From contig NZ_FQTQ01000126.1 in the NCBI RefSeq assembly GCF_900128525.1, positions 1 to 64,000 on the forward strand: DNA of 64,000 nucleotides, in the 5' to 3' direction. Below are positions 1-64,000 of the stretch, piece by piece. Position 1 is the first letter of the stretch; the number at the start of each line of letters is the position of its first letter. A program made the position numbers and the translations under genes. Under the pieces are notes generated by a model. It was not told where the DNA came from, did no database searches, and worked only from the letters and a program-made list of their open reading frames with translations. Origin of the DNA: a methanotrophic endosymbiont of Bathymodiolus puteoserpentis (Logatchev). Its GTDB lineage: Bacteria; Pseudomonadota; Gammaproteobacteria; Methylococcales; Methylomonadaceae.

Positions 1-127
1 GCGGCTTTTGTGCGAAGTTGAAGCGGACGCAGGGCGTACTGGGGCTTATCCAATTCGCTCCGTATGTGAATGAATATTTGGCGACAGGAGTCCCAAGTGT
101 TTCATGAGGTAGGATGGCGCGCCTGAT
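1..127 (+). repeat. Dispersed repeat R1, copy 1 (cut by window edge)
   Basis: The first 45 bases recur almost unchanged at 6664-6708, and later blocks such as GACAGGAGTCCCAA and GGCGCGCC recur in the same order up to about 6790. A more diverged copy lies inverted at about 36610-36733. A reading frame from base 3 to a TGA at 105-107 is open for 34 codons, but the other copies are interrupted, so I read this as a non-coding or relic repeat rather than a gene end. The rest of the stretch to 241 holds no gene. A diverged motif at about 150-185 (CTTTAAAGACAAACAAAAAT) resembles one at 4045-4077. Confidence 0.6.
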
Positions 128-241
128 GCCCTTGTATCAAGTACCGAGCAATCTTTAAAGACAAACAAAAATCCTGCACAATAGAGGAGAGTTTATTGAT
201 TGCGCATGGCCTTACTAAAATAAAAATTTAGGATTCTAAAG

Positions 242-811
242 TTGACCACACACAAAAGTTTTTCCGATGTTATACAAGAACATCAGCAGGTAACGAACCA
301 GTTAACAAGCTGCACCCCGCTTATCACAGCAGCGTCAAAACTCATTATTAGTAGCTTAACATCTGGGCATAAATTACTGCTTTGTGGCAACGGCGGTAGT
401 GCGGCAGATTGTCAGCATTTTGCTGCAGAACTCGTTATTCGCTACCATAAAAATCGACGCGCTTATCCAGCAATTGCATTAACAACCGATAGCTCTATTT
501 TAACTGCTCACGCTAATGATTTTGCTTTTGACAGCTTGTTTTCACGTCAAGTTGAAGCACTGGGGAATGCAGGGGATTGTTTAATTGCTATTTCTACATC
601 AGGTAATAGCGAAAATATTATTCAAGCAGCCATAACCGCCAAACAACAAAATATGACTGTCATTGGTTTAATAGGCGGCGATGGTGGTCGCTTAAAAGAA
701 CGGGTTGATATGCCAATTGTCATTCCTTCTCATACGACAGCGAGAATCCAAGAAGCGCATATGCTAATTTACCACTGGTGGTGTGAAAAAGTTGATGAGG
801 TTAGCGCATGA
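242..811 (+). CDS. gmhA: D-sedoheptulose-7-phosphate isomerase (phosphoheptose isomerase)
   Basis: Converts sedoheptulose 7-phosphate to D-glycero-D-manno-heptose 7-phosphate, the first step of ADP-heptose synthesis for the lipopolysaccharide inner core; cytoplasmic. The 189-residue product is a single SIS domain of normal GmhA length, with the phosphosugar-binding motif GNGGSAAD at residues 49-56, a second SIS motif AISTSGNSEN at 116-125 and the C-terminal EAHMLIYH segment typical of GmhA. The start is a TTG; it is preceded by an AGGA at about 231-234 and no in-frame ATG fits better. The stop overlaps the hldE start by four bases (ATGA), so the two are translationally coupled. The related DnaA-binding protein DiaA shares the fold, but the heptose neighbours make GmhA more likely. 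Confidence 0.9.
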   Translation: MTTHKSFSDVIQEHQQVTNQLTSCTPLITAASKLIISSLTSGHKLLLCGNGGSAADCQHFAAELVIRYHKNRRAYPAIALTTDSSILTAHANDFAFDSLFSRQVEALGNAGDCLIAISTSGNSENIIQAAITAKQQNMTVIGLIGGDGGRLKERVDMPIVIPSHTTARIQEAHMLIYHWWCEKVDEVSA

Positions 812-2229
812 TTAGTGAAATCCCTAACTTTAAAGGCTTAAACATCTTAGTTGTAGGTGATGTGATGCTCGACTATTATTGGTCTGGCGAAACCAGGCGC
901 ATATCGCCAGAAGCTCCCGTGCCCATTGTTAAAGTATCAAAAAAAGAAGGTCGAGCAGGTGGGGCAGGGAATGTCGCGTTAAATATTGCATCTTTAGCTG
1001 CTAACGTTACTTTATTAGGTATCGTGGGCAATGATAAAGAAGCGAATGAACTACAAGAGTTATTAGAAAAAAAGAGCGTTCAGTGTAACTTCCTCACAAG
1101 CAATAACAGTCCAACCGCGTGTAAATTACGTATTGTTGCCCAGCATCAACAGTTGATTCGTTTAGATTTTGAAGAATCTTTAGTTGATTTTAATTATGCC
1201 AAGTTACTAGAGCATTACCAAGCAGCATTAAAAAATGCTGATGTCGTGATTTTCTCAGATTATGATAAAGGTGTTTTAGCGCATATTCCCAAATTACTAA
1301 AACTAGCCAAGACCCAAGGCGTGAAAAGTTTTGTTGACCCTAAAGGTACAGACTTCTCACGCTATAGTGGAGCAACATTAATTACGCCAAACCGCTCTGA
1401 ATTTCAAGCTATCGTTGGTGAATGTCATGATAATGATGAAATTATTAGTCGAGGTCAGGCCTTACTTGAACAGCATAATATTGATGCTTTATTAGTGACT
1501 TTAAGCGAACACGGCATGGCTTTAATTAAAAAATCAGAGGCCTATTTTTTGCCGACTCATGCGCGTGAAGTTTTTGATGTCACCGGGGCCGGTGATACAG
1601 TTATTGCCAGCATGGCTTTAGGTATCGCCTCGGGTCTTGGCTTGCAGCATGCCATGCATTTAGCGAATATGGCAGCTGGCATTGTGGTGGGTAAATTTGG
1701 TACGTCAACGGTTTCTAACCAAGAACTTAATCGCGCTCTACATGGTGATAAGGAAAATATCAGCGGTGTCGTTTCAGAAGCAGAGTTAGAAAGTGTACTC
1801 ATGTTTGCACAAAAAAGTGGTGAAAAAGTAGTCATGACCAATGGCTGTTTTGATATTTTACACGCAGGGCATGTCGCTTACCTTGAGCAGGCTAGGCTAT
1901 TAGGTGATCGTTTAGTCGTGGCCATTAATTCGGATGAATCAGTACGCCAATTAAAAGGTGACTCTCGACCAATTAATAAAATAGAAGATCGTATGACAAT
2001 TATTGCTGCACTCGGCTGTGTCGATTGGGTCATCCCTTTTTATGAAGAAACGCCTGAGCGAATTTATAATAAATTTTTACCTGATGTGCTGGTCAAAGGC
2101 GGCGATTACAAACCTGAAGAAGTGGTCGGTGGCGAAGCCGTGATTGCAGCCGGTGGCAAGGTACAAATTCTCGATTTTGTCGATGGTAAATCGACGACTC
2201 GGACTATTGAGCGTATAAAAAACCAGTAA
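808..2229 (+). CDS. hldE: Bifunctional heptose-7-phosphate kinase / heptose-1-phosphate adenylyltransferase
   Basis: Catalyses two steps of ADP-heptose synthesis: phosphorylation of heptose 7-phosphate at C1 and, after GmhB has removed the 7-phosphate, adenylylation to ADP-D-glycero-D-manno-heptose. The 473 residues match the usual length. The N-terminal ribokinase-like domain (about 1-320) has the GGAGNVA sugar-binding motif at 51-57 and the catalytic DVTGAGDT at 257-264. The C-terminal nucleotidyltransferase domain (about 335-473) has TNGCFDILHAGH at 344-355. It overlaps gmhA by four bases, so the pair forms an operon. gmhB is not in the window. Confidence 0.95.
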   Translation: MISEIPNFKGLNILVVGDVMLDYYWSGETRRISPEAPVPIVKVSKKEGRAGGAGNVALNIASLAANVTLLGIVGNDKEANELQELLEKKSVQCNFLTSNNSPTACKLRIVAQHQQLIRLDFEESLVDFNYAKLLEHYQAALKNADVVIFSDYDKGVLAHIPKLLKLAKTQGVKSFVDPKGTDFSRYSGATLITPNRSEFQAIVGECHDNDEIISRGQALLEQHNIDALLVTLSEHGMALIKKSEAYFLPTHAREVFDVTGAGDTVIASMALGIASGLGLQHAMHLANMAAGIVVGKFGTSTVSNQELNRALHGDKENISGVVSEAELESVLMFAQKSGEKVVMTNGCFDILHAGHVAYLEQARLLGDRLVVAINSDESVRQLKGDSRPINKIEDRMTIIAALGCVDWVIPFYEETPERIYNKFLPDVLVKGGDYKPEEVVGGEAVIAAGGKVQILDFVDGKSTTRTIERIKNQ

Positions 2230-2261
2230 ACATTTCACGGTAAGTTATCGGGAGAATAAAT

Positions 2262-2836
2262 ATGTCAGCCACAAAAGAACATGCATTAATCAGTGCTGAA
2301 GAGTATTTGGATGCTGAGCTAAAAAATGACCGAAAACATGAACTCATTAATAATCAGTTTATGCAATGGCAGGAGCCAGCGCAAACCATGAACGTATTGC
2401 TGGCAATATTTATAGGCAATTTGGTAATCACTTAGAGCACTTACCTTGCGAACCTTTTGTTTCAGATATGAAAGTAAAAGCTAATGCTAATTTCTTTTAC
2501 CCCGATATCATAGTTGATTGTGAGTTTGATGAGTCTCAACCCTATTACACAGAGACACCCATTATTATTGTTGAAGTACTCTCTAAATCAACCTGTCAAA
2601 AAGATAGAACCATCAAACGCTTTGCTTATCTTAATATCCCTAGCTTACAAGAATATGTACTGGTTGAGCAGGATTTTGTAGATATAGAAGTGGTTAGTAG
2701 AAAAACTGACTGGAGCTCAAAACATTACTTTTTAGGTGATCATGTAAGCTTTGAATCCATTGATTTAAGCTTATCCGTAGCACAAATTTATCATCGCGTG
2801 CAAAATGACGATATGATCGCATTCAACAAATCATAA
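2262..2836 (+). pseudogene. Uma2-family (DUF820) endonuclease-like gene, frameshifted
   Basis: Uma2/DUF820 proteins have a PD-(D/E)XK-nuclease-like fold and no settled cellular function. An ATG at 2262 with a GGGAGA ribosome site at about 2250 begins an N-terminus containing AEEYLDAELKNDRKHELINN, then leaves frame at the TTT of 2358-2360. The remaining family sequence continues in another frame: the conserved AMAGASANHE block starts just before 2366, followed by the acidic PDIIVDCE and the IIVEVLSKST motif, to the stop at 2836. Adding one T at 2358-2360 would restore the family motif FYAMAGAS, so a single-base deletion (or a sequencing error in the T run) best explains it. The downstream part alone would give 156 residues. 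It stands alone between hldE and hldD. Confidence 0.7.
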
Positions 2837-3012
2837 ATAAAATACGGTTCCCTAGCAAACAATAATACCAACCCTAATAGATTTATACTGAAATGCAAAT
2901 TAAGAGCTAAAACCTATAGTATATGCATGAGTTCCCAATTAAAAATTTCAAAAACGGCAGCTATTACAGGGCTTGGTATAACACTACTTTCTTACATACA
3001 AAGGCGTAAACT

Positions 3013-3957
3013 ATGATTATAGTCACAGGCGGTGCTGGCTTTATTGGCAGTAATATTGTTAAAACTTTAAACCAACAAGGCCGAACAGACATTATTGTGG
3101 TCGATGATTTAACCGATGGTAAAAAGTTCCGTAATATTGCTGACTGCGATATTGCTGATTATTGGGATAAAGATGATTTCCTTAACCGAGTTCAAAAGAA
3201 TACAGACCTACCTCCTAATATAGAAGTCATTTTTCATGAGGGTGCTTGCTCCTCGACAACAGAGTGGGATGGTAAATTTATGATGCAGAATAATTATGAA
3301 TTTTCCAAAATCTTATTACATTTTTGTTTAACACACTCTATCGCATTTATTTACGCTTCTTCTGCAGCAACTTATGGCGGTGGTAAGCAATTTACGGAAA
3401 GCCCTGAATATGAAAGTCCGCTTAATGTTTATGGCTATTCTAAATGGCAGTTTGATCAATATGTACGCAGCCTTAAATTAGGCAGTCAAAGTCAAGTGGT
3501 TGGCTTACGCTATTTTAATGTCTACGGCCCAAGGGAACAACATAAAGGCAGTATGGCCAGTGTTGCATTTCACTTGCACAATCAATTATTAAAAGGTGAA
3601 AACCCAAAACTATTTTCTGGCTGTGATGGCTATGAAGATGGCGGCCAATTACGTGATTTTATTTATATTGATGATATTGTAACCGTTAATTTATGGTTAT
3701 TTGCTCACCCTGAAGTGCAAGGAATATTTAATGTCGGTACAGGTAAGGCACAATCCTTTAAAGATGTAGCAAATGCCGTGATTGATTTCCATAAAAAAGG
3801 TGAAATCGAATATATTCCTTTCCCCGACCATTTAAAAGGCAGTTACCAGAGCTTTACTGAAGCTGATATGCGTAAATTACGTGCCGCCGGATATGATGCT
3901 CCCTTTAAAACAGTACAAGAAGGCGTTGCGCTGTATTTAGAGTCATTAAAGAAATAA
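3013..3957 (+). CDS. hldD: ADP-L-glycero-D-manno-heptose 6-epimerase
   Basis: Epimerises ADP-D,D-heptose to ADP-L,D-heptose, the activated sugar used by heptosyltransferases of the lipopolysaccharide core; cytoplasmic, NADP-dependent. The 314-residue extended-SDR protein starts with the Rossmann motif GGAGFIGSN near residue 6, keeps [13 protein letters not shown] and the catalytic YGYSK (Tyr-x-x-x-Lys) near residue 140, and ends in the family's C-terminal substrate domain. With gmhA and hldE just upstream, three of the four ADP-heptose enzymes cluster here, interrupted only by the broken Uma2 gene. A short hairpin (GCGAC-TTATT-GTCGC) follows the stop at 3958-3972 but lacks a T-run, so it is not a clear terminator. 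Confidence 0.94.
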
Positions 3958-4120
3958 GCGACTTATTGTCGCCGAATCTGTGTTGCTGAAACTGGTGTAT
4001 AGCAAACTATGCGCCGTATCTATAGCCAAGTGCGGGGCAGACTTTAAAGATAAACAAAAATTTGCGGCAATAAATACTCCCTATTGCACGTTATCTTAAA
4101 AGCATGCCCAGCAGCAGTCT

Positions 4121-5842
4121 TTAGCTGATATAAAACTGACGCATCATCCCTAAATCTTCATGCTCTAAATTATGGCAGTGATATAAAAACAAGCCTTTAT
4201 AATCTTGGAATGGCTTAGCGATAACAATCTCTTCACCTGGCATAACTAAAACAGTATCTTTCCAGCCAGTATCAAGAAAGCCCTCTTTTACCGTTTTATA
4301 CTCTTCTTGGCGCATGCCTTCAATCTCTCTAGATAACACTTGAAATTGCTGACCATGCAAATGAATCGGGTGTGCCATGGACATCATCATTCCTCCGCCC
4401 ATGCCCCCCATCATTCCCATACCTCCCCCCATGTTCATATTACCAGCGGACATATCCTTATCCATTTTTTCGCCCTCTTTCATCTTCATTGATCCGTGGT
4501 CATGGAAAATCTTAATTTTCTTAATTGAACCAAGTTCAACCTTTTCAAAATCCAGCACGCGGTTCATAGAAAACGACTTACCATTTAATTGGGGGCGCAT
4601 CGGTTTCATAGAAATACCAATAGGAATCGGTTTATTTTTATAATCGACATCACGCTCAGTTAAACGCTCAAATTGCCCTAATGTTTTCGGTAATTTAGGT
4701 GAATCACTGACTTTTTCAGTCACTTTAAAAGTAGCTATTGGAAATTTATCACCCTGACCTAGGCGAGAACCCATCATTCCCATCATACCGCCGCCCATCA
4801 TTCCACCCCCCATGCCCATACCGCCAGAAGATTTTTTACCCAAGCGCTGTGCTTCCATTTTAGGTGGCATAGCGCCTTCATAAGGCAGACTATACATCAC
4901 TAATTCAGAGCCAACAGCATGACCACTAAAGTCTAGCCATAAGTCAATCCGCTCACCGGGTGCCAGCATTAAATAAGGACGAGTTTCTGGTTTTGGCAAA
5001 AGATGAGCATCTGTACCAATCGCAGTTAATGGCGTACCATCATCCCAACCTAATTTATAAATTCTGGAGTTAGAACCATTTACCGCTCTAAAACGATAAG
5101 CCCGTGATTTCACAAAAAATTCAACATTTGGCAGGCCATTAACTAAAATACTTTCACCTAAAAAGCCAGTCATTCTGCCGTGCATACCATGTAAATACTG
5201 CAGTTGGTTTTGCGCATTAAATGTTCTATCCTGAATCACAAAGGGTAGGTCATATTCACCTCGCGGTAAATCTAATTTCTGCTCTTCTTCATCAGTCACC
5301 GTAATCATGCCTGCTAAACCTTTATAAACCTGCTCAGCCGTTAGATTATGCGAGTGCGAATGATAAAAGCTCGTCCCCGCATGATTCATAACTTCAAATT
5401 CATAAATATGACTTTGACCTGGCGCTAAAGTATACATCGGGTGACCATCACTATCCTGCGGTACATGTAAACCATGCCAATGAATAATGGATGGCTCAGA
5501 CATCATATTTTTATAATAAATACGAACTTTTTGACCTTTTACATAATTAAGTATGGGGCCTAAATAATTGCCTTTTAATTCTACTAGTGTATTTTTAGGT
5601 CCTTTTAATAGTTTCGCATAATATTTCTGTACTTTTGTTTTCCTACCTGTCTTTAAAATAGACACATAAACATCGCGTGAAACAAATTCAATTTCTACAT
5701 CTGCTTTAAAATTAGGTGTCGCTTTTTTTCTTAATGGACCAGATTGAGCAAGTAACACTCCAGGGAAAGTCGTTAGTGCCGCGACACCAACAGCAGAATT
5801 TTGTAAAAATTGACGTCTATTATTATTTATTTTTTTCGTCAT
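4121..5842 (-). CDS. Met-rich multicopper oxidase (CueO/CopA-like), Tat-exported
   Basis: Probable periplasmic copper-tolerance oxidase that oxidises Cu(I). The 573-residue protein starts with a twin-arginine signal (NNNRRQFLQ, residues 6-14, then a hydrophobic stretch ending LLA). All four copper motifs are present: HWHGLH at 121-126, HSHSH at 161-165, HPIHLHG at 491-497 and HCHNLEHEDLGMM at 555-567, giving the type 1 Cys556 and axial Met. Two methionine/glycine-rich runs stand out, at about 341-358 and 466-489; the second directly abuts the HPIHLH copper ligands. Such segments in CueO/CopA bind Cu(I), so a copper role is favoured over a laccase or spore-coat role. The gene stands alone on this strand; no copper ATPase or regulator is adjacent. 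Confidence 0.85.
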   Translation of the reverse strand: MTKKINNNRRQFLQNSAVGVAALTTFPGVLLAQSGPLRKKATPNFKADVEIEFVSRDVYVSILKTGRKTKVQKYYAKLLKGPKNTLVELKGNYLGPILNYVKGQKVRIYYKNMMSEPSIIHWHGLHVPQDSDGHPMYTLAPGQSHIYEFEVMNHAGTSFYHSHSHNLTAEQVYKGLAGMITVTDEEEQKLDLPRGEYDLPFVIQDRTFNAQNQLQYLHGMHGRMTGFLGESILVNGLPNVEFFVKSRAYRFRAVNGSNSRIYKLGWDDGTPLTAIGTDAHLLPKPETRPYLMLAPGERIDLWLDFSGHAVGSELVMYSLPYEGAMPPKMEAQRLGKKSSGGMGMGGGMMGGGMMGMMGSRLGQGDKFPIATFKVTEKVSDSPKLPKTLGQFERLTERDVDYKNKPIPIGISMKPMRPQLNGKSFSMNRVLDFEKVELGSIKKIKIFHDHGSMKMKEGEKMDKDMSAGNMNMGGGMGMMGGMGGGMMMSMAHPIHLHGQQFQVLSREIEGMRQEEYKTVKEGFLDTGWKDTVLVMPGEEIVIAKPFQDYKGLFLYHCHNLEHEDLGMMRQFYIS

Positions 5843-5935
5843 TTATTCTTCCTCTTGTTATTAACCAAACAAAATTAGTATTTAGTTATCTTCTGAACCA
5901 TACTCCTTTTTTTTTTAACTGACAATAGCCACTAT

Positions 5936-6421
5936 TTATATGCGGTCATAGCAAATAAAGCTGTATTTAAAGTCCACACTGGCATCATCATTAATATCTT
6001 CACGCTTAACTTCCCGCCACTTCGCTGCATCAATTTCAGGAAACCAGGTATCACCCTTAAATGATTTATGAATTTGCGTAATATAGAGCCGCTCAGCATG
6101 CTCTAAGGTGACTTCATATAAGGTCGCACCACCAATCACAAAAGCCGCCTCTTGATCCGAGCAATACTGTAAAGCCGTATCTAAATTATTAAAGACTAAA
6201 CAACCTTCTTGCTGATAATTAATATCACGGCTAATAATAATATTCTGCCGTCCCGGCAAAGGGCGACCAATTGACTCAAAGGTTTTACGCCCCATAATAA
6301 TCGGATGGCCTAGGGTAATTTTTTTAAATTGTTTTAAGTCCGCAGACAAATGCCATGGCATTTTTTTATTGATACCAATAGTCCGATTTGTTGCCATCGC
6401 AACAATCAATGAAAGTTTCAT
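5936..6421 (-). CDS. folA: Dihydrofolate reductase
   Basis: Reduces dihydrofolate to tetrahydrofolate with NADPH, feeding thymidylate, purine and one-carbon metabolism; cytoplasmic. The 161-residue product has the usual length and order: SLIVAMATNRTIG at the start, the PWHLSADLK substrate loop, the MGRKTFESIGRPLPGR NADPH motif, and FVIGGATLYE before the C-terminal strand. It lies 93 bases downstream of the multicopper oxidase on the same strand, with no overlap. There is no sign of the fused or plasmid-type (trimethoprim-resistant) variant. Confidence 0.95.
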   Translation of the reverse strand: MKLSLIVAMATNRTIGINKKMPWHLSADLKQFKKITLGHPIIMGRKTFESIGRPLPGRQNIIISRDINYQQEGCLVFNNLDTALQYCSDQEAAFVIGGATLYEVTLEHAERLYITQIHKSFKGDTWFPEIDAAKWREVKREDINDDASVDFKYSFICYDRI

Positions 6422-6619
6422 ATTTTCCCGTGTCTTTTTATGCTTAAAATTAAATATTTAGTAAAATGTTACAGGATTTATTCTTAGCTTGTATTCTTTC
6501 GCTGAAAATCAGGGAAACGGAGCGATAGCGAAGTGATGATTTTTAGTCCGCAGTAGGCGACAGGGAAATTCGCCAATCCGAAGTGCACTGCGATAGCAGT
6601 GCGCGAGGGAGGCTAGAAT

Positions 6620-6790
6620 TTTATCCCGACAGCCGTCAAGCCATTTGAGGTAGCTTTAACGTAGCGGCTTTTGTGCGAAGTTGAAGCGGACGCAGGGCGT
6701 ATTGGGGCACTATTGATTCGCCGCGTGGCGAATCGATTTTTGTGACAGGAGTCCCAAAATCTATAATGAGGCGCGCGGTGGCGCGCCTAC
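6620..6790 (+). repeat. Dispersed repeat R1, copy 2, in a gene-free stretch
   Basis: The 423 bases between folA and the PhnA gene hold no gene. Bases 6664-6708 repeat bases 1-45 with one mismatch, then diverge and rejoin at GACAGGAGTCCCAA (from 6744) and GGCGCGCC near 6780. The repeat seems to reach left to about 6620, where TTTGAGGTAGCTTTAACG has a counterpart beside the inverted third copy near 36.75 kb. Short local hairpins (GCGCGC/GCGCGC near 6771-6787 and GCACTGC/GCAGTGC near 6585-6602) give it a REP-like character. Confidence 0.6.
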
Positions 6791-6844
6791 TTAATTAAAA
6801 AAGAGCGATAATACGGCTCCCAATTTTTCTAATTAGAGTTTTTT

Positions 6845-7426
6845 ATGAGTATTGAACAAGCCTTATTACAACGCAGTGGTGCAAAATGCGAATTATGTGC
6901 ATCAGAAGAAAACCTTAGTGTTTATAGCCTCCCGCCTGAAAATGAGGAAAACGCTGAAAAATCCGTTTTACTTTGCACCACATGTAACAGCCAAATAACT
7001 AATCCTGATACCATGGAGGCTAACCACTGGCGCTGTCTAAATGATAGTATGTGGAATCCTGAACCCGCAGTTCAAGTAACGGCTTGGCGAGTATTAAAGA
7101 AGTTATCAGAAACGGAATCTTGGGCACAAGATTTATTAGATATGCTGTATTTAGAACCTGACGTGCTAAGTTGGGCAGAATCAGGTATTACTGAAAATTC
7201 CGAGGATGACTCTGAGCCCACCTTAGATAATAATGGAACACGCTTAGAAGCCGGAGATACAGTAACTCTAATCAAAGATTTAGATGTAAAGGGGGCTGGA
7301 TTCACTGCTAAACGTGGCACAGTTGTTAAAAATATCGCTTTAACAGACAACCCTAAACATATTGAAGGTCGTGTTAATGGTGTACGTTTAGTACTTGTTG
7401 CGGACTTTATGAAGAAAGTAAGTTAA
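6845..7426 (+). CDS. PhnA-domain zinc-ribbon protein
   Basis: Related to E. coli PhnA/YjdM, whose role is not established; despite the name it is not a phosphonoacetate hydrolase. The 193 residues comprise an N-terminal zinc ribbon with paired cysteines C15-x2-C18 and C44-x2-C47, a helical middle section rich in Trp and acidic residues (about 60-128), and a C-terminal SH3-like PhnA domain (about 129-190) beginning LEAGDTVTLIKDLDVKG and containing RGTVVKNI. It is a stand-alone gene facing glnE; no phosphonate genes are nearby. Family membership is clear, function is not. Confidence 0.85.
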   Translation: MSIEQALLQRSGAKCELCASEENLSVYSLPPENEENAEKSVLLCTTCNSQITNPDTMEANHWRCLNDSMWNPEPAVQVTAWRVLKKLSETESWAQDLLDMLYLEPDVLSWAESGITENSEDDSEPTLDNNGTRLEAGDTVTLIKDLDVKGAGFTAKRGTVVKNIALTDNPKHIEGRVNGVRLVLVADFMKKVS

Positions 7427-7433
7427 ATTATTG

Positions 7434-7486
7434 TAGGGCGTGGCTTTAGCCCGCTTTTACCAAAAAGCAGACTAAGATACGCCCTA
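7434..7486. terminator. Imperfect inverted repeat between convergent genes
   Basis: Arms of about 24 bases begin TAGGGCGT and end ACGCCCTA, with the inner part GCTTTTACCAAAAAGC also self-complementary. It lies between the PhnA gene and glnE, which converge, so it may act as a bidirectional transcription stop. The TAGGGCG...GGCTTTAGCCCG wording resembles other short palindromes in the window (near 39198 and 10488), suggesting a REP-like repeat reused as a terminator. Confidence 0.5.
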
Positions 7487-7497
7487 TAAGATAACTG

Positions 7498-10347
7498 TTA
7501 CTGCATGATCTCTTGCCACCATTGAGCTACTTGTTGGCGTATATCAACAAGCTCATCTTGTGCTACAACGGCTTTATTGCCTTGTAATGCCTCTTTATGC
7601 CCGCGATTACGAAATAAGCAATAAGCTTGCTTTAACGTCGTTACCGCCTCTGCATTTAGTAAATTTTTCTCAGCTAAAGTATCTAATATACGCATATTAT
7701 CGGTAAAATCCGTTAAACTTGGGTATTTTTCCGCCCAAGCTAATACGCAGAACTGGACAATAAACTCTATATCTGTAATACCACCAACACCTTGTTTTAA
7801 GTAAAAAACTTCTTTATTACTTTTATCCAGCGTTTTGCGCATTTTTTCACGCATTGCTCGTACCTCTGCTTTAAGCTCAGTTTCAACTCGTGGTAAGCTT
7901 AAAATCCGTTGCCGTATCGCTGCAAATTTTGCCTGTATTTGTGTATCACCTGCCACAAAACGCGCCCGAACTAGAGCTTGGTGCTCCCAAGTCCATGCTT
8001 CTTCTTTTAAATATTGCTCGTAGCGATTAATAGGAGCAACTAATAAGCCGGACTCACCACTCGGTCGTAAACGTAGGTCAATTTCATACAACAGACCTGA
8101 CAGCATCTGTGTATTGAGTAAGCTTCTCACTCGTTGACCTAGCGTGGCATAAAACTGCGAACTACCAATTTTCTTACCCCCATCCGTGAGCGCATTACTA
8201 TCAGGGTAATCAAAAACAAAAACCAAATCTAAATCGGAGCTATAACTCAGCTCAATGCCCCCTAATTTACCAAAGCCAATAATTGCAAAATGCGTATTTT
8301 CTATACTCGTATCTGGCAGCGTACCGTACTTTTCAGTCAAAATACGCCAAGCAATCTGCACCGCCTGCTCTAAAATCACCTCGGCAATATAAGTTAAATA
8401 ATCGCTCACGACCATTAAAGGAGCGGCCCCCATAATATCCGCAGCTGCAATACGTAATACATTAAGATGTTTAAACTTATGCAAGCCAAACATTAACTGC
8501 TCTATATCCGTTGGATCAATTTGCGCCAATAATTCAGCTAACTGTTGCTGTAAAGCTGCTTTCTCTAATGGTTCATAAAGTGAACGCGTGTCCAGTAATT
8601 CATCAAATAAAATCGGATATTTAGCTAAATACTCACTAATCCACGGGCTAGCAGCAACCAATTTAATCATTTGCTGTAAGGCTTTATTATTTTCAGCAAG
8701 CAATGATAAATAGACATTACGTCCCGCTAAAGCCTCAAACAAAGCACATAACCGCTTTAATGTAATACAAGGATTTTTGACCTGAGCGACAGCATCAATT
8801 ATTTGCGGCATTAACTTATCTAAAACCATCGCACCTTTACTTGTTAAACGCTTAATAGCGGATGATGTTTTAAAGTTATTTAATAGGCTGAATACCTCTT
8901 CCGCCTTACGATAGCCAATTTCTCCTAATTTATTTAAGATAATGTCTTCATCTGCCTGCCCAGTCCAAATTTCAGTACTTACTGAAGGCTTAGACTGTTC
9001 TTCTGCTATAGAAAAAACCAGTACAAAAATACGGTGTACCTGCTCACGCACCTTATCTAACTCAATTTTAAAGCGAGGCCAATTATCATAGCCCATAGAA
9101 AATGCCAAAATCGCCTGTTGTTGTGGCTTTTTGGGTAAATCATGCGCCTGTTTATCTTGATATTCCTGAATATGATTTTCCACACGGCGCAGAAATTTAT
9201 AAGCGCTTAATAATTGCTCAGCATCTTCAGGCAACAATAACACCTTCTCACCTAATAGCTGTAAAATTAATTGTATCCGTCGCTCTTGCAGATCCACATC
9301 TTGACCACCACGAATTAATTGAAATGCTTGGCCAATAAATTCAATCTCACGAATGCCTCCTGGCCCTAGCTTCACATTGTCCATGCGATCTTTACGCTGC
9401 AACTCTTGAGTAATCTGTATTTTTAACGAGCGCAATTCTTCAAAAGCACCATAATCTAAGTAACGTCGATACACAAAAGGTTTAATCAGCTGCATAAATT
9501 TTTCGCCGCCCAACGGATCGCCAGCAACGGGACGCACTTTAACCATCGCATAACGTTCCCACTCACGCGCTTGAGTTTGGTAATAATTTTCCAGACCATC
9601 AAAAGTCATGATGATGGGGCCACTATCGCCAAAAGGACGTAAACGTATATCTGTACGAAAAACAAAGCCATCAGCCGTGATTTCATCTAATACTTTAACT
9701 AATGAGCGACAAATACGGCTAAAAAATTCACCATAGCTGGTTTCTTTACGATCAGCTAAAACACCATCCTGCTGATAAGCAAAAATTAGATCAATATCCG
9801 AAGAATAATTTAACTCCCACGCACCTAATTTCCCCATACCTAAAACCACTAAGTTCTGGGCTGTACCATCAGATAAAACAGGTGTACCACGCCGTATACA
9901 CGCTTGTTTGTATAAATAATCGAGAGCATACTGAATACAACTTTCTGCTAATTCTGTTAAATCTGCCAAAGTCTCTGCTAGATCGGACCACCCAGCTAAA
10001 TCACGCCAAGCAATACGCAACATCTGTTTATTGCGAAATTGACGTAAAAACTTCATCAATTCCGCATCATTAGCGATCATTTGTTGATTTAATTGCTGTT
10101 GATAAGTTAGGCGCACATCAGCGTTAAACAAATCACCAGAATCAATAAGCTCAAATAAAAACGATGGCTGCCGAGTACAGGTCTGAGCAATAAACTCACT
10201 ACAACAAAAAATGCTAGGCAGAGTACTTTTAACTTGCTTGTTTTCAGGAAATTTAAGATTTAAAGCTTGTACAGATTGCGTAAAATTCTGCAGGTGTAAA
10301 TTAACAGTGTGGTGTAATTCAGCAGGAATTTTTTCTAGAGAAAACAT
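7498..10347 (-). CDS. glnE: Bifunctional glutamine synthetase adenylyltransferase / deadenylylase
   Basis: Controls glutamine synthetase by adding or removing AMP in response to PII and glutamine, linking nitrogen status to ammonia assimilation; cytoplasmic. At 949 residues it has the full family length. Two nucleotidyltransferase modules are visible: GMGKLGAWELNYSSDIDLIF in the N-terminal half (deadenylylase side) and GFGKLGGIELSYSSDLDLVF in the C-terminal half (adenylylase side), each followed by a helical region containing GVGGITDIEF or GPGGIREIEF. An AGAGGA site lies just upstream of the ATG at 10347. It is monocistronic, with a strong palindrome upstream. Confidence 0.96.
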   Translation of the reverse strand: MFSLEKIPAELHHTVNLHLQNFTQSVQALNLKFPENKQVKSTLPSIFCCSEFIAQTCTRQPSFLFELIDSGDLFNADVRLTYQQQLNQQMIANDAELMKFLRQFRNKQMLRIAWRDLAGWSDLAETLADLTELAESCIQYALDYLYKQACIRRGTPVLSDGTAQNLVVLGMGKLGAWELNYSSDIDLIFAYQQDGVLADRKETSYGEFFSRICRSLVKVLDEITADGFVFRTDIRLRPFGDSGPIIMTFDGLENYYQTQAREWERYAMVKVRPVAGDPLGGEKFMQLIKPFVYRRYLDYGAFEELRSLKIQITQELQRKDRMDNVKLGPGGIREIEFIGQAFQLIRGGQDVDLQERRIQLILQLLGEKVLLLPEDAEQLLSAYKFLRRVENHIQEYQDKQAHDLPKKPQQQAILAFSMGYDNWPRFKIELDKVREQVHRIFVLVFSIAEEQSKPSVSTEIWTGQADEDIILNKLGEIGYRKAEEVFSLLNNFKTSSAIKRLTSKGAMVLDKLMPQIIDAVAQVKNPCITLKRLCALFEALAGRNVYLSLLAENNKALQQMIKLVAASPWISEYLAKYPILFDELLDTRSLYEPLEKAALQQQLAELLAQIDPTDIEQLMFGLHKFKHLNVLRIAAADIMGAAPLMVVSDYLTYIAEVILEQAVQIAWRILTEKYGTLPDTSIENTHFAIIGFGKLGGIELSYSSDLDLVFVFDYPDSNALTDGGKKIGSSQFYATLGQRVRSLLNTQMLSGLLYEIDLRLRPSGESGLLVAPINRYEQYLKEEAWTWEHQALVRARFVAGDTQIQAKFAAIRQRILSLPRVETELKAEVRAMREKMRKTLDKSNKEVFYLKQGVGGITDIEFIVQFCVLAWAEKYPSLTDFTDNMRILDTLAEKNLLNAEAVTTLKQAYCLFRNRGHKEALQGNKAVVAQDELVDIRQQVAQWWQEIMQ

Positions 10348-10487
10348 AACGTCCTCTGGAGTAAGAAATAAAATGGGGTATGAACAAACCTACAAAACAG
10401 GGAGGGAGGAGAAGCTAGGGCGAGCTGCCACAAGAACATGAAAGCTAGCTAGAAGGCGACACCCTTCATCTTCAGTTCACACTTTAA

Positions 10488-10546
10488 GTGGGAGTGGCTT
10501 TAGCCACGATAGTGGCATGAACTATCGTGGCTAAAGCCACTCCCAC
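10488..10546. repeat. 26-bp perfect inverted repeat (REP-like palindrome)
   Basis: Arms at 10488-10513 and 10521-10546 are perfectly complementary and flank the seven-base loop GGCATGA. The left arm begins GTGGGAGTGGCTTTAGCCAC. The palindrome lies between the 3' end of the DEAD-box helicase gene and the 5' end of glnE. No T-run follows, so it is more likely a mobile REP/MITE-type palindrome than a plain terminator, although its RNA would fold strongly. Confidence 0.8.
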
Positions 10547-10626
10547 GAAACATATTAAATCAGCACTAAAAGTGTAAACTACTTTTGGCACTATATAAAG
10601 GATGCCGAAGGTTCTTTACAAATTAC

Positions 10627-12369
10627 TTATTTTTTTGGGCTTCTTCTAGGTTTTCTAGATGACTTATCACCACCACGCGATTTACTCTGTCTAGGGATAT
10701 TATCGCTTTCTTTAACAACCGACATTCTTAGCTGCTGACCCGCAACACGCGCATTTTGCAAATCTTTTAACAACTCTGCCGGCATACCTTTAGGTAAATC
10801 AACAATACTGAATTCCCCATGCATATCAATTTGACCAATCTCTTTGCCGTCTAAACCCGCTTCATTAGCAATCGCGCCAACGATATTACCAGGCTTCGCA
10901 CCATGATCTTTACCCACTTCAATACGGTAACGCTCAAGGCCATCGCTTAATGAAGCAGAACCTTTACGTCTAACTGAATTTCTTTCACGATCATTACGGC
11001 CTCTCTCACGACCACGCTCGGAGCGCTCTTTGATTTTAGCTGGCTTTTTCAATAATAAAGGCTCATCGCCTTGCACTAACTTAGCTAAGGCAGCAGCAAT
11101 CTCAATCGCCGGCACATCATGTTCTGTTTCATACTGCTCAATAACTTTAGTATAAAACTCCAACTCTTCACTAGCTAAAGTATCGGTAATTTTTTGTTTA
11201 AAACGATTCACCCGCTTATCGTTAATCACCTCTGTAGAAGGTAACTCCATTAATTCAATACGTTTCTTAGTTGCACGTTCAATCGCAGCTAACATACGTT
11301 TTTCACGAGGTGCAACAAATAAGATAGCATCTCCCGCTTTACCCGCACGCCCCGTACGACCGATACGATGCACATAAGCTTCGGTATCATAAGGAATATC
11401 ATAGTTAACAACGTGACTAATACGTGGTACATCAAGACCACGCGCAGCAACATCAGTTGCGACTAAAATATCCAATTTACCATTTTTTAATCTAGCAATT
11501 GTTTTTTCACGTTGATTTTGTGCTAGATCACCATTAATCGGCGCTGCAGAAAAACCACGCGCTTCTAGTTTTTCTGCTAGTTCGACCGTTGAATTTTTAG
11601 TGCGCACGAAAATAATCATGCCATCAAAGGTTTCAGCTTCCAGAATACGCGTTAGAGCATCTAACTTATGCATACCACTAACAGTCCAATAACGCTGGCG
11701 AATCGTTTCTGCCGTGGTTGTTTTCACTTTAATAGTCACGTGCTCAGGATTATCCAGATGCTCATTGGCAATACGGCGGATAACCGTAGGCATCGTCGCA
11801 GAAAACAACGCTTTTTGACAGTCAGTAGGTAATTGCTCTAAAACCCACTCAACATCATCGATAAAACCCATCCGTAACATTTCATCCGCTTCATCTAAAA
11901 CAAGACATTTTAAATTATCTAATTTTAAACTGTTTTTACGCATATGATCCATCACACGACCTGGCGTACCAACCACCACATGCGCACCACGTCTAAGCAT
12001 ACGTAATTGCCCCGAATAATCTTGTCCACCATAAATAGGTGCAACATGAAAACCCTTTAAGTGCTTTGCATAAGTTTGAAAAGCTTCAGCAACCTGAATG
12101 GCTAATTCACGCGTAGGCGCTAATACTAAAACCTGTGTTGCTTTTAATTTTACATCAATTTTTGATAATAACGGCAATGCAAAAGCCGCTGTTTTACCTG
12201 TACCCGTTTGTGCCTGACCCAGTACATCTTTGCCATCCAGAATTAATGGAATAGTTTGCGCTTGAATCGGAGAAGGCGTTTCGTAGCCCACATCATCCAA
12301 AGCCTTTAAAAGCGGCGCGATAAGATTTAAGTCAGAAAATTTTGGAAGTGAAGATACTTCGTCAGTCAT
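10627..12369 (-). CDS. deaD: DEAD-box ATP-dependent RNA helicase (DeaD/CsdA type)
   Basis: Unwinds RNA during ribosome assembly, mRNA decay and cold growth. I place the start at the ATG of 12369, which has AGGAAC five bases upstream and gives MTDEVSSLPKFSDL; the open frame extends to 12462 but the extra 31 residues look like leader. The 580-residue protein has the Q motif, AQTGTGKTAAF (Walker A), the DEAD box, SAT, and HRIGRTGRAG in the second RecA-like domain. After these come a dimerisation-like segment, an Arg/Lys/Glu-rich stretch, the DbpA/CsdA RNA-binding fold (RYRIEVGKDHGAKPGNIVGA) and a basic tail. The C-terminal module distinguishes it from RhlE or SrmB. The leader from 12370 may form a cold-shock type 5' UTR, which I cannot test. 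Confidence 0.9.
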   Translation of the reverse strand: MTDEVSSLPKFSDLNLIAPLLKALDDVGYETPSPIQAQTIPLILDGKDVLGQAQTGTGKTAAFALPLLSKIDVKLKATQVLVLAPTRELAIQVAEAFQTYAKHLKGFHVAPIYGGQDYSGQLRMLRRGAHVVVGTPGRVMDHMRKNSLKLDNLKCLVLDEADEMLRMGFIDDVEWVLEQLPTDCQKALFSATMPTVIRRIANEHLDNPEHVTIKVKTTTAETIRQRYWTVSGMHKLDALTRILEAETFDGMIIFVRTKNSTVELAEKLEARGFSAAPINGDLAQNQREKTIARLKNGKLDILVATDVAARGLDVPRISHVVNYDIPYDTEAYVHRIGRTGRAGKAGDAILFVAPREKRMLAAIERATKKRIELMELPSTEVINDKRVNRFKQKITDTLASEELEFYTKVIEQYETEHDVPAIEIAAALAKLVQGDEPLLLKKPAKIKERSERGRERGRNDRERNSVRRKGSASLSDGLERYRIEVGKDHGAKPGNIVGAIANEAGLDGKEIGQIDMHGEFSIVDLPKGMPAELLKDLQNARVAGQQLRMSVVKESDNIPRQSKSRGGDKSSRKPRRSPKK

Positions 12370-12691
12370 AGTGTTCCTAATTGTAGAGTTTTCGCCTGCA
12401 AAATCTTGGTTAAAAACCCTCAGCTCTCTGCTTTTCTTGAACAAGAAAAATCTGTAAGACACTATATTTTGACTGGCGAATTGTATTTACCTGGTTAATA
12501 TTTTTCGTAATCATGACAAGTTTTGAAAAGATTACTCTACTATGATACCCTAAGTGACTGTTTTATGCGCTATTTATTTACATTTAACTCACATTTTCAG
12601 CCTTTATTTCACTATCAATTAAGTGAGTCGATCAATCAAGTGGATGAGACGCTACAAATATCCAGTTTAAGCACTATTATCGAAGGCTGGA

Positions 12692-13732
12692 TTAAATATT
12701 TACCTGCAACACATCTACCCCCTCCCAAATACTCTCAGTAAATTCAGGCGTTATTTCAGGCATACCGTCTTTCATCCAATCAACCAATACACGTGCAATA
12801 TTTGGGTAAGTGATATGAACAGCATGAGGGTGATGCAACCATTCTTCAATTACTTCTGGGTCCATATCATTCATGGTATGGCCATAGCCCAACTGCTTTA
12901 AAGCCGCTGCATTAGAAATTTGCTCCATTTGCGCATGCAAAGGCTTAGCAAGGATTTTTTTACCTAATTGTAAGGATTCACTGGCTAGCTCAAAACCGGC
13001 ATTACTGATAATTCCCTGACAATCGTATAAATCTTTTTGAAAGCCCTCTCTTGATAAAGGGTGACAAATAATAGACTCATATTTACTAACAACAGGAGTA
13101 GGAGAGTACAAATGAAATTGAAAATTTTCGAAGGGACACAAGTGTTTAATGACTTCATGCTGGTCCTCAAAGGGCAGGTAAACAACAATCTTATTGCTTT
13201 GCGTACTTTTAGGGAATTCCGGTGTATCAATAATCGGCGGCAATATTGGCTGGCCAAAATGATGCCAATGCAAGCCTATCCCGATATCAGCAGGTGCGAA
13301 ATTTTTCATAACAAGATCAGCAATTGGATCAGATCCTGCGCGCGGAATATCATGATTAAAAGCATATTGATGTCCTATGCCTAAAACCTTTTTTTTCTGC
13401 TTTTTAGCTGCCCAAGCGGTCACGGGCTCAAAATCACTGATAACCAAATCAAATTTTGATAAATCAAGCGCCTTAATATCTTTAATAAATCGAATTGGCT
13501 TTGCCTCAATCGCCGTTTTAAGATAGTTGACCTGCCCTTTATCGGTATTAAAGGTCAAACCTTCACGATGCTGGTAGCCATTAAAAACATCCATATCAAA
13601 ATACTTATTCGATGGTCGTCCAGTGAATTGAAAAGTCACATCAAACCCTGCTGCATACAACTCTTTCGCCATCACTCTTGCACGCGTAATATGTCCATTA
13701 CCCGTCCCCTGAACTCCGTAAAATATTCTCAT
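12692..13732 (-). CDS. MJ1255/VC2487-family glycosyltransferase
   Basis: A GT-B fold protein of 346 residues beginning MRIFYGVQGTGNGHITRA, the glycine/His nucleotide-sugar-side motif of this uncharacterised family. The C-terminal half carries the donor-binding segment ISNAGFELASESLQLGKK followed by PLHAQMEQISNA, as in MurG/UGT-like enzymes. Substrate is unknown. Its ATG lies inside the stop of the upstream PAP2 phosphatase gene (four-base overlap at 13729-13732), so the two are translationally coupled, which suggests a shared lipid-linked glycan or glycolipid pathway. Confidence 0.8.
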   Translation of the reverse strand: MRIFYGVQGTGNGHITRARVMAKELYAAGFDVTFQFTGRPSNKYFDMDVFNGYQHREGLTFNTDKGQVNYLKTAIEAKPIRFIKDIKALDLSKFDLVISDFEPVTAWAAKKQKKKVLGIGHQYAFNHDIPRAGSDPIADLVMKNFAPADIGIGLHWHHFGQPILPPIIDTPEFPKSTQSNKIVVYLPFEDQHEVIKHLCPFENFQFHLYSPTPVVSKYESIICHPLSREGFQKDLYDCQGIISNAGFELASESLQLGKKILAKPLHAQMEQISNAAALKQLGYGHTMNDMDPEVIEEWLHHPHAVHITYPNIARVLVDWMKDGMPEITPEFTESIWEGVDVLQVNI

Positions 13733-14253
13733 GACATTAATTGATTTAAACTGAAAAAAGAAACACTAACGCCCAGAACCATTCCAACCAAAGTATCTGT
13801 TGGAAAATGCACTCCAAGCACTACACGAGAAAACCCCACCAAGGCTGCCCATAAGAGTAAAGGCAGCATCAATAAGGGCATAAAGAACCCTGTTATCGTT
13901 GCAACCATAAATGCTGCAGACGTGTGCCCCGAAGGGAAGCTAAATTGATCTGAAGGTGTCACTAAGCTGTGAAAATTTTTTAAAGCCGCTTGCGGGCGAT
14001 TGCGTTTGAAGCCATTTTTCAGTATGAAATATACTGGCCTCTCAATTAAAAAAGCAAATAGCAACGTTTGTAAAAAAACACTCTCTACTCCCTCTCTCAG
14101 ATAAAGAAAACCGATTAGTAAAGCGTATAAATGTCCATCTCCAGTACGAGAAATATAACGTGAAAATAAAGCTAAATGTTGGTAGACTCCTGCATTGATT
14201 AAGCGCGTGAACATAAAAACATCATATTTATGGACGGAATAAATCAGTTTCAT
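13729..14253 (-). CDS. PAP2-family membrane phosphatase
   Basis: Probable lipid phosphatase of the inner membrane (phosphatidic acid, undecaprenyl diphosphate or a similar lipid phosphate). The 174 residues show the three signature motifs in order: KNGFKRNRP (KX6RP type), PSGHTSAAF and SRVVLGVHFPTD, the last two carrying the catalytic His pair. Hydrophobic segments lie between and after them. It is the upstream member of a two-gene unit with the MJ1255-like glycosyltransferase. A role in recycling undecaprenyl carrier is possible but unproven. Confidence 0.87.
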   Translation of the reverse strand: MKLIYSVHKYDVFMFTRLINAGVYQHLALFSRYISRTGDGHLYALLIGFLYLREGVESVFLQTLLFAFLIERPVYFILKNGFKRNRPQAALKNFHSLVTPSDQFSFPSGHTSAAFMVATITGFFMPLLMLPLLLWAALVGFSRVVLGVHFPTDTLVGMVLGVSVSFFSLNQLMS

Positions 14254-14374
14254 TTTTCTTACCTCTATTTCAGTCTGAATATAATTTCAGATACAAGGGC
14301 TGTACTCAGAACTAAGAATAGTTTTTTACTGTGACAGAATCATGAAGCTTTTTTGAAACTTTTGTGACAAGCAC

Positions 14375-14620
14375 TTAACGAATAAGCGATTCCTTTTTAC
14401 TACGTCGGTAAGCTTTCGCTTTTTGCCAAGCTTTACGACTGTGCTTATTCTTATCAAACAGCCTAATAAGCCTGCGTTTAACCTTATTAGAGGCCTTAAA
14501 CATAATCGCCAAACCAACGATCATTGTTGGTAAACCAAAAGGCACCGGCAAGGGAAATAAAATCATCCCGATAACAAAAATAAAACCACCTAACATCAAT
14601 AATAGAGATTTTTTTAGCAT
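14375..14620 (-). CDS. Small membrane protein, PGPGW-like
   Basis: An 81-residue protein: a Lys start, two hydrophobic segments (about residues 4-22 and 28-42) joined by the turn FPLPVPFGLP, then a strongly basic C-terminal tail of about 35 residues rich in Lys and Arg. The arrangement resembles the PGPGW family of putative transmembrane proteins of unknown function. It lies 121 bases downstream of the PAP2 gene's 5' side on the same strand, without overlap. The basic tail probably stays in the cytoplasm. Confidence 0.6.
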   Translation of the reverse strand: MLKKSLLLMLGGFIFVIGMILFPLPVPFGLPTMIVGLAIMFKASNKVKRRLIRLFDKNKHSRKAWQKAKAYRRSKKESLIR

Positions 14621-15278
14621 TAGTTGCCTCGTTAACTGCCGTAATCAACCAATAAGCCACAAATCATATTCCGTAACCATTTAGACCTCACTTATTAAAT
14701 AACCTCTCCCACTAGAAAGGATGCAGCCATTAAATTAAAGCTATAAGGGCGTGCACAGCAGCACTAGTAGTAACAAAATAACAAGGATTTATGACATGGA
14801 TATAACAATTAAATGAAAATTCGGTGACAGTTAAATTTTAACTTACCGTCCTGTCTCTTTAGTACGACACTGATTAACAACGCCTCTTCAGTAGGTAAGT
14901 CATTGTTTCATTAAGAGAATAATCATAGACCAGACGAAACTATTACTTTTAGAATATGAAACTAGTTGTTTAATAACGACATTTTTTGTTGTTAGTATCA
15001 TTAGCTAAGATAAGAAATCTAAAGATAAATTTTTTACCTTATATTTATAGGCCTACAAGCACTATAAATACTGCTACCGACTAGAATAAGATATATCCAG
15101 TCGGTCATCTTTATAAGAAAATAAGGTTTGGCATCAATACTGCTTTATCGCTATTAATGATATTTATTTTTAACTTATAAACTCCTCCCTGGTAAGCTAA
15201 AAATACTGATATCATTTTAGTCTATATACTTTCACAGCTTAGCTGTGGGTATTTTTATAATAAAAATAAGGAACAACC
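14621..15278. other. Gene-free stretch with a hairpin before the next gene
   Basis: AT-rich, with no credible open frame on either strand. The only structure I see is CACAGC-TTA-GCTGTG at 15233-15247 followed by GGTATTTTT, 32 bases before the ATG of the small exported protein; it could be an attenuator-like or stability hairpin in that gene's leader. Confidence 0.5.
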
Positions 15279-15593
15279 ATGTTAAAAAAAATATTCTTTA
15301 CAGGTCTATTAGTAATAAGTGCTCAAAATGTCATGGCTTTTGGCTTAAGCGATGTTAATGACGCAGCTAACCAAGCTTCTGATGCAGCTAACACTACACA
15401 AAAAGCAGCAGATAAAGTAGAACAAGTAAATGATAAATCTATTTCTGGTATGGCTAAAACCGTGGCCACGGATAGCGCAAAAGAAGGCGTTAATGGGGCA
15501 GTACAAGGTGCAATGTCTGGAAAAATTGTAGAAGGTGGGGCTAGTGGGGCTGTTGACGGCGCGAAAACTAGCATAAATAAATTAATGAACTAA
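15279..15593 (+). CDS. Small exported Ala/Gly-rich protein, unknown function
   Basis: A 104-residue protein preceded by a good AGGAAC site. Residues 1-20 form a signal peptide (Lys-rich start, hydrophobic LLVISAQNVMA, cleavage likely after VMA). The mature part is short, helical and low in complexity: repeated NDAANQASDAANTT-like heptads, then GMAKTVATDSAKEGVNGAVQ and a glycine-zipper-like GAMSGKIVEGGASGAVDGA. No cysteine is present. It looks periplasmic or membrane-surface associated. I do not recognise a family. A hairpin precedes it and a terminator follows, so it is transcribed alone. Confidence 0.65.
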   Translation: MLKKIFFTGLLVISAQNVMAFGLSDVNDAANQASDAANTTQKAADKVEQVNDKSISGMAKTVATDSAKEGVNGAVQGAMSGKIVEGGASGAVDGAKTSINKLMN

Positions 15594-15615
15594 ACATCAT
15601 TAGTCAAATAACTAG

Positions 15616-15648
15616 CCCAGATAACACTCTGTTTTTCTGGGTTTATTT
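15616..15648 (+). terminator. Rho-independent terminator
   Basis: CCCAGA at 15616-15621 pairs with TCTGGG at 15636-15641, followed by TTTATTT. It lies 23 bases after the stop of the small exported protein. Confidence 0.65.
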
Positions 15649-15786
15649 ACCCCCTCCATCTTGCTAGTTTTTTGCCCGCCTTCTGCGTTATAAAAATAAT
15701 TACGTAGCTAGAGCTATGCAGCGTGCCTACGCCTTGCAAACAAAAATCTACATAAATATAGGAGAACTTGCCTATTACGCGCCACC

Positions 15787-16131
15787 TCACTGCACCTTGC
15801 CCAACAAATAATCCAGCCAACTTGCTGGTAAAATTCGTTTTAAAAAGCCAAATAAATACGTAGGAAAAGTGACATAGTAGCGAATTTTAGGGCGTTTCGA
15901 TTGCATGGCATGAATAACTTTTTCCACCACGGCATCAGCTGGTAAAGTAAACGGGGCAGCGGGGCCTTTCTTTTGTAATCGCGCTTCCATCGCTAAATAA
16001 GTATTTTTATGAACACTGTTAGCTGAATCTATGTTTTTTTGATAAGCAACAAAAGCATTTTTTCTAAAGTCACTACTAATCGGCCCTGGTTCAATCAGTG
16101 ATAAATGAATATTGCTGCCTTTTAATTCCAA
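15787..16131 (-). pseudogene. 3' fragment of a short-chain dehydrogenase gene, copy A
   Basis: Encodes the last 113-114 residues of the same SDR protein found at 20377-21045: it opens at ELKGSNIHLSLIEPGP and runs to the natural C-terminus LPASWLDYLLGKVQ. It lacks the cofactor-binding and catalytic parts (TGxxxGIG, YxxxK), so it cannot be an active enzyme. It differs by a few residues from copy B (19750-20094), for example Val for Ala and KVQ for QVQ, so it is the older or independently drifting copy. Immediately beyond its 5' end lies the same IS-end mosaic as beyond copy B. Confidence 0.85.
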
Positions 16132-16133
16132 AG

Positions 16134-16417
16134 ATCAAAAGGGTCAGACTCTAATACTGCTTACTTAAGGAAAATCCATTAATAATCAATGATCTGCGAC
16201 TATCAAATGGCGAGTAATAATTGATTTATTTTGATATGGAATAAATAGTCAACAACTTACAGCGAGTAAGCCCGTTATTATTTCATTAGGTTAATTGTAA
16301 AATGTTGATTTTAGTGCCTTCCAAGAAAATTTCAAGATTGCCTTTTTAGTAACTTCTCATTATCCACAGGCAATTATTTAAAAGTTGTTTTACAATATAT
16401 TCTATGAACTCGCCTAA
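16134..16417. mobile_element. Mosaic of IS ends: IS4-B left end plus IS66 left end
   Basis: Starts GATCAAAAGGGTCAGACTC and matches the left end of the IS4-family element IS4-B (same sequence at 18161-18260) for about 110 bases. It then runs through about 100 bases found only here and in the second mosaic, and ends with the first 69 bases of the IS66 element (16349-16417), including its terminal repeat and the ATGAACTCGCCTAA start of the transposase. The whole block recurs at 20096-20380. It carries no gene. Confidence 0.8.
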
Positions 16418-16418
16418 A

Positions 16419-16784
16419 GAGATGAATTCCGCTATTGCAAATAGCTTTTTGCTGAACAGCCCGAATAATGCATTGGACTGCTATTTTTTAATTCTTTTTT
16501 CGAAACCGATGGATTTTCATTGCGATCACCCATAAAGCTTCCTTTTTTTACTCATTTTCACCCATTATCCCTGTTTTTAGAGCAGACAATTGCCTTGAAC
16601 AAATAAGGTTAGATTGTGATCGCGAAGCGAGCCACAATCTGAACCATTTGTTGGACAAGCCCGGTTTACCCTTTGAGATGAATTCCGCTATTGCAAATAG
16701 CTTTTTGCTGAACAGCCCGAATAATGCATTGAGCTTCTATTTTTTAATTCTTTTTCCGGAAGTAGGTGGATTTTCATTGCGACT
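16419..16784 (+). repeat. Direct repeat pair of about 110 bp
   Basis: The sequence starting GAGATGAATTCCGCTATTGC occurs at about 16419-16528 and again at about 16675-16784, with differences mainly in the second half. Between the copies, AGATTGTG (16611-16618) and CACAATCT (16633-16640) form a small palindrome. No gene is present in this stretch, which separates the first IS-end mosaic from the nested IS4 elements. Confidence 0.7.
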
Positions 16785-16809
16785 ATCGAAAATCAAAGGG
16801 GTCAGACTC

Positions 16810-18149
16810 TGAGGTATCCCCATAAAACATCACTATAAAACAATAAGATACATTGTGTTTTTGTTTTATTAAAAGCAAGGTAGCGTTAAAATGGAGCTTC
16901 TCTTCAGGAAATTTGCTAATAGGTGAGCCTTATGTCGATTATTAAAACCTTGCATACTTTGATAAAACAGTCTCTCCCTGACATTCATGCCGCTAGACTC
17001 AATGCCCTAATGGCTGCGGTTGAATCGGGGTTGACCGGTGCATCCGTGTCAATTACTTCACTGGGTCGAGCTGTTTCTGGGTCTGCGTTTATAAAGCATA
17101 AGATAAAGCGCATAGACCGATTAGCTGGAAATCGCCACCTTAAATCGGAACGTACGGCGCTGTACGGCATTATGACGCAGTTTTTGTTAAAATCTCTTCC
17201 TTTACCCCTAATTATTGTTGACTGGTCACCGCTGACTGATGATCAAAGCCAGCAACTCTTGCGAGCCTCGCTTCCTGTTGGTGGACGCTCCATCACCTTA
17301 TATGAGGAAGTTCATCCAGATAGTAAACTGGGGAATCGCCGTGTACAGCACCAATTCTTAGCTCACTTACAAAAACTATTACCACAGCACGTCATACCTA
17401 TCATAGTTGCGGACTCTGGATTTCGAACTCCGTTTTTTCGGGAAGTTGGTCGCTTGGGCTGGCATTGGTTGGGGCGGATTCGAAATCCGAGATTTTATCT
17501 CCCTTAGCAGTACTCCCTGTGAGTGGTTTTCGGCAAAATTATTGTATGCAAAAGCTACTCGTAAAGCCAAATTATTAGGCACGGCCAATTGGGTACGTAG
17601 CAACCCTTTGCTTGGTGAGTTGGTCACTTTTTATCGACCTGCGAAAGGCCGAAAACATTTTACAACCCAAAAGAAAACAGCAAAATCCAAACAAAGTCGC
17701 CAACAAGCCAAACGAGAAAAAGAGCCGTGGCTGCTAGTTGTATCACCTTCTTTACAAGCCTATTCAGCAGTTCGTGTTGTGAATTATTATCGAGCTAGGA
17801 TGCAAATAGAGGAGGGCTTTCGTGATACTAAGAGCTTTCATTATGGATTAGGGTTGGCGCGTGAAAGCCGGATTGAAGCCGAACGCAGGGCAAACCTTTT
17901 GCTGATTGCGGCCCTTATCATTTTTGCACTTTGGCTTGTAGGTCTCAGTATAAAAGGCTCTGCTATCGAACGACAGATTAGAGTTAATAGTAGCTCAAAA
18001 TACTCACCGTATTCAGTTATCTTTCTCGGAAAAATAGCATGCTGCTATGCATCATTTGAAATGCCGGATGATTATTTGGACTTGGCGCAGACGTTATTAA
18101 CGGGCTATTTTGAAACTCTGGAAAAAGGATAATTTGTGGGGATACCTCA
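16810..18149 (+). mobile_element. IS4-family element IS4-A nested in IS4-B
   Basis: A 1340-bp element with matching ends TGAGGTATCCCCA at 16810-16822 and its complement at 18137-18149. It is flanked by an 11-base direct duplication, GGGTCAGACTC at 16799-16809 and GGGTCAAACTC at 18150-18160 (one mismatch), within the 10-13 base range usual for IS4-family insertions. It has landed about 11 bases inside the left end of IS4-B. Confidence 0.85.
16932..18132 (+). pseudogene. IS4-family transposase of IS4-A, frameshifted
   Basis: DDE transposase. ATG at 16932 with AGGTGA five bases upstream is preferred to the GTG at 16923. The first part runs to a TAG at 17505-17507 and contains VDWSPL (first Asp) and VADSGFRTPFF (second Asp). 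The rest continues in another frame, from RDFISLSSTPCEWFSA to the stop at 18132, with the YRARMQIEEGFRDTK signature carrying the catalytic Glu. Removing one C at AATCCGAG (about 17490) joins the halves smoothly (GRIRN then RDFISL). Either a disabling single-base insertion or, less likely, a programmed shift. Confidence 0.8.
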
Positions 18150-18257
18150 GGGTCAAACTCTAATACTGCTTACTTAAGGAAAATCCATTAATAATCAATG
18201 ACCTGCGACTATCAAATGGCGAGTAATAATTGATTTATTTTGATATGGAATAAATAG

Positions 18258-19570
18258 TCAATTTTTCAATTCTCCTACCTTCCTTTTTCTGATATTTTAT
18301 CCACGGATGCATTAGATCTAATTATTGAACATTCAGAGAGTAGCAGGGACCGTATTTTTACTCCTTTAGTCACACTCAAAGCGTTTATTTTTCAAGTACT
18401 CAGTACTGACGGCTCCTGCAGGCAGGCGGTTAATCATGTTCTTTCTGAGCGGCTATACGAAGGCAAACTTGCTAATTCAATTCAGACAGGTGCTTATTGT
18501 AAAGCTAGACAGAAGTTGCCTCAAAAGCAGTTAAAACAGGTCGTTGAGTCGTCAGGGCAAGCATTGCATCAACAAGCGCATAAATCATGGTTATGGAAAG
18601 GACATAATACTTTACTTACCGATGGAACCACTGTGCTGATGCCTGATACACAGGAAAATCAGATCGATTACCCTCAGCAGTCCAATCAAAAACCTGGCTT
18701 GGGTTTTCCTATTGCACGAATTGTCGGACTGATTTCATTGAATGTTGGCTCAGTTGCTTCTTATGCCATGGGAGCATTCCAGGGGAAAGGGAGCGGAGAA
18801 ACCTCATTATTTAGTCAAGTGATAGGGGTAATTGCCGAAAATGATATATTATTAGCAGATAGATATTACTGCACATGGGCGATTATTGCACTGATAATGC
18901 AGCAAAACTCGCATATATTGGTTCAAAATCACGCACAGCGCAAACCAGACTTTCGCCGTGGCAAAAAGCTGGGAGCAAAAGATCACCTTATTGAATGGGA
19001 AAAGACTAAACGAAAGCCAGGCTGGATGACTCAAAGCGATTACGATGCCTTGCCCAACAAAATCGTATTTAGGGAGTTCTCCGTAAAAGGTCGTGTCTAT
19101 GTAACAACGCTAATAGATGCAAAAAAATATCACAAACAAGAACTTGCAGAGCTTTACACGCAGCGATGGATAGTTGAGCTTGATTTTCGCAGTCTTAAGA
19201 CTCACATGAAAATGGAGATGTTACGTTGTAAATCTCCCGACATGGTCAGAAAAGAAATAGCCGTATACCTATTAGCTTACAACCTTATTCGAGCCAGTAT
19301 AGCGAGGGCTGCCAAGGTAAAAAACAAATTCCCAGAAAAAGTAGTTTTATGACGACTGTACAAATTTTTAATGAAGGTATCTTGTCATTAATCGTTCTTT
19401 CGGGAAAGGGATTGAAGTATGCTATTGGTGGATTATTGAACGCAATTGCTTCTATACCTATTGGTCAACAGAAAAGGAAGCCGGAGCCTCGTGCTGTAAA
19501 ACGCCGCCCAAAATCTTATCCACAGCTTAAAAAGCCACGCAATAAAGCACGTGAAGCCATTAATTCATAA
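18258..19570 (+). pseudogene. IS4-family transposase of IS4-B, 5'-truncated and frameshifted
   Basis: A frame open from just after a TAG at 18255-18257 encodes DILSTDALDLIIEHSESS, GSCRQAVNHV and TGAYCKARQKLP, the N-terminal domain of this transposase type, but offers no ATG or good start there; the first internal start (TTG 18516) falls after that domain. Catalytic blocks LTDGTTVLMPDT, ADRYYC and YTQRWIVELDFRSLKT are intact. At the A-rich site near 19335 the frame shifts by one base, and the final 73 residues (from MTTVQIFNEG, 19349) read in the next frame to 19570. It is very probably inactive. Confidence 0.75.
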
Positions 19571-19633
19571 GGTATTTCCCTTAAGTAAGCAGTATTAGAG
19601 TCTGACTCCCTTGGCTTCCCCCTTGGTTTTCTA

Positions 19634-19723
19634 AGCCCTCTCTTGTTGGAGAGGGCTGGGTTAGAAGAGTAAAATCATGCATTTATAATTCCCCTCATCC
19701 CAACCTTCTCCCTTTGGAGAAGG
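19634..19723. repeat. Two short REP-like hairpins
   Basis: AGCCCTCTC/GAGAGGGCT (19634-19642 with 19649-19657) and CCTTCTCC/GGAGAAGG (19704-19723) are simple hairpins of a kind scattered in many proteobacterial intergenic regions. They separate the right end of IS4-B from SDR fragment B. Confidence 0.55.
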
Positions 19724-19749
19724 AGCTTATTCTTAAGTCAACAGCATTG

Positions 19750-20094
19750 TTACTGCACCTGACCCAACAAATAATCCAGCCAACTTGCTGGTAAAATTCG
19801 TTTTAAAAAGCCAAATAAATACGTAGGAAAAGTGACATAGTAGCGAATTTTAGGGCGTTTCGATTGCATGGCATGAATAACTTTTTCCACCACGGCATCA
19901 GCTGGTAAAGTAAACGGGGCAGCAGGACCTTTCTTTTGTAATCGCGCTTCCATCGCTAAATAAGTATTTTTATGAACACTGTTAGCTGAATCTATGTTTT
20001 TTTGATAAGCAGCAAAAGCATTTTTTCTAAAGTCACTGCTAATCGGCCCAGGTTCAATCAGTGATAAATGAATATTGCTGCCTTTTAATTCCAA
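19750..20094 (-). pseudogene. 3' fragment of the short-chain dehydrogenase gene, copy B
   Basis: Encodes the C-terminal 113-114 residues of the SDR protein, ending LPASWLDYLLGQVQ. Its first 177 bases (19919-20095) look identical to 20381-20557, inside the upstream part of the gene, so the coding sequence is duplicated rather than simply split by the insertion. It contains the true 3' end of the gene that starts at 21045. It has no cofactor or catalytic motifs of its own. Confidence 0.85.
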
Positions 20095-20095
20095 A

Positions 20096-20380
20096 GATCA
20101 AAAGGGTCAGACTCTAATACTGCTTACTTAAGGAAAATCCATTAATAATCAATGATCTGCGACTATCAAATGGCGAGTAATAATTGATTTATTTTGATAT
20201 GGAATAAATAGTCAACAACTTACAGCGAGTAAGCCCGTTATTATTTCATTAGGTTAATTGTAAAATGTTGATTTTAGTGCCTTCCAAGAAAATTTCAAGA
20301 TTGCCTTTTTAGTAACTTCTCATTATCCACAGGCAATTATTTAAAAGTTGTTTTACAATATATTCTATGAACTCGCCTAA
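20096..20380. mobile_element. Second mosaic of IS4-B and IS66 left ends, splitting the SDR gene
   Basis: A 285-bp copy of the mosaic at 16134-16417: IS4-B left end, about 100 unique bases, then 69 bases of IS66 left end (20312-20380) ending CTCGCCTAA. It sits between the two copies of a 177-bp SDR segment (19919-20095 and 20381-20557), and its last bases supply the TAG stop (20377-20379, minus strand) that ends the broken SDR frame. Confidence 0.8.
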
Positions 20381-21045
20381 GCAGCAGGACCTTTCTTTTG
20401 TAATCGCGCTTCCATCGCTAAATAAGTATTTTTATGAACACTGTTAGCTGAATCTATGTTTTTTTGATAAGCAGCAAAAGCATTTTTTCTAAAGTCACTG
20501 CTAATCGGCCCAGGTTCAATCAGTGATAAATGAATATTGCTGCCTTTTAATTCCAAACGCAATGTATCAACTAGTCCTTCTAGCGCATACTTACTGGCGT
20601 TGTACGCGCCACGATAACTCATGGCAACAAAGCCTAAAACTGAACTATTATAAATAATGCGTCCGCCACCTTGAGCGCGCATTAAGGGAATAATCAAATT
20701 AGTCAGTTCATGCGTACCGAATAAGTTAGTTTCAAATTGCGCACGTAAAACCTCACGACTCAAATCTTCTACAGCGCCAGCCTGGCCAAATGCACCATTA
20801 TTAAATAAACCATCGAGTTTACCGTCGGTCATTCCTATTACCTGCTGAACAGCATTGATAATGCTAGCACTATCGGCCAGATCTAACTGTACTGTTTCAA
20901 AGCCTTCTTTAATCAGGCGCGCCACGTCAGCATCTTTTCTAGCCGAAGCAATCACTCGATAACCCTGTTCTTTTAACATAACAGCTGCCCGATAACCTAT
21001 ACCTGTTGAACAACCAGTGATTAATATAGTTTGCATTTTTGTCAT
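20377..21045 (-). pseudogene. Short-chain dehydrogenase/reductase, 3' end displaced by IS debris
   Basis: Classical SDR oxidoreductase, probably acting on a lipid or retinol-like alcohol or ketone (YbbO-like), substrate unknown. The retained 222 residues contain the NAD(P) motif TGCSTGIG (10-17), the NNG segment, the catalytic Ser in YNSSVLG and the YNASK Tyr/Lys pair, so the active site is intact. Translation stops right after KKGPAA in the inserted mosaic; about 55 native C-terminal residues (PFTLPADAVVEK... to the end) are encoded only in copies A and B. The intact length would be about 278. A truncated product could fold, but loss of function is more likely. Confidence 0.8.
20381..20557. 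repeat. 177-bp direct repeat within the SDR gene (partner 19919-20095)
   Basis: Both copies start GCAGCAGGACCTTTCTTTTG and end TTTTAATTCCAAA and look identical throughout. They flank the 285-bp IS mosaic. A 177-bp duplication is far too long for a transposition target duplication, so it points to recombination or template switching. The third, diverged copy is in 15955-16133. Confidence 0.85.
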
Positions 21046-21199
21046 TATTTTTAGATATTATTTAAGGAGGCAATAAGCCCTTTTATGCTATTATCTATGG
21101 CAACTGAGAACTGCTTCAGATTCTGTTTTTTCCTTATTTCAACAGTGATATAAGCCCCAGCTAAAATCATACTGTTAACTTTACCTTACCAATCGTTTA

Positions 21200-22537
21200 A
21201 TGAGCTCTATTTGGAATTCCTGCCTATCCCGTCTTGAAAATGAAATCTCTACCAATGATTTAAACACTTGGATTAGACCATTACAAGCGCAAGAAGAAAA
21301 TGATGTGATTGTTCTGCTGGCCCCTAACCAATTTATTATTGCACATGTGAAAGAGCATTTTTTAGGCAAAATTGAAGATGCCATTTTTGAATTTTCTGGC
21401 GGTCAATATACGGTAAAAATGGAAATTGGTTCGCGCAATGCAAAACCTGCTACCCCTCCTACCCAGCCTAAACGCACAACAGACAATACTAGCGAGCCAC
21501 AAAAGAAAAAAAGAACGCCTAATTTTATTAATACCGCGTTTACGTTTGACAACTTTGTTGAGGGTAAATCCAACCAATTAGCCAAAGCAGCCTCTTTGCA
21601 AGTGTCTGAGAATATTGGCAAAGCCTATAACCCTTTATTGATTTATGGTGCCTCGGGCTTAGGTAAAACACATTTAATGCACGCCATCGGCAATGCCATT
21701 TTAGCCAAAAATCCAAACGCCAATATTGTTTACCTGCACTCTGAAAAATTTGTTCAGGATATGGTTAAAGCTTTCCAGCAAAACAGTATTGATGCATTTA
21801 AAGATTATTATCGAAATGTTGATGCTTTATTTGTCGATGATATTCAATTTTTTGCAGGCAAAGAACGCTCTCAAGAAGAATTTTTTCACACGTTTAATAC
21901 CCTGCTAGAAAAGAAAAATCAGGTTGTCTTGACCTGTGATAAATACCCTAAAGAAATTCAAGGCTTAGAAGACCGTTTAAAATCACGTTTTGGTTGGGGC
22001 TTACCGGTCGCTGTTGAGCCGCCTGATTTAGAAACTCGCGCGGCAATTTTAATGAATAAAGCACAACTATCAGGTGTCGAATTAGATCATGAAGTCGCCT
22101 TTTTTATCGGCAAACGCATCCCTTCAAATGTGCGAGATTTGGAAGGCGCTTTACGTCGTGTTTTAGCTAATGCTCAATTTACCGGTGCAGCAATTACGAT
22201 TGATTTTGCTAAAGAAGCATTACATGACTTGATCTCTCTGCAAGATAAGCTAGTAAGTATCGAAAACATTCAAAAAACCGTTGCTGACTATTTCAAAATT
22301 AAACAGGCTGATTTATTATCTAAAAGCCGCAAACAATCCGTTACCAGACCCCGACAAATGGCGATGGCTCTAGCAAGAGAACTTACTAGCCATAGCTTGC
22401 CTGAAATTGGCGACGCTTTTAGTGGCCGAGACCACACGACAGTGATTAATGCTTGTAAACGCATTCAGGCATTACGTAGTACAGATTATAAAATTGACGA
22501 AGATTACGCTAATTTATTACGCACCTTATCACATTAA
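21200..22537 (+). CDS. dnaA: Chromosomal replication initiator DnaA
   Basis: Binds DnaA boxes at oriC and melts the origin to start replication; cytoplasmic AAA+ ATPase. The 445 residues show domain I ([16 protein letters not shown], about 1-85), a short linker, the AAA+ domain with Walker [10 protein letters not shown] near residue 150 and Walker [11 protein letters not shown] near 215, and domain IV with the DNA-binding signature [14 protein letters not shown] near the C-terminus. The usual dnaN-recF-gyrB neighbours are missing: after an IS66 insertion the next gene is mshI. The 154 bases upstream are AT-rich but show no cluster of DnaA boxes, so I do not place oriC there. Confidence 0.97.
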
Positions 22538-22608
22538 TGTAAATATCTTTACCCTTGAATTATTTTCTGTAAAATCGCAAATAATTCAATAATACACGTA
22601 ACTTCTCA

Positions 22609-22617
22609 TTATCCACA
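22609..22617 (+). promoter_or_regulatory. Perfect DnaA-box sequence in IS66 left end
   Basis: TTATCCACA, the strongest consensus DnaA box, lies inside the left terminal repeat of the IS66 element, 72 bases after the dnaA stop. Whether DnaA binds it is unknown; the match is exact. Confidence 0.5.
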
Positions 22618-22652
22618 GGCAAATATTAAAAAATTGCTTTACAATATATTCT

Positions 22653-24230
22653 ATGAACTCGCCTAAACCGAAACTGCCAGAGATAAATGAAGAAGATCGC
22701 ACGCCGCTAGTGGATGTGTTGTTGGAAATACTTGCCTGGCAACAAAAGCAGATTGATAAGTTAGAGCAAGAAATACTCAAACTAAAAGGCGAAACCACAA
22801 AGCCAGACATTAAACCCAGCTCAATGGATAAAGGCGGGAGCTCAGAAAATGATGCCCCCTCTTCAAAAAAGAAAAAAGGACCGAGGCGCAGTAAAAAAGG
22901 GAATCTAATCATAGATGAAACCCACATTATTCAGCCAGATGAAATCCCAAACTCACGCTTTAAAGGCTATCAGGAACGTGTTATTCAGGATATTACCTTT
23001 CAAACACATAACATTTGTTATCGTTTGGCAGAATATACAACCCCAGAGGGGCTTACGATTGTAGGTCAGCTTCCCGATGGCATTCAGGGAGGTAGCTTTG
23101 GTAACAACCTGATTGCCTTTATTCTCTATCAATACCATCATCAGCATGTCACACAGCCCTTGCTCCTGGAACAGATTCGAGATTTAGGTGTTGATATTTC
23201 GAGCGGCAAGCTCAGTCATATACTCACAGAGGATCTGGATGATTTTCATGCTGAAAAAGATGAATTACTGAGGACGGGGTTATCCGTTTCTCAATATATT
23301 CATACCGATGATACGGGCGCACGGCATAAAGGGGAAAATGGCTATTGCACCCACATTGGCAACGAATTTTTTGCCTGGTTCAGTAGTACAGAAAGTAAAA
23401 GCAGAATTAACTTTTTAAACTGTCTCTCACAAGGTAAAACAACGCTTTATACCTTGAATACAGGTGCCATTGAGTATATGGCACAAAACAAGCTCCCCGT
23501 TGCCCTATTAGCGATACTGGAAAATATCAGTGTCCGTATTAACACAGCATCCGACTGGTGCGAATGGATGGATCAGCAAGGCATTGTTAAACCTCGGCAC
23601 AGAAAAATAGTCACGGAAGGGGCTTTGATGGGAGGACTGCTAGACCAAGGCATTCCCTCTGACTTTTCAATCATCAGTGATGATGCCGGACAGTTTAATG
23701 TCTTTGACCATGCCTTGTGCTGGATTCATGCCGAACGCGTGATTAATCGTCTCATTCCTTTAAATGATGATCACGTCAAGGCGGTCGGTGAGGCACGAGA
23801 ACAGCTTTGGTCGATTTACCATGACCTGAAGGCTTATAAATTGAACCCTGTCACCGAACAGGCGGACAGTATCAGGCAACATTTTCAAACCTTATGTAGT
23901 ACCAAAACCTGCTACGAAACGCTTAATCAGGCTCTCAAACGGATGGGAGAAAATCAACATGAACTCCTCCGTGTACTCGATAAACCCTACCTCCCGCTTC
24001 ATAATAATTTAAGTGAACGAGACATAAGGGATTACGTTAAAAAACGAAAAATCAGTGGAAGCACCCGAAGTGATGCAGGACGGAAAGCCAGAGATACTTT
24101 TGCCAGTCTAAAAAAGACCTGTCGAAAGCATGACTTATCATTTTGGGATTATTTGAAAGATCGCTTATTGGGTGTAGGCGATATTTCTCCGTTATCGGAA
24201 GTCATCCGTGCGGCCGCTGCCTGTGGATAA
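22653..24230 (+). CDS. IS66-family transposase (TnpC type)
   Basis: A 525-residue DDE transposase that moves the surrounding element. The N-terminus holds a short leucine-zipper-like coiled coil (about 25-47) and a Lys-rich linker (KKKKGPRRSKKG). The core contains the family blocks LPDGIQGGSFGNNLIAFI, HTDDTGARHKGENGY (first catalytic Asp region), SDDAGQF with CWIHAERVI, and NNLSERDIRDYVKKRK (catalytic Glu region). The frame is intact and its stop lies just inside the right terminal repeat. The start ATGAACTCGCC is also preserved in the two truncated ends elsewhere in the window. Confidence 0.93.
   Translation: MNSPKPKLPEINEEDRTPLVDVLLEILAWQQKQIDKLEQEILKLKGETTKPDIKPSSMDKGGSSENDAPSSKKKKGPRRSKKGNLIIDETHIIQPDEIPNSRFKGYQERVIQDITFQTHNICYRLAEYTTPEGLTIVGQLPDGIQGGSFGNNLIAFILYQYHHQHVTQPLLLEQIRDLGVDISSGKLSHILTEDLDDFHAEKDELLRTGLSVSQYIHTDDTGARHKGENGYCTHIGNEFFAWFSSTESKSRINFLNCLSQGKTTLYTLNTGAIEYMAQNKLPVALLAILENISVRINTASDWCEWMDQQGIVKPRHRKIVTEGALMGGLLDQGIPSDFSIISDDAGQFNVFDHALCWIHAERVINRLIPLNDDHVKAVGEAREQLWSIYHDLKAYKLNPVTEQADSIRQHFQTLCSTKTCYETLNQALKRMGENQHELLRVLDKPYLPLHNNLSERDIRDYVKKRKISGSTRSDAGRKARDTFASLKKTCRKHDLSFWDYLKDRLLGVGDISPLSEVIRAAAACG
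24222..24230 (-). promoter_or_regulatory. Perfect DnaA-box sequence in IS66 right end
   Basis: TTATCCACA on the minus strand, within the right terminal repeat and overlapping the last codons of the transposase. It mirrors the left-end box 1.6 kb away. Confidence 0.45.
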
Positions 24231-24260
24231 TGAGAAGTTACTAATACACTAGGCAAGCAC

Positions 24261-25211
24261 TTGGAATTATTAACAAAACTTTTAGGAAGAAAGAAGGTGT
24301 GCCGCGGGATTATAAGCTTGTGCTTTCTCCCACAAGGGCTAAGTGTTGCTATCGCACAATATACGCCTGAAAATAAATTGGAATTAGCCTTCAGTGATTT
24401 TTTTGCCATTAGCAGTCCCAGCGAACAAGTTAATACACTATCTCGCCTTGCTAACGAATATACACTAGGCGATTTTCATTGCCATTTGCTTTTAGCGCCT
24501 GCTGATTATAGACATTTAACCCTCGAAACACCGCCAGTAGCTAACGATGAAATGCGTGAGGCCTTACGCTGGAAAATTGCTGATTTAGTTGATTTTTCAG
24601 TAGAACAAGCCTGCATTGATTTTTACCTCCTTCCTGATGCCAAACATGCCAGTAGCAAAAAAATGCTCGCCGCGATTGCGAGTTCAGCGGCTGTACTTAA
24701 GCCCAAAATAAAGCTCTGCCAACAAGCCGGCCTAGACTTAGAAGTTATCGATATTCAGGAAACGGCTTTACGTAATTTAGCAACGTTACTCCCCGAAAAT
24801 GATCGCGGCGTCGCTATTTTACATTTACTGCCAACCAATGGCAGTATCATCATACAAAAACAAGACCAGATTTATTTATCACGTAAATTAGACTCTGGAT
24901 TTACAGACTTACGCCTAGATTCTGATATTCCACCTCAGGAACTCAATGATTTAGCGTTAGAAATCCAGCGCTCTTTAGACTATGTTGAAAGTTACTACGG
25001 CATCCCCCCTATTTCAACCCTCGCGGTTATTCCCATCCCTAGCCATACAGAAAGCCTGCTCAATCATTTGAATGAAAATTTAAGTACCAATTCGCGCATT
25101 ATGGATATTTCTACAATTTTAGAAGGCGAGACTATACTTACCGATAAAACCCAAGCCTACTGTGCAACGGTTATTGGAGCTACATTACGTCATCAAGTGA
25201 GCGACACATAA
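24261..25211 (+). CDS. mshI: MSHA pilus biogenesis protein MshI (PilM-like)
   Basis: Cytoplasmic actin-like scaffold of the type IV MSHA pilus inner-membrane platform. The 316-residue product has the PilM/MshI layout: GIISLCFLPQGLSVAIAQYT near the start, LRWKIADLVDFSVEQACIDF around 110, and the Q-E-L-N...EIQRSLDYVESYYG block near 245. The start is taken as TTG at 24261; the IS66 target duplication ends only 11 bases upstream, so the native leader is now separated from dnaA by the IS. Before the insertion, dnaA and mshI would have been about 71 bases apart. It abuts mshI2 by one base. Confidence 0.85.
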   Translation: MELLTKLLGRKKVCRGIISLCFLPQGLSVAIAQYTPENKLELAFSDFFAISSPSEQVNTLSRLANEYTLGDFHCHLLLAPADYRHLTLETPPVANDEMREALRWKIADLVDFSVEQACIDFYLLPDAKHASSKKMLAAIASSAAVLKPKIKLCQQAGLDLEVIDIQETALRNLATLLPENDRGVAILHLLPTNGSIIIQKQDQIYLSRKLDSGFTDLRLDSDIPPQELNDLALEIQRSLDYVESYYGIPPISTLAVIPIPSHTESLLNHLNENLSTNSRIMDISTILEGETILTDKTQAYCATVIGATLRHQVSDT

Positions 25212-25822
25212 TGCAACAAATCAACCTATACCAGGAACTTGTACAAGAGAAAAATCCTGGGCTACACAAACGGTCATATATTATTGGCGGTAGTTTATTG
25301 CTCTTACTCGTACTCTGCTATTGTATTTGGCAAGGTTGGCAAGTTCGCCAGTTAAAAGCTAAATTACACGTTAAACAGGCTCAACTAAGTATGGAAATAA
25401 GCGACTTATCACTTCTCCAGCTACAGTACCCTAAGCAAGACATAAACCCCTTATTAGTTAGCGAACTGGATCGTTTACAAAATATTTCGGCCTCTTTAGA
25501 GCGCGTTGTGGCGCTGTTAAGTGATCAACATTCTGATAAAAATACTGGCTTCTCAGCCTACTTTAACGCCTTGGCTGAACAATCAATCAAAACTATTTGG
25601 TTAACGGCAATCAATATAAACGCTGAAACAAGTTCAATTTATTTGCAAGGTAGTACTTATTTTCCTGACAGCTTGCCTCAGTTAATTAATTTACTAAATA
25701 AAGAAGCCGTGTTTAAAGGTCGCTATTTTGCTGATTTACAGATGCATAGCTCAAAAAGCAATGCCCAGAAAATTAACTTTACAATTAGTACGCAAGCACC
25801 AAAAGAGAAACCAACATCATGA
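25211..25822 (+). CDS. MSHA biogenesis protein MshI2 (PilN-like)
   Basis: A 203-residue bitopic inner-membrane protein: a short cytoplasmic N-terminus with the QINLYQEL motif that PilN-type proteins use to bind PilM/MshI, one transmembrane helix (about 22-40, IIGGSLLLLLVLCYCIW), then a periplasmic coiled coil and small alpha/beta domain. Its ATG overlaps the last base of the mshI stop, and its own end overlaps the next start by four bases, so it belongs to one tightly coupled operon. The name follows Vibrio and Shewanella usage; PilN would be equally apt. Confidence 0.8.
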   Translation: MQQINLYQELVQEKNPGLHKRSYIIGGSLLLLLVLCYCIWQGWQVRQLKAKLHVKQAQLSMEISDLSLLQLQYPKQDINPLLVSELDRLQNISASLERVVALLSDQHSDKNTGFSAYFNALAEQSIKTIWLTAININAETSSIYLQGSTYFPDSLPQLINLLNKEAVFKGRYFADLQMHSSKSNAQKINFTISTQAPKEKPTS

Positions 25823-26454
25823 AGGAGATGTTATTAGCACGCATAGAATTATTGTCGCTGCGCGAAAAACTTTATATTGTCTGCGCAATACTCGCCGGGC
25901 TATGGATGGGCATTGATAGCCTATACCTACAGCCTACTTGGCAGCAACAAAAACAGTTACACGAAGAAATACAACAAATAGAGACACAATTAAATGATTT
26001 AGTGGTCGCAAAAGCTGAAGTCGAGGCATTAGGGAAATTTAACCCGAATGAAAAAAATAGGCTGGCTTTAAGTCAGGTAAAAACTAACTTAAAACAGCTC
26101 AAACAAAAAGTCCAATTAGGTAATAAACGTTTTGTCGAATCAGAGTCGATGACTTTAGTGCTAGCAGAGTTATTAAATAAGGACTATGAATTACAACTTA
26201 TCCGTGTCGAAAAACTGCCAGTAAAATCGTTAACCGATCAGAAACAAGAAAAATCATGGGTATTCCAGCATGGTCTAAGCTTAACTTTTTCTGGTAATTA
26301 TCAAAATACATTACGTTATTTACAAGCGATAGAAGCCTCGTCGTGGCGTTTTTTATGGCATAGCATAGACTACAAAACGCAAGAATACCCAACAGCAGAA
26401 GTCACAATTAAAGTCTATACTTTAGGCTTTCAGGAGCATTGGTTACGTGTTTAG
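25819..26454 (+). CDS. mshJ: MSHA biogenesis protein MshJ (PilO-like)
   Basis: Inner-membrane partner of MshI2 in the pilus alignment complex. The 211 residues have a short N-terminus, a hydrophobic segment (about 18-36), a long predicted coiled coil (QQQKQLHEEIQQIETQLNDL and the following helix) and a compact periplasmic alpha/beta domain ending FQEHWLRV. It overlaps the previous gene by four bases (ATGA type) and its stop overlaps the mshK start by eight bases. Sequence identity in this family is low, so the call leans on order and architecture. Confidence 0.8.
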   Translation: MKEMLLARIELLSLREKLYIVCAILAGLWMGIDSLYLQPTWQQQKQLHEEIQQIETQLNDLVVAKAEVEALGKFNPNEKNRLALSQVKTNLKQLKQKVQLGNKRFVESESMTLVLAELLNKDYELQLIRVEKLPVKSLTDQKQEKSWVFQHGLSLTFSGNYQNTLRYLQAIEASSWRFLWHSIDYKTQEYPTAEVTIKVYTLGFQEHWLRV

Positions 26455-26767
26455 ACTAAAGATAACACTGTGTTTTTTAATGCTGAACCAAGCTGTTGTG
26501 GCACAGTTTCGCGACCCGACAAAGCCCGTCAATATGCCAACAGCCGAACATTCTCCTACAATTCAAGACCAAGGCATTGTTCTATCCGCGATCTGGATCT
26601 CTCGCATGGCAAAGCGCGCCACCTTAAATGGTAAAACCTTAAAACAAGGCGAGTCATTTAATGATATTACCTTGTTAAAGGTCAACCAGAACTCCGTTTT
26701 AGTAAAGCATCAAGGGCTTGTTAAAAGCTTATACTTAATTCCAATACCCTATAAACCTAGCCATTAG
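26447..26767 (+). CDS. mshK: MSHA biogenesis protein MshK (PilP-like)
   Basis: Short periplasmic protein thought to link the inner-membrane platform to the secretin, like PilP. The 106 residues begin with a signal peptide (LKITLCFLMLNQAVVA) followed by the typical FRDPTKP motif, then a small beta domain with LSAIWISRMAKRATLNGK and a hydrophobic C-terminus. The start is GTG, embedded in the end of mshJ. The stop lies one base before the mshL ATG. Confidence 0.8.
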   Translation: MFRLKITLCFLMLNQAVVAQFRDPTKPVNMPTAEHSPTIQDQGIVLSAIWISRMAKRATLNGKTLKQGESFNDITLLKVNQNSVLVKHQGLVKSLYLIPIPYKPSH

Positions 26768-26768
26768 C

Positions 26769-28391
26769 ATGAAAAACCTTTCTCGCCTACTCGCTTTAAC
26801 TTGCCTTATGGGCACGATTGCCTGCACTCCAGAAAAGCAAATTGTTGATGATTATTTTCCTGATGTTATTGCTCCTGAACAAGTAAAAACGCCCCCGCCA
26901 CCTAAAGAAATCAGCGATGCCTTAGTGCCTGACTTTAATCAAACCTTGAATTTAACGCAATATACGCACCCAAAGCCTGTCACTGAACGACTCAATATAT
27001 CTGTTCACGACTTAGATGCGCGTGAATTTTTTATGGGGCTAGTCTTAGATAGCGAAGCGAATATGGTAGTTCACCCCGACGTTCAGGGAAATATTTCATT
27101 AACATTAAAAAAAGTATCGATTGCACAAGTTTTAGCAACAGTACATAAAGTATATGGTTATGATTATAAAAAAACGGATATTGGTTATATTATTTATCCT
27201 GCGACAGCGCAAACTAAAATTTTTAAAATTGATTTATTAGATATTACACGCACAGGCGAATCGAGTACTCGGGTCACTTTTGGTCAAAGCGCCCAAAGTT
27301 CAGACTCAAATTCAACGGATAACAGTAGTAGTCATAATGAAAACTCTAACTCTACCTCGGGCGGTTCTATTATTACCAAAACAGATGCTAATTTTTGGGG
27401 TGAGCTAGAGCAATCTTTAAATGCCTTAATTGCCGGCAGCCCAGAAGCCAGCATTGCCCTTAATAAACAAACAGGGGTTATTGTTGTCCGCGCAAAACCG
27501 ATGCAACTTTTAGAAATCGAACGTTTTATCGATGCTACGCAAGCACAATCACAGCGACAAGTTATTTTAGAAGCTAAATTTATTGAAGTAACCTTAAATG
27601 ATAGTCATCAAGATGGTGTGAATTGGTCAAGTATTGCCAAAGAAAGTGGCAAAGCATTTCTCACGAGTGTTGCCCCGTTACCCTCGGCAGTTTCTCAAGT
27701 TAAAGATGTCTTTATTACTCAAGCACAATTTGGTGACTTTACTGCCTATATTCAATTGATGGCAACACAAGGAAAAACAAAGATCCTGTCTAGCCCTCGT
27801 ATTTCCACGCTTAACAATCAAAAAGCCATTATAAAAGTTGGACAAGACGAATATTTTATCACCGATATTTCATCTAATAATAATAGTTCAGCCTCGACCA
27901 CAACAGTCACACAAGACGTTACCTGGACCCCTTTCTTCTCTGGTATTGCTTTAGATGTCACGCCACAAATAAATGATCGAGATGAGGTTACTTTACATAT
28001 CCATCCTTCTATTACTTTAGTTGAAGCCCAAGAGAAACGTTTTATAGCGAATGGGCAAGAAAACCAAGTACCTCTCGCCTTAAATACCATGCGTGAATCA
28101 GACAGCATCGTCCAAGCTAAAAATGGTCAGATCATTGTGATTGGCGGTTTAATGCAGACCCTTAGAGAAGAAGGTAAAAATGGAATTCCTTGGTTAAGCG
28201 AGTTGCCTTATCTTGGCTGGTTATTCAGAACTAATACAGGAGTCGGCAAAAAAACGGAACTCGTTATCTTACTCAAGCCAACAATTATTAAGAATGAGCA
28301 TAGCTGGGACCAAGACTTAACTGACTCGAAAAGACGACTTAAAGAATACGAAAATTACAAGTTATGGGGCGACACGGATTATCAGCAATAA
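26769..28391 (+). CDS. mshL: MSHA pilus secretin MshL (GspD/PilQ family)
   Basis: Forms the outer-membrane ring through which the pilus passes. The 540 residues start with a probable lipoprotein signal ending TIAC (Cys19; the lipobox is slightly unusual), then a Pro-rich linker, an N-terminal STN/N0-like domain (about 75-150), a Ser/Asn-rich insert (SDSNSTDNSSSHNENSNS, about 178-196), an N1 domain (GVIVVRAKPMQLLEIERFID) and the secretin core with LSSPRISTLNNQKA, VTPQINDRDEVTLHIHPS and the C-terminal signature IVIGGLMQ...PYLGWLFR. Sited correctly between mshK and mshM. Confidence 0.93.
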   Translation: MKNLSRLLALTCLMGTIACTPEKQIVDDYFPDVIAPEQVKTPPPPKEISDALVPDFNQTLNLTQYTHPKPVTERLNISVHDLDAREFFMGLVLDSEANMVVHPDVQGNISLTLKKVSIAQVLATVHKVYGYDYKKTDIGYIIYPATAQTKIFKIDLLDITRTGESSTRVTFGQSAQSSDSNSTDNSSSHNENSNSTSGGSIITKTDANFWGELEQSLNALIAGSPEASIALNKQTGVIVVRAKPMQLLEIERFIDATQAQSQRQVILEAKFIEVTLNDSHQDGVNWSSIAKESGKAFLTSVAPLPSAVSQVKDVFITQAQFGDFTAYIQLMATQGKTKILSSPRISTLNNQKAIIKVGQDEYFITDISSNNNSSASTTTVTQDVTWTPFFSGIALDVTPQINDRDEVTLHIHPSITLVEAQEKRFIANGQENQVPLALNTMRESDSIVQAKNGQIIVIGGLMQTLREEGKNGIPWLSELPYLGWLFRTNTGVGKKTELVILLKPTIIKNEHSWDQDLTDSKRRLKEYENYKLWGDTDYQQ

Positions 28392-28417
28392 AGTAGATAT
28401 TATAAAAAGCGCTAATT

Positions 28418-29092
28418 ATGTATCAACAGCATTTCGGGTTGACGGAAAAGCCCTTTAATTTAACGCCTGACACGCAATTTTTTTGCCAATTACCACCTCA
28501 CCAAGAAGCGTTCAATGTACTATTGCTCGCCTTAAATAATGGCGAAGGCTTTATTAAAATTATCGGCGATGTCGGCACTGGGAAAACTTTATTATGCCGT
28601 AAATTGCTTAATGAACTAAATGACCATTACCAAACAGCCTACCTACCTAACCCGCACTTAACACCTTCAGGGTTACGCAAAGCTATCGCTGATGAATTTT
28701 CTATTGCTTATGCGCCAAATATTAATCAACAACAAATCCTACAACGACTGCATCAATTTTTAATCCAAATTTCTAGCCATGGACAACAAGCCGTCTTAAT
28801 TATTGATGAAGCACAAGCCATGTCACTAGAGACTTTAGAAGCCTTACGTCTACTCACTAACCTAGAAACAGAAAAACAAAAATTATTGCAAATCGTGCTC
28901 TTTGCACAACCTGAGCTGGATGCACGATTAGAGCATAAATCCATCCGCCAATTAAAGCAACGAATCACCTTTAGCTATCGACTTCGCCCGCTAAATGACA
29001 CAGAATTAGTCAGCTATATTAATCACCGTTTAATTATTGCTAATTGTACTCAGGTTAATGTTTTTTCTCGCTCAGGAATGTGCATGAAATAA
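28418..29092 (+). pseudogene. mshM: MshM AAA+ ATPase, 3'-truncated by an inverted repeat
   Basis: ExeA/MshM-type ATPase thought to help assemble the secretin in the envelope. Walker A GDVGTGKT is at 50-57 and Walker B AVLIIDEA at 124-131, and the start MYQQHFGLTEKPFNLTPD is typical. About 218 native residues remain, ending near CTQVNVFSRS; the last few codons and the stop come from the left arm of the inverted repeat at 29074. Full-length relatives are about 280-300 residues, so the C-terminal lid is lost. The rest of an msh locus (mshN, E, G and the pilins) does not follow in this window. Confidence 0.85.
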
Positions 29093-29261
29093 CTTAGGCA
29101 ACTTATAAAGTTGTTGCGTCAGGAATGGCAGTATAATTCCATTGCCTCAGGTGCTCATCAAATACAATTCGCATTGACTCTTTAAAACCTTCTGGGAATT
29201 ATACTGCCATTCCTGACGCAACAACTTTATAAGTTGCCTAAGTTATTTCATGCACATTCCT
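29074..29261. mobile_element. 188-bp element with 67-bp perfect inverted repeats (MITE-like)
   Basis: The arms 29074-29140 and 29195-29261 are exactly complementary over 67 bases and enclose a 54-base centre; with one mismatch the symmetry extends about four bases further on each side (GCTCAGGAATG versus CATTCCTAAGC). It encodes nothing. It cuts mshM and supplies the apparent start codon of the next frame. RNA across it would form a very stable hairpin, so it also probably stops msh transcription. I see no direct target duplication at its edges. Confidence 0.85.
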
Positions 29262-29744
29262 AAGCTATCAGGCATTATTGGACGGGCTAAAAATGATTTA
29301 AGTATCAGCTTAACAAGCAAAAGACTATCGCCAGAAACAAACCAAAAAATATACAGCCATATTGTAGAATTATATTCACAGACTATTAAGCCAGCAATAG
29401 CAGAGCCAGAAAATACCCCGCAAGCACCCGTAGAAATAATTTCACAAGAAAAAGAACAGATAACCCCTGCCAAGGGAAAAACTAACGACTTTGATAATGT
29501 GCGCATTGCTTTCTATATCATGCGGAACAATAAACGTATTCGCCAAGTAATCGCCATAGACGGCTTTTTAATTAATGCACTGGAAAGTATAGGCATATCA
29601 AAGCAGAACGCACCTAAATGGGTGCAGTCGCAAGTGACTGGCTGGACAGCCTTTGACGCTCAACTACCCATAACGCGCCAAGTTAAATGTTTAATCGTTA
29701 AAGCAGTTATTGAAAAAATTAATGTTAAATCCATACAGGGCTAA
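29250..29744 (+). CDS. Hypothetical protein of a phage-like fragment, N-terminus uncertain
   Basis: A 164-residue frame whose first codons (MHIP) lie inside the right arm of the inverted repeat, so the original N-terminus has probably been replaced. The middle is low complexity (Pro/Glu/Lys-rich, about 55-80). The last 75 residues form a plausible small domain (FDNVRIAFYIMRNNKRIRQV, then GISKQNAPKWVQ and VKCLIVKAVIEKI) of mixed basic character. I do not recognise it. It is the first of four same-strand small frames leading towards tRNA-Ser. Confidence 0.5.
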   Translation: MHIPKLSGIIGRAKNDLSISLTSKRLSPETNQKIYSHIVELYSQTIKPAIAEPENTPQAPVEIISQEKEQITPAKGKTNDFDNVRIAFYIMRNNKRIRQVIAIDGFLINALESIGISKQNAPKWVQSQVTGWTAFDAQLPITRQVKCLIVKAVIEKINVKSIQG

Positions 29745-29772
29745 TTTTGCTCAATAAAAATCAATTATTATC

Positions 29773-30159
29773 ATGAAGCTAAACGCACAACATCATCAAG
29801 CAATCACCTTATTATCCGAGGGATTAACTAATAAAAGCGTAGCCGAAAAACTGGACGTTGCTCAAGAAACAGTTTCCCGCTGGAAAGCTGATTATGACTT
29901 TCAAGCCGAGCTTAACAAGGTATTAAATGCGAATCACGCAAGCAGTCAAGAAAAACTAAGGCATTTATCAAGCATTGCCTTATCAACAATTGAGGCGGTT
30001 TTACTAGACGATGAAACCCCGCCACGGGATAAAGTTACAGCGGCGTTTAAGGTGCTAGAAATAACAAGATTTAGGCAAGGAAACATAGGTAGCACAAACC
30101 CAGCGGCATTAGAAAAACAGGCGCAGGATGATAAGTTATTAGATAGCTATGGCTTTTGA
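29773..30159 (+). CDS. Helix-turn-helix protein, possible phage terminase small-subunit-like
   Basis: 128 residues. The N-terminal part reads as a resolvase-like helix-turn-helix: HHQAITLLSEGLTNKSVAEK then LDVAQETVSRWK, a wording common in phage small terminase subunits and phBC6A51-type HTH proteins that bind packaging or regulatory DNA. The remainder is helical and charged, ending LDSYGF. The next frame overlaps its stop by 11 bases. No large terminase, capsid or integrase is present, so packaging is only one possibility; a transcription regulator is another. Confidence 0.6.
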   Translation: MKLNAQHHQAITLLSEGLTNKSVAEKLDVAQETVSRWKADYDFQAELNKVLNANHASSQEKLRHLSSIALSTIEAVLLDDETPPRDKVTAAFKVLEITRFRQGNIGSTNPAALEKQAQDDKLLDSYGF

Positions 30160-30358
30160 GTGTCATCTTCTGGTTAGGATATTTAATAAAAAGGCATTAG
30201 CTATGCTGGATAACGGGCAAGGTGAGGCATTTCATTTTAGGGATTTAATGGGCTTGATGCTTGTTTACACCGATAAACTGGATAAGTCACACAATACAAC
30301 CCTTACAGATAGAACGCTTTTATTGATGCTTGCTAGGCGCTTTCTAAATGATTTGTGA
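30149..30358 (+). CDS. Small hypothetical protein (69 aa) of the phage-like fragment
   Basis: A 69-residue frame starting ATG 11 bases before the stop of the HTH gene. It is rich in Leu and charged residues (DLMGLMLVYTDKLDKSHNTT) with no signal peptide or cysteine motif. The overlap at both ends supports real translation as part of a small operon, but I recognise no family. Confidence 0.4.
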   Translation: MAFECHLLVRIFNKKALAMLDNGQGEAFHFRDLMGLMLVYTDKLDKSHNTTLTDRTLLLMLARRFLNDL

Positions 30359-30560
30359 GCCACTACATGAGCTGGTTATTAATTACAAAATGGAATTAGA
30401 TGTAATCGCCAACAGCACCGATTCACCCATGACAAAACTATGTTTGCATATCAATCTAAGTTTTAATTATGGCGCGGTATTAAAATCCAGTGATGAAATA
30501 ACGCTTAATGATGCTTCTGTTTTTGGAGCATTAACACTTAGGGCATTTAATAACGTTTAA
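30348..30560 (+). CDS. Small hypothetical protein (70 aa) of the phage-like fragment
   Basis: A 70-residue frame overlapping the previous one by 11 bases, the same spacing as between the two genes before it. Sequence shows two Leu/Asn-rich helices (LHELVINYKMELDVIANST; FGALTLRAFNNV). A Rho-independent terminator follows 45 bases after the stop, so this is the end of the little operon. Function unknown. Confidence 0.4.
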   Translation: MICEPLHELVINYKMELDVIANSTDSPMTKLCLHINLSFNYGAVLKSSDEITLNDASVFGALTLRAFNNV

Positions 30561-30602
30561 TTAAACAAAGAATTAACTAAAGGTTACTTTTTTATCTGAA
30601 CA

Positions 30603-30628
30603 AAGCCAGCTTAACCGCTGGTTTTTTT
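30603..30628 (+). terminator. Rho-independent terminator after the phage-like operon
   Basis: CCAGC (30606-30610) and GCTGG (30617-30621) form a stem with a six-base loop, followed by seven T residues and preceded by an A-rich strand that can pair with them. Confidence 0.7.
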
Positions 30629-30823
30629 ATGCCAATAATTTAATGCGCTTGGTCAAGATAATGGCAACGATTGCCAGCAAAAAAGGCTGTTTTTTTTATG
30701 TGGGCGTTAAGGTAAAAATCCCAACTGGAATTATTGAGCTTTGTCACAAACATGGGCTGAGACGTGGGCTAGATTTTTTTTAAAAAAATAAACACTTTAT
30801 AATCAGCCACTTAAAAAATTAAA

Positions 30824-30913
30824 TGGCGGAGAGGCAGGGATTCGAACCCTGGGAGGGGATAAACCCTCAACGGTTTTCAAGACCGCCGCTTTCGGCCACT
30901 CAGCCACCTCTCC
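30824..30913 (-). tRNA. tRNA-Ser (anticodon TGA), CCA encoded
   Basis: On the minus strand the gene starts GGAGAGGTGGCTGAGTGG and ends CCTCTCC-G-CCA. The 7-bp acceptor stem GGAGAGG/CCTCTCC is perfect; the anticodon loop reads CTTGAAA with TGA at 30877-30879; there is a long variable arm as expected for class II serine tRNAs; and the T-arm GGTTCGAATCC is intact. The 3' end, including the encoded CCA, faces the phage-like fragment, the usual side for integration at tRNA genes, though I see no integrase or repeated att segment. Confidence 0.96.
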
Positions 30914-31304
30914 GTAAGAGATAGTATAATACTCAATTCTTAGAAAAAAGAAAAGTCTTTTATTGAAAATCATATTAATATTTTATTTTTCACTAAAACA
31001 TCAGTTAGTTAGATATGTATTCAAAGCACTATAAAGAGTATTGGGCACCTTAAGCAATGATAGTTATAAGCCAGAAAAAGAAGAATCATTGCTTAGGCAA
31101 GGCAGAATACATTCTCTGCTCAATCCCAGATTACCTGTTTTTTCTCGCTACACTCAAAAATAAACAGGCGTATAGTCAGTTCTCTAACTGCACAATAAGG
31201 CATATTGCCAATAATAAGATATGAGCTTCTTTAACCCGCCCTTTAAATACAGGCTAAAGGGCAGCACTCCATTTGATAATGAAAACCTGACTAAACATGA
31301 ATTT
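30914..31304. other. Gene-free stretch of about 390 bases
   Basis: AT-rich with no credible gene. A weak hairpin GCCCTTTA...TAAAGGGC at 31238-31262 may mark the end of the minus-strand genes that follow. Confidence 0.5.
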
Positions 31305-31601
31305 TCAAGATTCCTTCTTTTTCCACAAGGTGTTATAAATTTTAAATGACAAAATTAAAGAGGCGAGTAAAAATGTAACAGCATTTGCGTAAATAATCGC
31401 TTTATCGGCAATACAGACGCCATAAATAAGCCAAAGTAACACGCCTAATGTAAAACTACTATACATACCCAAAGATAGCGACTCTGTGTCCCTCGTTTTA
31501 AGCGTCATAATGGCTTGTGGCAAAAAAGAAACGGTAGTTAAAGTTGCCGCAATATAGCCAATGACTTCTGGCGTCACTACTTTTATAACTTCATCTAGCA
31601 T
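31305..31601 (-). CDS. SemiSWEET-family sugar transporter
   Basis: 98 residues forming three transmembrane helices, the half-transporter unit that dimerises in the inner membrane. The first helix carries the conserved PQ motif (TVSFLPQAI, about 24-32), followed by the family segment TRDTESLSLGMYSSFTLGVL and a Trp/Tyr-containing second helix (LLWLIYG). The length is at the top of the SemiSWEET range. Substrate (a mono- or disaccharide, by family knowledge) cannot be read from the sequence. It lies 45 bases downstream of a membrane-protein gene on the same strand. Confidence 0.82.
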   Translation of the reverse strand: MLDEVIKVVTPEVIGYIAATLTTVSFLPQAIMTLKTRDTESLSLGMYSSFTLGVLLWLIYGVCIADKAIIYANAVTFLLASLILSFKIYNTLWKKKES

Positions 31602-31646
31602 AATATTTCACTCACTAAATAGAATTGTAAAAAAGTTATATAAAAA

Positions 31647-32270
31647 CTATTTATCATCCTCTGTCCTGCGATTATATTCTTGATCCTCAATCATCTCTTT
31701 AACAAAATCACTTTTACGTTTAAGCGTTGGGAATAAATGCGTTTTTTCCCAATAAAAACCTAGCCATAAAATGGGAATAGCAAATAACAAATCTATCCCA
31801 AAAGTCGTTTGCATCAAAATAGTTAAGGCAGCGGTACAAAATAACAAAAAACCAATTAAGTAAAAGCGAAAACCTAAAACAATACCACTCAAAAACACAG
31901 TATGTGCAAGAATAATATGAATCACAATTCCGGCTGCACTTGCCTTAATTGCCTCCGCATGCCAACTTAAAAACACCAACAAAACAGCAATGAATGCACT
32001 ACCCCAATACAAAAACTGATAGCGATACAAGTGCTTTATTTCCTTGCCAGTTGCTTGTGCTTTAGTTTTTTCACTTAGAATCGAAAAAAAACAAAAAATT
32101 GGTGTCATTAATAGCCAGTAAAAAATACCAGGCCGATCAAATACTTCAATAATCACTTCGCCTAAAAAGATTAAAAACACCATGGCAACAAACATAATTT
32201 CATTAATATAAATATGATTTAGTGCTGCATCCACATTCCACTTACTTTTTACCTGCTTTTGTTCGTTCAT
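31647..32270 (-). CDS. Polytopic membrane protein, unknown function
   Basis: A 207-residue inner-membrane protein with about six hydrophobic segments, starting after a 20-residue soluble leader (INEIMFVAMVFLIFLGEVII; YWLLMTPIFCFFSIL; YWGSAFIAVLLVFLSW; VIHIILAHTVFLSGIVLG; YLIGFLLFCTAALTIL; LLFAIPILWLGFYW) and ending in a highly charged tail (KRKSDFVKEMIEDQEYNRRTEDDK region). I do not recognise the family. It is 14 bases downstream of hemN, so co-transcription with hemN and the SemiSWEET gene is likely. Confidence 0.65.
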   Translation of the reverse strand: MNEQKQVKSKWNVDAALNHIYINEIMFVAMVFLIFLGEVIIEVFDRPGIFYWLLMTPIFCFFSILSEKTKAQATGKEIKHLYRYQFLYWGSAFIAVLLVFLSWHAEAIKASAAGIVIHIILAHTVFLSGIVLGFRFYLIGFLLFCTAALTILMQTTFGIDLLFAIPILWLGFYWEKTHLFPTLKRKSDFVKEMIEDQEYNRRTEDDK

Positions 32271-32284
32271 AAGTTACACCTCTG

Positions 32285-33664
32285 CTAAATAACCTTTGAG
32301 AATTGCTTGGTATTTGCTTGCACATAAGCATCAAATACCATACAAATATTACGTATTAATAAACGCCCAACCGCCAATACTTCGATCCCTTGATTATTTA
32401 AGGTCAGTAGCGCATCATCTTGCATTACTTTCAATACCTGTAATTCTGTTGAAAAATACCGCTGAAAATCTATACTGTATGTTTGCTCAATATTAGAAAA
32501 AGACAAGGAAAAGTGACATATAAGCTGGGTTATCACTGCGCGACGTAACTTATCATCTGCATTTAAAACAAAGCCTTTAAAAACCGGCAACTCACCTTTG
32601 CTAATTAATGAATCATAGGCCGGTAAATCTTTAACATTTTGCACATAACTATCAGCAATACGCCCAATAGAGGTTATACCCAAGCCGATTAAATCACAAT
32701 CAGAATGGGTAGAGTACCCCTGAAAATTGCGATATAACTTATTTTCTCGTTGTGCAATCGCTAATTCATCACCTGGCTTAGCAAAATGATCCATACCAAT
32801 ATAAACATACCCAGCTTCGAGTAAGCGCTGAATAATCATTTGTAAAATATCCAGTTTCACTTCGGCATTTGGCATATCTGCATCATTAATTTGACGCTGC
32901 GTTTTAAATCGCGCAGGTAGGTGCGCATAATTAAATATGGAAAACCGGTCTGGTTCAACACTTAAAATCTTATCTAAAGTCACTGAAAATGATGCGACTG
33001 TCTGCAAAGGCAAGCCATAAATCAAGTCGATACTGGTGGAACGGAAACCTTCTTTTCTAGCTGACTCTAATACTGCAAAGGTTTGCGTTTCTGATTGAAT
33101 ACGATTGACTGCTTGCTGTACTGCCGGATCAAAATCTTGTACACCTAAACTGATTCGATTAAACCCCAACTCTCTTAACTGTTTAATTGTTTTATCATTC
33201 GTTGCACGCGGGTCAATCTCAATCGAATATTCCCCCGTATCATCATCTTTAAGGTGAAAGTTCTGCCGCGTAGCCACCATAAGTCTGCTCATCTGCTCGT
33301 AATCTAAAAAAGTCGGCGTCCCCCCTCCCCAATGCAATTGATTAACTATACGCTTGCTATCAAATAGTGCACCTTGCAACTCAATTTCCTTAAATAAATT
33401 AGCCAGATAAGGCTCGGCATGCTCTCGGTTTTTGGTGATAATTTTATTACATGCACAGTAATAACAAACGGTATCACAAAAGGGAATATGAAAATAAAGC
33501 GATAAAGGCCCGCCACGTTTATTAGAAAGTTCAACTTGCTGATGATAATCTTGCTCTATAAAACCATCATGTAATTCTAAAGCAGTGGGGTACGAAGTAT
33601 AGCGAGGGCCTGACTTATCGTAACGATGAATTAAATCTAAATCGAATTTTACAGATTGATCCAT
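32285..33664 (-). CDS. hemN: Oxygen-independent coproporphyrinogen III dehydrogenase
   Basis: Radical-SAM enzyme that decarboxylates coproporphyrinogen III to protoporphyrinogen IX in haem synthesis when oxygen is low. I take the ATG at 33664 (MDQSVKFDLDLIHRYDKSGP), which aligns with other HemN starts, rather than the frame opening at 33715. The 459 residues include GPRYTSYPTA, the iron-sulfur motif CDTVCYYC within PFCDTVCYYCACNK, GGGTPTFL and the DLIYGLP strand, and the HemN-specific C-terminal domain. That domain and the N-terminal RYTSYPTA distinguish it from the HemW look-alike. It heads a probable three-gene unit. Confidence 0.93.
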   Translation of the reverse strand: MDQSVKFDLDLIHRYDKSGPRYTSYPTALELHDGFIEQDYHQQVELSNKRGGPLSLYFHIPFCDTVCYYCACNKIITKNREHAEPYLANLFKEIELQGALFDSKRIVNQLHWGGGTPTFLDYEQMSRLMVATRQNFHLKDDDTGEYSIEIDPRATNDKTIKQLRELGFNRISLGVQDFDPAVQQAVNRIQSETQTFAVLESARKEGFRSTSIDLIYGLPLQTVASFSVTLDKILSVEPDRFSIFNYAHLPARFKTQRQINDADMPNAEVKLDILQMIIQRLLEAGYVYIGMDHFAKPGDELAIAQRENKLYRNFQGYSTHSDCDLIGLGITSIGRIADSYVQNVKDLPAYDSLISKGELPVFKGFVLNADDKLRRAVITQLICHFSLSFSNIEQTYSIDFQRYFSTELQVLKVMQDDALLTLNNQGIEVLAVGRLLIRNICMVFDAYVQANTKQFSKVI

Positions 33665-33837
33665 ATTGATTTTTTTTAAAAAAGTTGATAATGACAAGGC
33701 ACCCATACAATACATAAATATTTATACAAGCTTTAAAGCCCGCTCCAGAGGGAGAAAGCTGGATAGGAATACATTTAATTTTATTCTCCTCCTTTTGTCT
33801 CACAGCAAGAGGAGGCACCTACAAAAAATGGAATAGC

Positions 33838-34647
33838 TTATCTAACTTCCACATCTACGCGCCTGTTTAAAGCATGCATTTCCTTATTATTGCCTTGATA
33901 ACGCAATTGACTATAGCCTCTCCCTTCATAGTCCAATTGCCCTCTTAATTCCGGATAGAGAGTTTCCAATGCTGCCACAACCGATTTCGCCCTATCTTCA
34001 GAAAGCTGCCGATTTGACTCTTGATCACCTGTTTTCTCGCTGTGCCCAACAATAAGGATACGCTTTCCTGCTTTAATATACGGCATTAAGGCAAGCCCCA
34101 GTTCTTTTACTTTAGCTAAACCCTTCTCATTTATCGCCATACTTTGAGGATCAAATAAAATATCTATATCAACTTTGGGCCTAACTTTAGGAAGCCCCGC
34201 CGCTTTCAACTTATCAATATCCTCACTAACATAGTTTGCCCATTCTGGCTTGTCTATCCATTTTTTTGCATATATTTTATCTGCAGCTCCCATGGCAGCA
34301 AGAGCATTTGGCAAGTCATTCAATTGAATATATGAACTTGCCATGCGCCCTAAAAGATTTGCTTTTTTCTGTTCATCTGAGCCGAGAAATTGCCGTGCAT
34401 TAATAAAGCTGACTAATGATTGCGAATATTGCTGCAACTTTTGTTGATTCAAGCCTAAGGCATAATACACATCATAATTTTCACAAAGTACAGCAGAGCG
34501 CTTTAATAAATGCTCAGAATCTGCTGCGCTCTGACCTTGCGCACGTAAATACATAGCTTTTGCTTCATATTCGCTCAAACATTCAGCATTAGCAAAAAAA
34601 GACATGGCACCACAAAAATAAAAGACCCAATATTGTTTAATTTTCAT
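33838..34647 (-). CDS. OmpA-like peptidoglycan-binding protein with TPR-like N-terminal part
   Basis: Exported protein of 269 residues. A signal peptide (about 1-22, ending FFANA) is followed by an alpha-helical region with TPR-like repeats (YDVYYALGLNQQKLQQYSQS; KANLLGRMASSYIQLNDLPN), then an OmpA C-terminal domain (about 155-269) with ILIVGHSEKTGDQESNRQLS, RAKSVVAAL and the final NRRVDVEVR signature. The GHSE...NRRV pattern normally binds diaminopimelate in peptidoglycan, so the protein probably sits in the periplasm anchored to the wall. It lacks a beta-barrel. Monocistronic. Confidence 0.8.
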   Translation of the reverse strand: MKIKQYWVFYFCGAMSFFANAECLSEYEAKAMYLRAQGQSAADSEHLLKRSAVLCENYDVYYALGLNQQKLQQYSQSLVSFINARQFLGSDEQKKANLLGRMASSYIQLNDLPNALAAMGAADKIYAKKWIDKPEWANYVSEDIDKLKAAGLPKVRPKVDIDILFDPQSMAINEKGLAKVKELGLALMPYIKAGKRILIVGHSEKTGDQESNRQLSEDRAKSVVAALETLYPELRGQLDYEGRGYSQLRYQGNNKEMHALNRRVDVEVR

Positions 34648-34777
34648 TACACTCCTTTAGCCTTACAGTTGCCGAACTTTATCCCCATGACTTACGCTAC
34701 AGTTATTAAAGAAGTTAGCATAGATACGCTGTCTATCTTTTACTTATTTCCATAACTTAATGGTATCTATTAAATGA

Positions 34778-36370
34778 CTACAACTCTCGGGTCGCACTAA
34801 ACTTAATATCCGGCCAACGCTCTTCCGTTAACTGCAAATTAACTCGGCTAGAAGCTAAATACACTAAATAGCCGCCCCCATCTTCCGCTAGGTTATCAAA
34901 TGCTTTTTTCTTGAATTCCTCAAATTTCGCTGCATTATCCGAGCTGACCCAACGTGCCGTATTAATGGCAACGGTATCATAAACACACTCAACATTATAT
35001 TCAGATTTTAAACGATAGGCAGTCACATCAAACTGCAAAACCCCCACTGCACCCAAAATAAGATCATTATTTTTTAAAGGCTTAAATAATTGCGTCGCGC
35101 CTTCTTCAGTTAATTGCACCAAACCTTTTTGCAAGGCTTTCCCACGCAATGGGTCCTTTAAGACCACACGACGGAACAATTCAGGCGCAAAATAAGGAAT
35201 GCCTGAATACTTTAAAACTTCACCTTCGGAAAACGTATCGCCGACCTGGATAGTACCATGATTATGTAAACCAATAATATCGCCCGAATAGGCTTCTTCT
35301 ATATTTTTACGGGTGGCGGCTTTAAAGGTAATCGCATTAGATACTTGGATTTTTTTACCAATACGCACATGGTTAATTTTCATACCTTTATCAAACTTAC
35401 CCGAGCAAACTCGCAAAAACGCAATTCTATCACGATGAGAAGGATCCATATTCGCTTGTACTTTAAAGACAAACCCAGAAAACGCCTCCTCCTTGGCACT
35501 GACAAAACGCTGATCCGCTTCACGCCCTTTAGGTGCTGGCGCATAATCAGCAAAAGCATCTAATAACTCTAAAATACCAAAATTATTTACAGCTGAACCA
35601 AAAAAGACAGGCGTTAAATTACCCGCCAAATATTCCTCTAAATTAAACTCGGTACTCGCTCCTTGAACCAGCTCAATCTCCTCACGCAATTCTTCAGCCT
35701 GATCACCTAAAACAGCATCTAAATCTGGGTTACGCAAACCTTTAATAGTCTCACCTTGCATGATTTTTCCACCATGCGTGGCGCTAAATAAATGCACCGT
35801 ATCTTCATATAAATGATAAACCCCTTTAAAGCGCTTACCCATGCCGATAGGCCAAGTAATCGGCGCGCATTCAATATTTAATACCGTCTCAACCTCATCC
35901 AGTAGCTCTATAGGCTCTTTCCCTTCCCTATCTAACTTGTTGATAAAAGTAATAATCGGCGTAGTACGTAGGCGACACACTTCCATTAATTTAATGGTGC
36001 GATTTTCCACCCCTTTCGCGACATCAATTACCATTAAAGCAGAATCAACGGCAGTTAAAGTACGATACGTATCTTCTGAGAAATCCTCATGCCCCGGTGT
36101 ATCTAATAAATTCATAATGCAACCTTTATGTTCAAACTGCATCACCGAGGTCGTCACCGAAATACCCCGTTCTTTTTCCATTTCCATCCAATCAGAAGTC
36201 GCATGCCGATCAGCTTTACGCCCCTTAACAGAACCCGCTTGCTGGATAGCTCCCCCAAATAATAATAATTTCTCAGTTAAGGTGGTTTTACCAGCATCTG
36301 GGTGAGAGATGATAGCAAAAGTCCTTCGCTTGTTGATTTCATTGAGAAAATTGCTGTCTGTCATACCCAT
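34778..36370 (-). CDS. prfC: Peptide chain release factor 3
   Basis: GTPase that removes RF1/RF2 from the ribosome after termination. The 530 residues have normal RF3 length: G1 [13 protein letters not shown] near the start, G2 [13 protein letters not shown]3 [17 protein letters not shown]4 NKLDREG, then domain II with [20 protein letters not shown] and the RF3-specific C-terminal domain. Two ATGs six bases apart (36370 and 36364) are possible; the first has an AGG four bases upstream, and the second gives the commoner start [10 protein letters not shown]. It stands alone. Confidence 0.96.
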
Positions 36371-37407
36371 TAAGCCTGTGTTACACCTATTTTAAAAATA
36401 CAAATTTTCCATTTATGCAGAAAATTCGCGCTATTTACCTAAACGGTAACCTTATGCCCCGTCAATATCCAACTATGTTTAGAGAGGAGCAAAAGGTTCA
36501 CTATTCTATAGGAAGCCCACCTTTTTATCTAATAAACATACCACACCGCAAGCAGGGGAGGTATTTGGATCCATTACTTGAAACCAAAATTTTCATCGTA
36601 ATACTCTTTCGGGCACGCCCCTCAGCTTATGAAATACTTGAGCCCCCTATCGCTAAGTATTCATTCACATACGGTACAAATGAGATAAGTCCGTGTATAC
36701 CGTACTTTTACTTCACAACGCACAAAAACCACTTGATAGCCTCTCTCAAGTTTCCCCATAGAACCATACGTACAGATCCATACGCGATTGCTCGCATAAA
36801 ACATACTCAATTTGAAAGCCTACAAACAAGCGCAAAAAGTGACAGTTCGAAAAAAATAAATAAGAGAGTTACTGAATTAGTGCGTATAAAATCAAGGTCA
36901 GACAGATGCTTGAACGATAAAAAATAGAAAAAGGTACGGCAGATTTATTTCTAACGTTAGCTAAAGAGATTTTGAGGTATTATTAGTAATATTTTTGAAA
37001 AATAGATTTTTCATTCGCAACCATTCAGATCCTTCTTATAAAAAATAAACCTAAGAGGATTAAGCTATTTTTCAGCTCGTCATCCTATGCTTATAGCAGG
37101 AATCTACGTCTAACATGCCCCCAATAAAAGACTTCAGGAACAACGATATTTTTATATGAAATTTGGGGGAATGTGAGCGGTTACTTGCGTTCAGATACTA
37201 CCTACATAACCTTTTAACATTAAAATACCATGATTTTCAAGTCAGAATAGCCTAACATGACTGAGTTAGGTGAGGATATAAATCAAGGCTTTGTCTTATA
37301 TTTTTCCTTCACTCAAACTCCTTCTTCTGGAAAATTTTTTAGGCTTGTGTAGACCCTCACCCCCATAACAAGCCACCTCCCCTACCTATTTCACATACAT
37401 TACCAAA
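36371..37407. other. Kilobase without a convincing gene; holds diverged R1 repeat
   Basis: A 170-codon frame at 36415-36927 lacks a ribosome site and has no protein-like pattern; it crosses a decayed repeat. Between about 36610 and 36733, read on the minus strand, the sequence follows the R1 repeat at 1-127 (for example CCGTATGTGAATGAATA, then TCAAGTATTTCAT), with clear similarity but many changes. The second half (36930-37400) is AT-rich and I see nothing in it. Confidence 0.55.
36610..36733 (-). repeat. Dispersed repeat R1, copy 3 (diverged)
   Basis: Read on the minus strand it aligns end to end with bases 1-127: GTGGTTTTTGTGCG at its start, CCGTATGTGAATGAATAC in the middle, and CAAGTATTTCATAAGCTGAGG near its end. 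The similarity seems to extend a little upstream into the same context as copy 2. Identity by eye is moderate. Confidence 0.5.
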
Positions 37408-38328
37408 ATGTTCGAACAATTTCTGTTTGCCTTAAATGTGACAGCCCCTATTCTTACCCTGTTAATATTAGGCATTATTTTCCGGCGCACGGGTTTTATT
37501 GATGAACATTTCATTAATATTGCCAATAGCTTTGTATTTAATATTACCTTACCGTGCATGTTATTTTTTAGTTTAGCCACAACACCTTTAAGCCAGTCTG
37601 CTGACATACCGCTCTTCCTTTTTGGTGTTCTAATTACCTTAATAAGTGTAATTGTTTTTCAAACACTTAGTCGATTTTTAATCCAACAAGATAAACGCGG
37701 CGTTTTTGTACAAGGTGCTTTTCGTGGCAATTTAGGTATTATCGGCATTGCTTTAGCAGTCAATGCTTATGGATCAGAAATTTTAGCCACTGCAAGCTTA
37801 TATATGGCATTGATCGCGGTAATTGATAACCCTTTATCCGTTATTTTACTAATACCTAAAAGTAAATTCCCACTCAAGTCAATTATCAATAATCCAATTC
37901 TAATTGCTGTGCTATTCGGTTTAATTTGTTCTAGTATAAACCTAGAAATACCACAGTTCATTTATCAATCAGGGCATTACCTAGCCCAAATGACTTTGCC
38001 TCTTGCTTTAATTTGCATAGGCGGCAGCTTATATTGGAAAAATTTTCGTCATAACCGCAAAGAAGTCATTTGGGCAAGCCTCTGCAAACTTATACTGATG
38101 CCTTTAATCGGTACTAGCTTAGCCATTGCCCTAGAGTTTCGCGGCCAAGATTTAGGACTTATCTACCTCATGTTATCCGCCCCAACTGCTGTATCTAGCT
38201 ATGTGATGGCAAAAAAAATGAGTAACTATGGCACCATGGCGGCTGAAATCATTGCTCTTTCTACTGCAAGTAGCACGATCATTATTACGCTAGGCCTGAT
38301 TCTCCTAAAAACGACTGGATTAATTTAA
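37408..38328 (+). CDS. AEC-family permease (auxin efflux carrier / malonate-type)
   Basis: Inner-membrane secondary transporter of 306 residues with about ten hydrophobic segments. The family pattern is visible in both halves: FRRTGFIDEHFINIANSFVF with a following NITLPC motif near residue 45, and PTAVSSYVMAKKM in the last quarter. The substrate in bacteria is often a dicarboxylate or unknown. Its stop is one base from the next ATG, so it is co-transcribed with the DMT permease. Confidence 0.85.
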   Translation: MFEQFLFALNVTAPILTLLILGIIFRRTGFIDEHFINIANSFVFNITLPCMLFFSLATTPLSQSADIPLFLFGVLITLISVIVFQTLSRFLIQQDKRGVFVQGAFRGNLGIIGIALAVNAYGSEILATASLYMALIAVIDNPLSVILLIPKSKFPLKSIINNPILIAVLFGLICSSINLEIPQFIYQSGHYLAQMTLPLALICIGGSLYWKNFRHNRKEVIWASLCKLILMPLIGTSLAIALEFRGQDLGLIYLMLSAPTAVSSYVMAKKMSNYGTMAAEIIALSTASSTIIITLGLILLKTTGLI

Positions 38329-38329
38329 T

Positions 38330-39208
38330 ATGCGTATCGCTTTGGCTTTTATTTTTATAGTTTTACTTTGGTCTACAACACCACTGGCTATTAAATGGAG
38401 TGCCGAAGGTTCAAGCTTTATTTTTGGTGTCGCTGCGCGCATGGTAATTGGCCTAATTTGCATCTTGTTTATGCTTTTATTAAGCCGCCAGCCACTACCT
38501 TGGCATAGTAAAGCGCGGCAAACTTATTTTGCTATCGCAGTACAGGTCTATGGCGCCATGATGGCGGTTTACTGGGGTGCGCAATTTATTCCTTCAGGCT
38601 GGGTATCGGTTATTTTCGGTCTGTCGCCTTTTATTACGGCGCTATTAACCGCACTCTGGCTTGAAGAACGTAGCTTAACCTGGGATAAATTACTCGCTTA
38701 CCTTTTGGGGGTCGGAGGGCTTGCACTGATTTTTAGCACGGCAATACAAATGAGTTTTCAGTCAGTCTTGGGAATTTTAAGTGTCCTACTCGCGGTATTT
38801 TTACAAGCACTCAGCGCTGTTTGGGTTAAGCGCTTGCAAGCAAAATTACCCGCATTGACTCAAGTTACTGGCGGACTTATTTTTGCCACACCGTTATACC
38901 TATTAACTTGGTGGATTATTGATGGCGTAATCCCAACAACATTACCCGCACATAGTTTGTTATCTATTTTGTATTTAGGAATAATAGCAACACCGATTGG
39001 CTTTGCCCTGTATTACTATGTTTTGACTCATTTGGCAGCAACACACGTGGCGTTAATTACCTTGGTATCCCCAGTATTCGCTTTATTTTTGGGCTATTAT
39101 TTGAACGAGGAAATGTTGACTATAAAAATTATCGCTGGCACGGGGTTGATTTTATGCGCTTTATTGATCCACAGCTTTGTGGGTAGATATTATAGAAAAG
39201 CGGGCTGA
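38330..39208 (+). CDS. DMT-superfamily permease (EamA domain)
   Basis: 292-residue inner-membrane transporter with ten predicted helices arranged as two EamA repeats. Visible family features are LLWSTTPLAIKWS at the start, GAQFIPSGWVSVIFGLSPFITALLT in the first repeat with the following WLEERSL, and LTLVSPVFALFLGYYLNEE in the second. Typical substrates are metabolites or drugs, and direction is usually efflux; nothing here narrows it. It converges on the glycosyltransferase gene; a small hairpin GCGGGCTGAAGTCCGC at about 39198-39213 overlaps its stop and could serve both as terminator. Confidence 0.87.
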   Translation: MRIALAFIFIVLLWSTTPLAIKWSAEGSSFIFGVAARMVIGLICILFMLLLSRQPLPWHSKARQTYFAIAVQVYGAMMAVYWGAQFIPSGWVSVIFGLSPFITALLTALWLEERSLTWDKLLAYLLGVGGLALIFSTAIQMSFQSVLGILSVLLAVFLQALSAVWVKRLQAKLPALTQVTGGLIFATPLYLLTWWIIDGVIPTTLPAHSLLSILYLGIIATPIGFALYYYVLTHLAATHVALITLVSPVFALFLGYYLNEEMLTIKIIAGTGLILCALLIHSFVGRYYRKAG

Positions 39209-39227
39209 AGTCCGCCCTATTGCGGTA

Positions 39228-40352
39228 TTATTGCTGCTTTTTATTAGCCACAACCTCCTCATAAAAATCTCTGGCTTGTTGTGCGCAAGCATCAAAAGCA
39301 TAAACATTCGCCTTCTCCAAATATGGAATCTTTGCAGCCTTCAACTCTGCTTCATGTTCAATCCAATAATCCATTTTCTCAATCAAACTCTCTAAATTAC
39401 CAGCAGAAAATAAAAATTGCTCATTTAAAGCAAACTGTGCTGAAGCACTCTGCTCAGAATCACTAATTAGAGCCGGTAAACCACAGCCAATAGCCTCTAA
39501 AACAGCCATCCCTTCTAGCTCTATATCAGAAGCATGAATAAATAAATCAGCAGTATTAAACAAAGTAATCAATTTTTCTTGGCTAACATATTCAAAAAAA
39601 GCGGGATTAGGTAGTGAATTACCTAAATCAATCAATTCTTCGCGTAGCGCGCCTTGCCCGGTTACGACCAACTGAATTTTATCTTTAAATTTTGACTGTT
39701 TAATAGCTTGCATTACTAAAGCATGGCGCTTTTCAGTCGCTAAACGCCCCACCATTAAAATAACAAATCGACCTTCAAACTCTTGCTCTTTGACACAGTG
39801 TTTAGGCTTAAATTGTTCAGGTAAACCATTCGATACGACTTCTACTGGCGTTTGAATAGCATATTTTTCCAGCATTTCTTTACCAAAAGCGCTAGGAGAT
39901 AAAACTAAATCCGCTTTATTGTAAAAAGTACGTATAAAAAATCGATATAAAAAAGCATTAAGCCAAGCAAAATCTAAACCAATATTCCACATTAAGTTTT
40001 CTGGTTGAACATGAAAGCCAAAGACAACCGGTTTATGCATTTTTCTAGCAATTTTTAAAGCCTGATAGCCCAGAAAAAAAGGAAATTGAATATGCACTAG
40101 GTCTGCATCTTTAATTGCTTCTGTTAATACTTTTTTATTTGGCCAAGCAAATAAAAAGTCCATTTCTTGCATTTGTTTTTTAGCAAAAGGCAAATAAAAA
40201 GCAGGAAAAATAATTTTATTTTCTTCCGCTTTACCTGTACTAATAACAGTTAAGTCATCTGACTTTTTGAAGTAATCAATAAAACGTCGCGTTGATACAA
40301 CACCTCCTGATTTTTCCCCATCAACATTATCTGCAACAAAAACAATTTTCAA
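39228..40352 (-). CDS. GT4-family glycosyltransferase
   Basis: A 374-residue GT-B retaining glycosyltransferase. The N-terminal acceptor domain starts MKIVFVADNVDGEKSGGVVS and contains HIQFPFFLGYQALK; the C-terminal donor domain has VVSNGL, ILMVGRLATEKRH and the EX7E motif in ELEGMAVLEAIGCGLP. The closest general type is the group that transfers sugars to membrane lipids or cell-surface glycans from UDP- or GDP-sugars. No transmembrane helix. It is monocistronic, so no pathway can be assigned from context. Confidence 0.85.
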   Translation of the reverse strand: MKIVFVADNVDGEKSGGVVSTRRFIDYFKKSDDLTVISTGKAEENKIIFPAFYLPFAKKQMQEMDFLFAWPNKKVLTEAIKDADLVHIQFPFFLGYQALKIARKMHKPVVFGFHVQPENLMWNIGLDFAWLNAFLYRFFIRTFYNKADLVLSPSAFGKEMLEKYAIQTPVEVVSNGLPEQFKPKHCVKEQEFEGRFVILMVGRLATEKRHALVMQAIKQSKFKDKIQLVVTGQGALREELIDLGNSLPNPAFFEYVSQEKLITLFNTADLFIHASDIELEGMAVLEAIGCGLPALISDSEQSASAQFALNEQFLFSAGNLESLIEKMDYWIEHEAELKAAKIPYLEKANVYAFDACAQQARDFYEEVVANKKQQ

Positions 40353-40501
40353 TTTACTAAGATCTCTTGGATAAAAACAGGAAAGGTTTATAAAAAACCG
40401 ACCACCTAAAACGCAACTATTGACAAAAACTCAGTAGCTAGAAATCCGCAGTCGTAACCGCGTGAAGTATGGGAGCAATACTCCCCTTAATAGGAGATTT
40501 T

Positions 40502-41134
40502 TTATGAAAGATTAGCCAAGGCAACTCTAGCCTTCTCTTGTTCCTTTATTCTTATTTTAGACTTCCTGTCTTTAGGATTTACCCTTATATTAAGCGCTTT
40601 ATTTAAAAAGCTAACGGCTTGTTCTTTTTTGCCTTGCTCTAATAAAAACTCGCCGTAATAGTAGTTACTACCAATGCCTTCAGGATCGACTTCTAAAGCT
40701 TTTAATAAGTACGCCTCGGCCTCATCGTTATCACCAAAAGCAATTGGCCAGCTAGGCACTTTATAATAGAGAACACCTAAAGTAACGAGAGCAGAACCTT
40801 TACTCGCTGCTGGATTAATTCCTATCGCTTTTTGCAACAAGCTCTTGGCTTCTTTAACTAAGCCTAAGGCAACAAAGCTCGATGCATCTTCAGCCATAGT
40901 TAATAGAATGGCTGATTTCAAAATAAGCGGCTCAGCTTGACTAGGAAATTCAGTAACAACTTCAGTAATATCATTCACTAACTGTAAAAATATATTTTTA
41001 CGCTCAGGCACTGCTTCTATTTCACGTGTGTCAGCCCAGCTTCCTTCAATCTCAGAAACACGCTCATCCATCGCACCTGAAAAGGCACTTTGGGTGAAAA
41101 GTAGCAAAAAAACAACAAAAATTAATTTTTTCAT
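40502..41134 (-). CDS. Exported TPR-repeat protein
   Basis: I choose the ATG at 41134 (MKKLIFVVFLLLFTQSAFSG), which gives a clear signal peptide cleaved after about residue 18; the frame opens earlier at 41170. The mature protein of about 190 residues is helical with tetratricopeptide-like units: PLILKSAILLTMAEDASSFV, AKSLLQKAIGINPAAS and AEAYLLKALEVDPEGIGSNY with YYGEFLLEQGKKEQAVSFLN. Probably a periplasmic scaffold. It diverges from the sterol cyclase gene across a 256-base region. Confidence 0.75.
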   Translation of the reverse strand: MKKLIFVVFLLLFTQSAFSGAMDERVSEIEGSWADTREIEAVPERKNIFLQLVNDITEVVTEFPSQAEPLILKSAILLTMAEDASSFVALGLVKEAKSLLQKAIGINPAASKGSALVTLGVLYYKVPSWPIAFGDNDEAEAYLLKALEVDPEGIGSNYYYGEFLLEQGKKEQAVSFLNKALNIRVNPKDRKSKIRIKEQEKARVALANLS

Positions 41135-41283
41135 GTGTAAAAGTATAGTATTGAGTAGTTTACAATTCAAGTCTTATCCATTTATTTAATAGAATAAACA
41201 CGAGCTGTAGTTTATAACCAACTGATTAAAAATAAAAAAAATATATATACCACAATTAATTAAATGTTTTGTGTGCGTTCTAT

Positions 41284-41312
41284 ATAACATTCTGTTCTAT
41301 ATGTTGTATAAT
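41284..41312 (+). promoter_or_regulatory. Possible promoter of the sterol operon
   Basis: A perfect TATAAT at 41307-41312 lies 79 bases before the osc ATG. The -35 region at the right distance (ATAACA at 41284-41289) is a poor match. This is suggestive only. Confidence 0.3.
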
Positions 41313-41390
41313 TGCAACTCGCTCCCTAACTACATAATGTTGCATTAATACACTACAGCTCTTTCTCAAAGGCTATCCGGATAACACTTT

Positions 41391-43625
41391 ATGTCACAAA
41401 AAAATTCAAGCTGGAATAATTGGCAACTATTAACCGAAAAAGGCCGCCAAATATGGGCCTACAAGCCTGCATCTCAAGATATTAATGCGCATCTACACAA
41501 TGCAAATAACTTTTCCGAGCAAGAATTACAAGCCTTTGCTAAAGATTTTTCCTTTGATCGCCAGATTAACCCTTCAGCCAGCGACAAAGTTTTTAGACAG
41601 CAATATCAAAAAAATAATGCCCCTGCTTATTCAGGCACTAGACCCAAAGCAGAAAGCGCAGAAGAACAAAAACTCATCGATAGCCTTATCAATGGCATGC
41701 ATTATTTCAGCCGACTACAAAGCGATGAAGGTCATTGGCCTGGTGATTATGGCGGCCCACTCTTTTTATTGCCCGGCTTATTAATCGCAGCTTATCTGAC
41801 TGACACTCCCTTTCCTAAACCCCATCAAGAAATGATGAAGGTTTATCTATTTAACCACCAACACACTAATGGCGGCTGGGGGATGCATATTGAGGGTCAA
41901 CCGACAATGTTTGGTACGGTGATGCAGTATGTTTCGCTACGCCTATTAGGCACCCCTCAAGAGGACTCAAGGTTACAAAAAGCACAAACTTGGATTAAAG
42001 AAAATGGTGGCGCAACCGGCATTCCATCTTGGGGGAAATTCTACCTATCCATCTTGAACTTATATAGCTGGGATGGCTTTAACAGCTTGTTTCCTGAAAT
42101 GTGGCTATTCCCTAAATGGTTGCCAGTACACCCCTCTCGCTACTGGTGCCATAGCCGTATGGTCTATTTACCGATGGCTTACTGCTATGCGCAGCGCATA
42201 CAAGTGCCTGAAAATGATTTAATCTTATCTTTGCGTAAAGAAATCTATAATGAAGATTTTGCGAGCATCGATTGGCCCAAACAAAGAAATCAAGTCTGCG
42301 CAAAAGATTGCTATACTACCCAGTCGCCTGTTTTAAAATGGATGAATGCTTTCACCAATGGCTATGAAAAAATCAGACCACAATGGCTAAGAAATAAAGC
42401 AAATAATTATCTTCTAAAATATATCAATGCGGAAGATGCACAAACCGAATATCTTGATATCGGCCCAGTTAATAAAGCGATTAACTCCATGTGCATCTGG
42501 CACGCCTACGGTAAAGAGTCCGAACCTTTCAAAAAACATGTCGCACGCTGGTATGATTATTTATGGGTTGCTGAAGACGGCATGAAAATGAGCGGTTATA
42601 ATGGTTCACAATTATGGGATGTCGCTTTCGCTACACGTGCCATGTTAGAGAGTGATATAGGTAAACTATTCCCTAAAACACTAGAAAAAAGTTATCACTT
42701 TATTAATGACATGCAAATTTTGGCCGAGCATGAAACGCATGAAGAATTTTTCCGCCACCCAATGATTGGCAGTTGGCCATTCTCTACTGCCGAGCAAGGC
42801 TGGCCGGTTGCGGATTGTACCTCAGAGGGTTTAAGCGCTACACTAGCGATTCATAAAACAGGCTTATTCAAACAAAATATTAGCGACCAGCGCATAAAGC
42901 AAGCTGTTGATATTATTCTGTCTTATCAAAATAAAAATGGTGGCTGGCCAACTTATGAGCTGAGTCGCGCCCCTAGCTGGCTAGAAAAACTCAATCCATC
43001 TGAAGTTTTCGCAGATATTATGATTGATTATTCTTGGACAGAATGTAGCGCTGCCTGCGTCGTTGCTTTATTAGAAATTTTAGAGCTTTACCCTGACTAT
43101 AAACGCAATGAAATTGAGCAAGCTATTACTGATGGCTTAAAATTTATCGTCAAACAACAAAAACTGGATGGCTCTTGGTATGGCGGCTGGGCAGTATGTT
43201 TTACTTATGCTACCTGGTTTGGTATAGAAGCTTTAGTTCAAGGGAAAGATTATATTGATGCACAACTAAGAACAAATTGCATAAATAAAGCCTGTGATTT
43301 TTTGCTAAATAAGCAAATGACCGATGGTGGCTGGGGCGAAACTTATGAATCCTGCGCTAAAATGGTTTACTCCCAAGCCGAAACATCTCAAGTGGTTAAC
43401 ACCGCATGGGCATTACTTGCCCTACAAGCAGCAAAATCACCAGAAAAAACGGCGCTTCAGCGCGGCATAAATTTACTATTAGATCGGCAATTAGAGAATG
43501 GCGATTGGGCACAAGAAAATATTTCCGGTGTTTTCAACTATAATTGTATGATTACTTATAGCGCTTACCGCAATATCTTTCCTATTTGGGCATTAAATCG
43601 TTTTTATCAACACAAACACTATTAA
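41391..43625 (+). CDS. osc: Oxidosqualene cyclase (lanosterol/cycloartenol synthase type)
   Basis: Cyclises 2,3-oxidosqualene to a protosterol; a peripheral membrane enzyme. The 744 residues match sterol cyclases rather than the roughly 650-residue hopene cyclases. The catalytic motif is DCTSE (Asp475), the sterol-cyclase form, instead of the hopene cyclase DxDD. QW-type repeats are seen at HWPGDYGG (115-122), NGGWGMH, NGGWPTYE, DGSWYGGW and DGGWGE. Product-determining positions, aligned by motif to plant and animal enzymes, read Tyr403 in SGYNGSQLWD (as in cycloartenol synthase), Gln469 and Val473 (Val as in lanosterol synthase). It is followed 55 bases later by squalene monooxygenase. Product is not settled by sequence. 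Confidence 0.93.
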   Translation: MSQKNSSWNNWQLLTEKGRQIWAYKPASQDINAHLHNANNFSEQELQAFAKDFSFDRQINPSASDKVFRQQYQKNNAPAYSGTRPKAESAEEQKLIDSLINGMHYFSRLQSDEGHWPGDYGGPLFLLPGLLIAAYLTDTPFPKPHQEMMKVYLFNHQHTNGGWGMHIEGQPTMFGTVMQYVSLRLLGTPQEDSRLQKAQTWIKENGGATGIPSWGKFYLSILNLYSWDGFNSLFPEMWLFPKWLPVHPSRYWCHSRMVYLPMAYCYAQRIQVPENDLILSLRKEIYNEDFASIDWPKQRNQVCAKDCYTTQSPVLKWMNAFTNGYEKIRPQWLRNKANNYLLKYINAEDAQTEYLDIGPVNKAINSMCIWHAYGKESEPFKKHVARWYDYLWVAEDGMKMSGYNGSQLWDVAFATRAMLESDIGKLFPKTLEKSYHFINDMQILAEHETHEEFFRHPMIGSWPFSTAEQGWPVADCTSEGLSATLAIHKTGLFKQNISDQRIKQAVDIILSYQNKNGGWPTYELSRAPSWLEKLNPSEVFADIMIDYSWTECSAACVVALLEILELYPDYKRNEIEQAITDGLKFIVKQQKLDGSWYGGWAVCFTYATWFGIEALVQGKDYIDAQLRTNCINKACDFLLNKQMTDGGWGETYESCAKMVYSQAETSQVVNTAWALLALQAAKSPEKTALQRGINLLLDRQLENGDWAQENISGVFNYNCMITYSAYRNIFPIWALNRFYQHKHY

Positions 43626-43680
43626 AGATTAGTTATTCATATTAAAATTAATCAGTTAACGTCTATTACAAAGAACACTT

Positions 43681-45057
43681 ATGCACACAACTTCTGAACA
43701 TAATGATTTATTTGACATTTGCATAGTAGGTGCAGGAATGGCTGGTGCCACAATTGCAACATACCTTGCCCCCAGAGGCATCAAAATTGCACTTATCGAT
43801 AGAGATTATGCAGAAAAAAGGCGTATCGTAGGTGAACTATTACAACCTGGCGCAGTACAAACCTTAAAAAAAATGGGCTTAGAGCATTTGCTTGAAGGCT
43901 TTGATGCACAACCCATTTATGGTTACGCTCTATTCAATAAAGACAGTGAATTTTCTATTGAATACAACCAAGACAAATCAACAAATTATCGTGGTGTTGG
44001 TCTACATAACGGCCGCTTTTTACAAAAAATTCGTGAAGATGCACTCAAACAACCAAGCATCACACAAATCCATGGCACCGTCTCAGAGCTTATTGAAGAT
44101 GAAAACCATGTCGTTACAGGCGTTAAATATAAAGAAAAACACACTCGTGAACTTAAGACTGTCAATGCCAAACTAACGATCACCAGTGATGGTTTCTTTT
44201 CTAGCTTTCGTAAAGACTTAACTAACAATGTAAAAACTGTTACTTCCTTTTTTGTAGGTATTATTTTAAAAGGCTGTGAACTTCCTTATCCACATCATGG
44301 CCATGTATTTTTATCCGCACCTACCCCCTTTATCTGTTACCCAATATCTAGCACGGAATCACGCCTGCTGATTGATTTTCCGGGTGATCAAGCGCCTAAA
44401 AAAGAAACTGTAAAACACCATATTGAAAATAACGTCATTCCATTCTTACCTAAAGAGTTTAGGCACTGCCTAGATCAGGCACTACGTGAAAATGACTATA
44501 AAATCATGCCTAACCATTATATGCCGGCTAAACCTGTCTTAAAAGAGGGAGTCGTGTTATTAGGTGATGCCTTAAATATGCGCCACCCCATCACCGGCGG
44601 CGGTTTAACAGCGGTATTTAATGATGTATACTTACTTAGCACACACTTACTGGCAATGCCTGATTTTAACGATACTAAACTCATCCACGAAAAAGTTAAT
44701 TTATACTATAACGACCGTTACCACGCCAATACCAACGTCAATATTATGGCTAACGCTTTATATGGTGTTATGTCTAATGACCTACTTAAACAAAGTGTAT
44801 TTGAATATTTGCGTAAAGGCGGAGATAATTCTGGCGGCCCTATCAGCTTATTAGCTGGGCTTAACAGAAATCCAACCATTTTAATCAAGCATTTTTTCAG
44901 TGTTGCATTACTCTGCCTTAGGAACCTTTTTAAAGCTCACAAAATGAGCCTTACCAATGCTTTTTACGTTATCAAAGATGCCTTCTGTATTATCGCCCCC
45001 TTAGCCATCAACGAACTACGACCAAGTTCATTTTTAAAAAAGAATATTCATAACTAA
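43681..45057 (+). CDS. sqmo: Squalene monooxygenase (squalene epoxidase)
   Basis: FAD-dependent enzyme that uses oxygen and NADPH to convert squalene to 2,3-oxidosqualene, the substrate of the adjacent cyclase; membrane-associated. The 458 residues have the dinucleotide motif GAGMAGATIA at 17-26, the squalene-epoxidase segment RRIVGELLQPGAVQTLKKMG (48-66) and the flavin motif GDALNMRHPITGGGLTAVFND near residue 295, the last nearly diagnostic. Hydrophobic C-terminal segments (FFSVALLCLRNLF; DAFCIIAPLAI) probably bind the membrane as in eukaryotic enzymes. The stop is one base from the apt ATG. Confidence 0.93.
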   Translation: MHTTSEHNDLFDICIVGAGMAGATIATYLAPRGIKIALIDRDYAEKRRIVGELLQPGAVQTLKKMGLEHLLEGFDAQPIYGYALFNKDSEFSIEYNQDKSTNYRGVGLHNGRFLQKIREDALKQPSITQIHGTVSELIEDENHVVTGVKYKEKHTRELKTVNAKLTITSDGFFSSFRKDLTNNVKTVTSFFVGIILKGCELPYPHHGHVFLSAPTPFICYPISSTESRLLIDFPGDQAPKKETVKHHIENNVIPFLPKEFRHCLDQALRENDYKIMPNHYMPAKPVLKEGVVLLGDALNMRHPITGGGLTAVFNDVYLLSTHLLAMPDFNDTKLIHEKVNLYYNDRYHANTNVNIMANALYGVMSNDLLKQSVFEYLRKGGDNSGGPISLLAGLNRNPTILIKHFFSVALLCLRNLFKAHKMSLTNAFYVIKDAFCIIAPLAINELRPSSFLKKNIHN

Positions 45058-45058
45058 G

Positions 45059-45574
45059 ATGCTAAGACTGAAAGATAAAATTCGCGACATCCCTGATTTC
45101 CCAAAACCAGGTATTACCTTTAAAGATATTACCCCACTCGTCAAAGATCCAGCAGCTTTACGTTTATCCGTACATCAATTAATTCAGCCTTTTTTAGGTC
45201 GAAATATAACAGCTGTTGCAGGCATGGAAGCACGCGGCTTTATCTTTGGTTCATTAGTTGCTTGGGAACTTAACTTACCCTTTATCCCTTTAAGAAAACC
45301 GGGCAAGCTCCCTTATGATGCGCAAAGTGTATCCTATGATTTAGAATATGGCTCAGCCAGCCTAGAAATTCATACTGACGCACTAGATAAAAACGACCAC
45401 GTATTATTAATTGATGATTTATTAGCAACAGGTGGCACAGCAAAAGCAAGCTGCGAACTGATAGAACAGCTAGGCGCAAGCGTTGAAGCCTTAGCTTTCG
45501 TCATAGAATTAGATTTTTTAAAAGGCCGAGAACAACTCAGCACTTACGAAGTTCACTCGCTACTTCACTACTAA
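45059..45574 (+). CDS. apt: Adenine phosphoribosyltransferase
   Basis: Salvages adenine to AMP using PRPP; cytoplasmic. The 171 residues start with the typical IRDIPDFPKPGITFKDITPL, carry the PRPP-binding motif HVLLIDDLLATGGTAKA and the family block GMEARGFIFGSLVAWELN. Length is normal. It begins one base after the squalene monooxygenase stop and ends 17 bases before mutM, so it is probably read from the same transcript, a chance partnership with no evident metabolic link to sterol synthesis. Confidence 0.95.
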   Translation: MLRLKDKIRDIPDFPKPGITFKDITPLVKDPAALRLSVHQLIQPFLGRNITAVAGMEARGFIFGSLVAWELNLPFIPLRKPGKLPYDAQSVSYDLEYGSASLEIHTDALDKNDHVLLIDDLLATGGTAKASCELIEQLGASVEALAFVIELDFLKGREQLSTYEVHSLLHY

Positions 45575-45591
45575 GCCACCCCATAAAAGCC

Positions 45592-46407
45592 ATGCCGGAA
45601 CTCCCAGAAGTTGAGACAAGCTTACGCGGCATCAGTCCTCATATAAAAAATCAAATAGTAACTCAAGTTATTATACGTCAGCCTCAGCTGCGCTGGCCGA
45701 TCCCCAGCAACTTACCTGAGCTACTTGATCAGCAAGAATTAAAAAGCCTTAGTCGCCGCGCAAAATACTTGTTACTACACTTTGACACTGGCACCCTACT
45801 TATTCATCTAGGCATGTCAGGAAGCTTGCGTGTTGTTAGTAACAACGCGCAAGCCGCTAAACACGATCATATTGATATTGCTTTTGCCAACCACAAAACG
45901 ATACGTCTCACTGATCCGCGTCGATTCGGTGCAGTTTTATGGCTTGGAAAAAAGCCTTTTGAGCACTCTCTACTTAACAAACTAGGGCCCGAACCTTTGT
46001 CTGACAGTCTAACAGGCAAGTATTTATACCAAAAATCCAGAAATAAGAAGGCCAACATTAAGCAGTTCTTAATGAATCAATGTATTGTTACAGGTATAGG
46101 TAATATCTACTGCACAGAAGTCCTATTTTATGCAGGCATACGCCCAACACGAGCAGCGGGCAATATTTCCTTAAAACGTTACCAAACGCTAGTCACACAC
46201 ATAAAAAGAATTTTGCAAACCGCCATTGAACAAGGCGGGACAAGCCTACGAGATTTTGTTGGCAGTAATGGTAAGCCTGGTTATTTTAAGCAAGAACTTA
46301 GCACGTATGGTCGCTCCGGTCTACCTTGCCAACATTGTCAGAAAACGCTAATAGAAATAAAACAGGCCAACAGAACCACCGTTTATTGTAAGCACTGCCA
46401 AACTTAA
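45592..46407 (+). CDS. mutM: Formamidopyrimidine-DNA glycosylase
   Basis: Removes 8-oxoguanine and other oxidised purines and nicks the abasic site (base excision repair). The 271 residues begin with the invariant MPELPEVE, whose Pro2 is the catalytic nucleophile, include the helix-two-turn-helix segment NIKQFLMNQCIVTGIGNIYC, and end in the zinc finger with cysteines CQHC and CKHC (about 247-269). Last gene of the probable osc-sqmo-apt-mutM unit. The FGSNGKPGYF-like loop (VGSNGKPGYFKQEL) confirms MutM rather than Nei. Confidence 0.95.
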   Translation: MPELPEVETSLRGISPHIKNQIVTQVIIRQPQLRWPIPSNLPELLDQQELKSLSRRAKYLLLHFDTGTLLIHLGMSGSLRVVSNNAQAAKHDHIDIAFANHKTIRLTDPRRFGAVLWLGKKPFEHSLLNKLGPEPLSDSLTGKYLYQKSRNKKANIKQFLMNQCIVTGIGNIYCTEVLFYAGIRPTRAAGNISLKRYQTLVTHIKRILQTAIEQGGTSLRDFVGSNGKPGYFKQELSTYGRSGLPCQHCQKTLIEIKQANRTTVYCKHCQT

Positions 46408-46499
46408 ATCTTATTCTATATTACCTGCTTATTTGTAAGCTATACCTCCTGTAGGACACAAGGAAAATAGACCTAAGCTCCACTTAAATCAACATCACC

Positions 46500-46793
46500 A
46501 TGAACCAAGAAGACCTAACTAAAGAAAAAGTAAACCAAGAAACCTCTAAAATTGCCTGGTCTGAATTACAACGTTTTTTCGCCAGTGGATTAGCGGTCTA
46601 TGTCGCAGCTGAACTGGATTTAGTGGAAGTTGCCGATGCCTTCTCTAAAGATAACAAAATAAAAGTCGAACAATGGATGCAAACCCAACAAGTTAATCTT
46701 GTCTCCGATCAACAAGCCACTGACTGGATAAGTAATGACACAATGATGTGGGCAACCGTTGTTAAACCATGGGTACTTGTGCAAACAGTTTAA
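46500..46793 (+). CDS. DUF2288-like small protein
   Basis: A 97-residue soluble, acidic protein with no signal peptide. Features visible are an amphipathic helix KIAWSELQRFFASGLAVYVA, an acidic DLVEVADAFSKDNKIKVEQW stretch and a Trp-rich C-terminus (WISNDTMMWATVVKPWVLVQ). This matches my recollection of the DUF2288 family of unknown function, often found in gammaproteobacteria. It lies 92 bases after mutM. No promoter or terminator stands out. Confidence 0.65.
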   Translation: MNQEDLTKEKVNQETSKIAWSELQRFFASGLAVYVAAELDLVEVADAFSKDNKIKVEQWMQTQQVNLVSDQQATDWISNDTMMWATVVKPWVLVQTV

Positions 46794-47014
46794 TTGACCT
46801 AGCGTACACCGCCTGAATTTTTAACATACAAAAAGCAGCATAAGTGCATTTTTAATTGGTTAAATTTTTATTATTTTATCGCTTATTTCAGGAAATGGTA
46901 CAAGTTAAAATACCCACTAAAATTATACTAAAAGTGAGCTGCAGTACCTTGCAAAATCATAGCATATATTGCACACTTAGAAAAAACACTACCTAACACA
47001 CTATTGGAGCTCCC

Positions 47015-48157
47015 ATGGAAAGAAATGAAGCAATGTCTTTTATTCTAAAGTTACTAAAACTTATGCTAGAAAAAGATGGCTCCGACTTATTTATCACTGC
47101 CGGATTCCCCCCAGCTATGAAAATAAAAGGCATTATGACGCCTATCTCCAAACAAGCTTTATCAGCTAATGATGCAAAATCACTCACCCAGTGCATCATG
47201 AATGACAAACAGCTAAAAGAATTTGAAGAAACTAAAGAGTGTAATTTTGCTATCTCCCCTGCCGGCTTATCTCGATTTCGTGTTAATGCTTATGTACAGC
47301 AAGGTTCACAAGGCTTAGTGATGCGGACTATCGCAAATGAAATACCAAGCTTCGAAACACTCGGTCTCCCCCCCATATTAAAAGACCTCATTATGGCCAA
47401 GACTGGCTTAATCGTTATGGTTGGCGGCACAGGATCAGGTAAATCAACCTCTATGGCCTCAATGCTCGACCACCGCAATGAAAATAGCTACGGCCATATC
47501 ATCACTATTGAAGACCCTATTGAATATGTACACAAGCATAAAAACTGCGTCATCATGCAACGAGAAGTAGGGGTTGATACTGATGATTGGGAAGTTGCAC
47601 TGCACAACACTTTACGCCAGGCACCTGACGTTATTGTCTTAGGTGAAATTCGTGACAAAGAAATCATGAACTTTGGTATCGAATTTGCACAGACAGGGCA
47701 TTTAGCACTTGCCACTTTGCACGCCAATAATGCCAACCAAGCGATTGATCGTATATTAGGTTTTTTTAGCACAGAAACTCAGGTCAAATTAATGCAAGAT
47801 TTATCCTTAAATGTACGTGCTATTATCTCGCAGCGCTTAATTAAAACAGTTGATGGTGGACGTTGTGCAGCGATTGAGATTTTAATCAATACACCTCTTA
47901 TTTCTGATTTAATTGCCAAAGGTGATGTCTCAGGTATTAAACCTATCATGGCTAAATCACGCGAACTTGGTATGCAAACTTTTGACCAAGCGATATTTAC
48001 TCTCTATCAACAAGGCAAAATAAGTTACGAAGAAGCACTAAGAAATGCTGACTCGGCTAATGAATTACGCTTACAAATCAAACTCGCCAGTGGCGAAGAT
48101 AATGCCAGTAATGGACTCTCATTACAATCTACCGATGACCATGAAGATGTAAGTTAA
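47015..48157 (+). CDS. pilU: PilT/PilU-type pilus retraction ATPase
   Basis: Hexameric cytoplasmic ATPase that powers retraction of type IV pili. A GGAG site precedes the ATG. The 380 residues have the N-terminal PAS-like domain (LLKLMLEKDGSDLFITAGFP, about 12-31, to about 105), Walker A GGTGSGKST, the Asp box IEDPIEYVH, Walker B VIVLGEIRD and the His box QTGHLALATLHANN. The long acidic C-terminal tail is more like PilU than PilT. No other pil gene is adjacent except the paralogue downstream. The symbol is by similarity. Confidence 0.85.
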   Translation: MERNEAMSFILKLLKLMLEKDGSDLFITAGFPPAMKIKGIMTPISKQALSANDAKSLTQCIMNDKQLKEFEETKECNFAISPAGLSRFRVNAYVQQGSQGLVMRTIANEIPSFETLGLPPILKDLIMAKTGLIVMVGGTGSGKSTSMASMLDHRNENSYGHIITIEDPIEYVHKHKNCVIMQREVGVDTDDWEVALHNTLRQAPDVIVLGEIRDKEIMNFGIEFAQTGHLALATLHANNANQAIDRILGFFSTETQVKLMQDLSLNVRAIISQRLIKTVDGGRCAAIEILINTPLISDLIAKGDVSGIKPIMAKSRELGMQTFDQAIFTLYQQGKISYEEALRNADSANELRLQIKLASGEDNASNGLSLQSTDDHEDVS

Positions 48158-48432
48158 GATTACCCTGCCTAAGAAGCACCCCTAATAATGATTAAATCCT
48201 CATTCCTAAGAACTTTTTAACCACTATTTAAAGTGATACATATTTATGTAGAGTATGTCTCACTACCATTAAGTTAAAAAATTAGCGCGTCATATTTCCC
48301 TACAAGAGAAGGCACCAGTTTATATTAATAGCATTAAATTTTTGTCTAAACAATGCCTTATACAGCTTCTCTGAATGAGCCCCTCTCCCTTTAACTTGCC
48401 AATCTAAACATAGCCACTGAGCATAAAAAACT

Positions 48433-49860
48433 ATGGATATCACACCTTACCTAAAATTAATGGTCGATAAAAAAGCTGACAGCCTAATTTTTAGCCTAAG
48501 CTCAGCCCCTCGCTTATGTTTATTAGACCAAGAAAAACCCGTAGGCAACACAATATTAGACCAAGAAATGCTTCACGACATTTTTCAATCCCTCACTGAA
48601 GATACTCAAAAACTACAATTTTCTATCGATAAAGAAATACGCTTTGCCAGCCCTCTATTTGGTCGCCATTTATTTGTTATTTATGCCGTCGAAAAAGATA
48701 ATAAATTATCCATTACCATCAGTATGGATAAACGCCAAGCGGCAATAAAAAATATACCACCTAAAAGTATTCAAGTATTAGGCTCGACACCACAAGAAGT
48801 GCTGGATATATTTCCTTACCTAAAAAAAATGGTCAGTTTAGAAGGCTCTGATCTTTTTATAACCTCAGGCTCACCAGTCAAAACAAAAATTCACGGCTCA
48901 GCGGTTGAACTTGATAGCTATTTACTTACTCCCGAGCTAACTAAGTCAGTCGCCTATGCGATTATGACCCAAGAACAGATTGAAGAATTTGAACAGACTA
49001 AAGATCTAGATTTTGCCATTAGCCTGCCTGATAAAAGTGCACGTTTCCGAGTTAATGCTTTTTATCAACGCGGCACTATTGGTATCGTATTACGTTTAAT
49101 TCCTGCAAAGATACCCACCACACAAGAATTAAATTTACCAGAAATTCTCACTGAATTAATCATGGATAAACGCGGTTTATTATTGATGGTTGGCGGTACA
49201 GGTTCAGGCAAATCAACCTCATTAGCCGCCATGATTAATCATCGTAATATTAATGCTGCGGGACATATCCTAACCATCGAAGACCCAGTTGAATTCTCAC
49301 ACCCAAACTTAAAATCTATCGTTAATCAGCGCGAAGTCGGAGTTGACACCGCCTCCTATGCACGCGCCCTAAAAGCCAGCTTACGGGAAGCGCCAGATGT
49401 TATTTTAATCGGGGAAATTCGTGACCGCGAAACCATGGAAGCTGCTTTAGAACTAGCTAATACAGGTCATTTATGTATCTCGACTTTACATGCGAATAAT
49501 GCTAACCAAGCGATGGAACGCATTATTAATATGTTTCCGCATGTCCAACATAAACAACTCTTTATGGATCTTGCCATCAACTTAAATGCGGTTATCTCGC
49601 AGCGTCTTATTCCTGACGTGCGCGGTAAACGTTGCGCAGCTATTGAGGTTCTTATCAACACCCCACATATCTCCAACCTGATTTTAAAAGGTGATCTAAA
49701 TGAGATCAAAGAAGCGATGAAAACAAGTGGCAGTAAAGGTATGCAAGCATTTGATGATGCCTTATTAGCTCTCTATAAAGCGGAAAAAATCAGCTTAGAA
49801 GAAGCACTAAGAAATGCCGATTCACGTAATAACTTGGAAGCCAAGGTTAATTTTGGTTAG
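48433..49860 (+). CDS. PilT/PilU-type ATPase with duplicated N-terminal domain
   Basis: A second retraction-ATPase paralogue of 475 residues, about 100 longer than normal. Residues 127-475 form a standard protein: PAS-like domain (FPYLKKMVSLEGSDLFITSG onward), Walker A GGTGSGKST, Asp box IEDPVEFSH, Walker B VILIGEIRD and His box NTGHLCISTLHANN. The extra N-terminus (1-105) aligns with this same PAS-like domain: TPYLKLMVDKKADSLIFSLS against FPYLKKMVSLEGSDLFITSG, with further agreement through LQFSIDKEIRFASPLFGRHL. It has no Walker motifs. The start MDITPYL is supported by the alignment. It lies 275 bases downstream of the first ATPase, on the same strand. Confidence 0.85.
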   Translation: MDITPYLKLMVDKKADSLIFSLSSAPRLCLLDQEKPVGNTILDQEMLHDIFQSLTEDTQKLQFSIDKEIRFASPLFGRHLFVIYAVEKDNKLSITISMDKRQAAIKNIPPKSIQVLGSTPQEVLDIFPYLKKMVSLEGSDLFITSGSPVKTKIHGSAVELDSYLLTPELTKSVAYAIMTQEQIEEFEQTKDLDFAISLPDKSARFRVNAFYQRGTIGIVLRLIPAKIPTTQELNLPEILTELIMDKRGLLLMVGGTGSGKSTSLAAMINHRNINAAGHILTIEDPVEFSHPNLKSIVNQREVGVDTASYARALKASLREAPDVILIGEIRDRETMEAALELANTGHLCISTLHANNANQAMERIINMFPHVQHKQLFMDLAINLNAVISQRLIPDVRGKRCAAIEVLINTPHISNLILKGDLNEIKEAMKTSGSKGMQAFDDALLALYKAEKISLEEALRNADSRNNLEAKVNFG

Positions 49861-49868
49861 AGCCTATA

Positions 49869-51056
49869 TTACCAATGCAAAGCACGTAAACGAGGGAACT
49901 TTTTATGCTGATGTTCCTGCATGCGTATCATCACATTAATTAACGCTTCCAATGCATCAATAATATAAGGTCCCTTATTGAGCATGACACATTCGGCTCG
50001 AACAGCCATCGCTGCATCGGTAAATTCAGCTCTTGAGCGTGTGCCTTTCTTCGCAATGGACTCCAGTACCTGAGTTGCCCAAATAACGGGGACATGAGCT
50101 GCTTCACACAACCAGAGTAGCTCTTCTTGTACTTCAGCTAAACGCGCACTACCCAACTCGACAGACAAATCGCCACGTGCAATCATAATCCCTAAACTAT
50201 GCCTGCCTATAGTACCCAAAATAATTTCCGGTAAATTTTTAACCGCTAAATTAGTCTCAATTTTAGCAATAATAGGTAAATCAGTTGCATTACGCTGTGC
50301 CAACTGTTCGATAAGATACTGCATATCATCCAGTGACTCAACAAATGAAAAGCCCACCAAATCCGCATGCGCACAGACAAAATCCAAATCAATTAGATCT
50401 TTTTCACTTAATGCGGGTAACTCCAATTGTGTTTCCGGAAAATTAATTCCTTTATCGCTTTTAATAGTAACACCATTAGTACCAGCTCGAGTAACACGTA
50501 ATAATACGCCATTGGTATCTATTTTTTCGACAACGGAACCTAACTTCCCATCATCAATCCAGACTGGCTGACCTACTTTCACTTTATCAATCGCTGAACT
50601 CAGTGTACAACTAATTTGTGCAGGCCGAATCTGCACGCCATCAGCATCATATTCAGAGGGGCGCCCATTTATCGAATAATCGGTTAATAATAAGGTTTCC
50701 CCCTTAAAAACTCGAATACTTAAAGGCACTCCATCAAACTCTCCTAAGTGATAACAGGCTCCTGATTTTTCATCTACTTCCGGCTCTGCATCAAATAATT
50801 CTAGCTCACAGCCGGATACTAGGTAACTGTTTTTATTACAACTGACTAACCACTGTTGTTCATCAAGCGATTTTTCCACCAAAAGTTCACGCTGTTTACC
50901 ACGCGCATCGGTAAACCGAAGATAAACACCTGATTTCAATTGTGCCAATAACTTTGTAGAGACCGGAATCTGAAATAACGTTTCAGATTCATATTCCTCA
51001 CTCTGAGCCATCTTTTTTTCAGCACATAAAAGCACATAACCTGGACTAACGGTGAT
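49869..51056 (-). pseudogene. pyk: Pyruvate kinase, long form, 5' part lost to IS3 junction
   Basis: Would convert phosphoenolpyruvate and ADP to pyruvate and ATP. The remaining 396 or so codons carry a B-type domain (LKSGVYLRFTDARGKQREL) and the catalytic barrel motifs CTLSSAIDKVKVGQPVWIDD, KADKGINFP-like KSDKGINFPETQ, HADLVGFSFV, IIAKIET, IMIARGDLSVE and WATQVLES...RAEFTDAAM, ending CVMLNKGP and KKFPRLRALHW. This matches the C-terminal part of the roughly 600-residue pyruvate kinase variant of some gammaproteobacteria. The N-terminal part with the substrate-binding start of the barrel is absent; the frame now opens from a TTG at 51062 within the IS3 end. Almost certainly inactive. Confidence 0.8.
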
Positions 51057-51088
51057 TGTCAAACTAGTTGTCGCCTAAAGTTGTAAAT

Positions 51089-52138
51089 TTATGCCCGCTC
51101 TTTTTGCTCGTTTTCAGTTTTTTGATTTTCTGGGTTTAAGTAGACTTCTTCTACTTTATCCCAATTCCTTATTTCACCACTCCAGCGATTAGGGTTTCTT
51201 AACTTTGCTTGCTGATAAACCGCTTTACGGTGCTTCAATATTTCTTCATCCTTTCCTGCATGACGTTGCTCTGGGGTGATAAATTTAATAGCACTATGAA
51301 GATGCTCTTTGTTGTACCAATTGGCAAAGTCACACACCCAGTCTCTTGCTACTGCTAGAGTGGAAAAAGCCTGCTCAGGGTATTCAGGTCTATATTTCAA
51401 TGTTCGAAAAAGAGATTCTGAATAGGGATTATCATTACTGACTGATGGCCGGCTAAAGGAAGGGATAACGCCAAGTTGCTGCAGTGTCGCTAGCATGGTT
51501 GCTCCTTTCATCGGGCTGCCATTGTCTGAGTGCAAGGTGACCTGATTTGCTTGAATACCTTCTCTTTGACATATATCTGTCATTAGGTCAGCCGCTTGTG
51601 CACTGGATTCATTTTCATAAACTTGCCAGCCAACTATTTTTCGGCTGTAAATATCCATGACCAAATAGAGGTATAAAAAGAGGCCTTTTACAGTGGTCGG
51701 CAAATAGGTAATATCCCAGCTATAGATTTGGTTAGGTGCTGTTGCAACAAGGGCTCTCGGTTTTTTGACCTGCCTCACTGGTTTTGATTTTTGTCGATGT
51801 TTGAGTTGTTTTTCAGCTTTCAATACCCGATAAAAACTGGATTCTGAGGCAATATAGACCCCCTTATCTGCTAATTTAGGCACGATTTTATTGCTTGGTA
51901 AATCCGCATATTCGGGTGCGCTTGCAATTTGAATCATACGGTCACGCTCTTGCTCTGTCAGCTTGTTTTTAGGCGTGTGTTTGGCGTCTAACCGTCCGTC
52001 TTGCTCATTATCTTCCTGATTCCAGCGTTGTAAGGTTTTCTCACTGATACCGACAATTTCACAGGCTTTTGACTGCCTAGCGCCTGCCTCTTGAGCCTCC
52101 TTAATTAACAGGCTAATTTCTTTACGCTCTTTTATCAT
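51089..52138 (-). CDS. IS3-family transposase OrfB (integrase core)
   Basis: 349-residue DDE recombinase subunit: an N-terminal helical domain with an HTH (ARQSKACEIVGISEKTLQRW) and the rve core with YSWDITYLP (first Asp), LHSDNGSPM (second Asp) and NPYSESLFRTLKYRPEYP (Glu). Its ATG overlaps the orfA stop by four bases, so it is translated by coupling, or fused by frameshifting as in other IS3 elements. The frame is intact. Confidence 0.9.
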   Translation of the reverse strand: MIKERKEISLLIKEAQEAGARQSKACEIVGISEKTLQRWNQEDNEQDGRLDAKHTPKNKLTEQERDRMIQIASAPEYADLPSNKIVPKLADKGVYIASESSFYRVLKAEKQLKHRQKSKPVRQVKKPRALVATAPNQIYSWDITYLPTTVKGLFLYLYLVMDIYSRKIVGWQVYENESSAQAADLMTDICQREGIQANQVTLHSDNGSPMKGATMLATLQQLGVIPSFSRPSVSNDNPYSESLFRTLKYRPEYPEQAFSTLAVARDWVCDFANWYNKEHLHSAIKFITPEQRHAGKDEEILKHRKAVYQQAKLRNPNRWSGEIRNWDKVEEVYLNPENQKTENEQKERA

Positions 52139-52674
52139 GGTAAGTTGCCCTCGTCGTTTCCCCAGATCGCGTCTACTTTTTTTTTAAGAACCAATAGAGC
52201 AGCTGTTTCAGCTAACGCTTGGTTTTTACGATTAAGATCTTTATTTAACGCTTTGATTTCATTTCTTAAATTTCTGACAGTGACTTGTTTTTTGCTCTCT
52301 GATGACAAGACGGATCCAGTGATGAACTGCTGTTTCCATTCTTTAACATGATGAGGGAATATACCTTCGATTCGACAATGCTTATGACAGTCTTCGTCGC
52401 TCAAGCCATCCATTTTTATGATAAGTTTAAGGCGTTCTTCTAAACTCCAATCCTGAGGTCTTTTCTCTTTTTCTGTCATTGGCTGTGTAAGTGAAGCTGT
52501 ATTATCTGAAATATTTTCTAATTGATGGTTCTTGGATTGAGTAATCCATCGTTGCAAAGCTGAACGACTTATTCCCAATGTTGTTGCCATCTCTGTCAGT
52601 GATATTTCAGGTGATCGGTTAAGGGCTTTTTCTACCGCTTGTATTTTAAATCCTTCGGTATATTTTGGACTCAT
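52135..52674 (-). CDS. IS3-family transposase OrfA (DNA-binding)
   Basis: 179-residue protein that binds the IS ends. It has an N-terminal helix-turn-helix (LTEMATTLGISRSALQRWIT), a second HTH-like region (LKLIIKMDGLSDEDCHKHCR) and a C-terminal coiled coil (VRNLRNEIKALNKDLNRKNQ). Longer than the common 90-100 residue OrfA, in line with the larger size of this IS. Intact frame, coupled to orfB. Confidence 0.85.
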   Translation of the reverse strand: MSPKYTEGFKIQAVEKALNRSPEISLTEMATTLGISRSALQRWITQSKNHQLENISDNTASLTQPMTEKEKRPQDWSLEERLKLIIKMDGLSDEDCHKHCRIEGIFPHHVKEWKQQFITGSVLSSESKKQVTVRNLRNEIKALNKDLNRKNQALAETAALLVLKKKVDAIWGNDEGNLP

Positions 52675-52728
52675 TTTTCTTTCCTCTAAAGTTTATTTTA
52701 GAGGCGACAACTATTCTGACACAGGGGG

Positions 52729-52983
52729 CAGGCAGCTTAGAAATGATCTTAAAATTATTCATGAGTTAGTTGTTTGTTCACTGCCGCACAGGCAGCTTAG
52801 AAATTATTCAGCCGCGTATTTAAGAGAGAAGTCATGTTCACTGCCGCACAGGCAGCTTAGAAAAAGGTTCAGAAACTAAAGCGTTAGCCAACTCAGTTCA
52901 CTGCCGCACAGGCAGCTTAGAAAGAAGCAAAATCACAAATCGGTTGATTATCAATGTTCACTGCCGCACAGGCAGTTTAGAAA
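52729..52983 (+). CRISPR. Truncated type I-F CRISPR array, four full repeats, no cas genes
   Basis: Four full 28-base repeats start at 52776, 52836, 52896 and 52956 (GTTCACTGCCGCACAGGCAG then CTTAGAAA), preceded by a 15-base remnant of a fifth (52729-52743) at the edge of the IS3 element. All spacers are 32 bases (52744-52775, 52804-52835, 52864-52895, 52924-52955), the usual I-F size. The last repeat has one change (GCAGTTTAG), typical of the leader-distal end, so the leader and probably the cas genes lay to the left and have been removed at the IS3 junction. No cas gene is in the window. Confidence 0.92.
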
Positions 52984-53091
52984 TGATATTTCAATGATTA
53001 AAGGGTGGGTGATGATTTTTGTTGAACTACCCTTTGACAGTCCAACTTTCTATACCAGCGATATTGATCAGCAATTCAAATTTATAGGCTG

Positions 53092-54123
53092 TTATCTTCG
53101 GTCTATTTTCAGGACCTTGGCACCTCGTATCTTCCCGGTCTTTAACTCCATCAGTGCTGTATTAGCTTGTTCCAGGGGGAATATTTCAATTTCAGGTTTA
53201 AGTTGCATTTCGGCAGCAAGTGCCAGAAATTCGCTGACGTCACTTCGGGTAATGTTTGCGACACTCTTAATTTCTTTCTCTTCCCAAAGATGCTGTGGGT
53301 ATTCTAGTTCCATTAAGCTATTTTTACTGCCTTCCTTACGAATGGCATTGATCACCAGTCTACCACCTGGTTCGAGATTAGCTAACGCCTCAACAATGGG
53401 CGGCCACACGGGTGTAGTATCAATAATACAATCCAGCTTGTTTGGCGCCTTGTCTGTTGTTTCACCTGCCCAAACGGCTCCTAGTTCCAGAGCAAATGTG
53501 CGTTCTTTTTGATTACGGGCAAAAACATAAATTTCAGAGTTTGGATAGCGATATCTGGCCATTTTCAAAACAAGATGTCCTGATGCACCAAAGCCGGTAA
53601 GACCGAGACGCTGCCCGTCTTGCAACCCAGTTAAATGTAATGATCGATAGCCTATAGCGCCGGCGCACAATAAAGGCGCCGCTTCTTCATCGGAAAAAAA
53701 TTCTGGAATGGGGTAAGCAAAATCTGCAGAAACGACCATAAATTGTGCGTAACCACCATTAGCATCGCGACCGGTTGCTTGAAATGAAGGGCATAGGTTT
53801 TCACGACCGGATAGACAGAATTTACAGGTTCCGCACGCTGAATAAATCCAGGCAACACCAACTCGTTCACCTGTGTTAAAAGATCGTACCTTTTGACCAA
53901 TGGCCTCAATTTGACCAATCACCTGGTGTCCTAGTACTATTGGCATATTTGGCGGTGGTGTTCGCCCTTCGATTTCATCTAACTCCGTATGGCAGACGCC
54001 ACAGGCTAAGACTTTCAATAAAATTTCGTTCGCTGCGGGAACTGGAATATCGAGTTCTATCAGCTCCAGCGGGTTTGAGTTTGCTTGAAGGCTGTTTATT
54101 CTTTTTAAAATCATTGCTTTCAT
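53092..54123 (-). CDS. Zinc-dependent alcohol dehydrogenase
   Basis: MDR-superfamily NAD(P)-dependent dehydrogenase of 343 residues. The catalytic zinc ligands are in CGVCHTELDEIEG (Cys, then GHQVIG with the His/Glu region at about 64-69). The structural zinc site is CGTCKFCLSGRENLC (four Cys, about 96-110). The Rossmann motif reads GLTGFGASGH near residue 175, slightly different from the usual GxGGxG. It resembles the AdhP or zinc-binding ADH group that acts on primary alcohols or aldehydes; the substrate is unknown. It follows the CRISPR array and has a clean ATG at 54123. Confidence 0.88.
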   Translation of the reverse strand: MKAMILKRINSLQANSNPLELIELDIPVPAANEILLKVLACGVCHTELDEIEGRTPPPNMPIVLGHQVIGQIEAIGQKVRSFNTGERVGVAWIYSACGTCKFCLSGRENLCPSFQATGRDANGGYAQFMVVSADFAYPIPEFFSDEEAAPLLCAGAIGYRSLHLTGLQDGQRLGLTGFGASGHLVLKMARYRYPNSEIYVFARNQKERTFALELGAVWAGETTDKAPNKLDCIIDTTPVWPPIVEALANLEPGGRLVINAIRKEGSKNSLMELEYPQHLWEEKEIKSVANITRSDVSEFLALAAEMQLKPEIEIFPLEQANTALMELKTGKIRGAKVLKIDRR

Positions 54124-54260
54124 TGTCTCGCTCCTTTTCGAATAATTGAAATTACGTTTTCATATTTAGCAGTACTTTTCTTGTAGGTATTGATAATGCC
54201 GTGGATAGTTAAATACGAGCTATGCTCTAATGCGAATTAAGAGCTCACATGCAGGTAATT

Positions 54261-54418
54261 CTAAAAAAACATAGCCACAGCTAGTTTTCCAAATACATGA
54301 ACTATTAACCCCTCGTACGACCTAGCCTTACTAGTACATTTAATTCCTGTTTTTTCTTCAATCCAGCCAAATAAAGTTTCAATTGGCTGGAGCTCCCGAG
54401 AAACTGGAGTTGATCGCT
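54261..54418 (-). pseudogene. 3' remnant of a DDE transposase
   Basis: Read on the minus strand, about 50 codons remain before a TAG at 54261-54263: STPVSRELQPIETLFGWIEE, then KTGIKCTSKARSYEGLIVHV, then FGKLAVAMFF. The PIE-L-F-W-EK-T and SK-RS--GL-VHVFGKLA pattern is that of the C-terminus of a small DDE transposase (IS982- or IS4-like; family uncertain). Nothing upstream remains, and a short GATCGCTATT duplication at about 54412-54433 marks the break. The rest of 54124-54555 holds no gene. Confidence 0.6.
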
Positions 54419-54555
54419 ATTGATCGCTATTGATCTTATGGTTCTAGGTATTGTTGTCCCTTTTGTTTTTTTCAGGCTTATTTTGTATTGGAGAAAGTTC
54501 TCTATTATGGGGGATTCAGTACCCAGAATTTAAAAAATTGAATATCAAGTTTAGG

Positions 54556-55215
54556 TTACTTTGGGCGGATATTAATTTCTACACGGCGGTTTTGTTCACG
54601 CCCTGCGGCGCTATTATTTGATGCAACAGGGTAACGTTCGCCAAACCCGCGTGATTGTATTCTACTGTGGCCCACGCCTGCGCTGATTAAGTAATTGGCA
54701 ACGCTAGCTGCGCGGCGTTCAGATAGTTCTTGGTTGTATTGGGCGCTACCTGTGGAGTCGGTGAATCCCGCTACGTCTATATTGGTATCTTTGAATTCTT
54801 TAAGAATGACGGCAACTGAATCGAGTACGGGGATAAAATGGCGATTGAGTCTATCTGAGTCGGTTGCAAAAGTGATATTGCCGGGCATGATAAGCTGTAA
54901 GTTATCACCAGTCCTTTGTACGCGAACACCTGTACTTTCTAAGCGTAAGCGCAATTTCTTTTCTTGAGTATCCATGTAATAGCCTACACCAGCACCACCT
55001 GCCGCTCCTACACCAGCGCCAATAGCCGCACCTAGTGCCGCACCTTTACCGCCACCGGCAATGGCGCCAATAGCTGCGCCAGTTGCTGCTCCTGCACCGG
55101 CCCCTATGCCCGTTCCCCAGGCTGTGTTAGATACTTTTTCTTCGCCGGTATAAGGGTCAATTGCGCAACCGGTGGTTAATGCAGTTGCTAAAAGAATGCC
55201 TGTTAGTTTTTTCAT
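54556..55215 (-). CDS. OmpA-family lipoprotein with glycine zipper
   Basis: Outer-membrane lipoprotein of 219 residues. The signal peptide ends in the lipobox LTTGC (Cys17). Next is a glycine-zipper region (about 33-80; GIGAGAGAATGAAIGAIAGG and its repeat) that probably packs in the membrane, then an OmpA C-terminal peptidoglycan-binding domain (about 105-219) with ITFATDSDRLN, DVAGFTDSTGSAQYNQELSE, RAASVANYL and REQNRRVEINI. YiaD/YfiB-like. The C-terminal Asp and Arg that bind diaminopimelate are kept. It is divergent from the DctP gene, with about 200 bases between them. Confidence 0.88.
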   Translation of the reverse strand: MKKLTGILLATALTTGCAIDPYTGEEKVSNTAWGTGIGAGAGAATGAAIGAIAGGGKGAALGAAIGAGVGAAGGAGVGYYMDTQEKKLRLRLESTGVRVQRTGDNLQLIMPGNITFATDSDRLNRHFIPVLDSVAVILKEFKDTNIDVAGFTDSTGSAQYNQELSERRAASVANYLISAGVGHSRIQSRGFGERYPVASNNSAAGREQNRRVEINIRPK

Positions 55216-55429
55216 GGTGAGTCTCCTAAATTATAAAGATCAGATGTAATATATTTTTTTCTTGGTAGAAAATAAATGAGCTGTGAGAGGAAAGGTTTTT
55301 TGCGGTTATTTTAAAAGTCTTGTTTATAAGCAATAGAGCTAGTTTCGATTATAAGCTATAACGCTGGCGATGTATAAAGCGCTATGATTCAGGTAGAATA
55401 ATGTTTAATTGATAACTCGGTGGTTTAAT

Positions 55430-56515
55430 ATGAAAAGACGTGAATTTATTAATAAGGCCAGTGTTGGTGCTTTAGCTGCTGGTAGTGCAGTGCTTGCTCC
55501 TGGTGTGGTGCAAGCTGGCACTAAGATTAAATGGAAAATGGTGACTGCTTGGCCGAAAAATTTTCCTGGCTTAGGCGCGGGTGCAAATTTATTGGCCAAA
55601 ATGATTAATGACATGAGCGGCGGGCGGATGAAAGTCAAAGTGTATGGCGCAAATGAGTTAGTGCCTGCCTTTGAAGTATTTGATGCAGTGTCTAAAGGCA
55701 CTGCGCAAATGGGGCATTCGGGAGCATATTATTGGAAAGGCAAAAGAGAGGCGACCCAGTTTTTTTCTGCCGTGCCTTTTGGTTTAACCGCTCAAGAAAT
55801 GAATGCTTGGTTATATTATGGTGGGGGCATGGAATTATGGCGTGAATTGTATGCGCCTTTTAATTTAATTCCTGCTGCTGCGGGAAATTCGGGTGTGCAA
55901 ATGGCCGGCTGGTTTAATCGTGAAATTAAAACAGTAGATGACTTAAAAGGTTTGAAAATGCGTATTCCTGGCTTGGGTGGCGAGGTACTGCGTAGAGCTG
56001 GCGGTGCTACGGTTAATATACCGGGTGGCGAGCTGTTTACTTCCTTGCAGTCGGGTACTATTGATGCGACTGAATGGGTAGGTCCTTATAATGACTTGGC
56101 CTTTGGCTTGTATAAAGTGGCGAAGTTTTATTATTATCCAGGTTGGCATGAGCCGGGTTCAACGATGGAGGCTTTGATTAATAAACAGGCTTTTAATAAA
56201 TTACCAGATGATTTACAGAGTATTGTTTTGGCGGCGTGTAAAGCGGTAAATATGGATATGCTTTCTGAGTATACTGCACGTAATAACCAGGCTTTGGATA
56301 CTTTAGTGAATAAACATGGCGTTAAATTAATGCCCTTGCCAGATGATGTGCTTAGAAAATTAAAGACATTATCTGAAGAGGTGGTTCTGGAGCTGGCGAA
56401 TAAAGATCCAATGGCGCAAAAGATTTACCAATCTTTTAATCAATTTAGAACTCAAGTTGCACAATGGAGTGCTTTATCAGAGCAAGCTTTTTTAAGTGCT
56501 AGAGCTTTAAAATAA
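55430..56515 (+). CDS. TRAP-type substrate-binding protein (DctP family), Tat signal
   Basis: Periplasmic solute-binding protein. ATG at 55430 (MKRREFINKASVGALAAG) is chosen over the frame opening at 55409, since it starts a twin-arginine signal (KRREF) ending VVQAG. The 361 residues have the DctP layout with GRMKVKVYGANELVPAFEVF, AVPFGL, the LKGLKMRIPGLGGEVLRRAG substrate-carboxylate-binding helix (Arg) and FTSLQSGTIDATEWVGPYND. This variant is typical of 2-oxo-acid or other carboxylate binders. The partner membrane genes dctQ and dctM are not adjacent, so it may serve a distant transporter. Confidence 0.88.
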   Translation: MKRREFINKASVGALAAGSAVLAPGVVQAGTKIKWKMVTAWPKNFPGLGAGANLLAKMINDMSGGRMKVKVYGANELVPAFEVFDAVSKGTAQMGHSGAYYWKGKREATQFFSAVPFGLTAQEMNAWLYYGGGMELWRELYAPFNLIPAAAGNSGVQMAGWFNREIKTVDDLKGLKMRIPGLGGEVLRRAGGATVNIPGGELFTSLQSGTIDATEWVGPYNDLAFGLYKVAKFYYYPGWHEPGSTMEALINKQAFNKLPDDLQSIVLAACKAVNMDMLSEYTARNNQALDTLVNKHGVKLMPLPDDVLRKLKTLSEEVVLELANKDPMAQKIYQSFNQFRTQVAQWSALSEQAFLSARALK

Positions 56516-56589
56516 ACTTGTACCGGCATTTCTTGCTGCCATTTTATTTACCATAAACTGTCGTTTAAAAACTTGTTGGCAATGTACTA

Positions 56590-58065
56590 ATGAAGAATAA
56601 AAAAACATTCAAACCTTGTGATCTTGTGATTTTTGGCGCGCTGGGAGATTTAGCAACGCGTAAATTGTTGCTTTGTTTATATCAGCTAGATAAAGCCAAT
56701 TTACTTGAGCCTGATACTAAAATTATTGGCGTGGATCGCTTTGCAGATGAGGGTAATTTGTTGCTTAAAGCGGCGAATACTTGTTTAGAGAAGTTTTTAA
56801 AAGAAGAGCGTGACCTGTTAGTGTGGGAGCGATTTTCGGCGCGTATGAGTTATCTACAAATGGATTTAACTCAGCCAGATGAATATAAACAGCTAGCTAA
56901 GGTTGTTGATAAAGAAAAGCGCAGAATGATTAATTATTTTTCTGTCCCTCCTTTTTTATTTAAAGCGATTTGTCAGGGCTTAAAGTTATCCGGTGCGTTA
57001 ACACCTGAGTCACGCATGGTTATGGAGAAACCGATTGGTTACGATCTGGAGTCATCTAAGGAAATTAATGATGCGGTAGCAGATGTCTTTACGGGTGATC
57101 AAGTGTGTCGTATTGATCACTATTTAGGCAAAGAAACCGTATTAAATTTATTGGCACTGCGTTTTGCTAATTCATTATTTATTACTAACTGGGATCACAA
57201 TACCATAGATCATATTCAGATTACCGTCGCAGAAGAAATAGGTATTGAAGGGCGCTGGGGGTATTTTGATCAATCTGGCCAAACGCGCGATATGATGCAA
57301 AATCATTTGTTACAGATTTTGACTTTTATTGCTATGGAGCCACCAGTTAGCCTAGATGCAGATAATATTCATTATGAAAAAATAAAAGTTTTAAAAGATT
57401 TGCGTCCCATTACCGTAGAAAATGTTGCTGATAAAACCGTGCGTGGTCAATATGCCGCGGGGCAGATTAAAGGGGCTGCTGTACCAGGTTATACAGAGGA
57501 GGAAGGCGCTAATACGGAAAGTGGCGCAGAAACTTTTGTTGCGGTTAGGGTTGATATCGATAATTGGCGGTGGGCGGGCGTGCCTTTCTATTTACGTACA
57601 GGTAAACGGTTACCTGCAAAGCATTCAGAAATAATTATTCAATTTAAAGCGTTACCGCATAATATTTTTAAAGACAGTTTTGAACAATTACCTGCGAATA
57701 AGTTAAGTATTCGTTTGCAGCCAGATGAGGGGGTTGATGTTGAAATTTTAAATAAAATCCCAGGGATCGACGAGCGCATTAAGGTGCAGGAAAATAAGCT
57801 GGATTTGAGTTTTTCAGAGGCATTTAAAGGGAGTCATATTGTCGATGCTTATGAGCGCTTATTATTGGAAGCGATGCGCGGTCATTCGACTTTATTTATA
57901 AGCCGTGAAGAGATAGAGCAGGCGTGGACTTGGATTGATTCTATGCAAAATGCTTGGCAACAAACGCAAGATACACCGCAACCCTATCCTGCAGGCACGT
58001 GGGGGCCGGATGCTGCGACGACTTTACTGGCGCGTGATGGCCGTGAATGGGAAAATGATATTTAA
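56590..58065 (+). CDS. zwf: Glucose-6-phosphate 1-dehydrogenase
   Basis: Oxidises glucose 6-phosphate to 6-phosphogluconolactone, generating NAD(P)H for the Entner-Doudoroff and pentose phosphate routes. The 491 residues have the coenzyme motif FGALGDLATRKL near the start, the substrate and active-site signature RIDHYLGKE near residue 177, and the usual second domain with RTGKRLPAKHSEI. Upstream of edd and eda in the same direction; a mobile element now separates it from edd. pgl (lactonase) is not in the window. Confidence 0.96.
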   Translation: MKNKKTFKPCDLVIFGALGDLATRKLLLCLYQLDKANLLEPDTKIIGVDRFADEGNLLLKAANTCLEKFLKEERDLLVWERFSARMSYLQMDLTQPDEYKQLAKVVDKEKRRMINYFSVPPFLFKAICQGLKLSGALTPESRMVMEKPIGYDLESSKEINDAVADVFTGDQVCRIDHYLGKETVLNLLALRFANSLFITNWDHNTIDHIQITVAEEIGIEGRWGYFDQSGQTRDMMQNHLLQILTFIAMEPPVSLDADNIHYEKIKVLKDLRPITVENVADKTVRGQYAAGQIKGAAVPGYTEEEGANTESGAETFVAVRVDIDNWRWAGVPFYLRTGKRLPAKHSEIIIQFKALPHNIFKDSFEQLPANKLSIRLQPDEGVDVEILNKIPGIDERIKVQENKLDLSFSEAFKGSHIVDAYERLLLEAMRGHSTLFISREEIEQAWTWIDSMQNAWQQTQDTPQPYPAGTWGPDAATTLLARDGREWENDI

Positions 58066-58174
58066 GGTGGTAACTTATCATGGTTGGAGTTTTTTGTTAG
58101 GCCTGTGTTGCTGTATAATGGCGCGCATAAAACGTAATAATATAGTTTATTTGTTACTTTTACAGTAACTTTAT

Positions 58175-58306
58175 GTAACTTCTCATTTATTTACAAGTAT
58201 TTGAGACATTTACGTTATAGCGTAGGATGTGCTGAGGCACGAAGCGCATCGTTCCTCGGTACATCCTAAAACACGCTTTAAGTACCTGTTAAAAATGAGA
58301 AGTTAC
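58175..58306. mobile_element. 132-bp MITE with IS66-type ends
   Basis: Both ends match the IS66 element's terminal repeat for 13 bases (GTAACTTCTCATT left, its complement right); the inverted repeats continue imperfectly to about 30 bases. It is flanked by an 8-base duplication AACTTTAT at 58167-58174 and 58307-58314, the IS66 hallmark. Internally, AGGATGTGCTGAGG and CCTCGGTACATCCT form an imperfect hairpin. It carries no gene. It has inserted between zwf and edd so that its right target duplication directly abuts the edd AGGAAG site (58315-58320). Confidence 0.9.
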
Positions 58307-58325
58307 AACTTTATAGGAAGATAAT

Positions 58326-60170
58326 ATGCATTCAGTCGTAGAAAAAGTCACTCAACGAATCATAGAGCGTAGTCATGTCGTGCGTAGCTTATATTTAAAG
58401 CACATTGATAAAGCCGCAGAAGATGGGCCGCACCGTTCTACTCTCGCATGTGGAAATTTGGCGCATGGTTTTGCTGCCTGTAGTACCGGCGAAAAAGCAG
58501 ATTTAACAGAGAATAAAAAAGCGAACATTGCGATTATTTCTTCTTATAACGATATGCTGTCTGCACATGAACCCTATAAAGATTCTCCTGCTTTAATTAA
58601 AGCCGCAATTAGAGAGGCAGGCGGTGTCGCTCAGTTTGCGGGCGGCGTGCCGGCTATGTGTGATGGAGTGACACAAGGTCAGCCGGGCATGGAGTTATCA
58701 TTATTTAGTCGTGATGTGATTGCTATGTCTACCGCGATTAGTTTGAGCCATAATATGTTTGATGGTGGTTTGTATTTAGGGGTTTGTGACAAGATTGTTC
58801 CAGGCTTACTACTGGGTGCTTTGAGTTTTGGTCATTTGCCAGCGGTATTTGTGCCATCTGGCCCGATGACCAGCGGTATTACCAATAAAGAAAAAGCGAT
58901 GACGCGCCAGTTATATGCAGAAGGTAAAATTGGCCGTAAAGAATTACTAGAATCAGAATCAAAATCTTACCATAGCCCTGGTACTTGTACTTTCTATGGT
59001 ACAGCGAATAGTAACCAGATGATGGTTGAGATTATGGGTCTACATCTTCCAGGTAGTTCATTTATCAACCCGTACACACCTTTACGTGATGAGCTGACTA
59101 AAGAAGCGGCTCGCCAAGTGCTTAAATTCACTAAACTCGGTGATGATTACCGCCCATTAGGTCGTGTGATTGATGAAAAAGCGATTGTGAATGCGATTGT
59201 TGGTTTACTAGCAACGGGTGGCTCAACTAACCATACCATGCATATTGTTGCTATTGCTCGTGCGGCAGGTATTGAGGTGAATTGGGATGATTTTAATGAG
59301 TTATCACATGCTGTACCTTTATTGACGCGTGTTTATCCAAACGGCCAAGCTGATATTAACCATTTCCAAGCTGCAGGTGGTATGAGCGTGTTAATTGCTG
59401 ATTTATTGCGTGGCGGTTATTTACATAATGATGTTATGACCATCGCTAATAATCGCGGCATGGGAGATTACTCGCAAGAACCTAAAATCATTGGTGGTAA
59501 ATTGACCTGGCAAGAAGGTCCTGCTAAGTCATTAGATGAGACGGTGATCGGCTCTTTAGAAAAGCCATTCGCAGCGAGTGGTGGTTTGCATGTTATGCGG
59601 GGTAATTTAGGGCGTGGTATTTCTAAAGTATCTGCGGTTGCTGAGGAGCATCAAGTTGTTGAAGCACCTGCTTTAGTTTTTGATGACCAAGATGATGTGT
59701 TGGCTGCATTCCATCGTGGTGAGTTAGAACGTGATTTTATTGTGGTACTACGCTTTCAAGGGCCTAAATCGAACGGCATGCCTGAATTACATAAATTAAC
59801 GCCAATATTAGGCCTGTTGCAAGATAGGGGGTTTAAAGTCGCTATCGTAACAGATGGGCGTATGTCCGGCGCCTCCGGTAAAGTTCCTTCGGCGATTCAT
59901 ATGTGTCCTGAATGTGAAGATGGCGGACCATTAGCAAAAGTACGCGATGGCGATATGATTGTTTTAAATACGCAAACGGGTGATGTGAATACTTTGGTTG
60001 ATGAGGCTGAATTTAATGCACGTAAACCTGCCGCAAATACTGCGAAAGATCATCACTGGGGGATGGGGCGTGAAATGTTCGGCGCTTTCCGTGTGGGCGC
60101 TTCTTCTGCAGAGACGGGAGCAGCGAATTTATTCGATGAAACTAACCTTTATTGCCGTATAAAAAAATAA
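58326..60170 (+). CDS. edd: Phosphogluconate dehydratase (Entner-Doudoroff)
   Basis: Dehydrates 6-phosphogluconate to 2-keto-3-deoxy-6-phosphogluconate (KDPG). The 614 residues have the IlvD/Edd iron-sulfur features ([20 protein letters not shown] and [15 protein letters not shown] supply cluster cysteines, [15 protein letters not shown]) and the C-terminal [20 protein letters not shown], with full family length. The AGGAAG site lies five bases upstream of the ATG, just after the MITE target duplication. It is followed 37 bases later by eda. Confidence 0.96.
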
Positions 60171-60207
60171 ATCTCCGCTTTTACTCAATACTAAATAAAT
60201 TAAGATT

Positions 60208-60855
60208 ATGACAATTAATAACTGGAAAGTTCAACCTTCTGATGTTTTAAATGCTTCACCTGTCATGCCAGTGATGGTAATTCAGGATGCAGCAGACGCT
60301 GTTCCTTTAGCACGTGCTCTTATGGCAGGTGGTATTAATGTATTGGAAATCACTCTACGTACAGCGGCGGCAATGGATGCAATTCGTGCTATCAGCCAAG
60401 AAGTAGAAGGTGCGATTGTGGGTGCCGGTACAATTACGACACCAGAAGAATTAAAAGCAGTCGCAGATGCAGGAGCTATCTTTGCTATTAGCCCAGGCTT
60501 AACGCCCAGACTTTTAGAGGCGGCAAACCACAGCGAAATTGCTTTAATTCCAGGTATTTCAAGTGTCTCTGAATTAATGCTAGGTATGGAGTATGGTTTG
60601 GATCATTTTAAATTCTTTCCGGCGGCTGCAGCAGGTGGAATTCCTATGTTAAAAGGGATCGCGGGTCCTATTCCACAAATTACTTTTTGTCCAACTGGCG
60701 GTATTTCACCGGAAAACTACAATGACTATTTGGCACTAAAAAACGTGGCTTGTGTCGGTGGTTCTTGGTTGGCTCCTGTAGAAGCAGTAAAAAATAAAGA
60801 TTGGGCAACAGTGACTGAGCTAGCACGTGTTGCGGTGGAGAACGCTAAGCGCTAA
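60208..60855 (+). CDS. eda: KDPG aldolase (2-dehydro-3-deoxy-phosphogluconate aldolase)
   Basis: Cleaves KDPG to pyruvate and glyceraldehyde 3-phosphate, and may also decarboxylate oxaloacetate. The 215 residues make a small barrel; VLEITLRT carries the catalytic Glu, and [19 protein letters not shown] carries the Schiff-base Lys (in HFKFFPA). [11 protein letters not shown] is the phosphate-side motif. The pair edd-eda with zwf upstream gives a full route from glucose 6-phosphate, apart from lactonase. A gap of about 200 bases with no gene follows. Confidence 0.95.
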
Positions 60856-61058
60856 TGGCTATTGATGCAGACTTGCGGGTTGATTATATAGATCGTGAGT
60901 CTTAATCTTGATGGTTGGAAAACATAAATATATTCAAGGATATAAGCAAAGGCAGCGGGTGCAGCCATTGTTCATGTCCTTTCTTAATTTTAGCTATGTA
61001 ATGGTTTGTGTATAAGGCTAGTTAATAATACAGCGGCATACATAAGTAGGAGTATCGG

Positions 61059-63740
61059 ATGAGTAATGGTTTGAATGCCAATAAATTAGACCAGGTTGAT
61101 ATCGACCCGGCAGAAACGCAAGAATGGTTAGAGGCATTAGCCGCTATTCAAGAGCAAGATGGTAATGAGCGGGTGCATTTTATTATTGAGCAGTTGGTCG
61201 AAAAAGCAAGGCAGTCAGGTGCTGATATTCCTTTTAGTGCCAATACTGCTTATGTGAATACGATACCGGTAGAGTTACAGCCTAAATACCCAGGTATGAC
61301 AACTATTGAGCGTAAAATTCGTGCTTATGTGCGCTGGAACGCGATGATGATGGTGCTAAGGGCTAATAGAAATACTAACGTTGGTGGTCATATTGCTAGT
61401 TTTGCTTCGGCAGCCACTTTATATGATGTCGGACATAATCATTTCTGGCATGCGCCATCTGATACACATGGAGGTGATATGGTATTTGTGCAAGGTCATT
61501 CATGTCCGGGTGATTATGCACGAGCTTATTTGCAGGGGCGTTTTACTGAGGAAAAAATGGATCAGTTTCGTCAGGAAATTGGGGGGAATGGTTTGTCTTC
61601 ATACCCTCACCCTTGGTTAATGCCTGATTTTTGGCAGTTCCCGACAGTCTCTATGGGCTTAGGGCCTATTATGGCGATTTACCAAGCGCGTTTTATGCAT
61701 TATATGCAAGATCGTGGCATGGCTAAGACGGAGGGGCGTAAAGTTTGGGCATTCTTAGGGGATGGTGAAACAGATGAACCAGAAACATTAGGTGCAATTA
61801 CTATGGCTGGCCGTGAAAAATTAGATAATCTAATTTTTGTGGTTAACTGCAATTTGCAGCGCTTAGATGGCCCAGTACGTGGTAATGGTAAAATTATCCA
61901 AGAGTTGGAAAGTAGTTTCCGTGGTGCGGGCTGGAACGTACTTAAAGTTATTTGGGGTAGACGCTGGGATGCACTACTGGCAAAAGATAAAGAGGGTTTG
62001 GTTATGAAGCGCATGATGGAATGTGTGGATGGTGAATATCAAACCTTTAAATCGAAAGATGGTGCGTATGTGCGTGAATATTTTTTTAATACGCCAGAAT
62101 TAAAATCTTTGGTAGAAGAGTATACCGATAAGGATATTTGGGAATTAAACCGAGGCGGGCATGATCCAATTAAATTGTTTGCCGCTTATCAAGCCGCAGT
62201 CAATCATAAAGGCCAACCCACTGTTATTCTTGCGAAAACCATTAAAGGTTATGGGATGGGGGATTCTGGGCAAGCACAGAACACCAGTCATCAACAAAAA
62301 AAGATGAGTTTGAAGTCGGTTAGTGATATTCGTAATCGTTGGCAGTTACCTGTTAAAGACTCTGAAATAGAAAGCTTGCCGTACTTGAAATTTGCCGAAG
62401 ATTCTGAAGAATATAAGTACATGCAGCAACGCCGTACTGATCTGGGTGGACATATTCCTGTGCGTCGCCAAAAGTCTGAAACTCTGAAGATTCCCGAGCT
62501 AAGTGCATTCCAAGCCGTTTTAGATGGGACTAAAGTAGGACATGGTATTTCGACGACGATGGCGTTTGTACGTATTTTGAATATCTTGGTGAAAGATAAG
62601 CAAATTGGTAAGCGTATTGTGCCGATTGTGCCTGATGAGTCACGTACTTTTGGTATGGAGGGTATGTTCCGTCAATTAGGTATCTGGTCGCAAGTGGGGC
62701 AGTTGTATACGCCGCAAGATGCAGACCAGCTGATGTATTACAAAGAAGATAAAAAAGGTCAAGTTTTACAAGAAGGTATTAATGAGGCAGGCGGGTTATG
62801 TGATTGGATTGCGGCAGGTACTGCGTATTCAACTCATGGCGTGCCAATGATTCCATTCTTCATTTATTACTCTATGTTTGGTTTTCAGCGCGTTGGCGAT
62901 TTAATTTGGGCTGCGGCAGATCAACGTACACGCGGCTTCTTATTAGGTGGTACGGCCGGTAGAACAACACTGAATGGCGAAGGGTTACAGCATGAAGATG
63001 GGCACAGTCATTTAATGGCAGCGACCGTACCAAACTGTATTTCTTATGACCCTACCTATGCTTATGAGTTGGCAGTGATCATTCAAGACGGTTTGCGTCG
63101 TATGTATGGTGAGCAAGAAGATGTGTTCTATTACATTACTGTAATGAATGAAAATTACGATCAGCCGCCTATGCCAGAGGATTCAGCATTAAATATTCTT
63201 AAAGGTATGTATTTGTTCCAGTCAGGAATTACTCGTAAGAAAGCACCAAAAGTGAATTTATTAGGATCAGGTACGATATTCTGTGAAGTGGTTGAAGCGG
63301 CAACATTATTACGTGAAGATTGGGGTGTCGAAGCTGATTTATTTAGCTGTACGAGTTTTACTGAATTGGCACGCGATGGTCAGTCTTGTGAGCGCTGGAA
63401 TCGATTGCACCCAAGCAAAAAAGCACGAGTTACGCATGTGGCAAAATGCATTCCAAAAGCAGATATTCCAGTAATTGCAGCGACGGACTATATTCGTGCC
63501 TTTGCTGAGCAAATCCGTCCTTATATTTCAGCGCCTTATACGGTATTAGGCACGGATGGTTTTGGCCGTTCAGATACGCGCGCTAATTTGCGTAGTTTCT
63601 TTGAAGTGGATCGCTATCATGTAACGATTGCAGCCTTGAAAGCTTTAGTAGATAAAGGTGAGTTTGAGCCGGCGAAAGTAGATATAGCCATTGCAAAATA
63701 TAATATTGATCCAGAAGCCATTGCGCCTTGGTTAATCTAA
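61059..63740 (+). CDS. aceE: Pyruvate dehydrogenase E1 component (homodimeric type)
   Basis: Thiamine-diphosphate enzyme that decarboxylates pyruvate and acetylates the lipoyl groups of E2, yielding acetyl-CoA. The 893 residues match the large single-chain E1 of gammaproteobacteria. Visible motifs are the ThDP/Mg site GDGETDEPETLGAITMAGRE with its later N-C-N, VGGHIASFASAATLYDVGHN with His residues of the active site, and KTIKGYGMGDSGQAQNTSHQ. aceF starts 14 bases downstream. It receives pyruvate from the eda reaction just upstream. Confidence 0.97.
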   Translation: MSNGLNANKLDQVDIDPAETQEWLEALAAIQEQDGNERVHFIIEQLVEKARQSGADIPFSANTAYVNTIPVELQPKYPGMTTIERKIRAYVRWNAMMMVLRANRNTNVGGHIASFASAATLYDVGHNHFWHAPSDTHGGDMVFVQGHSCPGDYARAYLQGRFTEEKMDQFRQEIGGNGLSSYPHPWLMPDFWQFPTVSMGLGPIMAIYQARFMHYMQDRGMAKTEGRKVWAFLGDGETDEPETLGAITMAGREKLDNLIFVVNCNLQRLDGPVRGNGKIIQELESSFRGAGWNVLKVIWGRRWDALLAKDKEGLVMKRMMECVDGEYQTFKSKDGAYVREYFFNTPELKSLVEEYTDKDIWELNRGGHDPIKLFAAYQAAVNHKGQPTVILAKTIKGYGMGDSGQAQNTSHQQKKMSLKSVSDIRNRWQLPVKDSEIESLPYLKFAEDSEEYKYMQQRRTDLGGHIPVRRQKSETLKIPELSAFQAVLDGTKVGHGISTTMAFVRILNILVKDKQIGKRIVPIVPDESRTFGMEGMFRQLGIWSQVGQLYTPQDADQLMYYKEDKKGQVLQEGINEAGGLCDWIAAGTAYSTHGVPMIPFFIYYSMFGFQRVGDLIWAAADQRTRGFLLGGTAGRTTLNGEGLQHEDGHSHLMAATVPNCISYDPTYAYELAVIIQDGLRRMYGEQEDVFYYITVMNENYDQPPMPEDSALNILKGMYLFQSGITRKKAPKVNLLGSGTIFCEVVEAATLLREDWGVEADLFSCTSFTELARDGQSCERWNRLHPSKKARVTHVAKCIPKADIPVIAATDYIRAFAEQIRPYISAPYTVLGTDGFGRSDTRANLRSFFEVDRYHVTIAALKALVDKGEFEPAKVDIAIAKYNIDPEAIAPWLI

Positions 63741-63754
63741 CAGAAGAGCAAATT

Positions 63755-64000
63755 ATGACGCTATTAACAGAAATGAAAGTGCCTGATGTCGGTGATGTGC
63801 ATGATATTGATGTCATTGAGGTTTTGGTTAAAGTGGGAGATGTAGTTGAAGAAGAGCAAACGGTTGCTGTTTTAGAGACTGATAAAGCCAGTATGGATTT
63901 ACCCGCTATTGCGGCAGGTGTTGTTAAGCAAGTCCATATTAGCGTAGGTGATAAAGTCAATGAAGGTTCTTTAGTGATAACTATTGAGCCAAGTTCGGCT
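63755..64000 (+). CDS. aceF: Pyruvate dehydrogenase E2 (dihydrolipoyl acetyltransferase), partial
   Basis: The first 82 codons run off the window. They encode a lipoyl domain starting MTLLTEMKVPDVGDVHDIDV with the lipoylated-lysine motif ETDKASMDLP at about residue 43-52, as in E2 proteins. The distance to aceE (14 bases) supports one operon. The catalytic and subunit-binding domains lie outside the window, so the number of lipoyl domains is unknown. Confidence 0.9.
   Translation, partial: MTLLTEMKVPDVGDVHDIDVIEVLVKVGDVVEEEQTVAVLETDKASMDLPAIAAGVVKQVHISVGDKVNEGSLVITIEPSSA

Follow-up and report, generated by a model that had tools for sequence, protein, structure and literature searches.

In the 64,000 nucleotides analysed here (the window), a 132-bp element is inserted in the leader of edd, and this element is a hybrid: its ends are of the IS66 type, and its core is a palindrome of the REP/REPIN type. 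MITEs and REP/REPINs are treated as separate classes of elements that depend on different enzymes, DDE transposases for the former and HUH/Y1 transposases for the latter. How can one element come to carry both? We consider it probable that the hybrid was mobilised in trans and that it is now transcribed as a hairpin within the edd leader. The insertion as such is ordinary; what is unusual is that the same ends are found around different repeat cores in related species, and it is in these different cores and in the hybrid build of the element that the greater interest lies. The features of the locus, and of the resident IS66-type element in the same window, are as follows.

22598-24241, forward strand: full-length IS66-type element, 1644 bp, with 24-bp terminal inverted repeats (TIRs) and the target site duplication (TSD) TAATACAC; PF03050 match
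56590-58065, forward strand: zwf, glucose-6-phosphate dehydrogenase (TIGR00871, 591 bits, above cut-off)
58090-58119, forward strand: conserved promoter-like site, a T-run/TTGTTA region followed by TGTATAAT at 58112-58119, from alignments of edd upstream regions of Methyloprofundus relatives
58167-58174, forward strand: left TSD AACTTTAT, a single copy in the two sister species (L031, L032)
58175-58306, forward strand: hybrid MITE, 132 bp, IS66-type ends and REP core, delimited by TIRs, TSD, genome copies and empty site
58175-58188, forward strand: left TIR GTAACTTCTCATTT, its first 13 nt equal to both ends of the 22598-24241 element
58222-58250, forward strand: GTAG-type REP GTAGGATGTGCTGAGGCACGAAGCGCATC, a 29-mer with identical copies on either side of a RAYT gene on contig C151
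58246-58268, reverse strand: second REP half, inverted and shortened, forming a REPIN-like palindrome with the first
58293-58306, reverse strand: right TIR, a perfect inverted repeat of the left one
58307-58314, forward strand: right TSD AACTTTAT, identical to the left one and directly adjoining the ribosome-binding site
58315-58320, forward strand: AGGAAG, ribosome-binding site of edd, kept in the sister species
58326-60170, forward strand: edd, 6-phosphogluconate dehydratase (TIGR01196, 1016.8 bits, above cut-off)

The insertion and its empty site

A first-pass annotation had described a 132-bp element with IS66-type ends and an exact 8-base duplication, the right copy of which touches the AGGAAG of edd within the zwf-edd intergenic leader. 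The coordinates proved to be exact: the two duplications are identical, and the right one ends where AGGAAG begins; edd, with its ATG at 58326, is the gene whose leader holds the element. The TIRs are perfect over 14 bp (arms 58174-58188 and 58293-58307, 100% complementary). The element contains no ORF, and Rfam gave nothing beyond a chance match of 18 bits, below the gathering threshold of 56. Short, non-coding and bounded by TIRs, it has the features of a MITE.

The source genome is a relative of Methyloprofundus, and edd was searched throughout the genus. A match was obtained in 15 of 18 genomes, and the element lies upstream of edd only in the present one. The two nearest species, with edd proteins of 97% (L031 = G013) and 96% (L032 = G011) identity, have a clean empty site, where the leader reads TTTACAGTAACTTTATAGGAAGAT and AACTTTAT occurs once; when the flanks are joined across the element, 111 of 120 and 109 of 121 positions, respectively, are identical to these leaders. 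This comparison of species supports a recent insertion, and relatives do not share the element as part of a conserved leader. The best explanation is that the insertion dates from after the split of this lineage from its sister species. It was also observed that a small hairpin, GTTACTTTTACAGTAAC (58150-58174), stands just 5′ of the ribosome-binding site in the empty-site edd leaders, with similar sequences in several relatives; the insertion point is within its 3′ arm, and the duplication restores it.

A MITE family and a resident IS66-type element

As had been expected from a genome search, the element has further copies. BLAST of a 148-bp query against its own genome gave 75 matches, many of which cover only the palindromic core, and the pattern of TIR, gap and TIR matched exactly five times, as against none for a reversed-pattern control; the element is thus no product of chance. 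Paired ends reveal about 15 further diverged copies of 84-152 bp. Among the family copies, gathered by searches and from stretches of the genome, five carry exact 8-bp duplications (GTCTATTA twice in L002, AAAATAGG twice in L003, CGTTGTAA twice in L011, ATTTTTCT twice in L015 and AATTTGTT twice in L028), and several others have duplications matching at 6-7 of 8 positions. The copies sit between genes, in all orientations; no ORF of at least 80 amino acids holding one was found among the family copies in the genome.

Where would a transposase for such copies come from? In the resident element, one ORF (22653-24230) is present, and its transposase matches PF03050 (E 3.2e-19), scoring 136.8 against the NCBIfam IS66 model, below the cut-off of 180. 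The genome has this element twice in full length, and many pieces of it stand at the ends of contigs. The edd MITE shares its ends with this autonomous element over 13 nt, and other MITE copies do so over up to 22 nt (GTAACTTCTCATTATCCACAGG). It has the 8-bp duplication and a GTAA start; its first nucleotides are not the canonical GTAAGCG, being instead GTAACTTC, a sequence shared exactly with the ends of the resident element that matches PF03050. Ends, duplication and resident element all support the assignment as an IS66-type MITE. The resident element is the likely source of the mobilising transposase, which would have inserted the non-autonomous element in trans into AACTTTAT. Because the ends of the edd copy match over only 13 nt, it could in fact have been moved by a related element of the IS66 type, itself unseen.

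Two other observations concern the IS66-type element. Its other full copy lies further along the contig (G000:C126:73305-74951) between flanks that differ, AGCCTTTA and CAATTTCA; this points to an assembly join or to recombination between copies. Near dnaA, 15787-20557 contains three occurrences of pieces of a short-chain-dehydrogenase-like gene, at 97-100% identity, accompanied by IS fragments and, at 16349 and 20312, by the left end of the IS66-type element over 70 bp; this region is a rearranged, IS-associated duplication.

The core of the element

The element had been called IS66-derived. This holds for its ends, which match the resident element, and fails for its interior, which is a REP/REPIN of a RAYT system. 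The 29-mer has 35 genome copies at up to 3 mismatches, and the reversed control has none. On contig C151 (L218), one REP (5174-5202, forward) and another (5812-5840, reverse) flank an ORF at 5248-5784 on the reverse strand, whose 178-amino-acid product scores 201.6 bits against NF047646, the NCBIfam model of REP-associated tyrosine transposases (cut-off 80). The core, although not the element as a whole, thus shows what is expected of a GTAG REP/REPIN: a tagged, dispersed, imperfect palindrome and a repeat flanking a RAYT gene. Its palindrome arms, 58223-58245 and 58246-58268, are 83% complementary. Full-length members of the family have as their core an inverted doublet made up of two REP variants, each of which also occurs beside the RAYT gene; about 19 nt of this doublet are missing from the edd copy. 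Since the interior 29-mer also flanks a RAYT gene, we regard the element as a hybrid of IS66-type ends and a RAYT-type core, and the IS66-type ends would at some time have captured the latter.

Both IS66-type ends accompany 11 of the 35 REPs at up to 3 mismatches per end, and 15 of the 35 at up to 4, compared with 3.8% of random positions; because copies are related by descent, these figures are not a count of independent events. A search for the element matched in 25 of 41 genomes, the source genome included, and outside the latter, among the matches listed, only the core was covered, without IS66-type ends. Could the edd element then simply be a REPIN moved by the RAYT, its IS66-like ends being incidental? 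The core is indeed exactly the REP that flanks the RAYT gene. This reading is contradicted by the empty site, at which the boundaries are IS66-type TIRs with an 8-bp duplication and not the edges of the REP, and by the exact 8-bp duplications at the TIRs of several other copies, and we think it highly improbable.

What the insertion may do to edd

Across the genus, the DNA upstream of edd retains TGTATAAT (in a few cases TGTATAGT), usually preceded by TTTTTGTT and mostly at about 50-120 nt from edd, and it does so also where the place of zwf before edd is taken by a TRAP-transporter gene or by some other sequence. This conservation points to an upstream promoter, the -35 of which is weak or atypical. 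The element lies between this site and the ribosome-binding site. Since it is downstream of the conserved promoter-like site, it is most likely transcribed as part of edd's own 5′ leader, and since relatives keep the site, some of them without an adjacent zwf, edd is probably independent of read-through from zwf. In several relatives zwf is not adjacent to edd, and immediately upstream of edd (L034, L036) stands the TRAP-transporter binding-protein gene which in the window comes before zwf.

It had been proposed that the element might cut zwf-edd co-transcription or supply a promoter, and so change Entner-Doudoroff flux. Blocked read-through or a new promoter, either of which would rewire edd, would suit the position between the two genes, and a scan of the region gave two weak promoter-like sites, with 9 of 12 matches and one on each strand. 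Such sites are at chance level (1.2 expected), and no terminator-like site was found in the element, so both a promoter and a terminator within it were rejected; moreover, the upstream promoter-like site is kept in species where zwf is not adjacent. Separation of edd from zwf by the element is therefore unlikely, and an altered Entner-Doudoroff flux from the insertion is speculation.

The proposal of a hairpin added to the leader fared better and was borne out as a structure prediction: the single-strand fold of the element has -57.6 kcal/mol (z = -10.1), and none of 200 shuffles was as good. When transcribed, the element would fold into one long hairpin ending 8 nt before AGGAAG, which in the predicted fold of the whole leader is outside the main stem. 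Nothing indicates selection on the RNA fold as such, because compensatory changes are too few: across 11 copies they are two-sided in only 3 of 46 pairs, with an unfavourable covariation term (+1.72), and selection on the RNA structure was rejected on this ground.

Is the element then neutral passenger DNA, in a leader whose length is not critical, with the ribosome site untouched and edd expression unchanged? We take this as a serious possibility, if somewhat short of even. AGGAAG and the upstream promoter-like site are intact after the insertion, the other copies are intergenic in all orientations, and in two relatives (L349 and L350) the promoter-like site is further off, with edd leaders about 150-200 nt longer and unrelated sequence before AGGAAG. 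Against it, a leader hairpin of this predicted stability seldom leaves mRNA processing wholly unaffected, and RNase III cuts Correia elements in the equivalent position (PMC2649163). Returning to the transcribed hairpin as a source of some effect, that effect would be post-transcriptional because the hairpin would be transcribed beside an unblocked ribosome site; translation would still be possible, and the effect would be limited to mRNA processing or stability, of the RNase III type. Such an effect on the leader, probably modest, is the most likely one by analogy with mtrCDE, where a Correia element lies downstream of the native promoter, is part of the transcript and is a target of RNase III cleavage (PMC2649163).

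The first-pass annotation was right on the insertion, its type and its position, and its regulatory proposals, except for the added hairpin, mostly find no support in the sequence.

Different cores in related species

Related species carry the same IS66-type ends around other palindromes, and many of these elements have 8-bp duplications. In G017, with 23 exact-end copies, the ends enclose GGAACGCAGG...GCCTGC palindromes; in G006, a GTACGGGC palindrome; and in G048, a species from outside the genus, a palindrome with CACAAAGGCACGAAGGACACGAAG (CACAAAGG). In G008, G010, G013 and G014 they enclose CGTC-type REP doublets, a class assigned here by the CGTC tag and the palindromic doublet and not by match to the published consensus. 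G013 is also one of the sister species with the empty edd site. Two G008 elements (L281 and L282) have no such palindromic core, so the core is common but not obligatory.

To what extent do these palindromes exist apart from the MITEs? Most of the CGTC doublets examined in G008 are outside IS66-type ends, and the CGTC repeat there is therefore not simply a MITE relic. Some of them (L342 1480-1600, L332/L337) seem to be flanked by other inverted repeats, in L342 for example GTTTACACTTT...AAAGTGTAAAC, as if other MITE families also carried CGTC doublets. The only relative of the G017 core that was found is a palindrome in the source genome, on C206, beside a RAYT-like gene scoring 64 bits, below the cut-off of 80. 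In the family sample, neither the G017 nor the G006 core turned up outside MITEs in any other genus, and for this reason their case as independent dispersed repeats is weaker than that of the GTAG and CGTC types.

It might be that IS66-type ends in Methyloprofundus repeatedly captured different palindromes, and that DDE-type MITEs are thus a RAYT-independent vehicle for REPs, those of the CGTC type included. We put this forward tentatively, and at present lean against it. Nested elements with differing cores in related species do suggest that MITEs can carry dispersed palindromes along with them. In the open-licence literature, we found no paper describing IS66-ended elements with REP cores.

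Comparison with known systems

IS66 elements have ends that begin with GTAA and an 8-bp target duplication (PMC11946415). The edd element shares both features, and the resident transposase shares PF03050; on the other hand, the inverted repeat of the edd element runs on with CTTCTC where the canonical one reads GTAAGCG, and the resident element has a single ORF in place of the multi-ORF layout and a sub-cut-off family score. Unlike IS66-derived MITEs, the edd MITE has an interior that does not derive from the resident element. With the GTAG-type REPs and REPINs of RAYTs (PMC2817692, PMC3733652, PMC3116915) the core has in common the GTAG tag and imperfect palindrome, the inverted doublet and the flanking of a RAYT gene. 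It differs in that the doublet lies within DDE-transposon ends and would have moved in a larger unit with an 8-bp duplication.

The Correia elements of Neisseria (CREE/NEMIS) offer a functional analogy, being inverted-repeat elements of 100-150 bp that can lie between promoter and gene in a leader, although their ends and core are unrelated to those of the edd element. The edd locus is suited to the study of what a MITE does in a leader, as the insertion there is natural and clean and the sister species retain the empty site. CGTC-type REPs, finally, have been reported without a dedicated transposase (PMC3733652); similar palindromes form the cores of IS66-ended MITEs in the four species named above, though not of the edd element, and hitchhiking on MITEs is a testable answer to the question of how such REPs are dispersed when no transposase is dedicated to them.
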